From NCBI GenBank assembly GCA_902596915.1, contig CACJVQ010000007.1:1-51186 (forward strand): 51,186 bases of DNA, written 5' to 3'. The stretch is from an uncultured Pelagibacteraceae bacterium. Lineage in GTDB: Bacteria > Pseudomonadota > Alphaproteobacteria > Pelagibacterales > Pelagibacteraceae. The translations under genes were made by a program, and so were the position numbers. Below the pieces are notes generated by a model. It ran no database searches. It saw nothing but the letters and a program-made list of their open reading frames with translations, and was not told where the DNA came from. Positions 1 through 51,186 of this stretch are shown one piece after another. The first letter of the stretch is position 1; each line of letters starts with the position of its first letter.

Positions 1-114
<114 letters not shown>

Positions 115-117
115 ATT

Positions 118-594
118 ATGGAAAAAGAACCAATCACAGTTCGAGGTTTAGAAAAATTAAAAGAAGAATTAATTTTCTTAAAAGAGAAGAAAAGACCTGA
201 GATAGTTGCAGCCATTGCTGAAGCAAGATCACATGGAGATCTTAAAGAAAATGCCGAATATCATGCTGCAAAAGAGCAACAATCTCATAATGAAGGACGA
301 GTTCAAGAAGTTGAGGATATTATAGCTAGAGCAAACGTTATTGATGTTTCTAAATTAGATAACGATGGAAAAGTTATATTTGGTTCAACAATAATGCTGC
401 AAAATTTAGATACTGATGAAAGTGTGAAATATAAGATTGTTGGAAAAGATGAGGCAGATTTAAAAGAAAAACTAATATATTTTAAATCGCCAATTGGTAT
501 GGGTCTGATTGGTAAAAATAAAGGTGATTTAGTTGAAATTAAAACTCCTGCAGGCGTAAAAAATTTTGAGATAAAAGACGTTAAATATATTTAA
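118..594 (+). CDS. greA: Transcription elongation factor GreA
   Basis: GreA binds the RNA polymerase secondary channel and stimulates cleavage of backtracked RNA. The 158-residue length is normal for the family. Residues 8-75 form the N-terminal coiled-coil finger, with the conserved [14 protein letters not shown] stretch at about 40-53; Asp41 and Glu44 are the acidic tip residues that hold the catalytic magnesium. The rest is the FKBP-like domain with the usual IGKNKGD turn near the end. The ATG sits 3 bases after the hemF stop and has no obvious Shine-Dalgarno sequence. Its TAA stop overlaps the stop of the convergent CCA-enzyme gene within a single TTAA at 591-594. Confidence 0.97.
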
Positions 595-1865
595 TTATTT
601 AATACGTTATCAATTTCTTTATTACTTAATTTAAAGCCGTTATTTAACCACAAGTCCTCGAGTAATCTAATTTTTTGTCCAAATTCTTTACCTTCTTTTA
701 AATTATATTTTTCAAGTAAATCTTGAGCTTTTAATGGAAAAATAGGTTTCTCAAACTGTTCGAAATATTTTTTTAATTCAATTAGTTTTTTTGGCACTGT
801 CTTAGAGTTAAAAATTTTTAAATCTAATAAATCAATAACATATGATTTATTATAAAAATAAAAAATTCTTTGAAGATTTTTCTTATTAAAGTAATCTTTT
901 TCAGAGAAAAATTCATAATTTTCAATAAGAAACTTTACTCTTTTTTTATCTTCATTTGATAAATTATACTTAAATAAGAAATAATTAGCATTATCAGTTT
1001 CATCTATAATTAAGTAGGAAATTAAAAAAATAATTTTTTTTTTATTAAATATATTTTTTGAGTATTCATTTATTTTTTCTAAATTATTAAGATTAACAAG
1101 CTGGGGAAAAATTGTTGTTAAAATTTCTAAAGAAAAAGAATCTTTTGGTAATTGCAAAAAATTTTTTGATAAAATAATTTTTTTTAATTCGCTCATTAAT
1201 CTTTCTTTTGAAAGATTACCTACACCAGCAATATTTTGCTTAATTGATTTTTTAACTGATGACTTATGGGTGTGATTACTATAATTTATAAAGAATCTAA
1301 TATATCTCAAAATTCTTAAATAATCTTCCTGAATTCTTTTATCTGCATTACCTATAAATATTACTCTACCTTCTTCTAAATGTTTGACGCCTCCATTGGG
1401 ATCAAACAAATTACCATCTTGATCCGCATAAATAGAATTAATAGTGAAATCTCTTCTTGATGAGTCCTTCAACCAGTCCGTTGTATATTTAACATTGGCA
1501 TGTCTTCCGTCGGTGTCTATATCTTCTCTTAATGATGTAATTTCAAAATTTTTTTGCCCTATATTTGCGGTAATGGTTCCATGTTTTATGCCTGTTTCAA
1601 AGAACTTGATGCTGTTTGATTGCAAACATTCTTTAACTTGGTTTGGGTTTAAATTTACGGCTAAATCAATGTCATCCACATGCTCTTGATTTAATATTTT
1701 TCTTACACAACCTCCTACATATCTAATTTCACTTGTGTCATTAAAGTTTGATATCGCTTCAAAAAGTTTTGAAATTTCAGTATTTTTATAAATGTTTAAA
1801 AAAGAGCTATCTTTGGGAGTAAGTTTTTTGTTTGTTTTAAAGATTTTTTTAAAAAAATTGTACAT
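591..1865 (-). CDS. cca: CCA tRNA nucleotidyltransferase / poly(A) polymerase family
   Basis: A class II nucleotidyltransferase of 424 residues that adds or repairs the 3' CCA of tRNAs. The GGCVR nucleotide-binding motif is at 51-55, the catalytic pair Asp65 and Asp67 lies in [16 protein letters not shown] is at 137-146 and the [15 protein letters not shown] helix at about 177-191. These define the head and neck of the family; the C-terminal part is poorly conserved and lysine-rich. The usual Asp after GGxVR is Lys here. The ATG at 1863-1865 lies only 3 bases after the encoded CCA of tRNA-Gln, so the two must share a transcript unless there is a promoter inside the tRNA. A poly(A) polymerase role cannot be excluded from sequence, but the length and context favour CCA addition. 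Confidence 0.9.
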
Positions 1866-1868
1866 AAT

Positions 1869-1942
1869 TGGCTGGGGTGCTAGGATTCGAACCTAGGATG
1901 GCGGTACCAAAAACCGCTGCCTTACCACTTGGCTACACCCCA
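1869..1942 (-). tRNA. tRNA-Gln (anticodon TTG)
   Basis: Read on the minus strand, the 74-base sequence folds as a complete cloverleaf. The acceptor stem is TGGGGTG/CACCCCA with the U1-A72 pair typical of bacterial tRNA-Gln. The D arm is GCC/GGC, the anticodon stem GCGGT/ACCGC with loop TTTTGGT (anticodon TTG, reads CAA), and the T arm CTAGG-TTCGAAT-CCTAG. The discriminator is G and the CCA is encoded in the DNA. Its 3' end is 3 bases from the start codon of the CCA-adding enzyme. Confidence 0.98.
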
Positions 1943-1974
1943 AAATTAATTTCATATATCACAAAAAAAAAGCT

Positions 1975-2823
1975 TTATATAGTTTTTGATAAATTACACC
2001 AATAGTTTTTATAATTTTTTCTTAATAATTTCTTTGCATTTAGTGCGGCTTTTTTGGACTTAAAATACCCAACGATTGTCGAACCAGATCCTGTCATTCT
2101 TACATATGAATTTTTATCAATATTTAAAAAATAATCTCTAAGTTTACGAAGTCTAGGATATTTTTTTGTAGATATGCTCTCTAAATCATTTTTTAACTTT
2201 GACATTAAATTAAAGTCAATATTTTTTGACCTAATTTTTGATAATTGTGGTTTTGAATAATATCTAACTCGGTTAAAAATACTTTTTGTTGAACAGCCAA
2301 AATTTGGCTTAACCATTAAAGTAAACATTTTTAAATTTTTTTTAATTTTTGTAGTTTTTTTTTTATAAGAAATAATTAAATTTTTTTGATCAATACCTAA
2401 AATTACATCTGACCCTATATTAGAACATAAATCATATCTCTCTTTTAATGTTAAATTAATTTTATTTTTTTTTTCAAAGTAATTTATTAGAGAAGCCGCA
2501 TTCATTGATCCTCCACCAAGTCCAGCTTTTTGAGGAATATTTTTTTTTATTAATATTGAATATTTGTGATTTTTTAATTTTTTTTTTTTATCCAAAATAT
2601 TTAACAAATTACTAACAGTATTTACTTTTGGAACTTTATTAGAAAAATGTCCTGAAAATTTTACTATATGATTTTTATTATTTGTTCTTTTTATTAAAAT
2701 TTGATCATGTAACTCAACAAAAGCAACTAGAGTTTCTAAATTATGAATTTTTGATTTTCTTTTTCCTAGCACGTTCAGAGATAAATTAACTTTTGCGTGT
2801 GATTTAATTTTTTCAAATCTCAT
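1975..2823 (-). CDS. ispE: 4-diphosphocytidyl-2-C-methyl-D-erythritol kinase IspE
   Basis: IspE phosphorylates CDP-methylerythritol in the non-mevalonate (MEP) route to isopentenyl diphosphate, using ATP. This is a GHMP-family kinase: the phosphate-binding loop PQKAGLGGGSMNAA is at 97-110, preceded by the N-terminal KVNLSLNVLGKR motif (Lys11) and followed by the GSDV motif (Asp139); the MTGSGST motif is near the C-terminus. The length of 282 residues is normal. It starts 3 bases upstream of the TPR-protein stop on the other side (2827), so ispE is probably the second gene of that minus-strand unit, with tRNA-Gln and cca further downstream. IspH, the last enzyme of the same pathway, is at 19645-20595. 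Confidence 0.95.
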   Translation of the reverse strand: MRFEKIKSHAKVNLSLNVLGKRKSKIHNLETLVAFVELHDQILIKRTNNKNHIVKFSGHFSNKVPKVNTVSNLLNILDKKKKLKNHKYSILIKKNIPQKAGLGGGSMNAASLINYFEKKNKINLTLKERYDLCSNIGSDVILGIDQKNLIISYKKKTTKIKKNLKMFTLMVKPNFGCSTKSIFNRVRYYSKPQLSKIRSKNIDFNLMSKLKNDLESISTKKYPRLRKLRDYFLNIDKNSYVRMTGSGSTIVGYFKSKKAALNAKKLLRKNYKNYWCNLSKTI

Positions 2824-2826
2824 TAA

Positions 2827-4500
2827 TTATGATTTTTCTAAGCCTTCTAATAACTTAGATTTTATTTTTGATTTCATTTTATCTTCCGTTTCCTCGAGCT
2901 CTAAAACAGCCCGCCAATAATAGTTTGCTTGTAGTTTTTTATTTAGTCTCCAAAGAACATCGCCATAATGATCATTAACAATTGGATCGTCTGGCATAAG
3001 CTGCAAGGCTCTTTTTAAATATTTTTCAGCATTGATATAATCACCAATCAAATAATATCCCCAACCAACAGAGTCTGTTATATACGGATCGTCCTCTTTT
3101 TGTTTGTAGGCTGACTGTATCATTTCTATTGCTTCATCTATTTTGTAGTTTCTTTCTAGCCAACTATAAGCAAGATAATTCATAGTATATGGCTCATTTG
3201 GATATATTTTTAAACTCTCCAACATATCTTTGTCCGCTTTTTCATAATTTCCCATCCTTTCATAGCTGCTACCTCTTCTGTATAGAATTCTGGAGAGTGC
3301 ATAAGAATTCTTTTCAACTTTTTTCATTAATTTGGTGTAATATTCGATAGCAATTTCATAATTTTCAAACCCTTTATTAATGTTTGCATAATCATAAAGG
3401 ATTTTTAAAGTTGGAGACTTTATAGAATTGAAATGCTTCTTAATATAAATTGCAGCTTCTTCTTCTGAATTATCCTCAGATAGTATTCTCCCAATCTTTT
3501 TTGTTTTATACCAAAAGTATAATTTATCTTTTTTTTTGAAATCTTCTAAAATTTTATTAGCTTGGTAATTATTCTTATTTAAATAATAATTTTCAGCAAG
3601 CAAAGTTCGATTGAAATAAAATTTAGGATTTAAGTATTCTGATATTCTTAAATAAAAATTTGACTGATCAAAAATATTTTGCGTGGAAAATAAATTAGAT
3701 ACCAAATAAAAAATCTCAGCCAAAATATCATTTTCATTTTTACAAGAGAAATGAGTTTTAAATTTTTTATAATCTTCATTATCAATCCAATCTTTGATTT
3801 GATGTAATAATATACTATCTCCTAAAGGTTCAATTCTTTTTGATACTTCATTTACTTTTTTAAGTTCTTTATTCTCAATGAGATTTGCAAAATAAAAATA
3901 CATATATCTCGAATAATCTCCATCAGAACTATTTAATAACCTTTCAAAATATGAATTTGTTTTTTGTGAGTTTAAATAACAATTCTGAAAAGCAGTTGAA
4001 ATTAAACTTAACGATCCATATTTATTATCTTCAATAGCCTCTTTTTTAATAAACAGATAATTAAAATCTTTCAAAATTTTGTAAATTACGTATTCGTAAG
4101 TTCCATCATCTTTGTCCATTTGAAATTCTTTGATTCTTTTATTGGCTTGTTTAAAATCTTTTTTCTTAAAACTATCAACTAAAAGGAGAAGGTTAAGTTC
4201 AAAGGTATTAGAATTAATATCATTTTTTGAAATTTTTATTTGGTCTATTCCTTTTTTAACTTGTCCATTTAAAACTAGTGAAAATACATACTTTTTTAAA
4301 AAATTATCATGTTTTTGAATAAGAAATTTAGATGAATTAAAATAATCAAGTGCAGCCTCATTTTTTTGATTACCTGATGAAACTAAAGCAGAAAAATAAT
4401 TAGAGAGATACTTTTGATTGAATTTATTATTCTCAGAAGTACTTGAATATGTGCTGGTTTGCAGTGCTAAAAATGATAAAATTACTAATATAAATTTCAT
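2827..4500 (-). CDS. Exported tetratricopeptide-repeat protein
   Basis: A 557-residue protein with an N-terminal signal sequence (MKFILVILSFLALQTSTYSS), so probably periplasmic or outer-membrane associated. The C-terminal third has TPR-like helical pairs, for example ANINKGFENYEIAIEYY, RGSSYERMGNYEKADKDM and GDYINAEKYLKRALQLMP, followed by NDHYGDVLWRLNKK. Such repeats mediate protein contacts; no enzymatic motif is visible. Large TPR proteins upstream of ispE are common in alphaproteobacteria, but their exact role is unknown to me. The start is ATG at 4498-4500: the frame is open upstream but only through a TTG codon, and the signal peptide fits this ATG. The start lies 10 bases from that of the divergent uracil-DNA glycosylase. 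Confidence 0.85.
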   Translation of the reverse strand: MKFILVILSFLALQTSTYSSTSENNKFNQKYLSNYFSALVSSGNQKNEAALDYFNSSKFLIQKHDNFLKKYVFSLVLNGQVKKGIDQIKISKNDINSNTFELNLLLLVDSFKKKDFKQANKRIKEFQMDKDDGTYEYVIYKILKDFNYLFIKKEAIEDNKYGSLSLISTAFQNCYLNSQKTNSYFERLLNSSDGDYSRYMYFYFANLIENKELKKVNEVSKRIEPLGDSILLHQIKDWIDNEDYKKFKTHFSCKNENDILAEIFYLVSNLFSTQNIFDQSNFYLRISEYLNPKFYFNRTLLAENYYLNKNNYQANKILEDFKKKDKLYFWYKTKKIGRILSEDNSEEEAAIYIKKHFNSIKSPTLKILYDYANINKGFENYEIAIEYYTKLMKKVEKNSYALSRILYRRGSSYERMGNYEKADKDMLESLKIYPNEPYTMNYLAYSWLERNYKIDEAIEMIQSAYKQKEDDPYITDSVGWGYYLIGDYINAEKYLKRALQLMPDDPIVNDHYGDVLWRLNKKLQANYYWRAVLELEETEDKMKSKIKSKLLEGLEKS

Positions 4501-4510
4501 ATTTAAACTT

Positions 4511-5215
4511 ATGACTTTAAATCTCAAAAATCAAAATGACATATTAAACCTTGAAAAACTTAACACAAATGAAATTGAATATACATTTAATGATAAACCA
4601 ATTAACAGACTTAAAACTAAACCACAGCTAGAAGATAAAAAAAAACTTCTTTTAGAATTAAAGAGTGAAATTGAGAATATAGATGATTGTGAACTAAAAA
4701 ATAATGCTACGCAATTAGTATTTGCTGATGGAAACAGTGCAAGTAACATAATGATAATCGGTGAAGGACCAGGCCAAAAAGAAGACGAGCAGGGGAAGCC
4801 GTTTGTCGGAGACGCTGGGCTCTTATTGAATAAAATGTTAGCAGCTATTCAAATAAAAAGAAATAATATTTATATAACAAATGTAGTTAACTATCGACCA
4901 CCAAACAATAGGAAGCCTGAGCCTTCAGAAATTAATAGATACTCAGATTTTCTTAGAAAACATATTTCGATTATTGATCCTAAAATTTTAATTCTGATGG
5001 GTAGTACTGCAATGGAGTCACTTTTTGGATCTAAGACAAAAATTTCAAAAGAAAGGGGTGTTTGGAAAGATTTAATCATTCATAATAAAACATACTTGAC
5101 AATGATCACATTTCACCCAGCATATTTATTAAGGCAAGCTGAACAAAAAAAATTTTCTTGGGCCGATTTAAAACTAATCAGGAAGAAAATTGATGAATTA
5201 AGAATATCAGTCTAA
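4511..5215 (+). CDS. Uracil-DNA glycosylase, type 4/5-like family, without Fe-S cysteines
   Basis: This enzyme removes uracil from DNA to start base-excision repair. From ATG 4511 the protein has 234 residues. Motif 1 is GEGPGQKEDEQGKPFVGDAG at 84-103 and motif 3 is FHPAYLLR at 201-208, both typical of the type 4 branch. Classical type 4 enzymes bind a 4Fe-4S cluster with four cysteines; here only Cys60 is present, and the positions usually filled by the third and fourth are Tyr128 (NYRPPNNR) and Tyr144. The cluster is therefore presumably absent. The first 50 residues are a charged extension. The frame is open upstream to 4418 over the TPR gene, but ATG 4511 is the more plausible start because it avoids that overlap. 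Confidence 0.88.
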   Translation: MTLNLKNQNDILNLEKLNTNEIEYTFNDKPINRLKTKPQLEDKKKLLLELKSEIENIDDCELKNNATQLVFADGNSASNIMIIGEGPGQKEDEQGKPFVGDAGLLLNKMLAAIQIKRNNIYITNVVNYRPPNNRKPEPSEINRYSDFLRKHISIIDPKILILMGSTAMESLFGSKTKISKERGVWKDLIIHNKTYLTMITFHPAYLLRQAEQKKFSWADLKLIRKKIDELRISV

Positions 5216-5222
5216 CTTTACG

Positions 5223-5357
5223 ATGATAGAAATACATAAAAAATATATAAATTGGTGGAGAGAAAAACTTAATCTTTCAAATTATGGATTATTATGGATT
5301 ACTTTTTTTAAAGGTTTGATAATTGGAATCCTATTATATCATTTTTTTATTACTTAA
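5223..5357 (+). CDS. Small single-pass membrane protein (44 aa)
   Basis: An ATG at 5223 opens a 44-codon frame ending in TAA at 5355-5357. The product has a basic, tryptophan-containing amphipathic start (KKYINWWREKLNLSNYG) followed by one hydrophobic segment, about residues 23-43 (LLWITFFKGLIIGILLYHFF). It fills almost exactly the gap between the glycosylase stop and rnhB, and its TAA overlaps the rnhB ATG by one base (TAATG), which suggests translational coupling. No function is known to me. The composition and exact packing argue that it is real, but a chance frame cannot be excluded. Confidence 0.6.
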   Translation: MIEIHKKYINWWREKLNLSNYGLLWITFFKGLIIGILLYHFFIT

Positions 5358-5935
5358 TGAGAAAAATTATAGCTGGAGTTGATGAGGTTGGCAGAGGAAG
5401 TTTAATTGGTCCAGTATATGCTGCAGCTGTTATTCTAAAAAAAAATATTAAAAAGAAAGAGATCAAAGACTCAAAAAAGTTAAATAAGATTGATAGAGAA
5501 AAATTAGCAAAATATATAAAAAAAAATTCTAATTGGGCAATAGGATCTGCCTCGGTTAAGGAAATAGAAAAACTTAATATTTTAAATGCTAGTTTATTAG
5601 CCATGAAGAGAGCTATAAAAAAACTAGAAGTTAAACCAAATTTAGTTCTTATTGATGGAAATAAATCACCTGAATTAAGAAATTATCTTGTTAAAACAAT
5701 AATTAAAGGAGACCAAAAAATTAAAGAAATATCAGCAGCGTCAATAATTGCAAAAGTTTCAAGAGATAAACTGATGTTCAAAATGTCAGAACGTTTTAAA
5801 AAATACAAATGGGATTTAAATGCGGGTTATGGGACTAGAGATCACATTAATGCTATTAGAAAATATGGAGTAACTAGATTTCATCGAAAAACATTCAATC
5901 CTATACACAACATATTGAGTCACAGAAAAAAATAG
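5357..5935 (+). CDS. rnhB: Ribonuclease HII
   Basis: RNase HII cuts the RNA strand of RNA-DNA hybrids and removes single ribonucleotides misincorporated in DNA. The 192-residue protein has the signature GVDEVGRGSLIGPV with catalytic Asp9 and Glu10, Asp100 in LVLIDGN, and Asp137 in IIAKVSRDKLM, so the four-acid active site is intact. The ATG overlaps the stop of the small membrane protein by one base. A type I enzyme (rnhA) is also present at 21560-21982. The gene is followed by a 75-base spacer leading to ccrM. Confidence 0.97.
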   Translation: MRKIIAGVDEVGRGSLIGPVYAAAVILKKNIKKKEIKDSKKLNKIDREKLAKYIKKNSNWAIGSASVKEIEKLNILNASLLAMKRAIKKLEVKPNLVLIDGNKSPELRNYLVKTIIKGDQKIKEISAASIIAKVSRDKLMFKMSERFKKYKWDLNAGYGTRDHINAIRKYGVTRFHRKTFNPIHNILSHRKK

Positions 5936-6010
5936 TAACAAGTAGATTCAAAATAATTCAATCTCAGGTTGACTGAGACTCTACTCTGGAGTCTAATTAA
6001 TAATTAAAAA
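5936..6010. promoter_or_regulatory. ccrM leader with three GANTC sites and paired hairpins
   Basis: The 75-base spacer before ccrM contains three GANTC sequences: GATTC at 5945-5949, GACTC at 5977-5981 and GAGTC at 5989-5993. The last two form the arms of an inverted repeat, AGACTC (5976-5981) and GAGTCT (5989-5994), with a 7-base loop. A second short hairpin, CTCAG/CTGAG, lies just before it. GANTC is the target of the enzyme encoded downstream, and in Caulobacter the ccrM promoter region carries such sites. Autoregulation by methylation is an inference. Confidence 0.5.
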
Positions 6011-7084
6011 ATGAGTAATCAAACTTTAAAAAACAAAATTATTAATGGAGATAGTTTAAAGGAATTAAAAAAAATTCCGGATGAAACTTTTGATCTTATT
6101 TTTGCTGATCCCCCTTACAACCTTCAATTAAAAAAAGAATTAAGTAGACCAGATACATCTAAAGTAGATGCTGTGGACGATAAATGGGATCAATTTGAAA
6201 GTTTTAAAAGTTATGATGAATTTACTTTTGATTGGTTAAAAGAATGTAAGAGAATTTTAAAAAAGAATGGATCGATTTGGGTAATAGGTAGTTATCACAA
6301 TATTTTTAGAGTGGGTGCTACAATCCAAGATTTAGGTTTTTGGATACTAAACGATGTAATTTGGAATAAAAATAATCCAATGCCAAATTTTAGGGGAACA
6401 AGGTTTACTAACGCACATGAAACACTTATTTGGGCATCAAAAAGTGAGGGGTCGAAATACACTTTCAATTATCAATCATTAAAATGCTTGAATGATGACC
6501 TCCAAATGAGATCTACATGGAACCTTCCAATCTGTAATGGCAAAGAAAGATTAAAAAACAATGGAAAAAAAGTCCATTCTACTCAAAAACCAGAAGCGTT
6601 ACTCCATAGAATAATATTAGCCTCATCAAATAAAAATGATTTTATTTTAGATCCATTTTTAGGATCAGGTACCACGGCTGTTGTTTCTAAAAAATTAGGT
6701 AGAAAATATTTTGGAATTGAAAAGGAAAAAAATTATTTTGATGCTACAAGAAAAAGATTAGACAATACAGATATTATAAAAGATGAATATCTAGATACAC
6801 TTCAAAATAATAGATCAAAACCAAGAATTCCTTTTGGATCATTAGTTGAAATGGGCTTAATTAAACCTGGAACAGAAATTTATGATCAAAAGAAAAAAGT
6901 AAATGCTAAAATTATGGTGGATGGAAGTATCAAATATCAACAATCAGAGGGTTCAATCCATAAAGTTGCAGCAAAAATTATTGGTGCAGAAAGTTGTAAC
7001 GGGTGGACATTTTGGCATTATAAATCTGGAAATTCTTTAAAGCCAATTGATGATTTGAGACAAAGATTAAGGCCTGGAAATTAA
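6011..7084 (+). CDS. ccrM: CcrM, cell-cycle-regulated adenine methyltransferase (GANTC)
   Basis: An N6-adenine DNA methyltransferase of 357 residues. The catalytic motif DPPYNLQL is at 33-40 and the AdoMet-binding DPFLGSGTT is at 214-222; this motif IV-before-motif I order is the beta class. The segments SKVDAVDDKWDQFESF, VIGSYHNIFRVGA and NPMPNFRGTRFTNAHETLIW are near-identical to alphaproteobacterial CcrM proteins as I recall them. A C-terminal domain of about 90 residues (from FGSLVEMGLIKPG) matches the CcrM-type DNA-binding tail. It has no adjacent restriction enzyme, as expected for an orphan epigenetic regulator. Its TAA overlaps the stop of the convergent monooxygenase in a shared TTAA at 7081-7084. 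Confidence 0.96.
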   Translation: MSNQTLKNKIINGDSLKELKKIPDETFDLIFADPPYNLQLKKELSRPDTSKVDAVDDKWDQFESFKSYDEFTFDWLKECKRILKKNGSIWVIGSYHNIFRVGATIQDLGFWILNDVIWNKNNPMPNFRGTRFTNAHETLIWASKSEGSKYTFNYQSLKCLNDDLQMRSTWNLPICNGKERLKNNGKKVHSTQKPEALLHRIILASSNKNDFILDPFLGSGTTAVVSKKLGRKYFGIEKEKNYFDATRKRLDNTDIIKDEYLDTLQNNRSKPRIPFGSLVEMGLIKPGTEIYDQKKKVNAKIMVDGSIKYQQSEGSIHKVAAKIIGAESCNGWTFWHYKSGNSLKPIDDLRQRLRPGN

Positions 7085-8211
7085 GCTCTGTAAATTTTAC
7101 CCAAATAATTTTCAAGAAATTTTTTATTTTTTGAGAGATATTTCAAAATTTTATTTCTAATAAAAATATTGATGGGATTTGATAAGTGAAATGTAAAATG
7201 GTTTAATTTTGATTTATTATTTATAGAAGAAATACTGCGAATCCTTTCTTGATAGAATTCACTAGTACCACTCAAAATACTTTTAAATATATCGTTTGCA
7301 GTTTCAATACTTTGGGAAGCTCCTTGAGCAAATGATGGAGGGAATGTAAATAAAGCATCGCCTGACAAAAATATATTTTTTTTATTTAGACTTGGAAATT
7401 CGCTGCTAACGTGAACAGGAAATGATTTCAATTCACTTAAATTTTTTGAGCTTATTTGCGATGTTTTTTGTAAACCTGATACTAACGATACTAAAAATTC
7501 TTCAGATTTGAATAAATCATGATTTTGCAATTCATCTGAGGATAATTTTTTTTTTATAATAGCTACAAAATTGTATTCATTATTTTGATTTACTGGGTAG
7601 ATCACATAGTGACTATTTGATCCCATATATATTGAAATATCACTACCATAATCACCATTTAATTTACCTCGCAGTGCAACATTAAGATTATATTTTGGAT
7701 ATATGCTTTCATTAAAAATTAGTGACCTCGTTTTTGAAAAAATACCGTCCGAAATAATTAAGTAATCGAATTCTTCATTTTTATTATCTCCAAAAGAAAT
7801 TCTGATGCCATTAGAATTATCTACTTTTGTTATATTTGAATTAAATTTTATTTTTTCTTGTGGGATGTTTTGAAATAAGAATTTTAATAATGTTGATCTT
7901 TTTAAGGTAGTGTATCGATTTAATGAATCATTAAATTGTGTAAGGTCTATATCGCAAATTTTTTTGGAATTATTTGCTTGTATGAAATTCACTTTTGACG
8001 GAAAGCTAACTTCAGATGCAGGTAGATTTTTAAATCCTATACTATTTAATAATTTTATACTATTTACTGATAATTGAATTCCATAACCTTCGAGGAAATT
8101 ATAATTATTTTTTTTTTCAAATATTTTATATTCAAAATCTTTTTTATTATTTAAAAGATTTGCAAAGTATAAGCCTGATATCCCTCCACCAATAATCGCA
8201 ATTTTTTTCAT
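7081..8211 (-). CDS. FAD-dependent aromatic-ring monooxygenase (UbiH/salicylate hydroxylase-like)
   Basis: A 376-residue flavoprotein. The N-terminal dinucleotide-binding fold has GGGISGLYFANLL at 8-20 followed by the acidic strand end FEKK, and the second FAD motif is SGDALFTFPPSFAQGASQSIETA in the C-terminal half, as in group A flavoprotein hydroxylases. Members act on phenols, ubiquinone precursors or other aromatics using NAD(P)H and oxygen. The sequence does not fix the substrate. A ubiquinone-pathway hydroxylase is possible, but the neighbours (ccrM and mutY) give no support. The start is 4 bases from the mutY stop, so the two are in one minus-strand unit. Its stop shares TTAA with ccrM. 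Confidence 0.8.
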   Translation of the reverse strand: MKKIAIIGGGISGLYFANLLNNKKDFEYKIFEKKNNYNFLEGYGIQLSVNSIKLLNSIGFKNLPASEVSFPSKVNFIQANNSKKICDIDLTQFNDSLNRYTTLKRSTLLKFLFQNIPQEKIKFNSNITKVDNSNGIRISFGDNKNEEFDYLIISDGIFSKTRSLIFNESIYPKYNLNVALRGKLNGDYGSDISIYMGSNSHYVIYPVNQNNEYNFVAIIKKKLSSDELQNHDLFKSEEFLVSLVSGLQKTSQISSKNLSELKSFPVHVSSEFPSLNKKNIFLSGDALFTFPPSFAQGASQSIETANDIFKSILSGTSEFYQERIRSISSINNKSKLNHFTFHLSNPINIFIRNKILKYLSKNKKFLENYLGKIYRA

Positions 8212-8215
8212 TAAT

Positions 8216-9202
8216 TTATTTGATACTATTAAGTATTTTCTTTGTAAACGAAGGTAAAGTCCAATTGTTTAAATCTTTAACATTAATAAAAAATCCATCG
8301 CTCTTTTCTGGTAAATTATTTTTCATATTAATTGCAATTCTCATATCCATATTTGACATTTTTATATTGATCCTTTTTCCTAAATGGTTTTTAAATTTTG
8401 TCTTAGGTATCTCATTCATGGGGAATATAGGCATATCTTTTAAAAAGTTAAATTTTCTGTTTTTTAAAAGATAGTAATTATTCTGCTTATTTTGAAAAAT
8501 ATTTGCTTCAAAAAACTTTTGTTTATTAAATTTATTTATTTTAATTATTTCAAAGTCCTTTTTTTTAAAGGATTTACAATTTATTGAGATGGGACATTGA
8601 TAACAAAGTGGATTGGATGGTTTGCAGATTAATGCACCTATTTCCATTATGGCTTGAGCATAATCACTAGCTCTAATTGTTTTCCCAAAAAAAGTTTTTT
8701 TTTGGTGTAAATTTTCTTTAGAAATTTCTTTTTCTTTTTTTAAATAAAATACTCTTTTTAAAATTCTTTCAACATTTCCATCTAAAGGAATTATTTTTTT
8801 ATTTAATGCAATTGCCATGATAGCTTTAGATGTATAATCCCCTATTCCAGGTAGTGATTTTAAATCGTCCTCATTTTTTGGAAGCTGGCCCTTAAATTCA
8901 TTTATAATTTGTTTTGCTGATTTTTTAAGATTTCTGGCTCTTGAATAATACCCTAATCCTTCCCAACATTTCATCAATTTAGCATCTCTAACTCTTGATA
9001 AACTTTTTAAATCTGGGATTTTAGAAATAAAATTTTCAAAATATGGTATTACAGTCTTCACTTGTGTTTGCTGCAACATGAATTCACTGACTAGCGTAAA
9101 ATATTCTTTTTGAGTTCTAGAGACTTTTTTTCGCCAAGGAAGGTCTCTTTTATTATTATCGTACCAATTCAAAATTTTATTTGGTATGTTTTGACTTGTC
9201 AT
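8216..9202 (-). CDS. mutY: A/G-specific adenine DNA glycosylase MutY
   Basis: MutY removes adenine mispaired with 8-oxoguanine. From ATG 9200-9202 the protein has 328 residues. Conserved features are LPWR near the start, EFMLQQTQVKTVIPYF with the catalytic Glu, the helix-hairpin-helix LPGIGDYTSKAI, and LDGNVERILKR with the catalytic Asp. The 4Fe-4S cluster cysteines follow the pattern C-X6-C-X2-C-X5-C (CKPSNPLCYQCPISINC). The C-terminal part is a divergent NUDIX-like 8-oxoguanine-recognition domain. The frame extends upstream only through a TTG at 9247, which is unlikely. The ATG directly abuts the ATG of the divergent dciA-like gene (CATATG), leaving no intergenic base. Confidence 0.95.
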   Translation of the reverse strand: MTSQNIPNKILNWYDNNKRDLPWRKKVSRTQKEYFTLVSEFMLQQTQVKTVIPYFENFISKIPDLKSLSRVRDAKLMKCWEGLGYYSRARNLKKSAKQIINEFKGQLPKNEDDLKSLPGIGDYTSKAIMAIALNKKIIPLDGNVERILKRVFYLKKEKEISKENLHQKKTFFGKTIRASDYAQAIMEIGALICKPSNPLCYQCPISINCKSFKKKDFEIIKINKFNKQKFFEANIFQNKQNNYYLLKNRKFNFLKDMPIFPMNEIPKTKFKNHLGKRINIKMSNMDMRIAINMKNNLPEKSDGFFINVKDLNNWTLPSFTKKILNSIK

Positions 9203-9682
9203 ATGAATTTTAAATATAATAGTAAGCAGAGAACTAAATCTGTTCAAGGGCTAAGATCTTTTAAAGATACTTTGCCCCAAGAAGCCAAAAGGATATTGAA
9301 TAAAAAAGGTCAAATTTATTCAAATACTTTGGATAATTGGAAATTTCTTGTTGGCAAAGAATTATTTAATGTATCCTACCCAAGATCATATAAAAATTCT
9401 AAATTAAATGGGAGCTGTTTAAATATAATGGTAAAAAGAGGAAATGAAGTAGATTTAGAATACTCTAAGAAAGAAATAATTAAAAAAATTAATATATTTT
9501 TTGGTTATAATGTAGTCGATGATATTAAATTAAAAACTTTTGAGGGAGAGTTTGAAAAAATTAAAGAAAACAAAATAAATAATGCGACAAAAAGCAAAAA
9601 TATTAAGCAGATAACCAATATAAAGAATGATAAAATTAAAAAATCTTTGTTAGAATTAAATAAAATATTTAAATCAAGATGA
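9203..9682 (+). CDS. DciA-like / DUF721 protein
   Basis: From ATG 9203 the product has 159 residues. It resembles the DUF721 family, which includes DciA, the ancestral loader of the replicative helicase DnaB. Visible family features are the N-terminal basic helix leading to LRSFKDTLPQEAKRILNKKGQIYSNTLDNWKFLVGKEL, the YPRSYKNSKLNGSCLNIMVKRG strand region and the ELEYSKKEIIKKIN-type helix. The C-terminus is a lysine-rich tail of about 45 residues. Position next to mutY, and overlap by 4 bases with a DsbA-like gene, is the usual alphaproteobacterial order. Function as a helicase loader is inferred from the family. Confidence 0.75.
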   Translation: MNFKYNSKQRTKSVQGLRSFKDTLPQEAKRILNKKGQIYSNTLDNWKFLVGKELFNVSYPRSYKNSKLNGSCLNIMVKRGNEVDLEYSKKEIIKKINIFFGYNVVDDIKLKTFEGEFEKIKENKINNATKSKNIKQITNIKNDKIKKSLLELNKIFKSR

Positions 9683-10260
9683 AAAAAATACTAATACAGA
9701 CAATTATAATTTCATTATTATTTGTAATACATAATGCTAAAGCAAATATTAAATCGATTACTGAGGGCAATGTTGATGCAAAAGTGAAACTGACAGTTTT
9801 TGAATCTTTAACATGTAGTCATTGTGCAGATTTCCATAAAAATGTTTATCCTAGCTTAAAAACTGATTTTATAGACAAAGGTTTAATTTTAATCGAATTT
9901 AGAAATTTTCCATTAGATATGGCTGCATTTAATGCATCAAAAATAGCTCATTGTAAAAATGATGGAAATTCAGAGATACTTCATCATTTGTATAAAAGTC
10001 AAAGTAGCTGGGTAAGAGGTAGTACAATTGAAGATCTTAATAAAAATCTTAAAGATGTAGTACAAGAATCAGGTTTTAAATTAGATTTTGAAAAGTGTAT
10101 AGCTAACTCTGAAATAGAAGATTTTATTTTAGAAGACCGAATCAATGGAGCCAAAAACTACAAAATAGAGGCAACACCAACACTTATAATCAATGGTGAA
10201 AAGTTTGAAAATACATCCAACTATAAAAAATTAAAAAAATATATAGAAAAACTGATATAA
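9679..10260 (+). CDS. DsbA-family thiol:disulfide oxidoreductase
   Basis: A 193-residue exported thioredoxin-fold protein. A signal peptide covers about residues 1-22 (MKKILIQTIIISLLFVIHNAKA). The active site is CSHC at 46-49 in FESLTCSHCADFHKNVYP, and the cis-proline loop is EATPTLIIN near residue 172. A third cysteine lies in IAHCKND and a fourth in FEKCIAN. Such Com1/DsbA-type proteins oxidise or shuffle disulfides in the periplasm. The start overlaps the stop of the DciA-like gene (ATGA) and the stop is 8 bases before smc, the conserved alphaproteobacterial order mutY-dciA-dsbA-smc. Confidence 0.88.
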   Translation: MKKILIQTIIISLLFVIHNAKANIKSITEGNVDAKVKLTVFESLTCSHCADFHKNVYPSLKTDFIDKGLILIEFRNFPLDMAAFNASKIAHCKNDGNSEILHHLYKSQSSWVRGSTIEDLNKNLKDVVQESGFKLDFEKCIANSEIEDFILEDRINGAKNYKIEATPTLIINGEKFENTSNYKKLKKYIEKLI

Positions 10261-10268
10261 GTCATTGA

Positions 10269-12843
10269 ATGGAGTTTAAAAAAATCCAATTAAATGGCTT
10301 TAAGTCTTTTGCAGAGAAAACTAACTTTTTAATTGAAAAAGGTCTTACAGGAATTGTTGGTCCTAACGGTTGCGGTAAGTCAAACATAGTTGAATCTCTT
10401 AGATGGTGTATGGGAGAGACTTCAGCAAAAAGTATGAGAGGTTCTGGAATGGAAGATGTGATATTTTCAGGCACATCAAACAAACCTTCAAAAAATATTG
10501 CTGAAGTAGTTTTAAGTTTGAACAATGAAAATAAGGATGGACCTCACCAATACAACGATTTAGAGGAAATAGAAATTAAAAGGAAAATTGAAAAAGACAA
10601 AGGGTCAAAATTTTATATAAACAATAAAGAAGTTAGGGCAAAAGATGCGCAAATGTTTTTTTGCAGATCTATCCACAGGCGCTCATTCGCCATCACTGAT
10701 AAGTCAAGGTAGAATTGGAGCATTGGTTACAGCAAAACCATCAGATAGAAGGGCTATACTTGAAGAAGCTGCTGGAATTGCAGGTTTGCATGTTAGAAGG
10801 CATGAAGCAGAAATTAGATTAGGAGCAGCAGAAAATAATTTAAAGAGAGCCGATGAACTTAGAAGACAACAAGAAAAACAATTAGCAAACTTAGAAAAGC
10901 AAGCTGAGGAAGCCGCAAAGTATAAATTAATTTCCGAAGAAATAAAAAAAGTTGAGGCAGGGCTGTATTATTTAAGACTTCTAGAAATTGATAGAGAAAT
11001 AACTTTAGAAAATGAAGTAAATAATGAGGCAGATGGGAAAGTAGAGGAATTTAATAAACAAATTGAAGAACTAGAAAAAAAAATTAACAATGAACTTGAA
11101 AGAGTAGAGCCAATACGACAAAAAAATATAGAAAATTTATCAAAAATACAAAGATTAAATCTTGAGCTAAAAGCATTAGATGAAGAAAGTACCAGAATAA
11201 ATGAGGAAATAGATACAATAAAAAGTTCTATAAAAGTTATAGATGAAGACATAGATAGAGAAAAAAGCATTGTAATTGATGCAAATTCTAACGAAAAAAG
11301 ACTGAAGGAAGAGAGAAATATCTTAATTGATACAGATTCAAAATATTATGAAACAGAAAAACTTTCTAATCAAGATCTAGAAAACTCTAAATCAAAGTTA
11401 AAAAGTGAGCAAGATAAAATGGATGCATTATTAGAGCGTTTCAGTTCTGAATCTCTGCAAAAAAATAATGAAATTATTAGCAACATAAAAAGCCAAATCG
11501 AAGAAGTTAAAAAACTAATTTCAGAAAATAGAAATCATCAGACAATTAAAATTTTAGATGAATGTATAATTAACTTATCCTATTTAACTATGAAAGTTAA
11601 AGAAGTTGAGAATGATGATGTAGTTTCAACTCTAACCTCAAAAAGTGATCAAATAAAAAAATTACAGGACGATTATGCTGAAAACTATAGTAAAAACCAA
11701 AACATAAAAAAAGAATCTGTCAAAAGAAAAGAGAGAATAAGTATAATTGATCAAGAATTTGAAAGCTGGCAAAATCTTTTAACTAATTCTGAAAAGATGG
11801 TTAATGAGCTCAATACAAGAAAAAATAAACTTGTAGAAAAATTGAATGCGCTGGAAAAACAACCTCAATCTCAAGCAGAAAAAAAAGGGAAAATTTCTGA
11901 AAACTTAAGGATTTCAGAAAATGAAAAAAATGAAAATGAAATTTTAGTTGAAAAAATTGATAATAATATTGCAGAAATTAGAGTTCAGTTAAATAACACA
12001 AAAGAAAGTTCAATAGAAATTAGAGAGAAAAAAGCAAGCTCTGGAGCAACAATTGAAGGTTTAAATAAAAGAAGAAATGATCTTTTGGAAAGAGTTATGA
12101 CAGAGTTAAAAGTTGAAGAGGGAAATATATTAAATTACTCAAATTTAGATAAAGGAGGTGAATTTCCAGATTTAGTCACCCAAGAAGAATTACTAGATGA
12201 AAAAAAGAGGGAAAGAGAGAAGCTTGGATCTGTTAACTTAAGAGCAGATGACGAAACTGAAAAATATAAAACTGAAATAAAAAAAATGGAGCAGGATAGA
12301 CAAGATCTTGTTACAGCTATATTAAAACTAAAAGAGAGCATAACAGAACTTAATCAAAAAGGTCGAGAAAGATTGTTAGATGCATTTGAAAGAGTGAGTA
12401 GAAAATTTAATGAGGTTTACACAAAATTATTTAATGGAGGTAGTGCAAAATTGGAACTCGTAGATTCTGATGACCCATTAGATGCTGGTTTAGAAATGCT
12501 GGTTAGTCCTCCAGGAAAAAGACTTCAATCAATCACACTACTTTCTGGAGGAGAACAAGCTTTGACAGCATTATCGCTAATATTTGCAGTATTTCTTACT
12601 AACCCATCCCCTATTTGTGTACTAGACGAGGTCGATGCACCACTAGATGATGCCAATGTAACAAGATTTTGTAATCTATTAAATGAACTGACAAAGATTA
12701 CTTCTACACGATTTATAATAGTGACCCATCACGCACTAACTATGTCAAAAATGGATAGATTATACGGGGTTACAATGCCAGAGAAAGGAATAAGTCAACT
12801 AGTTGCTGTTGATCTTCAAAAAGCTGAGAGCATGGTAGCTTAG
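10269..12843 (+). CDS. smc: SMC chromosome-segregation ATPase, short and frameshifted at a T7 run
   Basis: SMC proteins compact and segregate chromosomes. The N-terminal head has Walker A GPNGCGKSN; the C-terminal head has LLSGGEQALTALSL and Walker B ICVLDEVDAPLDDAN. The frame from ATG 10269 runs correctly to KDAQMFF, then fails; the sequence continues FADLSTGAHSPSLISQGRIG in another frame. Removing one T from the T7 run at 10656-10662 restores a single frame of 857 residues. As given, the first frame stops at 10712 and the rest is open from 10645 to 12843. Even restored, the protein is about 300 residues shorter than usual SMCs. Between the heads I see only charged coiled-coil sequence and no glycine-rich hinge. 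It could be a pseudogene, a slippage-decoded gene or a sequencing error; high conservation of both parts argues against long-standing decay. Confidence 0.88.
10656..10662 (+). other. smc: T7 homopolymer where the smc frame changes
   Basis: Seven consecutive T residues follow the ATG of DAQM. The family alignment requires ATG TTT TTT GCA GAT (M-F-F-A-D); the sequence has one T too many, giving M-F-F-C-R and a stop at 10710-10712. Loss of one T, a +1 ribosomal shift, or polymerase slippage on the run would restore the frame. Confidence 0.85.
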
Positions 12844-12847
12844 GCTA

Positions 12848-13123
12848 ATGGAAGAGGAAGATTTTAAAACTCGCCTTAAAAGTGCAAAAAATAGAGCAAA
12901 ATCCAAATATTCTGAGAGTAAAGAACCCTCGACATCAGGAATGGGCCACGCTTTTAAAATGAGCACAGAATTAGTTGCAGCAGTAGCTGTTGGGACAATT
13001 ATTGGGTTTATTTTAGACAATTGGTTTGGTACTAAGCCATGGTTAATTTTAATATTTTTTTTTGTAGGAGTAATTACAGGAATTATGAATGTAATTAAAT
13101 CAGCAAAAAGAATGCAAAAATAA
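12848..13123 (+). CDS. atpI: ATP synthase protein I
   Basis: A 91-residue membrane protein of the AtpI family, an assembly factor for the c-ring at the start of F-type ATP synthase operons. A basic N-terminal third (KTRLKSAKNRAKSKYSESKEP) is followed by two membrane segments, about 38-58 (STELVAAVAVGTIIGFILDN) and 62-84 (FGTKPWLILIFFFVGVITGIM). The alphaproteobacterial AtpI signature GxxLDxxxGTKPWxLIxFFxxG is clear. It starts 4 bases after the smc stop and is followed 13 bases later by atpB. Confidence 0.9.
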   Translation: MEEEDFKTRLKSAKNRAKSKYSESKEPSTSGMGHAFKMSTELVAAVAVGTIIGFILDNWFGTKPWLILIFFFVGVITGIMNVIKSAKRMQK

Positions 13124-13136
13124 ATAAGAGAATATA

Positions 13137-13871
13137 ATGGCATCAAATCCAATGTACCAATTCAATGTTTATAGAATTGGTCCAGAAATAAAGTTAGGCT
13201 CAGTTGATATTTCTTTCACTAATGCGAGTTTGTTTATGGTCATTAGTTCTTTAGCTATTTTGATAATTTTTAATCTAGGAGCAAAGAAAAAAACTCTAAT
13301 ACCTGATAAACTTCAATTACTGTCGGAATTAAGTTATTCCTTTGTCGCCAAAATGATTAGTGATACAGCGGGATCAAAAGCGAAACCGTACTTTTCATTT
13401 ATTTTCTCACTTTTTATGTTTGTGCTTTTTTGTAACATGTTTGGAATGATACCTTACGCATTTACAGTTACTAGTCATATTATAGTTACATTTGTGTTGG
13501 CAGCATTTATTTTCGTTGGAGTTACAATAATTGGGTTCATGAAACATGGATTGGGATATTTGAAATTGTTTGTACCAAGTGGGGTACCAATGGTTCTACT
13601 TCCTTTAATAGTAGTTATTGAAATTATTTCTTATTTAAGTAGACCAATTAGTTTATCAGTAAGATTATTTGCTAATATGATGGCTGGTCACACGATGATG
13701 AAGGTATTTGGAGGCTTTGTTATAAGCTTAGGAATTGTAGGTGGATGGCTTCCACTTAGTTTTTCGGTTGCACTTACGGGTTTGGAGATATTAGTTGCTT
13801 TTCTTCAAGCTTATGTATTTGCAATTTTAACATGCATTTATTTAAATGATGCATTAAATCTACACCATTAA
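13137..13871 (+). CDS. atpB: F-type ATP synthase Fo subunit a
   Basis: Subunit a forms the proton half-channels against the c-ring in the inner membrane. The 244-residue protein has five to six hydrophobic segments. The essential arginine is Arg176 in SLSVRLFANMMAGH, the most conserved helix of the family, and the last helix contains LEILVAFLQAYVFAILTCIYLNDA. The length is normal. It is part of the Fo cluster atpI-B-E-F'-F; the F1 genes are not in the window, which fits the split Fo and F1 operons of alphaproteobacteria. Confidence 0.97.
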   Translation: MASNPMYQFNVYRIGPEIKLGSVDISFTNASLFMVISSLAILIIFNLGAKKKTLIPDKLQLLSELSYSFVAKMISDTAGSKAKPYFSFIFSLFMFVLFCNMFGMIPYAFTVTSHIIVTFVLAAFIFVGVTIIGFMKHGLGYLKLFVPSGVPMVLLPLIVVIEIISYLSRPISLSVRLFANMMAGHTMMKVFGGFVISLGIVGGWLPLSFSVALTGLEILVAFLQAYVFAILTCIYLNDALNLHH

Positions 13872-13878
13872 TAAAAAA

Positions 13879-13885
13879 AAGGAGG
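13879..13885 (+). promoter_or_regulatory. Strong Shine-Dalgarno before atpE
   Basis: AAGGAGG lies 4 bases before the atpE ATG (13890). Most genes in this window lack a recognisable ribosome-binding site, so this near-perfect one stands out. It fits the need for many c subunits per complex compared with the other Fo subunits encoded on the same transcript. Confidence 0.75.
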
Positions 13886-13889
13886 AAAA

Positions 13890-14117
13890 ATGGAATTAGA
13901 AGCAGCAAAAATGATAGGAGCAGGTTTAGCGGCTATTGCACTAGCAGGTGCGGGAGTTGGTATAGGAATTATCTTTGGTAATTACTTATCTGGTGCTATG
14001 AGAAATCCATCTGCAGCTCAAAAACAATTCCCTAACTTGTTATTAGGATTTGCTTTAGCTGAAGCAACAGGATTGTTTGGCCTAGTAGTTGCGTTGATTA
14101 TTTTATTTGCATTTTAA
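13890..14117 (+). CDS. atpE: F-type ATP synthase Fo subunit c
   Basis: The proteolipid that forms the rotating c-ring. Its 75 residues make two membrane helices, about 8-33 and 49-74, joined by the polar loop RNPSAAQKQFP. The proton-carrying residue is Glu58 in FALAEATGLFG. The first helix has the glycine/alanine pattern AGAGVGIGIIFGNYLSGA used for close helix packing. I do not see the extra ligand residues of sodium-type c subunits, so proton coupling is expected. Confidence 0.98.
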   Translation: MELEAAKMIGAGLAAIALAGAGVGIGIIFGNYLSGAMRNPSAAQKQFPNLLLGFALAEATGLFGLVVALIILFAF

Positions 14118-14120
14118 TTA

Positions 14121-14708
14121 ATGTTAAAAAAAATAGTTTTTTTAATATTCGTTACATGCTTTGCATGTTTTAATATAGTATTTGCCGCTGAAAGTGGTGG
14201 TATGCCTCAACTTAATCCAGAGTTTTGGATTTCTCAAATCTTCTGGCTTATCATCACGTTTGGAATACTTTTTATTGTTTTAACTAAAGTAATATTGCCT
14301 AAGATTAGCGATAACTTAGAAACTAGAAAATCACAAATACTTGAAAATATTGAGACAGCAGATAGGCAAAAAGAGGAGAGTCAAAAAAAAATAGACGAAT
14401 ATGAAAAGATTATTTTAGACAGTAAACTTAAAGCTAAAAGTTACTTTAATGAGGCCAGAGAAAAAATTTTGGAGGACATAAATAAAAAAAGAGCTGCATT
14501 AGAGAAAGACCTTGATGAAGAAATAGATGAAGTAGAAAAGGAATTATCTGATCTAAAGAATAAATCAGGAGTAAAAATAAATAAAATAGCAGCTGAAACA
14601 TCAGCTGAGTTAATAAAAGAGCTAATTGGTGAAGAAGTAAATAGTAGCAGCATAGCAGCAATTGTAGAAGACCAATCAAAAATAAACAAAGAGAGAAAAG
14701 ATGTTTGA
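14121..14708 (+). CDS. atpF': F-type ATP synthase Fo subunit b'
   Basis: One of the two peripheral-stalk subunits of photosynthetic and alphaproteobacterial ATP synthases. The 195-residue protein has an N-terminal hydrophobic signal-like segment (about 3-23), a membrane helix about 35-57 (FWISQIFWLIITFGILFIVL) with the conserved PQLNPEFW before it, and then a long charged coiled coil (about 60-180) that holds F1. It overlaps the following b gene by 8 bases. The assignment of b' versus b follows the PQLxPxxWxSQIFWL signature and gene order. Confidence 0.92.
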   Translation: MLKKIVFLIFVTCFACFNIVFAAESGGMPQLNPEFWISQIFWLIITFGILFIVLTKVILPKISDNLETRKSQILENIETADRQKEESQKKIDEYEKIILDSKLKAKSYFNEAREKILEDINKKRAALEKDLDEEIDEVEKELSDLKNKSGVKINKIAAETSAELIKELIGEEVNSSSIAAIVEDQSKINKERKDV

Positions 14709-15195
14709 TGCAACTTTTTGGGTAGCAATATCGTTTTTTATATTTATAGGACTATTGGTATATTTTAAAATACCTCAGAATATAAATAATCTCCTAACAA
14801 AAATGATTGGAGATATAAAAAAAGAAATCGATGAAAGTGAAAAGTTAAGAGTCGAGTCAAAAAGACTTTTAGATGAAGCTCAAACTAAACTCAATTCTGT
14901 TGAAGGAGAGTCCAAAAAAATCCTTGATCAAGCTAAAACCGAATCTGAGCAACTTGTTATAAGCATGAATGAAAAATTTCATAAAACTTCTGAAATAAAA
15001 AAGAATTTAACTCAAACAAAAATTAATCAGATGAAAGAGGCAGCAATTAAAGAAATCAAAGATACTTCTGTTAAAATTGCCCTAGAGTCTGTAAAAAAAA
15101 TAATAACAACTACAGTTGATAAATCTAAATTAGATAATCTGTTCGAAAAAAATCTTGAAGAAGCAAAGACTGAATTAAAAAAAATTAATTCATAA
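14701..15195 (+). CDS. atpF: F-type ATP synthase Fo subunit b
   Basis: The second peripheral-stalk subunit, 164 residues. An N-terminal membrane helix (about 3-22, FWVAISFFIFIGLLVYFKIP) is followed by a coiled coil rich in Lys and Glu up to the C-terminus (EEAKTELKKIN). It starts 8 bases inside the end of the b' gene and is the last Fo gene. The next gene, crtI, begins after 44 bases with no recognisable terminator between, so partial read-through into the carotenoid genes is possible. Confidence 0.92.
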   Translation: MFDATFWVAISFFIFIGLLVYFKIPQNINNLLTKMIGDIKKEIDESEKLRVESKRLLDEAQTKLNSVEGESKKILDQAKTESEQLVISMNEKFHKTSEIKKNLTQTKINQMKEAAIKEIKDTSVKIALESVKKIITTTVDKSKLDNLFEKNLEEAKTELKKINS

Positions 15196-15239
15196 CTTAA
15201 TTACGTTACATTTTCTTAAAATAATATAAAATCCAAATT

Positions 15240-16697
15240 ATGAATTCGATTGTAATAGGATCAGGTTTTGGTGGTATGACTGCAGCATTAAGGTTAAAAG
15301 CTAAAGGCCATAATGTAACCTTGATTGAAAAACATGAGGATTTAGGTGGAAGAGCAAGAGTTTTTAAAAAAAATGGATTTACATTTGATGGTGGTCCAAC
15401 CGTGATAACAGCACCCTACCTAATTGATGAATTATTTCAGCTTTTCAATAAAAATTCTAAAGATTATTTAGAAATAAAATCTTTAAAAACTTGGTATCAA
15501 TTTGTTTTTGAAGATGGTTTTAAGTTTGACTATTCTGGTGATGAAGAAGAAATGGTTAATCAAATAAAAAAGATTAACGAAAAAGATGTAAATGGATATA
15601 AAAATTTAGTTAATTTTACAAAAAAGATTTTCGATAAAGGTTTTACTGAACTATCAGACGTTCCATTTGATAAACCCTCTTTTATGTTAAAGCAGATACC
15701 CTCTTTATTTAATTTAAAGAGTTATAAATCTGTTTATGGTTTGGTTTCTTCTTACATAGAAAATGAAAAATTAAGAAGACTACTTAGTATGCATCCACTG
15801 TTGGTAGGTGGTAATCCTTTCACAACAACTTCAATATATGGACTAATCTTATATTTGGAAAAAAAATGGGGAATTCATTACTCAATGGGTGGTACTGGTC
15901 AAATAATAAAGGGAATGGAAAAATTAATGAATGAAGAAAATATAAAAATATTGAAGGGATACGAAGTAAATAAAATCTTATCAAATAAAAATAAAATAAC
16001 TGGCGTTGAACTTAACAATGGGGATAAAATTGAAACAGATAATGTTATTTGTAATGCTGATCCACCTGCAGTTTACTCAAAATTAGCAAACACAAATAGT
16101 AGTAATTCTATTTTTAATTGGAAAATGAAAAGAATGGAATATTCAATGGGCTTGTTTGTGTATTACTTTGGAACAAAAAAAGTTTACGACGATGTTGAAC
16201 ATCATACCATCAAATTTGGGGATAAGTACAAGGAACACTTGGATGATATTTTTAACAAAAAAAAATTAAATGAAGATATTAGTTACTATTTACATAGACC
16301 AACAGCTACAGATAAATCGATGGCACCTGATAATCATGATTGTTTTTATGTGTTGGTGCCAGTTCCTAATAACCAATCTGGTATAGACTGGTCTATTGAA
16401 GGAGATAAAATGAAAAACCTAGTTATTAAAAAAATGGAGGAAAGTTTACTACCTAATTTAAGAGAAAATATTGTCGAGGGTTTTTATTTAACTCCAGATT
16501 ATTTTGAGAAAGAGTTAAATACTAAATATGGCTCAGGTTTTTCTATTCAACCAAAATTTACCCAATCAGCTTATTTTAGATTTCATAATAAATCAGAGAT
16601 TTTTGATGGTTTATATTTTGTTGGAGCAGGTACTCATCCTGGAGCAGGTGTGCCAGGAGTGCTATCTTCAGCAAAGGTCTTAGACAAAATTTTGTAA
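15240..16697 (+). CDS. crtI: Phytoene desaturase CrtI
   Basis: CrtI converts phytoene to lycopene by successive desaturation using FAD. The 485-residue protein starts with the dinucleotide fold GSGFGGMTAALRL (7-19) and ADP-binding EKHEDLGGRARVF; TFDGGPTVITAPYL and the C-terminal GLYFVGAGTHPGAGVPGVLSSA motif are diagnostic for bacterial phytoene desaturases. It is the first gene of a plus-strand run to rnhA in which nearly every gene touches the next. Its TAA overlaps the crtB ATG (TAATG at 16695-16699). No crtE (GGPP synthase) is in the window. The 44-base gap upstream is AT-rich and contains TATA-like sequence, but no convincing -35. Confidence 0.97.
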   Translation: MNSIVIGSGFGGMTAALRLKAKGHNVTLIEKHEDLGGRARVFKKNGFTFDGGPTVITAPYLIDELFQLFNKNSKDYLEIKSLKTWYQFVFEDGFKFDYSGDEEEMVNQIKKINEKDVNGYKNLVNFTKKIFDKGFTELSDVPFDKPSFMLKQIPSLFNLKSYKSVYGLVSSYIENEKLRRLLSMHPLLVGGNPFTTTSIYGLILYLEKKWGIHYSMGGTGQIIKGMEKLMNEENIKILKGYEVNKILSNKNKITGVELNNGDKIETDNVICNADPPAVYSKLANTNSSNSIFNWKMKRMEYSMGLFVYYFGTKKVYDDVEHHTIKFGDKYKEHLDDIFNKKKLNEDISYYLHRPTATDKSMAPDNHDCFYVLVPVPNNQSGIDWSIEGDKMKNLVIKKMEESLLPNLRENIVEGFYLTPDYFEKELNTKYGSGFSIQPKFTQSAYFRFHNKSEIFDGLYFVGAGTHPGAGVPGVLSSAKVLDKIL

Positions 16698-17548
16698 TGG
16701 AGAAAAAGAGTTTTCTATCAATATACGCAAAATCATTTAACTGGGCTGGTTTTTTTCTTCCAAAAGAAACTTATTTGAAGTGTTCTGATTTATACGATTT
16801 TTGTAGAACTTTAGACAATATAGCTGACGATGAAGGTACAATTGATATCAAATTAAGAAGATTTTTAAACTTCAAAAATAATTTTATCAATCAAGAATTT
16901 CAGAACCGTATAATTAAAAATATGTGGGTATTAATGGATGAATATAATATTTCTTCAAAAATTGTAGAAGACTTATTTGATGGTGTAGAATCTGATATTC
17001 AAAATGAAGTAAGATTAAATTCAAAAAAGGAATTATTAATTTATTCATATAGAGTAGCAGGAACTGTTGGATTAATGATGGCAAAAATTTTAAATGTCAC
17101 TAGCTCTAATTCTCTTAAATCGGCTATAGATTTGGGAATAGCTATGCAACTAACAAATATTTCGAGAGATGTAGTAGAGGACTCAAAAAATAAAAGGTTT
17201 TATATAAAACATAATTTTGAAACAATAAAAGAAACATTGGCTACTGCAGATTTATTTTATAATAGTAGCTTTTCATCAATAAAAGATATTCCTTTAAGTC
17301 TTCGATTTTCAATTTTAGTTGCAAGAAGAGTTTATAGACAAATTGGAAGAAATATTATTAAACAACAAACAATTCAAAATTATAATAAATCAGGTAAAAT
17401 TTTTGTTACTAATGTTGGCAAAATATTTCAAACAATATTATCTATATATGACTTGCTAAAACTATCATTGATTAAAAAACATAATCACCTTAGAGATAAA
17501 GAACACGAATTAATTAGTGAAGAAATAAATTTAAATGAAAGATTTTGA
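16697..17548 (+). CDS. crtB: Phytoene synthase CrtB
   Basis: CrtB condenses two geranylgeranyl diphosphates into phytoene. The 283-residue protein has both magnesium-binding aspartate motifs of head-to-head prenyl synthases: DNIAD at 40-44 (within FCRTLDNIADDEG) and RDVVED at 157-162 (within LTNISRDVVED). YSYRVAGTVGLMM is the conserved substrate-pocket segment. The gene starts on the last base of crtI and overlaps crtY by 14 bases, consistent with coupled translation. Confidence 0.96.
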   Translation: MEKKSFLSIYAKSFNWAGFFLPKETYLKCSDLYDFCRTLDNIADDEGTIDIKLRRFLNFKNNFINQEFQNRIIKNMWVLMDEYNISSKIVEDLFDGVESDIQNEVRLNSKKELLIYSYRVAGTVGLMMAKILNVTSSNSLKSAIDLGIAMQLTNISRDVVEDSKNKRFYIKHNFETIKETLATADLFYNSSFSSIKDIPLSLRFSILVARRVYRQIGRNIIKQQTIQNYNKSGKIFVTNVGKIFQTILSIYDLLKLSLIKKHNHLRDKEHELISEEINLNERF

Positions 17549-18599
17549 TTTTGTCATAATTGGTGGAGGTTGTGCAGGATTATCTTTAGCATATGAATTA
17601 GAGATCAATAATAAGTTAAAAAATAAAACTTTAGCTATTATTGAGCCAAGAGATGAATATAAAAAAGATAAAACCTGGTCTTTTTGGAAAACATTCCCTC
17701 ATAATTTTGAGGATTGTGTAAAAAAAAATTGGAAACATTTCTCCATAAATGTGCCTCAAAAAACTAGACATCTAGAGTGTGATAATTATCAGTATCAAAG
17801 TATTGATAGTGGGCTATTTTATGAAAAGATAAACAACAAATTAAAAGAGAATAAGAATATTTCCTTTCACAAAAATGATCATAATATAAATTTTGATAAA
17901 TCTTTAGTATTTAATAGCGTTCCAAATTTAGATAACCAAGACTCTGGTCTTTGGCAACATTTCTGTGGGGTAGAAATTGAGACAAAAAAGGAATTTTTTG
18001 ATGAAGAAATGATGAATCTAATGGATTTTGATTGTGAGCAGAGAGGAAGTGTTCATTTTTTTTATACACTTCCATATTCAAAAAAAACAGCATTAGTTGA
18101 AACAACTTGGTTATCAGAAATGAATGACGATTCCCAAAAAGATTATGATCAGCAAATTAAAAATTATATTGAGAATAATCTAAAAATAAAAGATTATAAG
18201 ATTACATACAAAGAAGTGGGTGCAATACCTCTTTTTTACCCAATAATTGACCAAGTAAAAAATAAAATTAATATTGGAACAGCTGGTGGTATGACAAGGT
18301 TAAGTACTGGTTATACTTTTCTAAATATTCAAGAACAAAGTAAATATATAAGAGAAAATATTGAAAATATTAGTAAATTGAAAACTTTTCAAATTAAAAA
18401 AAAATATCAATTTCTTGATAATATTTTTTTAAAAGTTCTTAAAAATAATCCAAGCAAAATGCCAAATATTTTTTTTAGTATGTTTAATAATAAATCTAAT
18501 ACTGTTATAAAATTTTTGTCAAATAGAAGTAATTTATTTGAAGATTTATCAATAATATTAAAAATGCCTAAATGGATTTTTATTAAAGCACTTTTTTAA
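17535..18599 (+). CDS. crtY: Lycopene beta-cyclase CrtY
   Basis: CrtY closes both ends of lycopene to give beta-carotene. The 354-residue protein begins with the FAD-binding fold FVIIGGGCAGLSLAYEL (6-22) and then DKTWSFWKTFP, typical of the CrtY family. FFYTLPYSKKTALVETTWLS and GAIPLFYP are further family motifs, and GTAGGMTRLSTGYTF matches the conserved second FAD region. It overlaps crtB by 14 bases and is followed 5 bases later by blh, its product being the substrate of that enzyme. Confidence 0.94.
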   Translation: MKDFDFVIIGGGCAGLSLAYELEINNKLKNKTLAIIEPRDEYKKDKTWSFWKTFPHNFEDCVKKNWKHFSINVPQKTRHLECDNYQYQSIDSGLFYEKINNKLKENKNISFHKNDHNINFDKSLVFNSVPNLDNQDSGLWQHFCGVEIETKKEFFDEEMMNLMDFDCEQRGSVHFFYTLPYSKKTALVETTWLSEMNDDSQKDYDQQIKNYIENNLKIKDYKITYKEVGAIPLFYPIIDQVKNKINIGTAGGMTRLSTGYTFLNIQEQSKYIRENIENISKLKTFQIKKKYQFLDNIFLKVLKNNPSKMPNIFFSMFNNKSNTVIKFLSNRSNLFEDLSIILKMPKWIFIKALF

Positions 18600-18604
18600 A
18601 TTAA

Positions 18605-19498
18605 ATGATTAGAATTAATTTTTATCACTCTTTAATTTTTTTTAATTTATGTATACTGTTATCTGGAATAAAATATCTGAGAGAAGGCAGTTTCTTACTG
18701 ATTTCGTTGTTTTTAATTTTAACAATTGGAATATCTCATGGTTCTCTGGATCATATTAAAGGTAAAAAACTGATCAAATATTTTGGATATAAATCAATGA
18801 CTATTTTTTATTTAGGATATTTGTTTATTGGTGCAGTTACAATATTGATTTGGTTAATATTTCCAAAATTATTACTTTTCTTATTTTTAATTGTTGCAGC
18901 TTATCATTTTGGTAAAGAGGACTCCGAATTCATTAATCAAAAGGAAAAATTTGAATTAATTTATTTTTTAAAAGGATCATTAATAATTACATCACCCTTA
19001 TTTTTCCATAAAGAGGAAACACTCGCAATTTTCGAGACATTAAATTTTAATATTTCAAACAATTTAATAATATCCAACGAGATATTATTCATACTTATAC
19101 TTTTATCTTTGGTCTCTGGGATTATTTTGTCATTAAATAAAAGTTTTGAAGCAAGGTCACTACTGTTAATGGATTATTTATCAATACTAATCCTAAATTA
19201 TTTTCTTAGTCCAATAATTGCTTTTACAATTTACTTTTGCTTTTTACATTCTATTAGGCACTCGATTTCTTTGATTAGAGAATTAAATAAAAATTTAAAA
19301 AAGGGTTTAACAGTATTCATCAAAAAAGCCTTTCCACTAACAATTTTAACGATTTTAGGATATGTTATTTCAATATCAATTCTGAATAATTATAACGAAT
19401 TTAATGAAACTATATATCGAGTAATTTTTATTGGATTGGCCTCATTAACTTTTCCACATATATTGCTCGAATATTTAATTGAAAAAAATGAGCAATAA
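18605..19498 (+). CDS. blh: Beta-carotene 15,15'-dioxygenase, Brp/Blh family
   Basis: Blh cleaves beta-carotene into two molecules of retinal, the chromophore of proteorhodopsin. The 297-residue protein is highly hydrophobic with about eight membrane segments. Histidine clusters expected to bind iron are present: GISHGSLDHIKG, AYHFGKED, FLHSIRHSISLIREL and FPHILLEYL. Placement immediately after crtIBY is the classic retinal cluster of marine bacteria. The opsin itself is not in this window. The last bases overlap the start of a small membrane protein gene. Confidence 0.95.
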   Translation: MIRINFYHSLIFFNLCILLSGIKYLREGSFLLISLFLILTIGISHGSLDHIKGKKLIKYFGYKSMTIFYLGYLFIGAVTILIWLIFPKLLLFLFLIVAAYHFGKEDSEFINQKEKFELIYFLKGSLIITSPLFFHKEETLAIFETLNFNISNNLIISNEILFILILLSLVSGIILSLNKSFEARSLLLMDYLSILILNYFLSPIIAFTIYFCFLHSIRHSISLIRELNKNLKKGLTVFIKKAFPLTILTILGYVISISILNNYNEFNETIYRVIFIGLASLTFPHILLEYLIEKNEQ

Positions 19499-19661
19499 AA
19501 ATATTAATTTAATTGGTTGGATTTTATTCATTATTTCTGCATTGGGTTTTATCATATCAAGTATAGGAAGTTTTTGGGCTATGTTTGGCAGTCTTTTTTT
19601 TCTAATTGCATGCATTGTTTTTTTAATTCCATTTTTTCGAAAGGATGAAAGTGAAAAATAA
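19488..19661 (+). CDS. Small membrane protein between blh and ispH (57 aa)
   Basis: From ATG 19488 (an in-frame TTG at 19479 is the less likely alternative) the product is 57 residues with two closely spaced hydrophobic segments, about 7-27 (LIGWILFIISALGFIISSIG) and 29-51 (WAMFGSLFFLIACIVFLIPFF), and a charged end (RKDESEK). It overlaps blh by 11 bases and ispH by 17 bases, so it is locked into the retinal/isoprenoid transcript. I do not recognise a family. It could be an accessory to carotenoid or retinal handling, but that is only suggested by location. Confidence 0.7.
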   Translation: MSNKNINLIGWILFIISALGFIISSIGSFWAMFGSLFFLIACIVFLIPFFRKDESEK

Positions 19662-20595
19662 TCATCTTAAAATACTTTTAGCAGCTCCCAGAGGTTTTTG
19701 TGCAGGTGTTGATAGAGCAATTGAAATTGTAAAGAAAAGCATAGAAAAATATGGCGCTCCTGTATATGTAAGACACGAAATAGTTCATAACAAACATGTA
19801 GTAGATGGTTTAAAAAAAATTGGCGCAATATTTGTTGAAGAGATTGATGAAATTGAGGATAAAACGAGGCCTGTTGTCTTTTCAGCTCATGGTGTACCAA
19901 AATCTGTTCCTCAAGAGGCAGAAAGTTTAAATATGATTTTTGTAGATGCTACATGTCCACTTGTATCTAAAGTTCATAGAGAAGCAGAAAATTTAGATAA
20001 AAAGGACATTAAAGTTTTGCTTATAGGTCATAAAAACCATCCTGAAGTGATTGGTACTATGGGGCAAGTCACTGATGGAAAAATTGATCTTATAGAAACG
20101 ATTGATGATGCAAAAAATTATGAAAGAGGTGAAAATAAAAAACTTGCTTATATAACACAAACTACATTGTCGGTTGATGATACAAAAGATATTATAAACA
20201 TTTTAAGAGAACGTTTTCCTGATATTCACGAGCCAAAAAAAGATGATATATGCTATGCAACCACAAATAGACAAGCAGCAGTGAAAAAAATTGCAAAAGA
20301 TTGTGATAATCTTTTTGTAATTGGTAGTAGAAATTCATCTAACTCAGTTAGATTGGTGGAAGTAGCTAAAAATAATGGATGTGAAAATGCTGAATTAATT
20401 CATTCGGAAAGCACTTTTCCACTAGAAAAAATATCTAAATGTAAAACAATAGGTATTTCATCTGGTGCCTCGGCTCCTGAAGTATTAGTTAATGAATTCA
20501 TAGAAAATATTAAAAGAAAATTTATTGTAGAAATAGAGGAAGTTGAAATAGTAAAAGAGGATGTAACATTTAAAATTCCAGGAAAATTAAATTAA
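19645..20595 (+). CDS. ispH: 4-hydroxy-3-methylbut-2-enyl diphosphate reductase IspH
   Basis: IspH makes IPP and DMAPP in the last step of the MEP pathway and uses a 4Fe-4S cluster. The three cluster cysteines are Cys19 (APRGFCAGVDRAI), Cys104 (DATCPLVSKVH) and Cys203 (DICYATTNRQ). The active-site SAHGVP and GHKNHPEVIGTMGQ segments are present, and the length of 316 residues is normal. Start choice is open: ATG 19645 has no properly spaced ribosome-binding site, while GTG 19651 lies 5 bases after AAGGA (19641-19645) and would remove two residues. Its presence in the crt-blh run links isoprenoid supply to carotenoid synthesis. Confidence 0.96.
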   Translation: MKVKNNHLKILLAAPRGFCAGVDRAIEIVKKSIEKYGAPVYVRHEIVHNKHVVDGLKKIGAIFVEEIDEIEDKTRPVVFSAHGVPKSVPQEAESLNMIFVDATCPLVSKVHREAENLDKKDIKVLLIGHKNHPEVIGTMGQVTDGKIDLIETIDDAKNYERGENKKLAYITQTTLSVDDTKDIINILRERFPDIHEPKKDDICYATTNRQAAVKKIAKDCDNLFVIGSRNSSNSVRLVEVAKNNGCENAELIHSESTFPLEKISKCKTIGISSGASAPEVLVNEFIENIKRKFIVEIEEVEIVKEDVTFKIPGKLN

Positions 20596-21560
20596 TGGCT
20601 GTATATACAAGGATAAATCAAAACGATTTAAGCTTGATAGAAAAAAACTTTAAAATTGGGAAAATCCACTCATTTTCTGGCATTAAAAAAGGAATTGAAA
20701 ATACTAATTACTTAATAAAAACAAATAAAAAAAAAATAATACTTACTATATTTGAAAAAAGAGTTCAAAAAAAAGATTTACCTTTTTTTATGAACCTTAT
20801 GTTTGGTTTATCAAAAAATAAAATCAAATGTCCAGAGCCAATAAAGAATAAAAAAGGGAAATATTTATTCAAAATTAAAAATAAAACTGCATGTTTGGTA
20901 AGCTTTTTAGAGGGAAAAGACAAAAATCAACTAACAAATAAAGACTGTTTTCAAGTTGGAAAAAATGCAGCTCTGTTACATTTGGCTGCAAAAAAATTAA
21001 GATTATATAGAAAAAATTCATTATCAGTGAATTCATGGGGACCTTTATTGAATAGAATAGATAAAAGAATTAATAGACTTTCAAGTAATTTAATTAATAC
21101 TATGCGAACCGATTTAGTCGATATTAAGAAGAAATGGCCAAAAAGAATGCCCAATGGAATAATACACAGCGATCTTTTTATTGATAATATTTTTTTCTAT
21201 AAGAAAAAATATTATGGGTTTATAGATTTTTATTTTTCTGCAAATGATTTTTTAGCCTATGAATTAGCTACATGTGTGAATGCATTATGTTTTAAAAAAA
21301 GAAATAAAATTTTTATTTTAGATAAAAGTAAATCTTCTCAATTATTAAAAGGTTACCAATCTGTCCGAAAATTGAATTACAAAGAAAAGAGTAATTTCAA
21401 TACTTTATGTAGAGGTTCATCTTTGAGATATCTTCTTACCAGATCATATGATTATTTAAATACTCCTAAAAAAGCATTGATAAAAATAAAAGACCCAAAA
21501 GAATATTTAGATAAATTAAATTTTCACAGAAAATTAAATTCATTTAAGGATTATAGCTAG
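20595..21560 (+). CDS. thrB: Homoserine kinase (aminoglycoside-phosphotransferase-like ThrB)
   Basis: Phosphorylates homoserine for threonine synthesis. This 321-residue protein belongs to the choline/aminoglycoside kinase-fold form of homoserine kinase common in alphaproteobacteria, not to the GHMP-fold enzyme. Visible motifs are GIENTNYLIKT in the N-lobe, the catalytic loop IIHSDLFIDNIFF and the magnesium-binding YGFIDFYFSANDFLAYELA. The ATG overlaps the ispH stop by one base, and its TAG overlaps the GTG start of rnhA (TAGTG). Threonine synthase, the next enzyme, is encoded nearby at 22497-23867 on the opposite strand. Confidence 0.92.
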   Translation: MAVYTRINQNDLSLIEKNFKIGKIHSFSGIKKGIENTNYLIKTNKKKIILTIFEKRVQKKDLPFFMNLMFGLSKNKIKCPEPIKNKKGKYLFKIKNKTACLVSFLEGKDKNQLTNKDCFQVGKNAALLHLAAKKLRLYRKNSLSVNSWGPLLNRIDKRINRLSSNLINTMRTDLVDIKKKWPKRMPNGIIHSDLFIDNIFFYKKKYYGFIDFYFSANDFLAYELATCVNALCFKKRNKIFILDKSKSSQLLKGYQSVRKLNYKEKSNFNTLCRGSSLRYLLTRSYDYLNTPKKALIKIKDPKEYLDKLNFHRKLNSFKDYS

Positions 21561-21982
21561 TGATAAAAATCTATACTGATGGATCGTGTTTAGGTAATCC
21601 AGGAAATGGTGGGTGGGCTGCTATTATTATAGATGATAATAAAAAAATTCAGGTAAAGGGAAGTAAAAAAGATACCACAAATAATCAAATGGAGTTACTT
21701 GCTCCAATAAAAGCACTTAAAAAAATTCCTAAAGGAAGCAATGTTCAGATTTTCACAGACTCTAAATATGTAAAATCAGGAATAACAGAGTGGATACATA
21801 ATTGGAAAAAAAATGGTTGGAAAACAGCTAGTAAACAACCTGTTAAAAATAAAGATCTCTGGACTGAATTAGATCAAATGACTAGTGAATTTCATATAAA
21901 ATGGAGTTGGGTCAAAGGCCACTCTACAGATGTTTTAAACAATGAGGTAGATTTAATTGCTAGAGAAGCTGCAAACTCCTAA
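21560..21982 (+). CDS. rnhA: Ribonuclease HI
   Basis: Degrades the RNA strand of RNA-DNA hybrids. The 140-residue protein has the full catalytic set: Asp7 (IYTDGSCLGNPG), Glu45 (NNQMELLAPIKAL), Asp67 (IFTDSKYVKSGI) and Asp131 (NNEVDLIAREA), plus His121 in the loop VKGHSTD. Translation starts at GTG 21560, sharing bases with the thrB stop codon TAG. The basic-protrusion region HNWKKNGWKTASKQPVKN is present. It is the last gene of the plus-strand run from crtI. Confidence 0.97.
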   Translation: MIKIYTDGSCLGNPGNGGWAAIIIDDNKKIQVKGSKKDTTNNQMELLAPIKALKKIPKGSNVQIFTDSKYVKSGITEWIHNWKKNGWKTASKQPVKNKDLWTELDQMTSEFHIKWSWVKGHSTDVLNNEVDLIAREAANS

Positions 21983-22010
21983 CGGGGCACCTGGCAACAG
22001 AACACCCCCT
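21983..22010. other. GC-rich hairpin between convergent rnhA and peroxiredoxin genes
   Basis: The short convergent spacer is strikingly GC-rich for this genome. GGGG (21984-21987) can pair with CCCC (22005-22008), enclosing an inner helix CTG/CAG closed by a GCAA tetraloop (21991-22000). A GNRA tetraloop with an internal loop is typical of structured RNA. No T run follows on either strand, so it is not a standard intrinsic terminator. It may end transcription from both sides or stabilise 3' ends; this is inference. Confidence 0.45.
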
Positions 22011-22014
22011 CTTG

Positions 22015-22500
22015 CTAAATAATACCTAAAATTCCCTCTGCAGAGGATATTCCACAATTTTTAGTTTCCTCTTCCTCTTGGATATTTTGAACTTGAAGAT
22101 TTTCTATAACCATTGCATAACGGCTTGATCTCATTCCCATACCTTTTGAGTTTCTATCAACTTCAGCACCAATAAGCTTAGTAAATGACAAATAAGGATC
22201 AGCTAACATATTTATATTTTCTCCTATATTATTCGCCTCACCCCAAGCATTCATTACATAAGGGTCATTAACAGCTAGGCAAAATATTTTATTAATACCT
22301 TTATCTAAGATTTGTTGAGCATTTTTAACATAACCCGGCAAGTGAAATTTAGAGCATGTAGCTGTGAATGCACCAGGCAAACCAAACAATATTATTTTTT
22401 TTGGTCCTAGTATCTCAGATACATTTTGCTCTTTAGGTTCTCCATCAACTAAATGGAAGATTTTTACATCTGGGATTTGATCATTAACTTTTAGCTTCAT
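22015..22500 (-). CDS. Peroxiredoxin, Prx5-like (AhpC/TSA superfamily)
   Basis: Reduces hydrogen and organic peroxides with a reactive cysteine. The 161-residue protein has the Prx5-type active site GLPGAFTATCSKFHLPGYV with peroxidatic Cys49 and the preceding Pro/Thr residues. VNDPYVMNAWGEANNI and LADPYLSFTKLIGAEVDRNSKGMGMRSSRYAMVI are further family motifs. Another cysteine, in EEETKNCGISSA near the C-terminus, could serve as the resolving residue. It starts within the thrC stop (ATGA), so it is the downstream gene of a thrC-peroxiredoxin pair. Confidence 0.94.
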   Translation of the reverse strand: MKLKVNDQIPDVKIFHLVDGEPKEQNVSEILGPKKIILFGLPGAFTATCSKFHLPGYVKNAQQILDKGINKIFCLAVNDPYVMNAWGEANNIGENINMLADPYLSFTKLIGAEVDRNSKGMGMRSSRYAMVIENLQVQNIQEEEETKNCGISSAEGILGII

Positions 22501-23867
22501 AATTTACTTTTAACGAAATTTTTTACTGCCTCTGTATCATTTTTTAATAATTGAAAATTTTCATCTTTACTATGAACATATTGAAGCTCTTTAGGTAGTT
22601 CTTCATGTTTACTTATTGCATTGTCGGTAGCAGCTGGAAATTTACATGGATGAGCAGTAGATAAAACTACACAATCATTAAAATTTAGCTTATTTGCAGC
22701 CCCAACTCCAACTGCAGTATGTGGATCCAAAATGATATCATTTTTCTCGAAATTTTTCTTTATAATTTCTAAAGTTTCATTTTCATTACAACTTTCTGAA
22801 ATAAAATCTTTTTGAATAATGTCTAAGTTTGATTTTTCTATTTTATATTCATTATTCTTAACTTTCTTCATTATATCTAATGTAATGTCAGAATTAGAGT
22901 TATTCACATAATAAATTAATCTTTCAAAATTACTTGCTAATTGGATATCCATACTTGGAGAAAGTGTTTCTTTTACTTTTTTTGAAACATAATCACCATT
23001 TGAGATTGCTCTATGCAAAATATCATTTTCATTAGTCGCAACGATAAGTTTATCTATCGGCAATCCCATTTCTTTTGCAAGATATCCTGCAAAGACATCT
23101 CCAAAATTTCCAGTTGGCACTGAAAAGGAAATTGGTTTATCACCACCAATTTTAAAAAAAGTGTAAAAATAATAAACTGCTTGAGCAATTATTCTTGCCC
23201 AATTAATAGAATTAACCCCTGACATATTTATTGATTTAGAAAAATTTAAATCCGAAAACATTTGCTTAACAATATTTTGGCAATCATCAAAATTTCCGTC
23301 AATTGCAATATTGAAAACATTTTCATCTTCAACTGTTGTCATTAACTTTCTTTGCACTGGTGAAATTCTATTATTAGGATGTAAGACAAAAATATTTAAG
23401 TTTGATTTGCCTTTAATTGCATCTATAGCGGCAGCACCAGTATCACCTGAAGTTGCTACAACAATATTAATTTTTTTATCATTTTTACTTAAATAATATT
23501 CATACAAGTTACCAATAAACTGCATTGCCACATCTTTAAAAGCTAATGTAGGACCATGAAATAACTCTAATAATTTGAGATCTCCAATTTTTGATATTTT
23601 AACAACTTCTTTTTCTCTAAAAGTTGAATAAGATTTTTTAATTAATGATGTAAGATCATCTTTTGAAATAAAGTCTGATGAAAATTGATTTATTATTTCA
23701 GTAGATAAATCATTATAATTAAGATTTTTAAGCTCTGACAATTCATCTGAGCTGAATTTTTTTAAATATGTAGGTACATAAAGTCCGCCATCATCAGCTA
23801 AACCTTTGATGAAAACATCTTCAAAACTATATTCTTTTGAATTATCTCTTGTACTTACATATCTCAT
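22497..23867 (-). CDS. thrC: Threonine synthase
   Basis: A PLP enzyme that converts phospho-homoserine to threonine. From ATG 23865-23867 the product is 456 residues and starts MRYVSTRDN, like other alphaproteobacterial ThrC proteins; an in-frame ATG 15 bases upstream (23882) would add MVKKF. The PLP lysine is in LFHGPTLAFKDVAMQF, and the phosphate-binding TSGDTGAAAIDAIKG and VPTGNFGDVFAGYLAKEMG segments are intact. LSTAHPCKFPAA near the end is typical of the family. It sits 26 bases downstream of the ctaB stop (23908) and overlaps the peroxiredoxin gene by 4 bases. Confidence 0.97.
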   Translation of the reverse strand: MRYVSTRDNSKEYSFEDVFIKGLADDGGLYVPTYLKKFSSDELSELKNLNYNDLSTEIINQFSSDFISKDDLTSLIKKSYSTFREKEVVKISKIGDLKLLELFHGPTLAFKDVAMQFIGNLYEYYLSKNDKKINIVVATSGDTGAAAIDAIKGKSNLNIFVLHPNNRISPVQRKLMTTVEDENVFNIAIDGNFDDCQNIVKQMFSDLNFSKSINMSGVNSINWARIIAQAVYYFYTFFKIGGDKPISFSVPTGNFGDVFAGYLAKEMGLPIDKLIVATNENDILHRAISNGDYVSKKVKETLSPSMDIQLASNFERLIYYVNNSNSDITLDIMKKVKNNEYKIEKSNLDIIQKDFISESCNENETLEIIKKNFEKNDIILDPHTAVGVGAANKLNFNDCVVLSTAHPCKFPAATDNAISKHEELPKELQYVHSKDENFQLLKNDTEAVKNFVKSKL

Positions 23868-23907
23868 GAATTTTTTTACCATTTTCTTATAAAATAAATA
23901 GGATTAT

Positions 23908-24822
23908 TTATTTTATAATCTGGTCTACCAAAAATAAGACAAAAAGCAAAAATAAGTAAAAAATTGAGTAAGAAAATACCTTTTTAGCCTTCTTTATTTC
24001 AAATTTGTTTTTTTTGAACTTAAGAAGATCATAACAAACATAGTTGTAATAAAAGGTAAGTATTAATGAAAATATTAAGAAGGTTTCACCTGCAAAACCA
24101 ATATAATAAGGCAAGATTACTACTGGGAGCATAATTAACGAGTAAACAAATATATTTTTCTTCGTTTCCTCAATACCGTTAGTAATTGGTAACATGGGAA
24201 TTTTAGCTTTCTGATAATCCTCTGCTTTATAAAGGCTCAATGCCCAAAAGTGAGATGGGGTCCAAAAGAATATGATTAAGAAAAATGTTATCGGTTCTAA
24301 TGTTAATGAGTTAGTTGCTATAGTCCATCCTATAACTGGAGGTAGTGCACCTGATGCACCTCCTATAACAATATTTTGAGGAGTTTTTCTCTTTAACCAT
24401 ATCGTGTAGACAAAAACGTAAAATGCGATTGTTATAGATAATAGTATCGCTGATGTTAGATTTGAAAAGTAATAAAGTCCAACTACAGATACTATCGATA
24501 ATATTGTTCCAAATAATAATGCGTGCTCCCTGTTCACCTTTCCGGTGGGGATTGGTCTTAGACAGGTTCTTGTCATTAATTTATCAAGATCGGCCTCATA
24601 CCACATATTTAATGCACCTGCAGCACCTGCTCCCATGGTTACAAAGAAAATTGCAATTATTGAATTTAAAAAAGAAACAGTTACTGGGGCTGTTAGCAAT
24701 CCGACAGCACAGGTAAAAATAACCAAAGACATTACTCTTGGTTTCATTAGTAGTAATAAATATTTTGAATAAGATAAAAAGGTTATAGAAACTGATTTTT
24801 TTTTAATTGTATTTGCAGTCAC
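23908..24822 (-). CDS. ctaB: Heme o synthase (protoheme IX farnesyltransferase)
   Basis: Attaches a farnesyl group to heme b to give heme o, the precursor of heme a for the oxidase encoded upstream. A 304-residue UbiA-superfamily protein with about nine membrane segments. The prenyl diphosphate site is NMWYEADLDKLMTRTCLRPIPTGKV, and the second loop is FFWTPSHFWALSLYKAEDYQKAKIPMLP, both diagnostic for CtaB/CyoE. The frame starts at GTG 24820-24822, 2 bases after the preceding stop. It is the last gene of the oxidase unit. Confidence 0.95.
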   Translation of the reverse strand: MTANTIKKKSVSITFLSYSKYLLLLMKPRVMSLVIFTCAVGLLTAPVTVSFLNSIIAIFFVTMGAGAAGALNMWYEADLDKLMTRTCLRPIPTGKVNREHALLFGTILSIVSVVGLYYFSNLTSAILLSITIAFYVFVYTIWLKRKTPQNIVIGGASGALPPVIGWTIATNSLTLEPITFFLIIFFWTPSHFWALSLYKAEDYQKAKIPMLPITNGIEETKKNIFVYSLIMLPVVILPYYIGFAGETFLIFSLILTFYYNYVCYDLLKFKKNKFEIKKAKKVFSYSIFYLFLLFVLFLVDQIIK

Positions 24823-24824
24823 TA

Positions 24825-25088
24825 TTACTCAACATTTAGTGAAACAAATATTACAAGTAATATAACGCCTGCTATTAAAATATGATTTCCAAGATCGAAT
24901 ATACCTACTTTGCTATTTTTCTTATCAATTAATCTTCTGCTTAATGGTATTTGATCATAAGGATTTATTGTGACTTTATCACCTTGTTCTTTTTGGTTTT
25001 CAACTTTTACCGAATAACCAAACCAAACTATATAAATGAAAAATACAAATAAAATTAGGAAAAAAGCTAAGTAACCGTAAGCGTCCAT
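24825..25088 (-). CDS. Small two-helix membrane protein in the oxidase operon (87 aa)
   Basis: An 87-residue protein with hydrophobic segments at about 4-25 (YGYLAFFLILFVFFIYIVWFGY) and 66-85 (LGNHILIAGVILLVIFVSLN), separated by a polar loop of about 40 residues. It is packed 1 base after the subunit IV stop and 2 bases before the ctaB start. I do not recognise it. Its place is where alphaproteobacteria often carry ctaG (cox11), but it lacks the CxC-type copper motif and the length of that chaperone. It may be an extra oxidase subunit or assembly factor. Confidence 0.75.
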   Translation of the reverse strand: MDAYGYLAFFLILFVFFIYIVWFGYSVKVENQKEQGDKVTINPYDQIPLSRRLIDKKNSKVGIFDLGNHILIAGVILLVIFVSLNVE

Positions 25089-25089
25089 A

Positions 25090-25449
25090 TTAAGCTCCCC
25101 CCACTACAAAATAGAAAAATCTTGAAAATAACGTGTATTTAAATTCAGCAGTCATTAGAAATATAAAACAGGCAATTGCTGTCATTGGCCATAACAAAAC
25201 ATTTACTAAAGCGTATCTTTCCCAAAACAAGTGCATGAAAAAAGCCATAATTAACCCTGCTTTTAGAAACATAAAGAATAATATTAGTGACCATCTCAAC
25301 ATTCCTTGAAATTGATACCAGTCAACCATGTATGAAAAGAAACTTAAAACAAACAATAATAACCAAATCCAAAGATAAATTCCTATCTTCTGAGTGCTTG
25401 TTTGTTCTTCCTTTTTAGTTGTCTCGCTCATTTTGTTAGTCTCTTCCAT
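25090..25449 (-). CDS. Cytochrome c oxidase subunit IV (CyoD-like)
   Basis: A 119-residue membrane protein with three hydrophobic segments after a charged N-terminal tail (TTKKEEQTSTQKIG). The segment LILFFMFLKAGLIMAFFMHLFWE is the signature of prokaryotic subunit IV proteins of the CyoD/COX4 type. It follows the subunit III stop by 8 bases. An internal Met at residue 7 could be the true start. Confidence 0.85.
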   Translation of the reverse strand: MEETNKMSETTKKEEQTSTQKIGIYLWIWLLLFVLSFFSYMVDWYQFQGMLRWSLILFFMFLKAGLIMAFFMHLFWERYALVNVLLWPMTAIACFIFLMTAEFKYTLFSRFFYFVVGGA

Positions 25450-25457
25450 ATTTTATT

Positions 25458-26168
25458 TTACCACAAGTAGAAAAATGCAAAAATAAAAACCCAAACTAGA
25501 TCTACAAAGTGCCAGTATAGACCCAATATCTCAATTTCAACATAATCCCCTTTCATCTTTGTAAACCAACCTCTTTTTTTGCTCTCATAATGGCCAGCAA
25601 AAACTTTATAAGTATAAATGAACAAGAAAATCACTCCTATCGAGACATGGAAGCCATGAAAACCCGTTATCATAAAAAAGAAGGAACCAAACTGAGCTGC
25701 TCCAAAAGGATTTCCCCAAGGTCTAACACCCTCGTGAATGAGTTTTGACCATTCAAATACTTGCATTCCTACAAAAGTAAGTCCACCTACGGCAGTAGCT
25801 AGAATTAGCCAACCACACATTTTACGATTTTTTTCGTAACCATATTTAACCGCTAAAGCCATTGTTCCACTACTTGTAATCAATACAAAGGTCATTATCG
25901 CGATCAGTAAAAGTGGGACAGGCACATCTCCTACATGTAAAGAAAAAACTTCACTAGTGTTAGGCCAATCAACAATAGTTGATCCTCTACCCTTCATATA
26001 AGAAATTAAAAAACAGCTGAAAACGAAAGTATCGCTCAACAAGAAGATCCACATCATGGCTTTGCCCCAATGCACACCTTTAAACATTGTTTGGTCTGAA
26101 CCAGTATCAGACGCCATGCCCTTAAACCCTGGTTTAAGTTCAAAGCCGTCTATTTTTTGTTCAGACAT
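25458..26168 (-). CDS. ctaE: Cytochrome c oxidase subunit III
   Basis: A 236-residue heme-copper oxidase subunit III with about five to six membrane helices. The family stretches MMWIFLLSDTFVFSCFLISYMKGR, FFFMITGFHGFHVSIGVIFL and IEILGLYWHFVDLVWVFIFAFFYLW are present; the Glu and His of YWHFVDLVW are invariant. It lies 9 bases after the subunit I stop. A second, more divergent subunit III homologue is encoded at 29176-29853. Confidence 0.95.
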   Translation of the reverse strand: MSEQKIDGFELKPGFKGMASDTGSDQTMFKGVHWGKAMMWIFLLSDTFVFSCFLISYMKGRGSTIVDWPNTSEVFSLHVGDVPVPLLLIAIMTFVLITSSGTMALAVKYGYEKNRKMCGWLILATAVGGLTFVGMQVFEWSKLIHEGVRPWGNPFGAAQFGSFFFMITGFHGFHVSIGVIFLFIYTYKVFAGHYESKKRGWFTKMKGDYVEIEILGLYWHFVDLVWVFIFAFFYLW

Positions 26169-26177
26169 ATTTTTCTC

Positions 26178-28016
26178 TTAAGTTTTCTCTACTTCAGTAT
26201 TTACAACTTCACTTGGAGCTGTTGTTTGTGGAATAAAGTCATCCTTTGCTCCTGGAACACTAAAGTCGTAAGGCCATCTATGAACAACTGGAAGTCTTTC
26301 ACCAAAGTTACCATGTTCTGGTGGAACAGTAGAAGTATACCATTCTAGTGAATTAGCTTTCCAAGGATTCTGTTCGGCTTTTTTTCCTGTTTTTAGCGTT
26401 TTAATTATATTGAATACTAAAATAAATTGCGCTGCTCCCACTATAAATGCTGCAATACTTATAAATTCATTCATTCCAACTGCAGATGTCATATATGGAC
26501 TATCATACATTTCAAAATATCTTCTTGGAACTCCAATAAAACCTAAATAGTGCATCGGGAAGTATATTGAGTACGCTCCTAAGAAAGTAATCCAGAAGTG
26601 CCATTTCCCAAGACCTTCGTGCAACATTTTTCCAGCTACTAATGGGAACCAATGATAAACTGCACCCATAATAACCATTAATGGTGCAATACCCATGACC
26701 ATATGGAAGTGGGCTATTACGAAATATGTATCAGACAATGGAACATCAACTGAAACGTTCCCTAAAAATATTCCAGTAATTCCACCATTTACAAATGTTA
26801 CTATAAATCCAAGGCACCATAACATAACTGTATTAATTCTAATATTTCCTCTCCACAAAGTAAGTATCCAGTTATAAACCTTCATGGCGGTTGGAACTGC
26901 AATAATTAAAGTTGTTGTTGCAAAGAAAAATCCAAACCAAGGATTCATTCCACTTACATACATATGGTGAGCCCATACGAAGAAACTTAAAGCTCCAATA
27001 CCAACAATTGCCCAAACCATCATTCTGTAACCAAATATGTTTTTTCTTGCATGAACTGATATCAAGTCTGAAACTATTCCAAATGCAGGTAATGCAACAA
27101 TGTAAACTTCAGGGTGTCCAAAGAACCAAAATAAGTGTTGGAAAAGAATTGGACTTCCACCACCATATTCTAGAACCTCTCCGGCTTTTAATATTGTTGG
27201 CATAAAGAAACTGGTTTGTAATACTTTATCTAATGTCATCATTATTGCGCTAACTAGTAGTGCTGGGAATGCTAACATCGCAAGGACGGTAGCTGTAAAT
27301 ATACCCCAAACAGTTAAAGGCATTCTCATTAAAGTCATTCCTCTAGTTCTAGCTTGAAGAATAGTAATCATATAATTTAGTCCGCCCATTGTGAAACCAA
27401 TTACAAATAAAGATAAAGATATAAGCATTAGAAGTATTCCCATACCGGATCCTGGAGTTCCTTCTAGAATTGTTTGAGGAGGATATAATGTCCATCCCGC
27501 TCCCGTTGGTCCACCTGGAACAAAGAAACTTGCCATTAAAACTGCAACGGCAACAAAAAACATCCAGAAGCTAAGCATGTTTACATATGGGAAAACCATG
27601 TCTCTTGCTCCTACCATCAGAGGAATTAGATAATTCCCAAATCCTCCAAGAAATAGTGCAGTTAAAAAGTAAACTACCATGATCATTCCATGCATAGTTA
27701 CAAATTGATAATAATGTTCTGCTGTCATGAAACCTGCTAACTCAGGAAAACCAAGTTGGAGTCTCATTAACCATGATAAAATTAATCCCACAATTCCAGT
27801 AAATACTGCCGTTAAAAAATATTGAACACCAATAACCTTAGCGTCCTGACAAAATATCCATTTTTCGATAAAACTATGTGCATGATATAAATCTTGTTCA
27901 GGTATTTCGGCTGGTCTTACATAATCCATATCGGGATTAACTGATCCAGCTGAACCATCTAAAACCTCTGATGATTGGGCCTGGTATGATTTATTATTAT
28001 CGTATTCGTCTGACAT
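26178..28016 (-). CDS. ctaD: Cytochrome c oxidase subunit I (aa3 type)
   Basis: The catalytic subunit that reduces oxygen and pumps protons. The 612-residue protein has the CuB/heme a3 centre WFFGHPEVYIVALPAFG, with His and the cross-linked Tyr, the HH pair in VWAHHMYVSGM, and the heme ligands in FVIAHFHMVMG. The Glu of HPEVY marks an A1-type oxidase with a D channel. TMHGMIMVVYFLTALFLGGFGNYLIPLMVGARDMVFPYVNMLSFW contains another heme a ligand. A plausible ribosome-binding site AAAGGA lies about 7 bases before the ATG. It follows subunit II after 43 bases. Confidence 0.98.
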   Translation of the reverse strand: MSDEYDNNKSYQAQSSEVLDGSAGSVNPDMDYVRPAEIPEQDLYHAHSFIEKWIFCQDAKVIGVQYFLTAVFTGIVGLILSWLMRLQLGFPELAGFMTAEHYYQFVTMHGMIMVVYFLTALFLGGFGNYLIPLMVGARDMVFPYVNMLSFWMFFVAVAVLMASFFVPGGPTGAGWTLYPPQTILEGTPGSGMGILLMLISLSLFVIGFTMGGLNYMITILQARTRGMTLMRMPLTVWGIFTATVLAMLAFPALLVSAIMMTLDKVLQTSFFMPTILKAGEVLEYGGGSPILFQHLFWFFGHPEVYIVALPAFGIVSDLISVHARKNIFGYRMMVWAIVGIGALSFFVWAHHMYVSGMNPWFGFFFATTTLIIAVPTAMKVYNWILTLWRGNIRINTVMLWCLGFIVTFVNGGITGIFLGNVSVDVPLSDTYFVIAHFHMVMGIAPLMVIMGAVYHWFPLVAGKMLHEGLGKWHFWITFLGAYSIYFPMHYLGFIGVPRRYFEMYDSPYMTSAVGMNEFISIAAFIVGAAQFILVFNIIKTLKTGKKAEQNPWKANSLEWYTSTVPPEHGNFGERLPVVHRWPYDFSVPGAKDDFIPQTTAPSEVVNTEVEKT

Positions 28017-28059
28017 ATTTTTATCCTTTATATATATTTTTTTTTAAATTAATAAATTG

Positions 28060-28896
28060 TTATTTTTTGACTAATTTGTTCCCGTCCACGTTTAATTTTT
28101 CGTATCTGGCTGATAATTGTTGAAAAGTTTCTTGCTCGCTCAACCACACTTCATATTCAGCTTTATCTTGAACCTCAACACCGCCTCTCATTGCGTAATG
28201 ACCAACTCCACAATATTCTGCACATAAAACTTCATATTCTCCAACTTTATTTGGTTCAAACCAATAAAAAGTAACTGTTCCAGGAACAGCATCCATTTTT
28301 GATCTAAATTGAGGCACATACCAATTATGAAGAACGTCAACTGATCTTAATAGTATTTTTACAGGTCTATTATTTTCTAAATTTATTACATCGCTCTCAA
28401 TCATAATGTCATCTTTTCCAAAAGGATCGTCTGGATTGATACCAAAAGGATTGTTATCAGCAATATTTCTAACTTGTGTAGTTCCTAATTTTCCATCTGC
28501 ACCAGGAAGTCTGTATTGCCATCCCCACTGCCAAGCCATTACATCCACTTCGAGTGCATTCTTTGGTACATTTACATATTGATTCCAAATTATAAGACCA
28601 GGAGCAAGTAAAGCACACACTCCAAGGGTTGTTGCCCATGTTAAAATTTTTTCTAATTTTTTATCTTCAGGTTTATATTCTGCTCTTCTATCCTCTTTAT
28701 GTGAGTATCTAAAAATACAATAAACCATGAATAAACATACAGCCACAAAAACACCACCACCAACCCAGAAGGTAAGAGTAATTGTACTATCCATTCCCCC
28801 CCAATTTGATGCTATGTCTGTCCAGTACCAAGGTGTGAAAATGTGAAATAAGACAGATCCTACGATCACTAATAAAAATATTATTCCTGCATGCAT
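28060..28896 (-). CDS. ctaC: Cytochrome c oxidase subunit II (CuA)
   Basis: Accepts electrons from cytochrome c through the binuclear CuA centre. The 278-residue protein has two N-terminal membrane segments (about 5-25 and 38-62) and a periplasmic cupredoxin domain. All CuA ligands are visible: the His in DVLHNWYVP and the block CAEYCGVGHYAM with two Cys, Glu, His and Met. VDVMAWQWGWQYRLPG is the aromatic electron-entry patch. This shows it is a cytochrome c oxidase despite the cyo-like gene order (II, I, III, IV, ctaB). No lipoprotein or long signal sequence is seen. It is the first gene of the minus-strand oxidase unit. Confidence 0.97.
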   Translation of the reverse strand: MHAGIIFLLVIVGSVLFHIFTPWYWTDIASNWGGMDSTITLTFWVGGGVFVAVCLFMVYCIFRYSHKEDRRAEYKPEDKKLEKILTWATTLGVCALLAPGLIIWNQYVNVPKNALEVDVMAWQWGWQYRLPGADGKLGTTQVRNIADNNPFGINPDDPFGKDDIMIESDVINLENNRPVKILLRSVDVLHNWYVPQFRSKMDAVPGTVTFYWFEPNKVGEYEVLCAEYCGVGHYAMRGGVEVQDKAEYEVWLSEQETFQQLSARYEKLNVDGNKLVKK

Positions 28897-28930
28897 AGTG
28901 CTTATATAGAAGAATAATCCTATAATTACC

Positions 28931-28947
28931 TATGACAAAATGTCATA
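28931..28947. promoter_or_regulatory. 17-bp inverted repeat, candidate operator upstream of the oxidase operon
   Basis: TATGACA-AAA-TGTCATA is a perfect repeat with 7-base arms and a 3-base spacer. It lies 34 bases upstream of the subunit II start codon and 36 bases upstream of the divergent small gene at 28984. The TGACA/TGTCA core makes it less trivial than most AT palindromes here. The binding protein is unknown. Confidence 0.45.
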
Positions 28948-28983
28948 AAACATATTAATTATACTAATATAATCAATATCTTT

Positions 28984-29175
28984 ATGCTTGGTAAATTAGG
29001 TATTTTAATCACAATTCTTGCTTTAGTATTAGCCTTCTATTTTGTGATCTCTTTAGGAGCAGGAAGGTTTTCAAAAGGAGAAACAAAACCTGAAACCAAA
29101 AGATATCTTAGATCAGTCAACATTCTTTTAATAATAATTGCAGTGTTTGGGTCTGTGCTAGTTTTGTTTATGTAA
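28984..29175 (+). CDS. Small two-helix membrane protein (63 aa)
   Basis: A 63-residue protein with hydrophobic segments at about 3-25 (GKLGILITILALVLAFYFVISL) and 44-62 (SVNILLIIIAVFGSVLVLF) separated by a basic loop (GRFSKGETKPETKRYLR). It is transcribed away from the oxidase operon and ends exactly where the convergent subunit-III-like gene ends (stop at 29173-29175, next stop at 29176). I do not recognise it. The location suggests a role in oxidase assembly or regulation, without direct support. Confidence 0.65.
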   Translation: MLGKLGILITILALVLAFYFVISLGAGRFSKGETKPETKRYLRSVNILLIIIAVFGSVLVLFM

Positions 29176-29853
29176 CTAAGCAATCAAAGATTTGCAGAAC
29201 TCTATTACAGTATCATTGTAAGCGAACATTATAGCAAAGAAGACTAGCCAAACTATAAATAAAAAGAGCCAATACAAAGAAAGAGCATTAATACTTTTTT
29301 CCTCTTTGTTATAATCCTTCTCATCTAATTTAAAAATTTTAGAACTGACTTTGCCCCAAAAATAAAGACCTCCTAAAAGATGAATACCATGTAATGCTGT
29401 AAAAAAATAATAGGATGAAAAATAAGTATTTGTAGAAACAAAATTTCCACTTTTCATAAGTTGGTACCATAAAGCTAATTGAAGAAATAAAAATATATAA
29501 CTTAAACCACCAACATAAATTAAGTTTCTTTTTATTGTATTCGTAACCCCATTTTTTAAATCTCTACTTATTCTATTAAAAAATATTGTTACTAATATTA
29601 AGACTAATGTATTTATCCAAAGTAAATTTGTCTTAAGTATAAAAGTTGTATCTTGCTCTGGTGGCAGTGAATAAAGATAACCAGTAAAAATTAGACTAAA
29701 TAAAGTTGTACTTACTCCAAAAATTATTATTACAGCTGACATTTGATTTGAAATTTCAAACGTCTTTCCTGCATGTGTGCTATCAATTGCTGCTTGACTA
29801 GCTTCCCAAGGCTTTTCAGTTAATGTGCCAAATATTTTCTTTAATAGAGACAT
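29176..29853 (-). CDS. Second heme-copper oxidase subunit III-like protein
   Basis: A 225-residue membrane protein with about five hydrophobic segments. FFTALHGIHLLGGLYFWG and ALSLYWLFLFIVWLVFFAIMF are recognisable subunit III motifs, and the N-terminal TEKPWEAS resembles subunit III of bo3- or caa3-like enzymes. The invariant Glu of the canonical protein is not obvious. It stands alone on the minus strand, divergent from Sco1, and separate from the main oxidase genes. It may be an alternative subunit III or part of a NorE/CoxIII-like group; its partner is unknown. Confidence 0.8.
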   Translation of the reverse strand: MSLLKKIFGTLTEKPWEASQAAIDSTHAGKTFEISNQMSAVIIIFGVSTTLFSLIFTGYLYSLPPEQDTTFILKTNLLWINTLVLILVTIFFNRISRDLKNGVTNTIKRNLIYVGGLSYIFLFLQLALWYQLMKSGNFVSTNTYFSSYYFFTALHGIHLLGGLYFWGKVSSKIFKLDEKDYNKEEKSINALSLYWLFLFIVWLVFFAIMFAYNDTVIEFCKSLIA

Positions 29854-29859
29854 AATCTT

Positions 29860-29876
29860 TATATAGTTCCTATATA
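29860..29876. promoter_or_regulatory. 17-bp inverted repeat between the second subunit III gene and sco1
   Basis: TATATAG-TTC-CTATATA has 7-base arms and a 3-base spacer, and fills most of the 36-base divergent gap. It has the same geometry as the repeat at 28931-28947, but its arms are almost pure AT, so it may just be two facing -10 elements. Confidence 0.25.
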
Positions 29877-29889
29877 TAATTTTACAATA

Positions 29890-30477
29890 ATGAAATTAAA
29901 AACCTCAATTGCAGTTTTAACTGGATGTTTAACAATATTCTTTTTTTTAATGCTTCCAGTATTTCTTTCCATGAAGGAACAGAAAGACCAATCAGTCGCA
30001 GCTTTCAAGGGATCAGATTTTGAGCTTAAGGACATGAATAATAATTCAATTACCCAAGAATCTTTTAACGGACCCTTAACTGCAATTTTTTTTGGTTTCA
30101 CAAATTGCCCTGACATTTGTCCCATGACTTTAAATAAAATGGATATCGCATTAAACAGAATTAAAAAAAATAAAAAAAAAGATTTTAAAGTTTTTTTTAT
30201 TAGTGTTGATCCTAAAAGAGATACTCCTGAGGTTATAAAAGACTATTTGAGAAATTTTGATAATGAGTTCGTTGGAATTACAGGTGACCCAGGAGAAATA
30301 TTTTTATTATCACAATCCTGGGGAATAATCAGTCAAAAGATTTTTTTTGAAAATGGAGATTATAATGTTGATCACAGCTCGCCCGTAATACTTCTTAAAG
30401 ATGGAAAATATATCGCCAAAATATCTCATAGAGATGATATTAAACAATCAATCAAATTAATTAATAAATATTTATAA
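29890..30477 (+). CDS. SCO1/SenC-family copper chaperone
   Basis: Sco proteins deliver copper to the CuA centre of oxidase subunit II. The 195-residue protein has an N-terminal membrane anchor (about 8-27) and a thioredoxin-like domain with CPDIC at 73-77 (NCPDICPMTL) and the copper-binding His in NVDHSSPVILL near residue 160. FFISVDPKRDTPEVIKDYL is the usual family stretch. It is close to the oxidase operon. The convergent rsmE stop overlaps its end by 6 bases. Confidence 0.95.
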   Translation: MKLKTSIAVLTGCLTIFFFLMLPVFLSMKEQKDQSVAAFKGSDFELKDMNNNSITQESFNGPLTAIFFGFTNCPDICPMTLNKMDIALNRIKKNKKKDFKVFFISVDPKRDTPEVIKDYLRNFDNEFVGITGDPGEIFLLSQSWGIISQKIFFENGDYNVDHSSPVILLKDGKYIAKISHRDDIKQSIKLINKYL

Positions 30478-31182
30478 ATTTAAAATATAACTAAGTATTG
30501 ATATTGATGATATCACTGCAGTCTCTGATCTTAGAATATTTTCATTGATCTTGAATGATTTGACGCCTTTAAAATTTAAGATCTTATCCCTCTCCTGCTC
30601 TGAAAAGTCTCCCTCAGGTCCAATAATAACGCATAAAGGTTTAATTATATTTTTATTAAATTCAATTTTTTTACTTTTAGTATTTAGATCAGTAAAAATT
30701 AAATCTATTTTATCTTCATTTTTATTTAAGAAACTTTTCAAGTTTTGAGGTTTTTCTAATAAAGGAGGATTGATCCTATTTGATTGCTCAGTTGCTTCTA
30801 TTATTATTTTTTCTAATCTTTCAGAATTAATTTTTCTAACAATAGTACGATCAAAAATAATTGGAATAAATTTGGTTATTCCTAATTCAGTAGCCTTCTG
30901 TATCATAAAATTTGAATAATTTGATTTAATGGGAGAAAATGCCAACCAAATATCTACCAGGTTTTCTTTATTTCTTAATTTTTCTATAATACTAAATTCA
31001 ACTTTGCCACTACTGATATTATTAATTTTAGCTAACCACTCACCGTTTTTATTAAATAGTGAAAAATTTTCACCAATTTTAACTCTCATTACTTTTGTTA
31101 AATAGTGTGATTGTGGTTTTTCAAGGTAAGAGTTAAAATTAAGAGATAAACTTTCAGGAAAAAATATTCTAATATTACTCAT
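30472..31182 (-). CDS. rsmE: 16S rRNA (uracil1498-N3)-methyltransferase RsmE
   Basis: Methylates U1498 of 16S rRNA in the assembled 30S subunit. A 236-residue SPOUT-fold protein with an N-terminal PUA-like region (HYLTKVMRVKIGENFSLFNKNGEW) and a C-terminal knot carrying the AdoMet-binding loop PLCVIIGPEGDFSEQERDKI and NILRSETAVISSISIL. SPIKSNYSNFMIQKATELGITKFIPI is also conserved. It is divergent from the HAD gene with only 16 bases between start codons. Confidence 0.95.
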   Translation of the reverse strand: MSNIRIFFPESLSLNFNSYLEKPQSHYLTKVMRVKIGENFSLFNKNGEWLAKINNISSGKVEFSIIEKLRNKENLVDIWLAFSPIKSNYSNFMIQKATELGITKFIPIIFDRTIVRKINSERLEKIIIEATEQSNRINPPLLEKPQNLKSFLNKNEDKIDLIFTDLNTKSKKIEFNKNIIKPLCVIIGPEGDFSEQERDKILNFKGVKSFKINENILRSETAVISSISILSYILNL

Positions 31183-31198
31183 ATCAAGAAAGTAAATT

Positions 31199-31858
31199 AT
31201 GAAAAATATTAAAGCAATAATTTTCGATGCCTATGGAACTTTATTTGATGTCAATTCTGCAGCAGAAAAATGTAAAGATAAAATTGGCAGCAAATGGGAA
31301 AGTTTTTCAAATTATTGGCGAACAACTCAGCTAGAATATACTTGGCTTAGAAGCCTAATGAAAAGACATAAAGATTTTTGGAAAATTACTGAGGATAGTT
31401 TAGATAAATCAATGAAAGTTTTTAATATTAATCCTAATATGAAAAGTCAATTACTTGATCTTTATAAAATTCTTTCCCCTTATCCAGAAGTAAAAGAAAC
31501 TCTACAATTATTAAAAGAGAAAAATTACAAACTATCAATACTGTCAAATGGAACTCCTTCCCTTCTAAATGAATTGGTCTCCAGTAATAATCTTAAAGTT
31601 TTTGACGATATTTTTTCAGTGGAAGAAGTAGGTATTTTTAAGCCAGACTCAAAAGTATACGATATTCCAGTTAAAAAATATAAGATTGAAAAACATGAAG
31701 CTGCTTTTTTAAGCGCAAATACATGGGATGTTTCTGGGGGTGGTAATTATGGTTATAATGCTATTTGGGTAAATAGAAATAATATTATTTTTGATAATCT
31801 AGATTACTCTCCGGAAAATAAGATAAATAATCTTAAAGACTTGCTTGATATTATTTAA
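31199..31858 (+). CDS. HAD-superfamily hydrolase, haloacid dehalogenase type II
   Basis: A 219-residue HAD protein. The nucleophile Asp10 is in IIFDAYGTLFDVNSA, motif II is ILSNGTPSLL, the motif III Lys is in FKPDSKVYDIPVKKY, and motif IV is SANTWDVSGGGNYGYNAIWVNR. The FDAYGTLFD and SANxWD signatures are those of L-2-haloacid dehalogenases. The physiological substrate is not shown by sequence. It is the first of four plus-strand genes (dehalogenase, DoxX, pirin, quinone reductase). Confidence 0.9.
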   Translation: MKNIKAIIFDAYGTLFDVNSAAEKCKDKIGSKWESFSNYWRTTQLEYTWLRSLMKRHKDFWKITEDSLDKSMKVFNINPNMKSQLLDLYKILSPYPEVKETLQLLKEKNYKLSILSNGTPSLLNELVSSNNLKVFDDIFSVEEVGIFKPDSKVYDIPVKKYKIEKHEAAFLSANTWDVSGGGNYGYNAIWVNRNNIIFDNLDYSPENKINNLKDLLDII

Positions 31859-31878
31859 CAAGTCATTATTTTGAAATT

Positions 31879-32250
31879 ATGACAAACATTTTAGATCTTG
31901 TTGCAAGAATTTTAATTTCAGCTTTATTTCTTCTTAATGGTATTTTTAAAATTAGTAATTATGATGGAACCGTTGGATGGATGGAAGGTTTTGGAATACC
32001 AGGAATTTTACTTATACCAGCAATAATTTTGGAGATAGTTGGACCTATCTTAATTATATTAGGCTATAAAGCAAAAATTGCAGCTGGTTTTTTAAGCTTA
32101 TTTTGTATTGCTACAGCAGTAATTTTTCACAACGATTTCTCGGACCAGATGCAATTAGGATCTTTTTTGAAAAATATAGCATTAGCTGGTGGATTTCTAT
32201 TTATATTCATAAACGGAACTAAAGATTTTAGTTTAGATAGAAAATTTTAA
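31879..32250 (+). CDS. DoxX family membrane protein
   Basis: A 123-residue protein with four predicted membrane helices. The DoxX/SURF4-type pattern is clear: ARILISALFLLNGIFKI, followed by the ILEIVGPILIILGYKAKIAAGFL segment. Family members are linked to thiosulfate oxidation or redox stress, but the function of most is unknown. It lies 20 bases after the dehalogenase gene and 7 bases before the pirin gene. Confidence 0.88.
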   Translation: MTNILDLVARILISALFLLNGIFKISNYDGTVGWMEGFGIPGILLIPAIILEIVGPILIILGYKAKIAAGFLSLFCIATAVIFHNDFSDQMQLGSFLKNIALAGGFLFIFINGTKDFSLDRKF

Positions 32251-32257
32251 AAATAAA

Positions 32258-33094
32258 ATGTCAAATATTGAAGTTAAAAAAATTATTGAACCTACGCCAG
32301 CATCTGACGGGGCTGGGGTTAAATTAAAAAGAAGTATTGGTGTAGAGCCAAATTACTTTGATCCATTTTTAATGCTAGATGAATTTGGATCAGAAAATAG
32401 TGAAGACTATATAGCAGGTTTTCCACCTCATCCTCATCGGGGAATAGAAACAGTAACCTATATGTTGGCTGGGGATTTTGAGCACAAAGATAGTACAGGT
32501 GGCGAAGGTAGAATGACTGCTGGAGATGTTCAGTGGATGAAAACTGGAAGTGGAATAATTCACTCTGAAATGCCAGCAATGAAAGAAGGTAAACTACATG
32601 GATTTCAATTATGGATAAATATGCCAGCTGAACTTAAAATGAGCAAACCTAATTACATCTACATAGATGCAGAACAAATGCAATCACATAAAGATGAGGA
32701 AAAAATTGTAAAGGTCATAGCTGGTAAATTTGAACAAGCTGAAGGACCTATAAAAAAACACAATGTTGAGCCTGTTTATTTTGATGTAGAATTAAATAAG
32801 GACAAAGAGTTTAATTTTGATTTACCATCAACTCACAATTCATTTATTTATTTAATTAATGGGGAAATAAAAATTGGAAATCATCAACATCAAAAAGTTG
32901 AAAATTCAAAACTAATTCTTTTAGAAAAGGGAGATAAACTTAAGGTTTATGGCTCAACTGATGCTAAGTTTCTTCTAATTGCTGGAAAACCAATAGGTGA
33001 ACAAATTGCAAGAGGTGGTCCATTTGTTATGAACACTAAACAAGAAATCTTGCAAGCAGTCGAGGATTATCATAAAGGTACATTTGTAAAATAA
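32258..33094 (+). CDS. Pirin family protein
   Basis: A 278-residue bicupin. The metal site motifs PHPHRGIETVTYMLAGDFEHKD and TGSGIIHSEMP provide the three His and one Glu ligands, and GDVQWM precedes the second group. The C-terminal cupin ends GEQIARGGPFVMNTKQEI, as in other pirins. Some bacterial pirins have quercetinase activity, others affect pyruvate metabolism; the sequence does not discriminate. Neighbouring DoxX and quinone reductase genes suggest a redox or quinone-related role. Confidence 0.94.
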   Translation: MSNIEVKKIIEPTPASDGAGVKLKRSIGVEPNYFDPFLMLDEFGSENSEDYIAGFPPHPHRGIETVTYMLAGDFEHKDSTGGEGRMTAGDVQWMKTGSGIIHSEMPAMKEGKLHGFQLWINMPAELKMSKPNYIYIDAEQMQSHKDEEKIVKVIAGKFEQAEGPIKKHNVEPVYFDVELNKDKEFNFDLPSTHNSFIYLINGEIKIGNHQHQKVENSKLILLEKGDKLKVYGSTDAKFLLIAGKPIGEQIARGGPFVMNTKQEILQAVEDYHKGTFVK

Positions 33095-33108
33095 AAACAT
33101 TTTTAAAA

Positions 33109-34080
33109 ATGAAATCTATAAAAGTAACAAATACAGGTGGCCCAGAAGTTCTTAAACTAGAAGATATATCTTTAGAAAAACCTGGAGCTGATGAAGTTCA
33201 AATTGAACATATATCAATTGGTTTAAATTATATAGATACCTATCATAGATCAGGTTTATACCCTCTTCAATTACCAACTGGGATTGGAATGGAAGCAGCA
33301 GGTATAATTAAAGAAGTTGGTTCAAATGTTTCTAATTTTTCAGTTGGAGATAAAATTGCATACGCTGCAGCTCCTTTAGGGGCTTACTCAACTCACAGAA
33401 ATTACACATCAAAAAATATTGTAAAAGTTCCTGATGATATTGACTTGGAACAAATTTCGAGTGCCATGACAAAAGGAATGACAACATTTTATTTATTACA
33501 CAAAACATATGTTCCAAAAGAAGGTGAAAGCGTCTTATTTCATGCAGCAGCTGGTGGCGTAGGACAATTCTTTTGTCAGTGGGCAAAAAGTTTAGGACTA
33601 AGAGTTATTGGAACAGTCGGTAGTGATGAAAAAGTTGAGATAGCAAAGAAGTTTGGTTGTGATGAGGTAATAAATTATTCTAAGGAAGACTTTGCAAAAA
33701 AAGTGTTGGAACTCACAAATGGCAAAGGTGTTTCAGTTGTTTATGATGGTGTGGGTAAAACAACATATGATAAATCTATTGAATGTTTAAAATTAAGAGG
33801 CACGATGGTTTCATTTGGAAATGCATCAGGTCCACTTGATCCAATTATTGTTTCAAAATCTTTGCAACCAAAAGGTATTTATTTTGTTAGACCTGCAATG
33901 AATCAATACTTCACAAATAGCGATGAAATACAAGAAGCAGCTAATATGTTATTTAAACAAATTTTATCTGGAAATGTAAAAATAGAAATTTATAAAAAGT
34001 ATAAATTAGAGGAAGCTGTTCAAGCACATAAAGATTTAGAGGGAAGAAAAATTACAGGTCCAGCAGTAATTATTCCTTAA
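33109..34080 (+). CDS. qor: NADPH:quinone oxidoreductase, zinc-independent MDR family
   Basis: A 323-residue medium-chain dehydrogenase/reductase without catalytic zinc ligands. The N-terminal GroES-like domain has NYIDTYHRSGLYPLQLPTGIGMEAAG, typical of QOR1. The NADPH fold has HAAAGGVGQFFCQWAKSLG and VIGTVGSDEKVEIAKKFG. VVYDGVGKTTYDKSIECLKLRGTMVSFGNASGP follows. It reduces quinones by one- or two-electron transfer. The end overlaps the convergent DUF2721 gene by 11 bases. Confidence 0.94.
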   Translation: MKSIKVTNTGGPEVLKLEDISLEKPGADEVQIEHISIGLNYIDTYHRSGLYPLQLPTGIGMEAAGIIKEVGSNVSNFSVGDKIAYAAAPLGAYSTHRNYTSKNIVKVPDDIDLEQISSAMTKGMTTFYLLHKTYVPKEGESVLFHAAAGGVGQFFCQWAKSLGLRVIGTVGSDEKVEIAKKFGCDEVINYSKEDFAKKVLELTNGKGVSVVYDGVGKTTYDKSIECLKLRGTMVSFGNASGPLDPIIVSKSLQPKGIYFVRPAMNQYFTNSDEIQEAANMLFKQILSGNVKIEIYKKYKLEEAVQAHKDLEGRKITGPAVIIP

Positions 34081-34477
34081 ACTGAACATCCATATCAGAA
34101 AGATGAAGTTTTAAAGCTTTGGTTGAAATTTGTATCTCTCTAATAAAAAATATAATTGAAATCATCATAGATAAACAACACGTTCCAAAAATTACTCTAG
34201 CTACAATTAAACTTTCTAAATAAAGAGCAAATACAGTTAGCATATTAAATAGAAAACCAAATGCTGCTGACATAATTGCAAACTTTAATACACCAATTCT
34301 ACTATTTAGGTTTATAAGTTGATCTTTCCATTCTGGTGGTGTGTGTTTTTCAAAAACGTACTCATCATGAATTTTTCTAATTAATCCACTTAGGGTATGA
34401 AATCTATTGCTATATACGCTCATTATAAGCGGTATTGCTGGAAACATTAATGCTGTAACAGTGTAATCTATATTCAT
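34070..34477 (-). CDS. DUF2721 membrane protein
   Basis: From ATG 34475-34477 the product has 135 residues; the frame extends 9 bases further only through a TTG. It has three hydrophobic segments and the DUF2721 pattern ALMFPAIPLIMSVYSNRFHTLSGLIRKIHDEY near the start, then LNSRIGVLKFAIMSAAFGFLFNMLTVF. No function is established. It is divergent from ubiA with a 52-base gap, and overlaps qor at its 3' end by 11 bases. Confidence 0.82.
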   Translation of the reverse strand: MNIDYTVTALMFPAIPLIMSVYSNRFHTLSGLIRKIHDEYVFEKHTPPEWKDQLINLNSRIGVLKFAIMSAAFGFLFNMLTVFALYLESLIVARVIFGTCCLSMMISIIFFIREIQISTKALKLHLSDMDVQFKE

Positions 34478-34529
34478 TCGAATCAATTTGATTATGAGAC
34501 TCCGCTTTGCTATTTACAAGTAAATTGTT

Positions 34530-35396
34530 ATGCAAAACATCAAATTGTTCATTGAACTTACGAGATTAAATAGACCAATCGGATACATGCTATTATTTTG
34601 GCCTTGTCTATGGGGTCTTACTATTGCTTATGATTTTAATTCTGAATTAGAAATATTTTATTTTTATTCCTTGTTATTTTTACTTGGTTCAATGCTAATG
34701 AGATCTGCTGGTTGCATTGTTAATGACATAGTAGATAAAAATTTTGACAAAAAAGTAGAGAGAACAAAAAATAGACCAATTGCATCGGGAAAAGTTTCTG
34801 AAAAGGTTGCGATAATTTACTCTTTTATTTTATGTGGATTAGCATTTTTGGTATTGATTAATTTTAATAAATTCACAATTTTGATGGCACTATTATCTAT
34901 GCCATTGGCATTTACTTATCCTTTGATGAAGAGATTTACTTATTGGCCACAGCTATTTTTAGGAATTACATTTAACTATGGCCTTGTTCTTGCTTGGATA
35001 TCAATAAATAACAACATAGATTTAATACCAATTATTTTTTATTTCGGAGCCATATTTTGGACACTGGGTTACGACACTATTTATGGATATCAAGATATTA
35101 AAGATGATGAGATTATAGGAGTTAAATCTACCTCGATAAAATTTAAAAATAACCCAAAAAAATTTATTTCGTTATGTTACATATTTTTTTTTCTTTCATT
35201 AATTTTAGTTGGTTTTTTAATGAACTTTAAAATCTCATTTTATATATCACTGATAATTACTTTTTTTCATTTAGGTTTTTATCAAATAAAAAATCTTGAA
35301 GTATCAAACCCTAATATGTGTCTAATAAAATTTAAGAGCAATAATTTGTTAGGTCTTATTGTATTTATTAATATTTTAATTGGAAAAATAATTTAA
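34530..35396 (+). CDS. ubiA: 4-hydroxybenzoate polyprenyltransferase UbiA
   Basis: Transfers the polyprenyl tail to 4-hydroxybenzoate in ubiquinone synthesis, in the inner membrane. The 288-residue protein has about eight hydrophobic segments. Both Asp-rich motifs are intact: NDIVDKNFDKKVERTKNRPIASG and DTIYGYQDIKDDEIIGVKST. LNRPIGYMLLFWPCLWGLT near the N-terminus is characteristic of UbiA rather than CtaB. The stop is directly followed by the ATG of the ABC transporter. Confidence 0.95.
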   Translation: MQNIKLFIELTRLNRPIGYMLLFWPCLWGLTIAYDFNSELEIFYFYSLLFLLGSMLMRSAGCIVNDIVDKNFDKKVERTKNRPIASGKVSEKVAIIYSFILCGLAFLVLINFNKFTILMALLSMPLAFTYPLMKRFTYWPQLFLGITFNYGLVLAWISINNNIDLIPIIFYFGAIFWTLGYDTIYGYQDIKDDEIIGVKSTSIKFKNNPKKFISLCYIFFFLSLILVGFLMNFKISFYISLIITFFHLGFYQIKNLEVSNPNMCLIKFKSNNLLGLIVFINILIGKII

Positions 35397-37139
35397 ATGC
35401 CAAACATTGAAATATTTAAAAGACTTTACAAAGACTATACAAAAAAATATTTAAACAAAATTTTTTTAGCAGTTTTTTTTTCTATATTAGTTGCTGGAAG
35501 TACATCTGCAACTGCGTGGTTATTAGATCCAGCAATAGATAAAATTTTTATTAATAAAGATCAAAGCCTACTTTTAATAATTCCTTTATTAATTATTTTG
35601 GCGTTTGCAACAAAAGGGATTTCCCTTTATTTAGCAAAAGTCACAATGATTAAAGTTGCGGAAGAAGTTAAAAAGGAATTACAAGTTAATATGCTTACAT
35701 CATTTATTAAGGCTGATACAGAAAACATAGAGAACAAACATACTGGAAAATATATTTCCAATCTAAATTTTGATGTTAATCAAATAACAGGAATGCTAAG
35801 TACATCCTTTTTAACTTTTTTCAAAGATGGATTAACTTTAATAGGACTTCTATCAGTAATGTTTATCCAGAACTGGAGATTATCTTTAATTGCACTTATC
35901 ATGATACCATTTGCATCTATTACTGCAAAAAAATTAGGTAAAAGAATGGGTAAAGTAGTAACAGAAGCTCAGGAAAAATCTGGAGATTTGAATAAATATT
36001 TAATTGATATTTTTAAAAATCACAAAATTATTAAAATTTTTCAAAGAGAAAAGTATGAGAATGAAAGATCAGAAAAATTTGTGGATGATTTAAAAGAAAA
36101 ATCAATAAAAATATCAGCCGTCTTAATCAGAGCAACGCCAGTAATGGAAATTTTAACTGGAACTATGATTGCTGTTCTAATTTTTTACTCAGGAAAATTA
36201 ATAATGAATGATCAACTCAGCTTAAATAATTTTTTTTCATTTTTAGCTGCAATGATGTTAGCTTATCAACCAGTAAAATCCTTGGCAACTATAAATGTTG
36301 GTATTAGCCAAGGATTGTCTGCCAGCAAAAGAATACTCCCAATAATTGATACAATAAATTTGATTCAAACTAACGATGATAAAATAAATTTAATTCTAAA
36401 AAATGGAACTATAGATTGCAAAGATATAAATTTTCACTATTCAACAAATTTAGAAAATAAAGTTTTAAAAAACATAAATATTAAAATCAATGGAGGTAAA
36501 ATGACTGCCTTGGTTGGACAAAGCGGCTCTGGTAAATCAACTCTGTTAAGTTTAATACCAAGAATTTATGATCCAACAGCAGGAAAATTAGAAATTGATG
36601 GACAAGATATTAAAGAGGTTAATTTATTTTCTTTAAGAAAGGAAATATCAATTGTTGATCAAAATGTAACTTTATTTGATGATACTATTTTCAATAATAT
36701 TAAATATGCAAAGCCAGATGCTAAAGATGATGAAATATATGAAGCAGCTCATCTTTCAATGTGTTCAGAATTTATTGATAAACTTGAGAACAAATATCAA
36801 ACAATGATAGGAGAAAATGGAGTCAGATTATCAGGTGGAGAAAAACAAAGGCTTTCAATTGCAAGAGCATTTTTAAAAAAAAGTAAAATAATACTTTTGG
36901 ATGAAGCTACTTCATCTTTAGACTCTGAAACTGAGGAAAAAATCCAAAAAGCATTAGATAAATTAACCTTAAATAAGACAACTGTAGTTATTGCCCACAG
37001 ACTTTCAACTATTTTAAATTCTGATAAAATTTATGTTATGGATAAGGGTATAGTAATGGACTCGGGTAATCATGAAGAATTGTTAACAAAATCTGATACT
37101 TATAAAAACTATTATAAAAAACAAATAAACAAAAGTTGA
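35397..37139 (+). CDS. msbA: ABC transporter, MsbA-like lipid exporter (fused TMD-NBD)
   Basis: A 580-residue half-transporter. Residues up to about 320 form six membrane helices of the type I exporter fold; the ATPase part has Walker A GQSGSGKST near residue 375, signature LSGGEKQRL near 476, Walker B ILLDEATSSLD and the H-loop VIAHRLST. The position before waaA, lpxK and an lpxL-like gene strongly suggests flipping of the lipid A core, as in MsbA. The gene starts immediately after ubiA and its TGA overlaps the waaA ATG (TGATG). Confidence 0.92.
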   Translation: MPNIEIFKRLYKDYTKKYLNKIFLAVFFSILVAGSTSATAWLLDPAIDKIFINKDQSLLLIIPLLIILAFATKGISLYLAKVTMIKVAEEVKKELQVNMLTSFIKADTENIENKHTGKYISNLNFDVNQITGMLSTSFLTFFKDGLTLIGLLSVMFIQNWRLSLIALIMIPFASITAKKLGKRMGKVVTEAQEKSGDLNKYLIDIFKNHKIIKIFQREKYENERSEKFVDDLKEKSIKISAVLIRATPVMEILTGTMIAVLIFYSGKLIMNDQLSLNNFFSFLAAMMLAYQPVKSLATINVGISQGLSASKRILPIIDTINLIQTNDDKINLILKNGTIDCKDINFHYSTNLENKVLKNINIKINGGKMTALVGQSGSGKSTLLSLIPRIYDPTAGKLEIDGQDIKEVNLFSLRKEISIVDQNVTLFDDTIFNNIKYAKPDAKDDEIYEAAHLSMCSEFIDKLENKYQTMIGENGVRLSGGEKQRLSIARAFLKKSKIILLDEATSSLDSETEEKIQKALDKLTLNKTTVVIAHRLSTILNSDKIYVMDKGIVMDSGNHEELLTKSDTYKNYYKKQINKS

Positions 37140-38377
37140 TGTTTGTTATTTACAATTTTTTTTTGTCTCTGATAATATTTATTTCTCCATTAATTATATT
37201 AATTAGAATTTTCCTCGGTAAAGAGGATCAAAATAGATTTAAGGAAAAATATGGATTTCTTGCAAAAAACAATAATTCTAAAGAAGTAGTTTGGATACAT
37301 GGTGCAAGTGTAGGAGAAGTATTAAGCATAATTCCAATTATTAAGAAATTTGAAAAAAATAAAAAGATAAAAAGAATTTTAATTACCTCCTCAACAACTA
37401 GTTCATCACAAATTTTATCTAAATTTAGATTTAAAAAAATAATTCATCAGTTTTATCCTTTTGATTTAAACTTTTTAACCAAGCATTTCATCAATCATTG
37501 GAAACCAAAATTAGCAATATTTGTAGACTCTGAAATTTGGCCCAATATGTTTAATAATTTACATAAACAAAATATTCCACTAATACTTCTTAATGCAAGG
37601 ATTACAAAAAAATCTTTTAATAGGTGGAAATTATTCCCAAAATTTTCTAAAAAAATATTTCAAAAAATAACTCTTGCTTTGCCACAAAATATTGAGTCTA
37701 AAAAATATTTAAAATTATTAGGAACAAAAAATACAAAATTTGTTGGTAATTTAAAGTTTTTTAGAGGAGTACAAAAAGATAATACAAAAAATTTAATTCT
37801 TAAAAAAAAATTTTCAAAAAGAATCATTTTTTGTGCAGCAAGCACTCATAGAAAAGAAGAATTATTTATTGGAAAAGTGCACAAGGAACTAAAATCTGAA
37901 ATTAAAAACTTGATAACTATAATAATACCAAGGCATATAAATAGAAAAAAAGAAATACTAGATGAATTAAATAATATTGGTCTGAATTCTCAATTTCATA
38001 CCTCACGCAAAAAATTAAGCAAAGATACAGATATATACATAGTAGATACTTACGGGGACTCTACAAATTTCTATTCATTATCCAAATTAACATTTTTAGG
38101 AGGGTCACTTATACCACATGGAGGACAGAACCCTCTAGAGTCAGCAAGAGAAGGTAACTATATATTATATGGTCCACATATAGAGAACTTTAAAGAAGTT
38201 TATAAAATGTTAGAGAAATTTAAAATTACAACAAAAATAAACTCAATAAAAAATATGAAATCTGTTGTTCGTCAAAAAATTAATTTTTTACAAAGAAATA
38301 CAGTGAATAAAAAGTTAAAATACTTGGGAGATAAAATTCTAAATAAGAATTTATATGAAATTAAAAAATTTATTTAA
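37139..38377 (+). CDS. waaA: 3-deoxy-D-manno-octulosonic acid transferase WaaA
   Basis: Adds Kdo to the lipid A precursor. From ATG 37139 the product is 412 residues; an in-frame TTG at 37136 is less likely. An N-terminal membrane segment (about 3-22) anchors it. The Kdo-transferase motifs are present: VWIHGASVGEVLSIIPII, FVDSEIWPNM, LLNARITKKSFNRW and the C-terminal FLGGSLIPHGGQNPLESAREG. It is directly linked to msbA upstream and lpxK downstream with no spacer. Confidence 0.95.
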   Translation: MFVIYNFFLSLIIFISPLIILIRIFLGKEDQNRFKEKYGFLAKNNNSKEVVWIHGASVGEVLSIIPIIKKFEKNKKIKRILITSSTTSSSQILSKFRFKKIIHQFYPFDLNFLTKHFINHWKPKLAIFVDSEIWPNMFNNLHKQNIPLILLNARITKKSFNRWKLFPKFSKKIFQKITLALPQNIESKKYLKLLGTKNTKFVGNLKFFRGVQKDNTKNLILKKKFSKRIIFCAASTHRKEELFIGKVHKELKSEIKNLITIIIPRHINRKKEILDELNNIGLNSQFHTSRKKLSKDTDIYIVDTYGDSTNFYSLSKLTFLGGSLIPHGGQNPLESAREGNYILYGPHIENFKEVYKMLEKFKITTKINSIKNMKSVVRQKINFLQRNTVNKKLKYLGDKILNKNLYEIKKFI

Positions 38378-39295
38378 ATGAAAATTATAAAACCATTATA
38401 TTTAAATGATAAAAATTTAATCTCATATTTATTAAATCCTTTTACAATTTTTACTAATTTAATAAATTTTATTAAAAGCTTTTTAATTAAAAAAAAATAT
38501 AAAATAAAAACTATATGTGTAGGAAATATATATATAGGTGGAACTGGAAAAACATCTCTATGTATACAAATAAAAAAAATTTTAAAAAATAGGTATAGAA
38601 CAGTATTCATTAAAAAAAGATATTTTGATCAATTAGATGAAAGAAAAATGCTAGAGACCCATGGTAAAGTAATTAGTGCAGAAAATAGAAGTATTAGTCT
38701 AGGAAAAGCAGAAGCAAAAAAATTTAATTTAGCTATTTTAGATGATGGTTTACAAGACAAAAGAATAGATTATGACATATCAATTGCGTGCTTTAATTCA
38801 ACTTATGGTATCGGCAATGGATATTTACTTCCCGCAGGACCTCTAAGAGAAAAATTAGAAACATTAAAAAAATATAGCGCAATTTTTTTAATTGGTGAAA
38901 AAAAAAATTTAAAACTTTCTTCCAAATTAAAAAAATTTAACAATAAAATATTTTATTCCAACTATGTTCCAATCAATTTGAAAAATTTCGATAGAAAAAA
39001 AAGTTACTTGTATTTTTGCGGGATTGGAAACCCAGAGGAGTTTGAAAACACACTTAATAAGTATAAGTTTAAAATATCAAAAAAATTTATATTTCCTGAT
39101 CATCATAATTATTCAAATGAAGATTTAAAGAAAATAAAAATAAATGCACTGAAAGATAAATTAGAAATCATTACCACAGAAAAAGATTATAAAAGAATAA
39201 ATAATAATAGTAAAAAAAATATTAAATACTTGAAGGTAAAGTTACAGATAGAAAATCTTAAAAAGTTTTCAAATTTTTTAAAAGAAAAAATATGA
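38378..39295 (+). CDS. lpxK: Tetraacyldisaccharide 4'-kinase LpxK
   Basis: Phosphorylates the 4' position of the lipid A disaccharide. The 305-residue protein has an N-terminal membrane anchor region, the P-loop VGNIYIGGTGKTS near residues 47-59, and the conserved AILDDGLQDKRIDYDISIACFN and GYLLPAGPLREKL segments. FPDHHNYSNEDLKKI and ITTEKDYKRI close the family pattern. It overlaps the next gene by 4 bases (ATGA). Confidence 0.95.
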   Translation: MKIIKPLYLNDKNLISYLLNPFTIFTNLINFIKSFLIKKKYKIKTICVGNIYIGGTGKTSLCIQIKKILKNRYRTVFIKKRYFDQLDERKMLETHGKVISAENRSISLGKAEAKKFNLAILDDGLQDKRIDYDISIACFNSTYGIGNGYLLPAGPLREKLETLKKYSAIFLIGEKKNLKLSSKLKKFNNKIFYSNYVPINLKNFDRKKSYLYFCGIGNPEEFENTLNKYKFKISKKFIFPDHHNYSNEDLKKIKINALKDKLEIITTEKDYKRINNNSKKNIKYLKVKLQIENLKKFSNFLKEKI

Positions 39296-40152
39296 AAAAA
39301 ATAATATATTTTATTGAGTTTTTATTGGTAAAATTTTTATTAATTATATGCAAAATTATTGGATATAAATTAGCATCTAATTTTGGGTTTTTTATCGGAA
39401 AAAATTTTGGGAATTTTTTTAGAAAAAAAAAATCTATAATTGAGAATTTATATAAGTCTAAAATTGTAATAAAAATTTCTGATAACCAATTTGCCGACAA
39501 TGTTCTGGGAAACTATGGTCGGATTTTAGCAGAATATCCTTTTTTGAAAGACTTTAGAAAAAATAAGTTAGAGCAGTTTATTAAAATAGATGGTATCGAA
39601 AATTTAAATAAAATTAAAAACAACAACAAGCCTGTTGTTTTTATTTCGGGACATTTTAACAATTTTGAACTCATGGCCATGCAGATTGAGAAAAATGGAA
39701 TAAATTTAGCAGCAATATATAGACCACTAAATAATGTTTTTTTAAATAAAACAATGGAACAAATTCGAACTAAATATATTTGTAAAAATCAAATTAGGAA
39801 AGGGAGATCGGGTACTAGACAAATTTTAGAAAATTTAAAAAAAGGTAACTCAATTGCCTTAATGATTGATCAAAGAGTTACAGAGGGTATAAAAATTGAT
39901 TTTTTTGGAAACTTGGCATCTACCACCACAATACCAGCTCAAATTATAAAAAAATATGAATGCGATTTGGTTCCAATTTATATTGAAAGATTGAAGAAAT
40001 ATAACTTTAAGATGTACGTATCTCAGCCAATTGCTATCAATTCAAAAAAGTCACAAGAGGAAATTTCGAAACATTTAAACAAGATCTTAGAGAAAATGAT
40101 ACTAAAAAATCCAGATCAATGGATTTGGACACACAATAGGTGGAAAAAATAA
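39292..40152 (+). CDS. Lipid A lauroyl/myristoyl acyltransferase (LpxL/HtrB-like)
   Basis: Adds a secondary acyl chain to lipid A. The 286-residue protein has an N-terminal membrane segment and the H(X)4E catalytic motif SGHFNNFELMAMQ. AAIYRPLNNVFLNKTMEQIRTKY, GRSGTRQILENLKKGNSIALMIDQRVTEGIKIDFFG and DQWIWTHNRWK at the C-terminus are typical of the LpxL family. Whether it is LpxL- or LpxM-type is not decidable here. It ends the msbA-waaA-lpxK-lpxL block. Confidence 0.92.
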   Translation: MKKIIYFIEFLLVKFLLIICKIIGYKLASNFGFFIGKNFGNFFRKKKSIIENLYKSKIVIKISDNQFADNVLGNYGRILAEYPFLKDFRKNKLEQFIKIDGIENLNKIKNNNKPVVFISGHFNNFELMAMQIEKNGINLAAIYRPLNNVFLNKTMEQIRTKYICKNQIRKGRSGTRQILENLKKGNSIALMIDQRVTEGIKIDFFGNLASTTTIPAQIIKKYECDLVPIYIERLKKYNFKMYVSQPIAINSKKSQEEISKHLNKILEKMILKNPDQWIWTHNRWKK

Positions 40153-40155
40153 TAA

Positions 40156-40347
40156 TTATTTGATTTTTTTTTCTTTTTTAATTGTAGCCTCAACATAAGA
40201 AAAGTAAGCTTCTTGTTCATCAACATTCCAGTAATTTAAATTTTGTAGTGAAATTTTCTTTCCTGAAACTGCACAAATTACATGATCACCCTCTTCGATG
40301 ATATCAAAATTATTTGGCAGATATTTTAATTTTGCTAACTTGTTCAT
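40156..40347 (-). CDS. DUF2093 family protein
   Basis: A 63-residue soluble protein. The sequence AKLKYLPNNFDIIEEGDHVICAVSGKKISLQNLNYWNVDEQEAYFS matches the alphaproteobacterial DUF2093 family, which has conserved G-x-x-V-x-C-A-V-(S/T)-G and L-x-Y-W-(N/S)-V-x-x-Q-E-A-Y. No function is established. It is divergent from purD with 26 bases between start codons. Confidence 0.88.
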   Translation of the reverse strand: MNKLAKLKYLPNNFDIIEEGDHVICAVSGKKISLQNLNYWNVDEQEAYFSYVEATIKKEKKIK

Positions 40348-40373
40348 GATTTATAGGATATATATTTGAATAT

Positions 40374-41639
40374 ATGAAAATTGCAATTATTGGAAATGGT
40401 GGAAGAGAACATGCAATAGCAACCCAAATCTCAAAATCCCCTAAACTTGAAAAATTATACTGTATACCAGGTAATGCTGGCACTGACTCAATAGCAGTGA
40501 ATGTAGAACTGGATTTTTATAACTTTGAAAGTTTATCGCAATTTTTAAAAGAAAATAAAATTGATTTGGTAATTGTAGGACCTGAAAAACCTCTAGTTGA
40601 TGGTGTTGTTGATTTTCTTTTAAAAGAAAATATAAAAGTTTTTGGTCCAAATAAAAAAGTTTCACAATTAGAAGGATCAAAAATATTTACAAAGAAAATA
40701 TGTGAAAAGTACAATATTCCTACTGCACAATTTGGAGTATTTAGAACTGCTATAGAAGCTTATTCATATTTAAAAAATGCAAATATGCCTATAGTTGTTA
40801 AAGCAGATGGATTAGCTGCAGGTAAAGGTGTTTATATTTGTGAGGATTTGGAAAGTTCAAATAAAGCTGTGCAAGAAATATTTAATGGAAAATTTGGTTT
40901 AGCTGAACAAGTTCTTATTGAAGAATTTTTGCAAGGAGATGAAATGAGCTATTTCGTTCTTTCGGATGGAAAAACATATAAAAGATTTAATACTGCTCAA
41001 GACCATAAGAGAGTTGGTGAGGGAGATAGAGGAAAGAATACAGGAGGGATGGGAGCATATTCACCTTCTGGACTTATAAATGCAGAACTAGACAAAAAAA
41101 TAATTACAGAAGTTGTTAATCCTACTTTTCAGGCTATTAAAGACATGGGAGAAAATTACAAAGGATTTTTATATGTTGGTCTAATGATTAAAGACAACAA
41201 TCCTTATCTTATTGAATATAATGTAAGAATGGGAGACCCAGAATGTCAAACAATTTTGCCACTTTTAGCTACTGATTTATTAGATCTAATTTTATCTTGT
41301 TGTGATGAAACTTTAGAGAGCCAAGAAATTCTTTGGGAGGAAAAAAAAAGTATTTGTGTAGTCCTTTGCTCTAATGGCTATCCAGATATTTATAAAAAAA
41401 ATGTCGAAATACCTAACATTGAAAATATAAAAAATAATGATTCATTTTATATTTACCATGCAGGCACAAAAAAAAAGGATAACAAAGTTCACGCTAATGG
41501 GGGAAGAGTGCTGAATTTTGTTAGCATCTCTAATAATTTTAAGTCCTCAAGAGACATAGTAATCAAAGAAATTGAAAATCTAAATTGGGACAACGGTTTT
41601 TATCGTAGAGATATTGGATATAAAATTATAGATATATGA
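40374..41639 (+). CDS. purD: Phosphoribosylamine-glycine ligase PurD
   Basis: Second step of purine synthesis: joins glycine to phosphoribosylamine using ATP. The 421-residue protein has the N-terminal IIGNGGREHAIATQI motif, GPEKPLVDGVVD, the ATP-grasp region MPIVVKADGLAAGKGVYIC, the DHKRVGEGDRGKNTGGMGAYSP signature of PurD, and the metal site YNVRMGDPECQTILP. The length is normal. It overlaps rsmD by 4 bases. Confidence 0.97.
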   Translation: MKIAIIGNGGREHAIATQISKSPKLEKLYCIPGNAGTDSIAVNVELDFYNFESLSQFLKENKIDLVIVGPEKPLVDGVVDFLLKENIKVFGPNKKVSQLEGSKIFTKKICEKYNIPTAQFGVFRTAIEAYSYLKNANMPIVVKADGLAAGKGVYICEDLESSNKAVQEIFNGKFGLAEQVLIEEFLQGDEMSYFVLSDGKTYKRFNTAQDHKRVGEGDRGKNTGGMGAYSPSGLINAELDKKIITEVVNPTFQAIKDMGENYKGFLYVGLMIKDNNPYLIEYNVRMGDPECQTILPLLATDLLDLILSCCDETLESQEILWEEKKSICVVLCSNGYPDIYKKNVEIPNIENIKNNDSFYIYHAGTKKKDNKVHANGGRVLNFVSISNNFKSSRDIVIKEIENLNWDNGFYRRDIGYKIIDI

Positions 41640-42199
41640 GAGTTATAGGAGGAAGTCTTAAAGGAAAAAAATTATTAATTCCTCTGGATAAATCTACCAG
41701 ACCATTGAGAGATATGGTGAGAGAGTCAATTTTCAATATTTTAGATCATTCAAGTAAAGTGTCTAAAAATATAAATAACTCTAAAGTGTTAGATTTATTT
41801 TCTGGCACTGGTTCATTTGGCATTGAGTGTTTATCTAGAGGAGCTAAAGAAGTAATTTTCTTTGAGAATTATTCTAATTCGATAAAAGTTTTAAAAAATA
41901 ATATATTTAACTTAAAATTAGAGAGCAAAACTAAAGTATATGAGAGTAATGCATATAATTTAAAAGAATCAAACTTAAATAATGAAATTTTTGATGTTAT
42001 TTTTCTAGATCCACCTTTTAAAGACAAAGAAATAAATATTTTAATAGATCAAATAAAAATATTAAAGATTGCTGATATCAATACAATAATAATTATACAT
42101 AGAAATAAAAAATCGGTGGATAATATTCCTAAGTTTTTAAATGTTTTAGATGAAAAGAATTATGGTTTATCTAAAATTTTATTCAGTAAATTAATTTAA
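41636..42199 (+). CDS. rsmD: 16S rRNA (guanine966-N2)-methyltransferase RsmD
   Basis: A 187-residue methyltransferase. MRVIGGSLKGKKL and TRPLRDMVRESIFNIL at the N-terminus are typical of RsmD. The AdoMet motif is VLDLFSGTGSFGIECLSRGA and the catalytic motif is DVIFLDPPF. The start overlaps the purD stop (ATGA). Its stop shares TTAA at 42196-42199 with the convergent pgi. Confidence 0.94.
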   Translation: MRVIGGSLKGKKLLIPLDKSTRPLRDMVRESIFNILDHSSKVSKNINNSKVLDLFSGTGSFGIECLSRGAKEVIFFENYSNSIKVLKNNIFNLKLESKTKVYESNAYNLKESNLNNEIFDVIFLDPPFKDKEINILIDQIKILKIADINTIIIIHRNKKSVDNIPKFLNVLDEKNYGLSKILFSKLI

Positions 42200-43365
42200 A
42201 TAAGTAATTTTGACGTTTCAGTTTTAATTAACTCTACTGAAGGTTGATCAAAAGGATTAACTTTCATCAGTCTCCCTAACAAAATTGTCTCTAGAACAAA
42301 AAAAGTAAACAATTCTCCAAGAGTATCTTCATTTCTATTCAATATTTCAAAACTTCTAAAAGGTATTTTTTTTCTTTTAAAAACTATTTTAGTTGCATCT
42401 CTTTGTGCTTTGATAATTTGATTTAAATTTTTATTTTTTAAAATTGAAAATTTATCAAATAAATTTTTATTTGATAATTTATTTGTTTTTTCATTAATAA
42501 TTCCAAAAAATGTAAAAAAATTATTTTTTGGTCCATCTAAATAGAGCTGAAGCAAGCTATGATTATCCTTGGGCATAGATGAAATAATAGGAAAAATACC
42601 TTTATTATCTTTTCCTAAACTTTCTGCCGTGAGTTGTTGGTACCATTTGAATAAATTATTAGAACTTTCATCATAGTTAAGAATTACTGAATTTTTTTTT
42701 CCTTTTAAAACACAATTAAATATGAAATTAACGTTATAAATCAATTGATTTAGAAAATATTTATTTTTTATTAAGTAATTTAGCCTTTTAAATTTTCTCT
42801 CATTTAGCCCTAACAGTTCTACAGGCAACATTCCAACTTCGGATAAAACTGAATATCTTCCTCCTATATAATTTTTATGTTCAATAATATCTGCCTTTAA
42901 TTTATTACCCAGTTTAGTAAGAAAACTAGATTTTTTCTCTGTAATTACTATATTTTTATTTTTTTTTTGTGAATTAAGAATTACGTTGAAGTTTGATATG
43001 GTTTCAAGTGTGTTACCAGATTTTGATACTATTAAATTTAAAGTTTTTTTCTTATTTTTAAAATTAATTTTACCATCAAGGTTATTGTAAAAATTTATTT
43101 TTTTTTTAATCTTTAAATTTAAGAAATCATATATTGCCTCTGTACCTAAAATTGAACCACCCATACCAATTAGATTGATGATGTCAAAGTTTTTATATTT
43201 TTTTAAAATTTCTTTTGTATAGCTATATTTATAATTTTTATTAAATGAATTTAATAGCAGATCACTTTTAATTAACTCTTTTTTTAAAATATTATTTATT
43301 TTATTTTTTACTTTTATATTTTTTTTATTTTGAAAATTTTTAAAAATTATGTTTTTTGAAAACAT
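42196..43365 (-). CDS. pgi: Glucose-6-phosphate isomerase (short form)
   Basis: Interconverts glucose-6-phosphate and fructose-6-phosphate. At 389 residues it is much shorter than enterobacterial Pgi (about 550) and somewhat shorter than the Bacillus-type form (about 450). The core is recognisable: NLIGMGGSILGTEAIYDFL, VSKSGNTLETISNF, the GGRYSVLSEVGMLPVELLGL active-site signature with catalytic Glu, and DNHSLLQLYLDGPKNNFFTFF. The C-terminal active-site Lys is probably in the FDQPSVELIKTETSKL segment. The missing sequence is mostly at the N-terminus and loops. It is very Lys/Asn-rich. Confidence 0.92.
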   Translation of the reverse strand: MFSKNIIFKNFQNKKNIKVKNKINNILKKELIKSDLLLNSFNKNYKYSYTKEILKKYKNFDIINLIGMGGSILGTEAIYDFLNLKIKKKINFYNNLDGKINFKNKKKTLNLIVSKSGNTLETISNFNVILNSQKKNKNIVITEKKSSFLTKLGNKLKADIIEHKNYIGGRYSVLSEVGMLPVELLGLNERKFKRLNYLIKNKYFLNQLIYNVNFIFNCVLKGKKNSVILNYDESSNNLFKWYQQLTAESLGKDNKGIFPIISSMPKDNHSLLQLYLDGPKNNFFTFFGIINEKTNKLSNKNLFDKFSILKNKNLNQIIKAQRDATKIVFKRKKIPFRSFEILNRNEDTLGELFTFFVLETILLGRLMKVNPFDQPSVELIKTETSKLLI

Positions 43366-43369
43366 TTAT

Positions 43370-43696
43370 TCACTTAATTTTTTTTAATATTGAACTTTCA
43401 ATAGATGTAGATTGTTCTGAAGATGAAGTATCATCTTCAATTTTACTTTTCTTAAGTAAATTTTCTATGTTTGATTGATCACTTTCAATATCTTTAGTAG
43501 ATTTTATACTTGCTTCACCTGGTTCTGGCAATTTATAAAAATCTGGTGGCATAGTTAGTGGATTTTTTTTATCTATTAAAAATTCATCACCCTGGTCTGA
43601 TCTTTTTTTTCCCTGCAAAGCTTCTCCAACAGAGCCACAAGAATATATAAACAGCAAGAGTAGTAATAAATTAAAAAATTTAAAGAATTTATTCAT
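43370..43696 (-). CDS. Lipoprotein, BamF/DUF3035-like
   Basis: A 108-residue lipoprotein. The signal sequence FFKFFNLLLLLLFIYSCGS ends in a lipobox-like YSC, with Cys20 as the lipidation site. The following region EFLIDKKNPLTMPPDFYKLPEPG matches DUF3035, whose alphaproteobacterial members include BamF of the outer-membrane barrel assembly machinery. The C-terminal third is a Ser/Glu-rich tail. It overlaps lspA by 8 bases, so the lipoprotein is encoded directly after the peptidase that would process it. Confidence 0.8.
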   Translation of the reverse strand: MNKFFKFFNLLLLLLFIYSCGSVGEALQGKKRSDQGDEFLIDKKNPLTMPPDFYKLPEPGEASIKSTKDIESDQSNIENLLKKSKIEDDTSSSEQSTSIESSILKKIK

Positions 43697-44180
43697 TTAC
43701 TTTTTTATAACTTATTAATTCGGCCAGAATAAGTAAAATAATACCAATTGTTATAAATATATCAGCTACATTGAAAATAAACCAATGATATCCATTATAA
43801 TTTAGGTCAAAAAAGTCTGGAACAGCTCTATAATATATTCTATCAAATAAATTACCTAATGAACCTCCTAAAATAACAATTAAAAAATAATACTTTAGTC
43901 CTTTTTCCTTAAATAATAGATAAATTATCACAAAATTAATTAAAATAATTAAAATAGTAACTAAATTATAAAAAAGATCCTGATCCGAAGATAACAAGCC
44001 AAAACCTATTCCTTTATTCCAAACTAAATAAAAATTTAAAAATGAGTTTATATAAATATCTACTTGTCCAGTTTCCTCTAGTATATTTAGAATAAGTATT
44101 TTTGATATTCTGTCTAAAAAGAAAATGGATATTAAAATTAAAATACTTATTACTATTTTTTTTATATTTTCACTTTTCAT
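43689..44180 (-). CDS. lspA: Lipoprotein signal peptidase LspA
   Basis: Cleaves signal peptides of diacylated prolipoproteins in the inner membrane. The 163-residue protein has four hydrophobic segments and both catalytic aspartates: GGSLGNLFDRIYY and WFIFNVADIFITIG. NKGIGFGLLSS is the conserved loop. It overlaps ileS by 4 bases (ATGA), reproducing the widespread ileS-lspA order. Confidence 0.96.
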   Translation of the reverse strand: MKSENIKKIVISILILISIFFLDRISKILILNILEETGQVDIYINSFLNFYLVWNKGIGFGLLSSDQDLFYNLVTILIILINFVIIYLLFKEKGLKYYFLIVILGGSLGNLFDRIYYRAVPDFFDLNYNGYHWFIFNVADIFITIGIILLILAELISYKKVNE

Positions 44181-46918
44181 TGATCACTGAGGTGTCCGTG
44201 TTTCTCACATATTTCCTTACTAATTTTCCAACAAACAGGACACTTATTTCCAACAGCTTTTGTGCTATTTATCTCAATTTCTTTTTCTAAATTAATATCA
44301 TTCGATATTGAAGCAGAGGATGTTATGCAAATTTCTGAAAAATCATGATTCTGAGCTAAACTATACATGTCTTTATCTTTAATTTTTATCTCAATATTTG
44401 CCTCTAAACTTGAACCAATAATTTTATCAGCCCTTTTACTTTCAATACTAATGTTTGCTTCGTCTCTGATTAATTTAAGTTTATCCCATTTACTATTTAA
44501 TTCCTCATTTTTCCATTGATTTGGAATTTTAACAAATTTTTGTAAATGAATACTTCCATTATTGTCTTCCTTGTGAATTAAATGATAAATTTCTTCAGTG
44601 GTAAATGATAAAATAGGTGCAAACCATTTTAATAAGCATTCTAAAATTACTTTTAGTATCAAAATACAATCGGAACGCTTCTTGGAGTCTTTTGGATCAC
44701 AATAAAGAAGATCTTTTCTAATATCAAAATAAAATGCTGAGAGTTCTACCGTACAAAAATTTAAAAGCTCTTTATATAAATTATGAAAATTATAAGACTT
44801 AAAGTACTCATTAAAACTTTCATCGATCACATACAATCTATGTAACATATACTTTTCTAATTCAGGAATATTATTTAAATCAATTTTATCAAACTCTACT
44901 TTTGAGTATTCATCCTGTATATTTCCTAAAAGATATCTGAAAGTATTTCTAATTTTTCTGTAAGATTCAGAGTGTTGATCTAAAATTGAATAATCTATTC
45001 TTAAATCCTCAGCATAATTTGATGAGGCAACCCAAATTCTTAGTATATCAGCACCATATTTTTTTAAAATGTCTTCAGGAGCTATTACATTTCCAGTCGA
45101 TTTAGACATTTTTAACCCTTTTCCATCAACAACAAACCCATGAGATAAAATACTTTCAAATGGTGCTCTACCTCTTGTTCCACACGACTCTAACAGTGAG
45201 GAGTGAAACCAACCTCTATGTTGATCCGAACCCTCTAGATACATTGATGCAGGCCATTTTAAATCTTCTCTCTTTTCTAAAACAAAAGAATGTGTTGATC
45301 CGCTATCAAACCACACTTCTACAATATCACTAGTCTTATCAAAATCTTCTGCTTTGTATTTATCTCCAAGCAGTCTCTGATAATTATCTTCAAACCAACA
45401 GTCTGAGCCTTCCTTTTCATAAATTTTTGCAATATTCTCAAAAACTTCTTCATCGATAAGAATTTCTTTATTTTTTTTTGAAATAAATATTGGAAGCGGA
45501 ACTCCCCACACTCTCTGTCTAGAGACACACCAATCTGGTCTAGTCTCGATCATTGCTTTAATTCTTTCTTTTCCTTTGCTAGGATAAAAAGTAGTGTCAT
45601 TGATTGCTTTAAGTGCTTTGTCTCTTAGTTTATGACTCTCCATTGAAATAAACCATTGGGGTGTTGCTCTATGAACTAAAGGAGCTTTAGACCTCCAAGA
45701 ATGTGGATAAGAATGTGTTAGTTTACCATTGTTTAAAAGACCTTTAAGTTCTTTAAGCTTTTCAATAACAATATCGTTTGCTTTAAAAATGTGAGTTCCT
45801 TCAAATATGGGAATGTGTTTTGTGTACCTTCCGTCATCATCAACTGTCTCAATTGCTTTTATTCCATTATTGATACATAAATTAAAATCATCCGGTCCAT
45901 GGCTTGGAGCGCAATGAACAATTCCTGTTCCTTGTTCAGTTGTTACAAATCTTGCCTCAAGCATTGGAACATCATAGTCATAGCCAATTTTATGAAATGG
46001 ATGGGTACAAATAGTTCCTTCAAATTCTTTTCCTTTAAATTCTTTTAATATCTTAATATTGTATTGAGTATCTTTTACAACAGACGGCAAAAGTTCTTTT
46101 GCAATAACTATCTTTTCGTTTTGTAAAATATCTTTGTTATCGATCTCACATAAAACATAATCCAAACTTTGGTTATAAGCTAATGCCTTATTGGCTGGTA
46201 TCGTCCATGGAGTTGTAGTCCAAATAACTACATGAGAATTAACTAATTCATTTATATTAGATTTTTTAACTGGAAAGGCAGCATATATTGTATCAGATAC
46301 ATGATCCTGATATTCAACCTCTGCATCCGCTAAAGCTGTTTTTTCAACTGTTGACCATAGTACAGGTTTGTAACCCTTGTACAAACTACCCTCTTTTAAA
46401 AATTTTCCAAGTTCTCTTACAATTTGAGCTTCTGCATCAAAACTCATAGTTGAATAATAGTTTTCCCAATCTCCAATTACACCTAATCTTTTAAATTGAT
46501 CTTTATGAATATTAATCCATTTACTTGCAAAATCTCTACATTCTTTTCTAAACTCAATAATAGGAACATCATTTTTATTTTTTTTATTTTTTTTGTATTG
46601 TTCCTCAATTTTCCATTCAATTGGTAATCCATGACAGTCCCATCCAGGTACATAAACTGAGTCTTTGCCATCCATTTGATGAAATTTAATTATTATATCT
46701 TTTAGAATTTTATTTAGGGCAGTACCCATATGAATATTTCCATTTGCATATGGAGGTCCATCATGTAGGACAAATTTTTCTTTTCCCTTGCTTTGAGATC
46801 TTAGTTTTTCATATAGATTAATCTTATCCCAAAATTTTAAATATTCTGGTTCCTTATTTGGTAGATTTGCTTTCATGGAAAAAGCAGTTTTAGGTAAATT
46901 TAAGTGTTCCTTGCTCAT
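44177..46918 (-). CDS. ileS: Isoleucine-tRNA ligase
   Basis: Charges tRNA-Ile. A 913-residue class I synthetase. The HIGH motif appears as HMGT in PPYANGNIHMGTALNKIL, and the KMSKS loop is intact in GKGLKMSKSTGNVIAPEDIL. The editing domain WTTTPWTIPANKALAY and GTGIVHCAPSHGPDDF is present, as is SDQHRGWFHSSLLES. The C-terminal zinc-finger-like end CPVCWKISKEICEKHGH is shortened compared with E. coli. The IGH-to-MGT change in HIGH is common in IleRS (HxGH/HxGT variants). Confidence 0.97.
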   Translation of the reverse strand: MSKEHLNLPKTAFSMKANLPNKEPEYLKFWDKINLYEKLRSQSKGKEKFVLHDGPPYANGNIHMGTALNKILKDIIIKFHQMDGKDSVYVPGWDCHGLPIEWKIEEQYKKNKKNKNDVPIIEFRKECRDFASKWINIHKDQFKRLGVIGDWENYYSTMSFDAEAQIVRELGKFLKEGSLYKGYKPVLWSTVEKTALADAEVEYQDHVSDTIYAAFPVKKSNINELVNSHVVIWTTTPWTIPANKALAYNQSLDYVLCEIDNKDILQNEKIVIAKELLPSVVKDTQYNIKILKEFKGKEFEGTICTHPFHKIGYDYDVPMLEARFVTTEQGTGIVHCAPSHGPDDFNLCINNGIKAIETVDDDGRYTKHIPIFEGTHIFKANDIVIEKLKELKGLLNNGKLTHSYPHSWRSKAPLVHRATPQWFISMESHKLRDKALKAINDTTFYPSKGKERIKAMIETRPDWCVSRQRVWGVPLPIFISKKNKEILIDEEVFENIAKIYEKEGSDCWFEDNYQRLLGDKYKAEDFDKTSDIVEVWFDSGSTHSFVLEKREDLKWPASMYLEGSDQHRGWFHSSLLESCGTRGRAPFESILSHGFVVDGKGLKMSKSTGNVIAPEDILKKYGADILRIWVASSNYAEDLRIDYSILDQHSESYRKIRNTFRYLLGNIQDEYSKVEFDKIDLNNIPELEKYMLHRLYVIDESFNEYFKSYNFHNLYKELLNFCTVELSAFYFDIRKDLLYCDPKDSKKRSDCILILKVILECLLKWFAPILSFTTEEIYHLIHKEDNNGSIHLQKFVKIPNQWKNEELNSKWDKLKLIRDEANISIESKRADKIIGSSLEANIEIKIKDKDMYSLAQNHDFSEICITSSASISNDINLEKEIEINSTKAVGNKCPVCWKISKEICEKHGHLSDQ

Positions 46919-47847
46919 TATATTTTTTTAGCTTTTAAAATATCTTTTTTAATTTGATTTTTTAATTCACTGATACCTTTGAATTTTTTTTCTCCTCTTA
47001 TAAATTTTAAAAATTCTACAGATAATTTTTTATTATAAAGATTTCCTGAAAAATTAAAAATATTTACCTCTAAAAGTATTTTTTTTTGATTAAATGTAGG
47101 TCTATAACCTAAGTTAGCAATTCCTTTATAGAATTTTTTTCTATCATTTATTCTTGTTTTTACTGCATAAACACCTGGCTTTGCTATAACATAATTTTCA
47201 ATATCGATATTACAAGTTGGAAATCCAATTTTTTGACCCATCATTCTACCTCTTTGAACTTTTCCCTCAATTTCCCAGTTTCTTTTTAAAAAAGTATTTG
47301 CTTTTAATAATTTTCCCTCTTCAAGTAACTTTCTAATTATTGTTGATGAAATTATTTTTTTATTTTTTATCAAGGGCGTTGGATTTATTAAATTATAACC
47401 AAAATCTTTCTCGTGTTTTTTAAGCAATGCTACATCACCCTCTCTTTTATGGCCAAACCTAAAGTTATTACTAACAAATATAAATTTTGATCTAAGTTTT
47501 TTCGATAAAATATCTTTTATAAATTTATAGTAGCTAATTTTAGAAAAATTTTTGTCAAATTTTTTATTTATTACAAAATCAACACCAAATTTTTTTAAAT
47601 AAATAACTTTTTGATTAAAATTTGATATTCTATAGTTTTTAATCTTTGTATTAAAAAACATTTTAGGTATAGGATCAAAAGTAACTACACCTATTTTAAA
47701 TTTATATTTTATTTTATATTTTTTAGCTAATTCAAATAATTTTTGATGCCCTGAGTGTAAACCATCAAAATTACCAATTAAGATAATTGATTTTTTAAAT
47801 TTATTTGGAATATTAAAATTATTAAAAATCTTTAATTTTTTCACCAT
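46918..47847 (-). CDS. ribF: Bifunctional riboflavin kinase / FAD synthetase RibF
   Basis: Makes FMN and FAD from riboflavin. The 309-residue protein has the nucleotidyltransferase site IGNFDGLHSGHQKLFELA, IISSTIIRKLLEEG, and NWEIEGKVQRGRMMGQKIGFPTCNI of the kinase domain, plus KPGVYAVKTRI and the C-terminal LEVNIFNFSGNLYNKKLSVEFLKFIRGEKKF. It starts 7 bases inside the upstream HAD gene, and its stop touches the ileS start. Confidence 0.95.
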   Translation of the reverse strand: MVKKLKIFNNFNIPNKFKKSIILIGNFDGLHSGHQKLFELAKKYKIKYKFKIGVVTFDPIPKMFFNTKIKNYRISNFNQKVIYLKKFGVDFVINKKFDKNFSKISYYKFIKDILSKKLRSKFIFVSNNFRFGHKREGDVALLKKHEKDFGYNLINPTPLIKNKKIISSTIIRKLLEEGKLLKANTFLKRNWEIEGKVQRGRMMGQKIGFPTCNIDIENYVIAKPGVYAVKTRINDRKKFYKGIANLGYRPTFNQKKILLEVNIFNFSGNLYNKKLSVEFLKFIRGEKKFKGISELKNQIKKDILKAKKI

Positions 47848-48656
47848 TTTAATTCTTTCTGGAAATAATTAATTTTAGCATCATAATTTTTAAGCACATT
47901 ATCAATTGATAATTTTGAAATTTCTTGTCTATGTATGCCTCCTGTAATAAGCAATGAGTCAAAATTTTGAATGTTGGCACCTTTTATATCTGTATTTAAA
48001 TTATCACCAATACATAATATTTTTTTATTATTAACATCAGCCGCAATTTCATAAACAGGTGGATACGGTTTGCCAAAGTAAATAACTTCACCATTAATTT
48101 CTTCAAATGACTTTGCAATAGAGCCTGCGCAATATTCTCTTTTGTCCCCTCTATCAACTATTAAATCAGGGTTTGTACATATCATTTTTTTATTTATATG
48201 TTTTAATAAAAGAGTTTTGTAATAACCTAAGTCATTTTCATGCTCTTCAAAAAGACCTGAGCATAATAAATAATCCGAGTTATCTATATTAAGTACTTTA
48301 TTGTCTTCAAAAGTTTTAAATAAATCAAAATCTCTTGGTGGTCCTAAGTGAAAAAATTTTTTATTATTGAAATTTTCTAAAAGATACCTTTTTGAAGCTT
48401 CTCCAGATGTAAAAACTGTGTCAGAAAAATTATTTAACCCCATTTTTCTTAAAGTATTAATAACTGTTAAGTTGGGTCTTGGAGCATTTGTCAATAATAT
48501 GAATTTTTTTTCATTATTAGCTAATTCTTCTAAAACTCTAACAGCATTTTCATATAACTTTATTCCGTTATGCACTACTCCCCAGATATCTATAAAAAAT
48601 AAGTCATATTCACTTGCTATCGATTTTAAGCCTGAATCTTCTAAATTTTTACTCAT
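47841..48656 (-). CDS. HAD-superfamily class IIA hydrolase (TIGR01459-like)
   Basis: A 271-residue phosphatase-type HAD protein. Motif I is FFIDIWGVVHNGIKLYENA (with Asp and the usual second Asp replaced by Trp-Gly context), motif II is FILLTNAPRP, motif III includes YFGKPYPPVYEIAA, and motif IV is ILCIGDNLNTDIKGA. The cap domain between motifs II and III places it in class IIA. Its conserved position before ribF-ileS-lspA is typical of alphaproteobacteria. The substrate is unknown. It is divergent from groES across 120 bases. Confidence 0.88.
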   Translation of the reverse strand: MSKNLEDSGLKSIASEYDLFFIDIWGVVHNGIKLYENAVRVLEELANNEKKFILLTNAPRPNLTVINTLRKMGLNNFSDTVFTSGEASKRYLLENFNNKKFFHLGPPRDFDLFKTFEDNKVLNIDNSDYLLCSGLFEEHENDLGYYKTLLLKHINKKMICTNPDLIVDRGDKREYCAGSIAKSFEEINGEVIYFGKPYPPVYEIAADVNNKKILCIGDNLNTDIKGANIQNFDSLLITGGIHRQEISKLSIDNVLKNYDAKINYFQKELKW

Positions 48657-48723
48657 ATTTCAGATATAGCTTAAAAATCTAATAAATTCTTGAATTTTCT
48701 CACTTATATATTTTAGGGCAGAT

Positions 48724-48752
48724 CTTGAAATAATAGTCACATGCATCTATAT
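48724..48752 (+). promoter_or_regulatory. Probable sigma-32 heat-shock promoter of groESL
   Basis: CTTGAA at 48724-48729 and CTATAT at 48747-48752 are separated by 17 bases. This resembles the alphaproteobacterial RpoH promoter pattern (CTTG then a -10 like CYTATNT). No CIRCE element (TTAGCACTC-N9-GAGTGCTAA) is present in the 120-base gap, so control is probably positive through sigma-32 rather than through HrcA. Confidence 0.6.
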
Positions 48753-48765
48753 GAACTGTAATTTA

Positions 48766-48771
48766 AAGGAG
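48766..48771 (+). promoter_or_regulatory. Shine-Dalgarno of groES
   Basis: AAGGAG lies 5 bases before the groES ATG at 48777, one of the few clear ribosome-binding sites in the window. groEL has a similar AGGAG at 49081-49085, 9 bases before its ATG. Confidence 0.7.
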
Positions 48772-48776
48772 TATAT

Positions 48777-49070
48777 ATGAAGTTTAAACCGTTACATGAC
48801 AGAGTATTAATCGAAGTCTTAGACAGTAGTGAAAAAACTGCTGGTGGAATTATCATCCCTGATTCTGCACAAGAGAAACCACAAGAAGGCAAAGTCGTTG
48901 CTGTTGGTGGTGGATCAAAAACTGAGGATGGAAAAATTATACCAATGGATGTTAAAGTTGGTGACAAAGTTCTTTTTGGAAAATGGTCAGGAACTGAAGT
49001 TAAAATTGATGGTAAAGAATACAGCATAATGAAAGAGTCAGACATTATGGGTATATCTACTTCTAAATAA
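48777..49070 (+). CDS. groES: Co-chaperonin GroES
   Basis: The 10-kDa lid of the GroEL chaperonin. The 97-residue length is normal. [37 protein letters not shown] contains the mobile loop (TAGGIIIPD) that docks on Gro[35 protein letters not shown] is the conserved C-terminal half. It is followed by groEL after 24 bases. Confidence 0.98.
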
Positions 49071-49079
49071 AATTAATAA

Positions 49080-50750
<1,671 letters not shown>

Positions 50751-50776
50751 CTCCCATTAATTTCAAACAAAAATTT

Positions 50777-50808
50777 AAAAAGGACAGTTTCTACTGTCCT
50801 TTTTTTTT
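50777..50808 (+). terminator. Intrinsic terminator of groESL
   Basis: AGGACAG (50781-50787) pairs with CTGTCCT (50794-50800) around the loop TTTCTA; the helix extends through flanking A and T runs. Eight or more T residues follow. It lies 27 bases after the groEL stop and is the clearest intrinsic terminator in the window. Being flanked by A and T runs on both sides, it could also serve the convergent gene at 50825. Confidence 0.93.
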
Positions 50809-50824
50809 GATTTATTTTAAAATT

Positions 50825-51175
50825 CTAATTTTCACCAAACCATTCCCAAATAACGCTTGCCATAGTATCACAATCAGTTGTACCTGCTGATATCGCTGCA
50901 GTTACACCTGCCCCACCTCTTTCCCAGGCAAGTTCTTGTCTTTGAGAAAAATGTTCTATTTCTGAGGAATATTGATTGAACCTTGGGCTTAATGGTAACC
51001 TTTCAATCACTGTTTGATAATATTGATTATCTTGACAATGTTGTTCATAAACAAATATCTGTACCCACAGACCTCCTAGTACAGCTACATCTTCATTTGA
51101 AACTTTAGTTTCATGCCAAGCGAATGATTTAGTTATTGAAATAATAAATAAAATAATAATGTAAAATTTTTTCAT
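50825..51175 (-). CDS. Secreted protein of unknown function (116 aa)
   Basis: A 116-residue protein with a clear signal peptide (MKKFYIIILFIISITKSFA) and a mature part of about 97 residues that is richer in Gln, Glu and Trp than neighbouring proteins. Two cysteines (EQHCQDN and TTDCDT) could form a disulfide. The C-terminal half has WERGGAGVTAAISAGTTDCDTMASVIWEWFG, a glycine/alanine-rich stretch ending in aromatic residues. I recognise no family. It is convergent with groEL across the terminator. Confidence 0.75.
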   Translation of the reverse strand: MKKFYIIILFIISITKSFAWHETKVSNEDVAVLGGLWVQIFVYEQHCQDNQYYQTVIERLPLSPRFNQYSSEIEHFSQRQELAWERGGAGVTAAISAGTTDCDTMASVIWEWFGEN

Positions 51176-51186
51176 GTATATTTAAT

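Follow-up and report, generated by a model that had tools for sequence, protein, structure and literature searches.

The smc gene at this locus raises the question of whether a bacterial condensin can do without the hinge, which is taken to be the usual site of dimerisation in SMC complexes and perhaps a gate for DNA. The gene lies in a window of 51,186 nucleotides, the whole stretch of DNA that was analysed, which comes from an uncultured member of the Pelagibacteraceae and thus from SAR11, a group of very abundant marine bacteria. A sequence-only reading of this window had placed smc at positions 10269–12843 and had described an 857-residue product with two ATPase heads, coiled-coil sequence between them, and neither a hinge nor a zinc hook. 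It had also reasoned that such a protein would work differently or need another route to dimerisation; the latter inference we consider reasonable.

The coordinates 10269–12843 proved correct, and the gene is read there in two overlapping frames on the forward strand. The first piece, P0001 (147 aa, 10269–10712), carries the N-terminal ATPase half with the Walker A motif GPNGCGKSN, as judged from the open reading frame, PF02463 (E = 9e-33) and TIGR02168 (positions 2–140). The second piece, P0002 (mechanically 732 aa, 10645–12843), holds the rest of the N-terminal head, both arms, the helical tip and the C-terminal ATPase half, as judged from the open reading frame, PF02463 and full-length relatives. 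Its ATG at 10645 is the start of the mechanical reading frame only, and TIGR02168 positions 785–1181 align to its residues 329–724. The reading frame breaks at a run of seven T (10656–10662, forward strand), past which P0001 leaves the frame; four of the five relatives compared have six T at this position, and the fifth has TTCTTT. The frameshifted pieces, scored separately, reached 197 bits (P0001) and 447 bits (P0002) against TIGR02168, for which the cut-off is 567. The source assembly is fragmented, with 44 contigs and a completeness of 78%. The frameshift is private to the window assembly among the genomes seen, whereas the short length of the SMC is not.

Both ATPase heads, which the sequence-only reading had called intact, are present. 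The SMC head family PF02463 was found in P0001 and also in P0002 (E = 1e-24 in P0002), and the C-terminal ATPase half, assigned from PF02463 and conserved columns to residues ~691–857 (12340–12840, forward strand), carries the signature LLSGGEQALTAL and the Walker B motif VLDEVDAPLDDAN. The motifs GPNGCGKSN, LLSGGE and LDEVDAPLDD were invariant across 44 relatives.

We compared the length of the protein with that of its relatives. An uninterrupted 857-aa frame was present in G005 (96% identity to P0002) and G004 (93%), and also in the named loci L097, L098 and L099 (96, 94 and 93% identity); L097 belongs to AG-426-D13, the best named match to P0002 at 96%. P0002 was matched in 38 of the 41 genomes of close kin. 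Two forms occur in the window's genus, one of 857 aa and one of 798 aa, and they differ by 29 + 30 residues that flank the same hairpin. Frames in family f2, which belongs to the same order, measured 862–868 aa, except for two at contig ends (G030, 746 aa; G039, 811 aa). Among the best 80 of 545 matches, unbroken frames of named Pelagibacteraceae ranged from 798 to 864 aa, leaving out six that were broken or cut (L122, L134, L135, L141, L150, L155). Other named alphaproteobacterial SMCs in the same best 80 of 545 were 1131–1218 aa long, or about 300 residues longer than 857, with L156, whose frame is still open where the locus ends, and L157 (start cut) set aside. Three named short SMCs with a hinge measured 869–878 aa (L142, L148, L149). 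The SMC is therefore some 300 residues below ordinary length, as had been claimed, and this comparison across SAR11 and other alphaproteobacteria showed its close relatives to be equally short, so that no one-copy deletion is involved. A deletion private to the window copy was ruled out by the intact frames of equal length in relatives.

The gene order in the window is mutY, dciA, dsbA, smc, atpI, atpB, atpE. Pfam matches and synteny bore out the previously noted mutY-dciA-dsbA-smc neighbourhood: a mutY-like gene (8216–9247, reverse strand, PF00730) and dciA (9110–9682, forward strand, PF05258) are conserved neighbours, and a dsbA-like gene of the thioredoxin fold (9679–10260, forward strand, PF13462) lies directly upstream of smc. 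By the same evidence, atpI, atpB and atpE (12848–14117, forward strand; PF09527, PF00119 and PF00137) follow directly downstream. The order dsbA-smc-atpI-atpB was found in 49 of 54 named Pelagibacterales loci, and all seven genes in 45 of the 54; the five loci short of the full four (L098, L122, L141, L150, L155) are truncated close to a contig end. The same four-gene order was present in each of the five remaining short loci (L142, L143, L146, L148, L149) and in 7 of 21 long loci (L158, L163, L164, L167, L171, L173, L174). Both the synteny and the nearest matches of the SAR11 smc are alphaproteobacterial. Given this shared gene order, we concluded that the window gene is the ancestral smc. 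A search of the source genome for the partner genes recovered both scpA and scpB, which are adjacent on contig C11 and overlap by one base. Among the 41 genomes of close kin, many of them incomplete, scpA was found in 30 and scpB in 31.

The Pfam hinge model (SMC_hinge, PF06470) gave no match in P0001, in P0002 or in the whole source genome (78% complete). This result alone proves little, because the model also misses the Caulobacter control and matches only 91 of 289 class genomes; we rejected it as a sole test on the same grounds. Weak PF06470 matches were obtained in 3 of 44 short relatives (best E = 0.005), namely L142, L148 and L149, all of which bear a hinge. Since PF06470 was too insensitive, we built a hinge model from alphaproteobacterial SMCs, using 17 long sequences for training. 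As a positive control, this lineage-matched model matched 181 of the 289 genomes across the class; none of the 197 Pelagibacterales genomes matched at a limit of E = 0.001. It was also run on a set of 168 SMC proteins, in which some genes count twice through loci of one genome that stand in two sets. All 63 SMCs of at least 869 aa matched (worst E = 1.4e-20), 46 of them from outside the training set, and 0 of the 105 SMCs of at most 864 aa did, none of them giving a domain at E ≤ 10. The 105 short SMCs represent 102 distinct sequences, and among the 63 long ones at least G153 and G204 appear twice in different cuts; L175 was classed by its length, its C-terminal head motif not being matched by the search pattern. 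In a smaller run at a looser limit, the only weak hinge match was L137 of family f2 (whole-sequence E = 5.6, best domain E = 19). No CxxC was found between the heads, in either arms or tip, in any of the 105 SMCs of at most 864 aa.

The 857-aa protein matched 203 class genomes, nine of them only at E above 1e-4. Comparison of the lists by eye divided the remaining 194 into 181 hinge-positive and 13 hinge-negative genomes, the latter consisting of three Pelagibacterales, three members of family f25 and seven with only a contig-end piece of SMC. We discarded these seven (G056, G084, G104, G177, G227, G264, G268) as uninformative candidates for a hinge-less SMC, with frames of 274–541 aa at loci cut on one side. 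Profile searches of the PDB were run as well. The long-SMC profile matched the Smc chain 5h69_A over its hinge columns (E = 3.7e-9), and a hinge-only profile matched the same chain (E = 3.8e-6) and no other at E = 0.01; 5h69_A was absent from the best 60 of 82 PDB matches for the short-SMC profile. When the short and long profiles were aligned by hhalign, the hinge columns stood opposite a gap in the portion of the alignment displayed. The proposed search for a hinge was thus negative with PF06470 and also with an alphaproteobacteria-specific model (0 of 105 short SMCs, 0 of 197 genomes of the order), and the accompanying claims, that no hinge and no CxxC zinc hook are visible, stood. We concluded that the missing hinge is a lineage trait and not a feature of the window copy. 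Hinge loss across the sampled order is sound, and the hinge was most likely lost in the ancestor of the Pelagibacterales.

We used AlphaFold2 to predict the structure of the 857-aa relative L097 as a monomer (44 sequences, pLDDT 78, pTM 0.49), and only the secondary structure of this model was trusted. Strands were confined to the heads, with none between residues 173 and 721. The predicted helices span residues 173–247, 255–418 and, after a turn at 419–421, 422–446; a break follows, and helix resumes at 450–529 and continues beyond. Mapped by residue number onto the window, the predicted outgoing arm helix (residues ~173–418) lies at 10786–11523, the tip turn (residues 419–421) at 11524–11532 and the returning arm helices (residues 422–721) at 11533–12432, all on the forward strand. 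The tip turn occupies the canonical place of the hinge, and its register was checked. In the control L149, a hinge-bearing SMC of 869 aa modelled from 21 sequences, AlphaFold2 placed strands in the mid-region (residues 446–449, 467–470 and 475–477), together with short helices and low-confidence stretches between them. Only coiled-coil-type sequence had been recognised between the heads, and the monomer prediction agreed: it gave long helices and a hairpin, and no globular mid-domain. A Foldseek search with the whole model was led by SMC-family chains, and Rad50 and MukB were among the 50 matches listed; TM-scores over the whole length were low.

In the canonical SMC L160 the hinge spans residues 511–641, or ~130 residues. 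Setting the head borders on L160 at 166 and 168 residues, we obtained arm lengths of ~260 residues for the 857-aa form, ~231 for the 798-aa form, ~265 for family f2 and ~202 for the short hinge-bearing SMCs; the value of 344 for L160 itself follows from this setting and serves as calibration only. The SAR11 arm is shorter by about one superhelical turn. Hinge loss was accompanied by shorter arms.

Other short SMCs showed that length and hinge content vary separately. Together with families f32 and f142, the loci L142, L148 and L149 have SMCs of 869–881 aa in which a hinge can be recognised at residues 375–510 and the arms are very short. We therefore rejected SMC length as an indicator of a lost hinge, since L142, L148 and L149 keep the hinge. 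Family f25 (G063, G195, G293) has SMCs of 803–817 aa with no hinge match, and G293 encodes the same SMC sequence as MarineAlpha6_Bin4. In a careful tree of the heads, well-supported branches set apart each of three groups, namely the Pelagibacterales, f25 and the short SMCs with a hinge. Uniting Pelagibacterales and f25 in a single hinge-less clade was neither favoured nor rejected (AU p = 0.19); f25 has an odd composition and a long stem there and also a long branch in a quick tree, and both trees hold only chosen SMC rows. On these sequences, one hinge loss or two (Pelagibacterales, f25) would both be compatible with the head tree.

The tip module comprises residues ~380–462 (11407–11655, forward strand), which is the hairpin plus the 29 + 30 residues missing from 798-aa forms. 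A quick tree made without the tip columns (50 extended and 28 short rows, long branches present) indicated that the tip extension was gained or lost at least seven times, at least four of these changes being forced by well-supported branches. The tip is the least conserved part of the SMC, and its sequences are dissimilar among families f1, f2 and f25. The best tip window was more hydrophobic than 97% and 95% of arm windows (12 and 11 sequences), a comparison that favours the tip through its use of the best of several windows around it; a conserved stretch near residue 230–240 is more hydrophobic still. A cysteine at residue 432 (11563–11565, forward strand, within the tip module), or at residue 403 of the shorter form, was present in 57 of 57 distinct 857-aa sequences and 11 of 19 distinct 798-aa sequences, and in 7 of 11 798-aa forms of alignment A2. 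Most of the sequences that bear it have no second cysteine between the heads. The tip cysteine was absent from the other Pelagibacterales forms in alignment A2, and we rejected it as a general device for this reason.

Substitution rates were estimated over 11 pairs, which share sequences and in many of which dS exceeds 1. The dN/dS values were 0–0.038 for the heads and 0.023–0.119 for the arms. For the tip, dN/dS was 0.058–0.253 in all pairs but one, which had a dS of 0.10 and gave 0.587; tip values lay above those of both arms in 10 of the 11 pairs. The gene is under purifying selection. Tip values were mostly low though higher than those of the arms; therefore the tip is loosely but still constrained.

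How would such a protein work? We lean slightly toward the reading that the gene is an smc orthologue whose product belongs to a functional Smc-ScpAB condensin, in which the helical tip would serve as the dimer contact instead of the hinge. Under this reading ATP binding would join the two heads, and ScpA and ScpB would bridge them as in other bacteria. The far ends would be held by the helical tips, which would pack into a small helix bundle, and by the arms pairing with each other, such that the tip would take over the hinge's dimerising task, and DNA would enter at the head/kleisin side and not through a hinge. A simple helical tip may thus suffice for a condensin in place of the hinge. Several observations count against the tip as a dimer contact: the frequent turnover of its extension is odd for an essential interface, the tips of f1, f2 and f25 are not alike in this least conserved part of the protein, and at ~231 residues the 798-aa form has arms below the 253–267 residues that worked in B. 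subtilis, though near the natural mode of 238. The same fast evolution and dissimilarity between families would suit a different arrangement, in which ScpA/ScpB at the heads and arms lying side by side would be all that joins the two SMCs, giving an open-ended clamp and no closed ring. Conservation of scpA and scpB and continued purifying selection on the arms also fit this arrangement. However, hydrophobicity peaks locally at the tip, which suggests packing against something, and passages of a study of B. subtilis Smc state that function is destroyed once hinge dimerisation is lost (PMC5344682). We regard the open-ended clamp as a real but clearly less likely explanation.

The remaining explanations are all improbable to differing degrees. 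A drift from chromosome folding to a repair role resembling that of Rad50 or RecN is suggested by architecture, as these too are coiled-coil ATPases without an SMC hinge, and Rad50 chains appear among the Foldseek matches. Yet the N-terminal head favours SMC_prok_B over RecN (197 versus 36 bits, P0001), there is no CxxC hook, scpA and scpB are retained and the gene sits at the smc position, making a repair role improbable. We give still less weight to a hinge that is present and too diverged to be recognised. PF06470 does miss many real alphaproteobacterial hinges, and a short stretch of the GYDDPHNW type in family f2 is a possible remnant, but 857 aa leave little room beyond the arms and hairpin, and the 798-aa form leaves less. 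AlphaFold2 predicts helix here and yet finds the hinge in control L149, and in none of the 105 short SMCs did the lineage model find a domain at E ≤ 10. Supply of a hinge in trans by another gene is hardly credible, and was rejected: nothing was found in its favour, 0 of 197 genomes of the order match the lineage hinge model at a limit of E = 0.001, and PF06470 is absent from the source genome. We attach equally little credence to a dead gene or an assembly deletion in the source genome. The window copy is indeed frameshifted in an assembly of 44 contigs and 78% completeness, but intact frames of equal length occur in many relatives, among them single-contig genomes such as G012, and purifying selection is strong; for the lineage this explanation is refuted.

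With the tip-joined condensin still our preferred reading, the wider proposition is that the whole order runs the only SMC condensin detected (MukBEF lay outside the search) without a hinge or zinc hook, as an open-ended or tip-bundled Smc-ScpAB that would have no hinge DNA gate and a tip that was repeatedly rebuilt. We hold this proposition to be evenly balanced. If true, a natural SMC motor with a kleisin could dispense with the hinge, and any model requiring hinge opening or hinge–DNA contact would fail for SAR11 Smc-ScpAB. The lineage would offer a natural test of which motor parts are needed for loop extrusion and segregation, complementing the engineered swap in B. subtilis. The data also expose an annotation trap, in that neither protein length nor Pfam SMC_hinge is a reliable guide in this class and a lineage-matched model is needed.

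The closest known system is the canonical alphaproteobacterial Smc of the TIGR02168 family, which shares with the SAR11 protein the ATPase halves, the coiled-coil arms and the presence of scpA/scpB in the genome; as in SAR11, its gene is flanked in the order dsbA-smc-atpI-atpB at 7 of the 21 named loci with long SMCs. The SAR11 protein differs from it in lacking the ~130-residue hinge, in having arms of ~230–265 versus ~344 residues, and in ending in a helical hairpin tip. The short-armed SMCs of f32/f142 (L142, L148, L149, L179–L181) resemble that of SAR11 in length (869–881 aa) and, in three named loci, in the dsbA-smc-atp order. In contrast to SAR11, they keep the hinge (E = 1e-20 to 1e-32) and their arms are shorter still. 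Family f25, represented by MarineAlpha6_Bin4 and SP38, is hinge-less like SAR11 and has the dsbA and atp neighbourhood in L143 and L146; unlike SAR11, it is very diverged and its tip sequence looks unrelated. As for Rad50/SbcC and RecN, the SAR11 protein sides with Smc in its head match, gene position and partners, and it has no CxxC. The RecN model scored 36 bits against a cut-off of 408 on the N-terminal head piece, and no MukB family was found by Pfam at E = 1 or better in the window pieces or among the best 25 of 40 families for the 44 relatives.

Hinge-less SMCs are already known from another phylum. Sussfeld et al. (2025) reported them in marine Actinobacteria, annotated as class Actinomycetes (PMC12153180), and passages of that report describe the hosts as marine and abundant. 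Compared by description, the parts of the report that set out the protein give it heads and coiled coil, no hinge and no CxxC, as in SAR11, in a host of a different phylum (PMC12153180). The main text of that report mentions neither SAR11 nor Pelagibacter nor Alphaproteobacteria, and no report of a hinge-less SAR11 SMC was found among the open-access journal papers listed. Taken with the 2025 actinobacterial report, hinge loss would span at least two phyla of marine bacteria.

An engineered precedent for an SMC that works with another dimerising tip comes from B. subtilis. In passages of Burmann et al. (2017), Smc whose hinge had been exchanged for a Rad50 zinc hook supported normal growth on rich medium, and the authors considered the fold of the dimerisation domain irrelevant, although Smc was non-functional once hinge dimerisation was lost (PMC5344682). 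The SAR11 tip differs from this hook swap in having no CxxC. The same passages give functional arm lengths of 253–267 residues in B. subtilis, where the wild type has 344, and natural prokaryotic arm lengths that cluster at 238, 341 and 515 (PMC5344682). The arms of the 857-aa form (~260 residues) lie within that working range of 253–267, and those of the 798-aa form (~231) fall below it, near the natural mode of 238.

The tip hairpin of the window's SMC carries a cysteine at residue 432 (11563-11565; numbering follows the 857-aa frame of intact relatives). This cysteine was found in all 57 distinct sequences of the 857-aa form and in 11 of the 19 distinct sequences of the 798-aa form, and in most sequences it was the sole cysteine between the two heads. 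The tip extension, which comprises 29 + 30 residues (within 11407-11655), has been gained and lost repeatedly inside the family. The frame of the window's smc is broken in this assembly at a homopolymer (10656-10662), and the gene is intact in relatives; the frameshift could be an assembly error.

We searched the 289 alphaproteobacterial genomes with the SAR11 SMC protein, and 86 of them gave no match. Small genomes were frequent among the listed genomes without a match, and several of the 86 may lack smc entirely.

A second hinge-less group was found in family f25 (MarineAlpha6_Bin4/SP38; loci L143, L146 and L242-L244). Its SMCs are 803-817 aa long, and their distinct tip sequence is the group's own. 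Short SMCs that retain the hinge occurred in families f32 and f142 (loci L142, 386-3019; L148 and L149, 2989-5595; and L179-L181); these proteins are 869-881 aa long, with arms of only ~200 residues.
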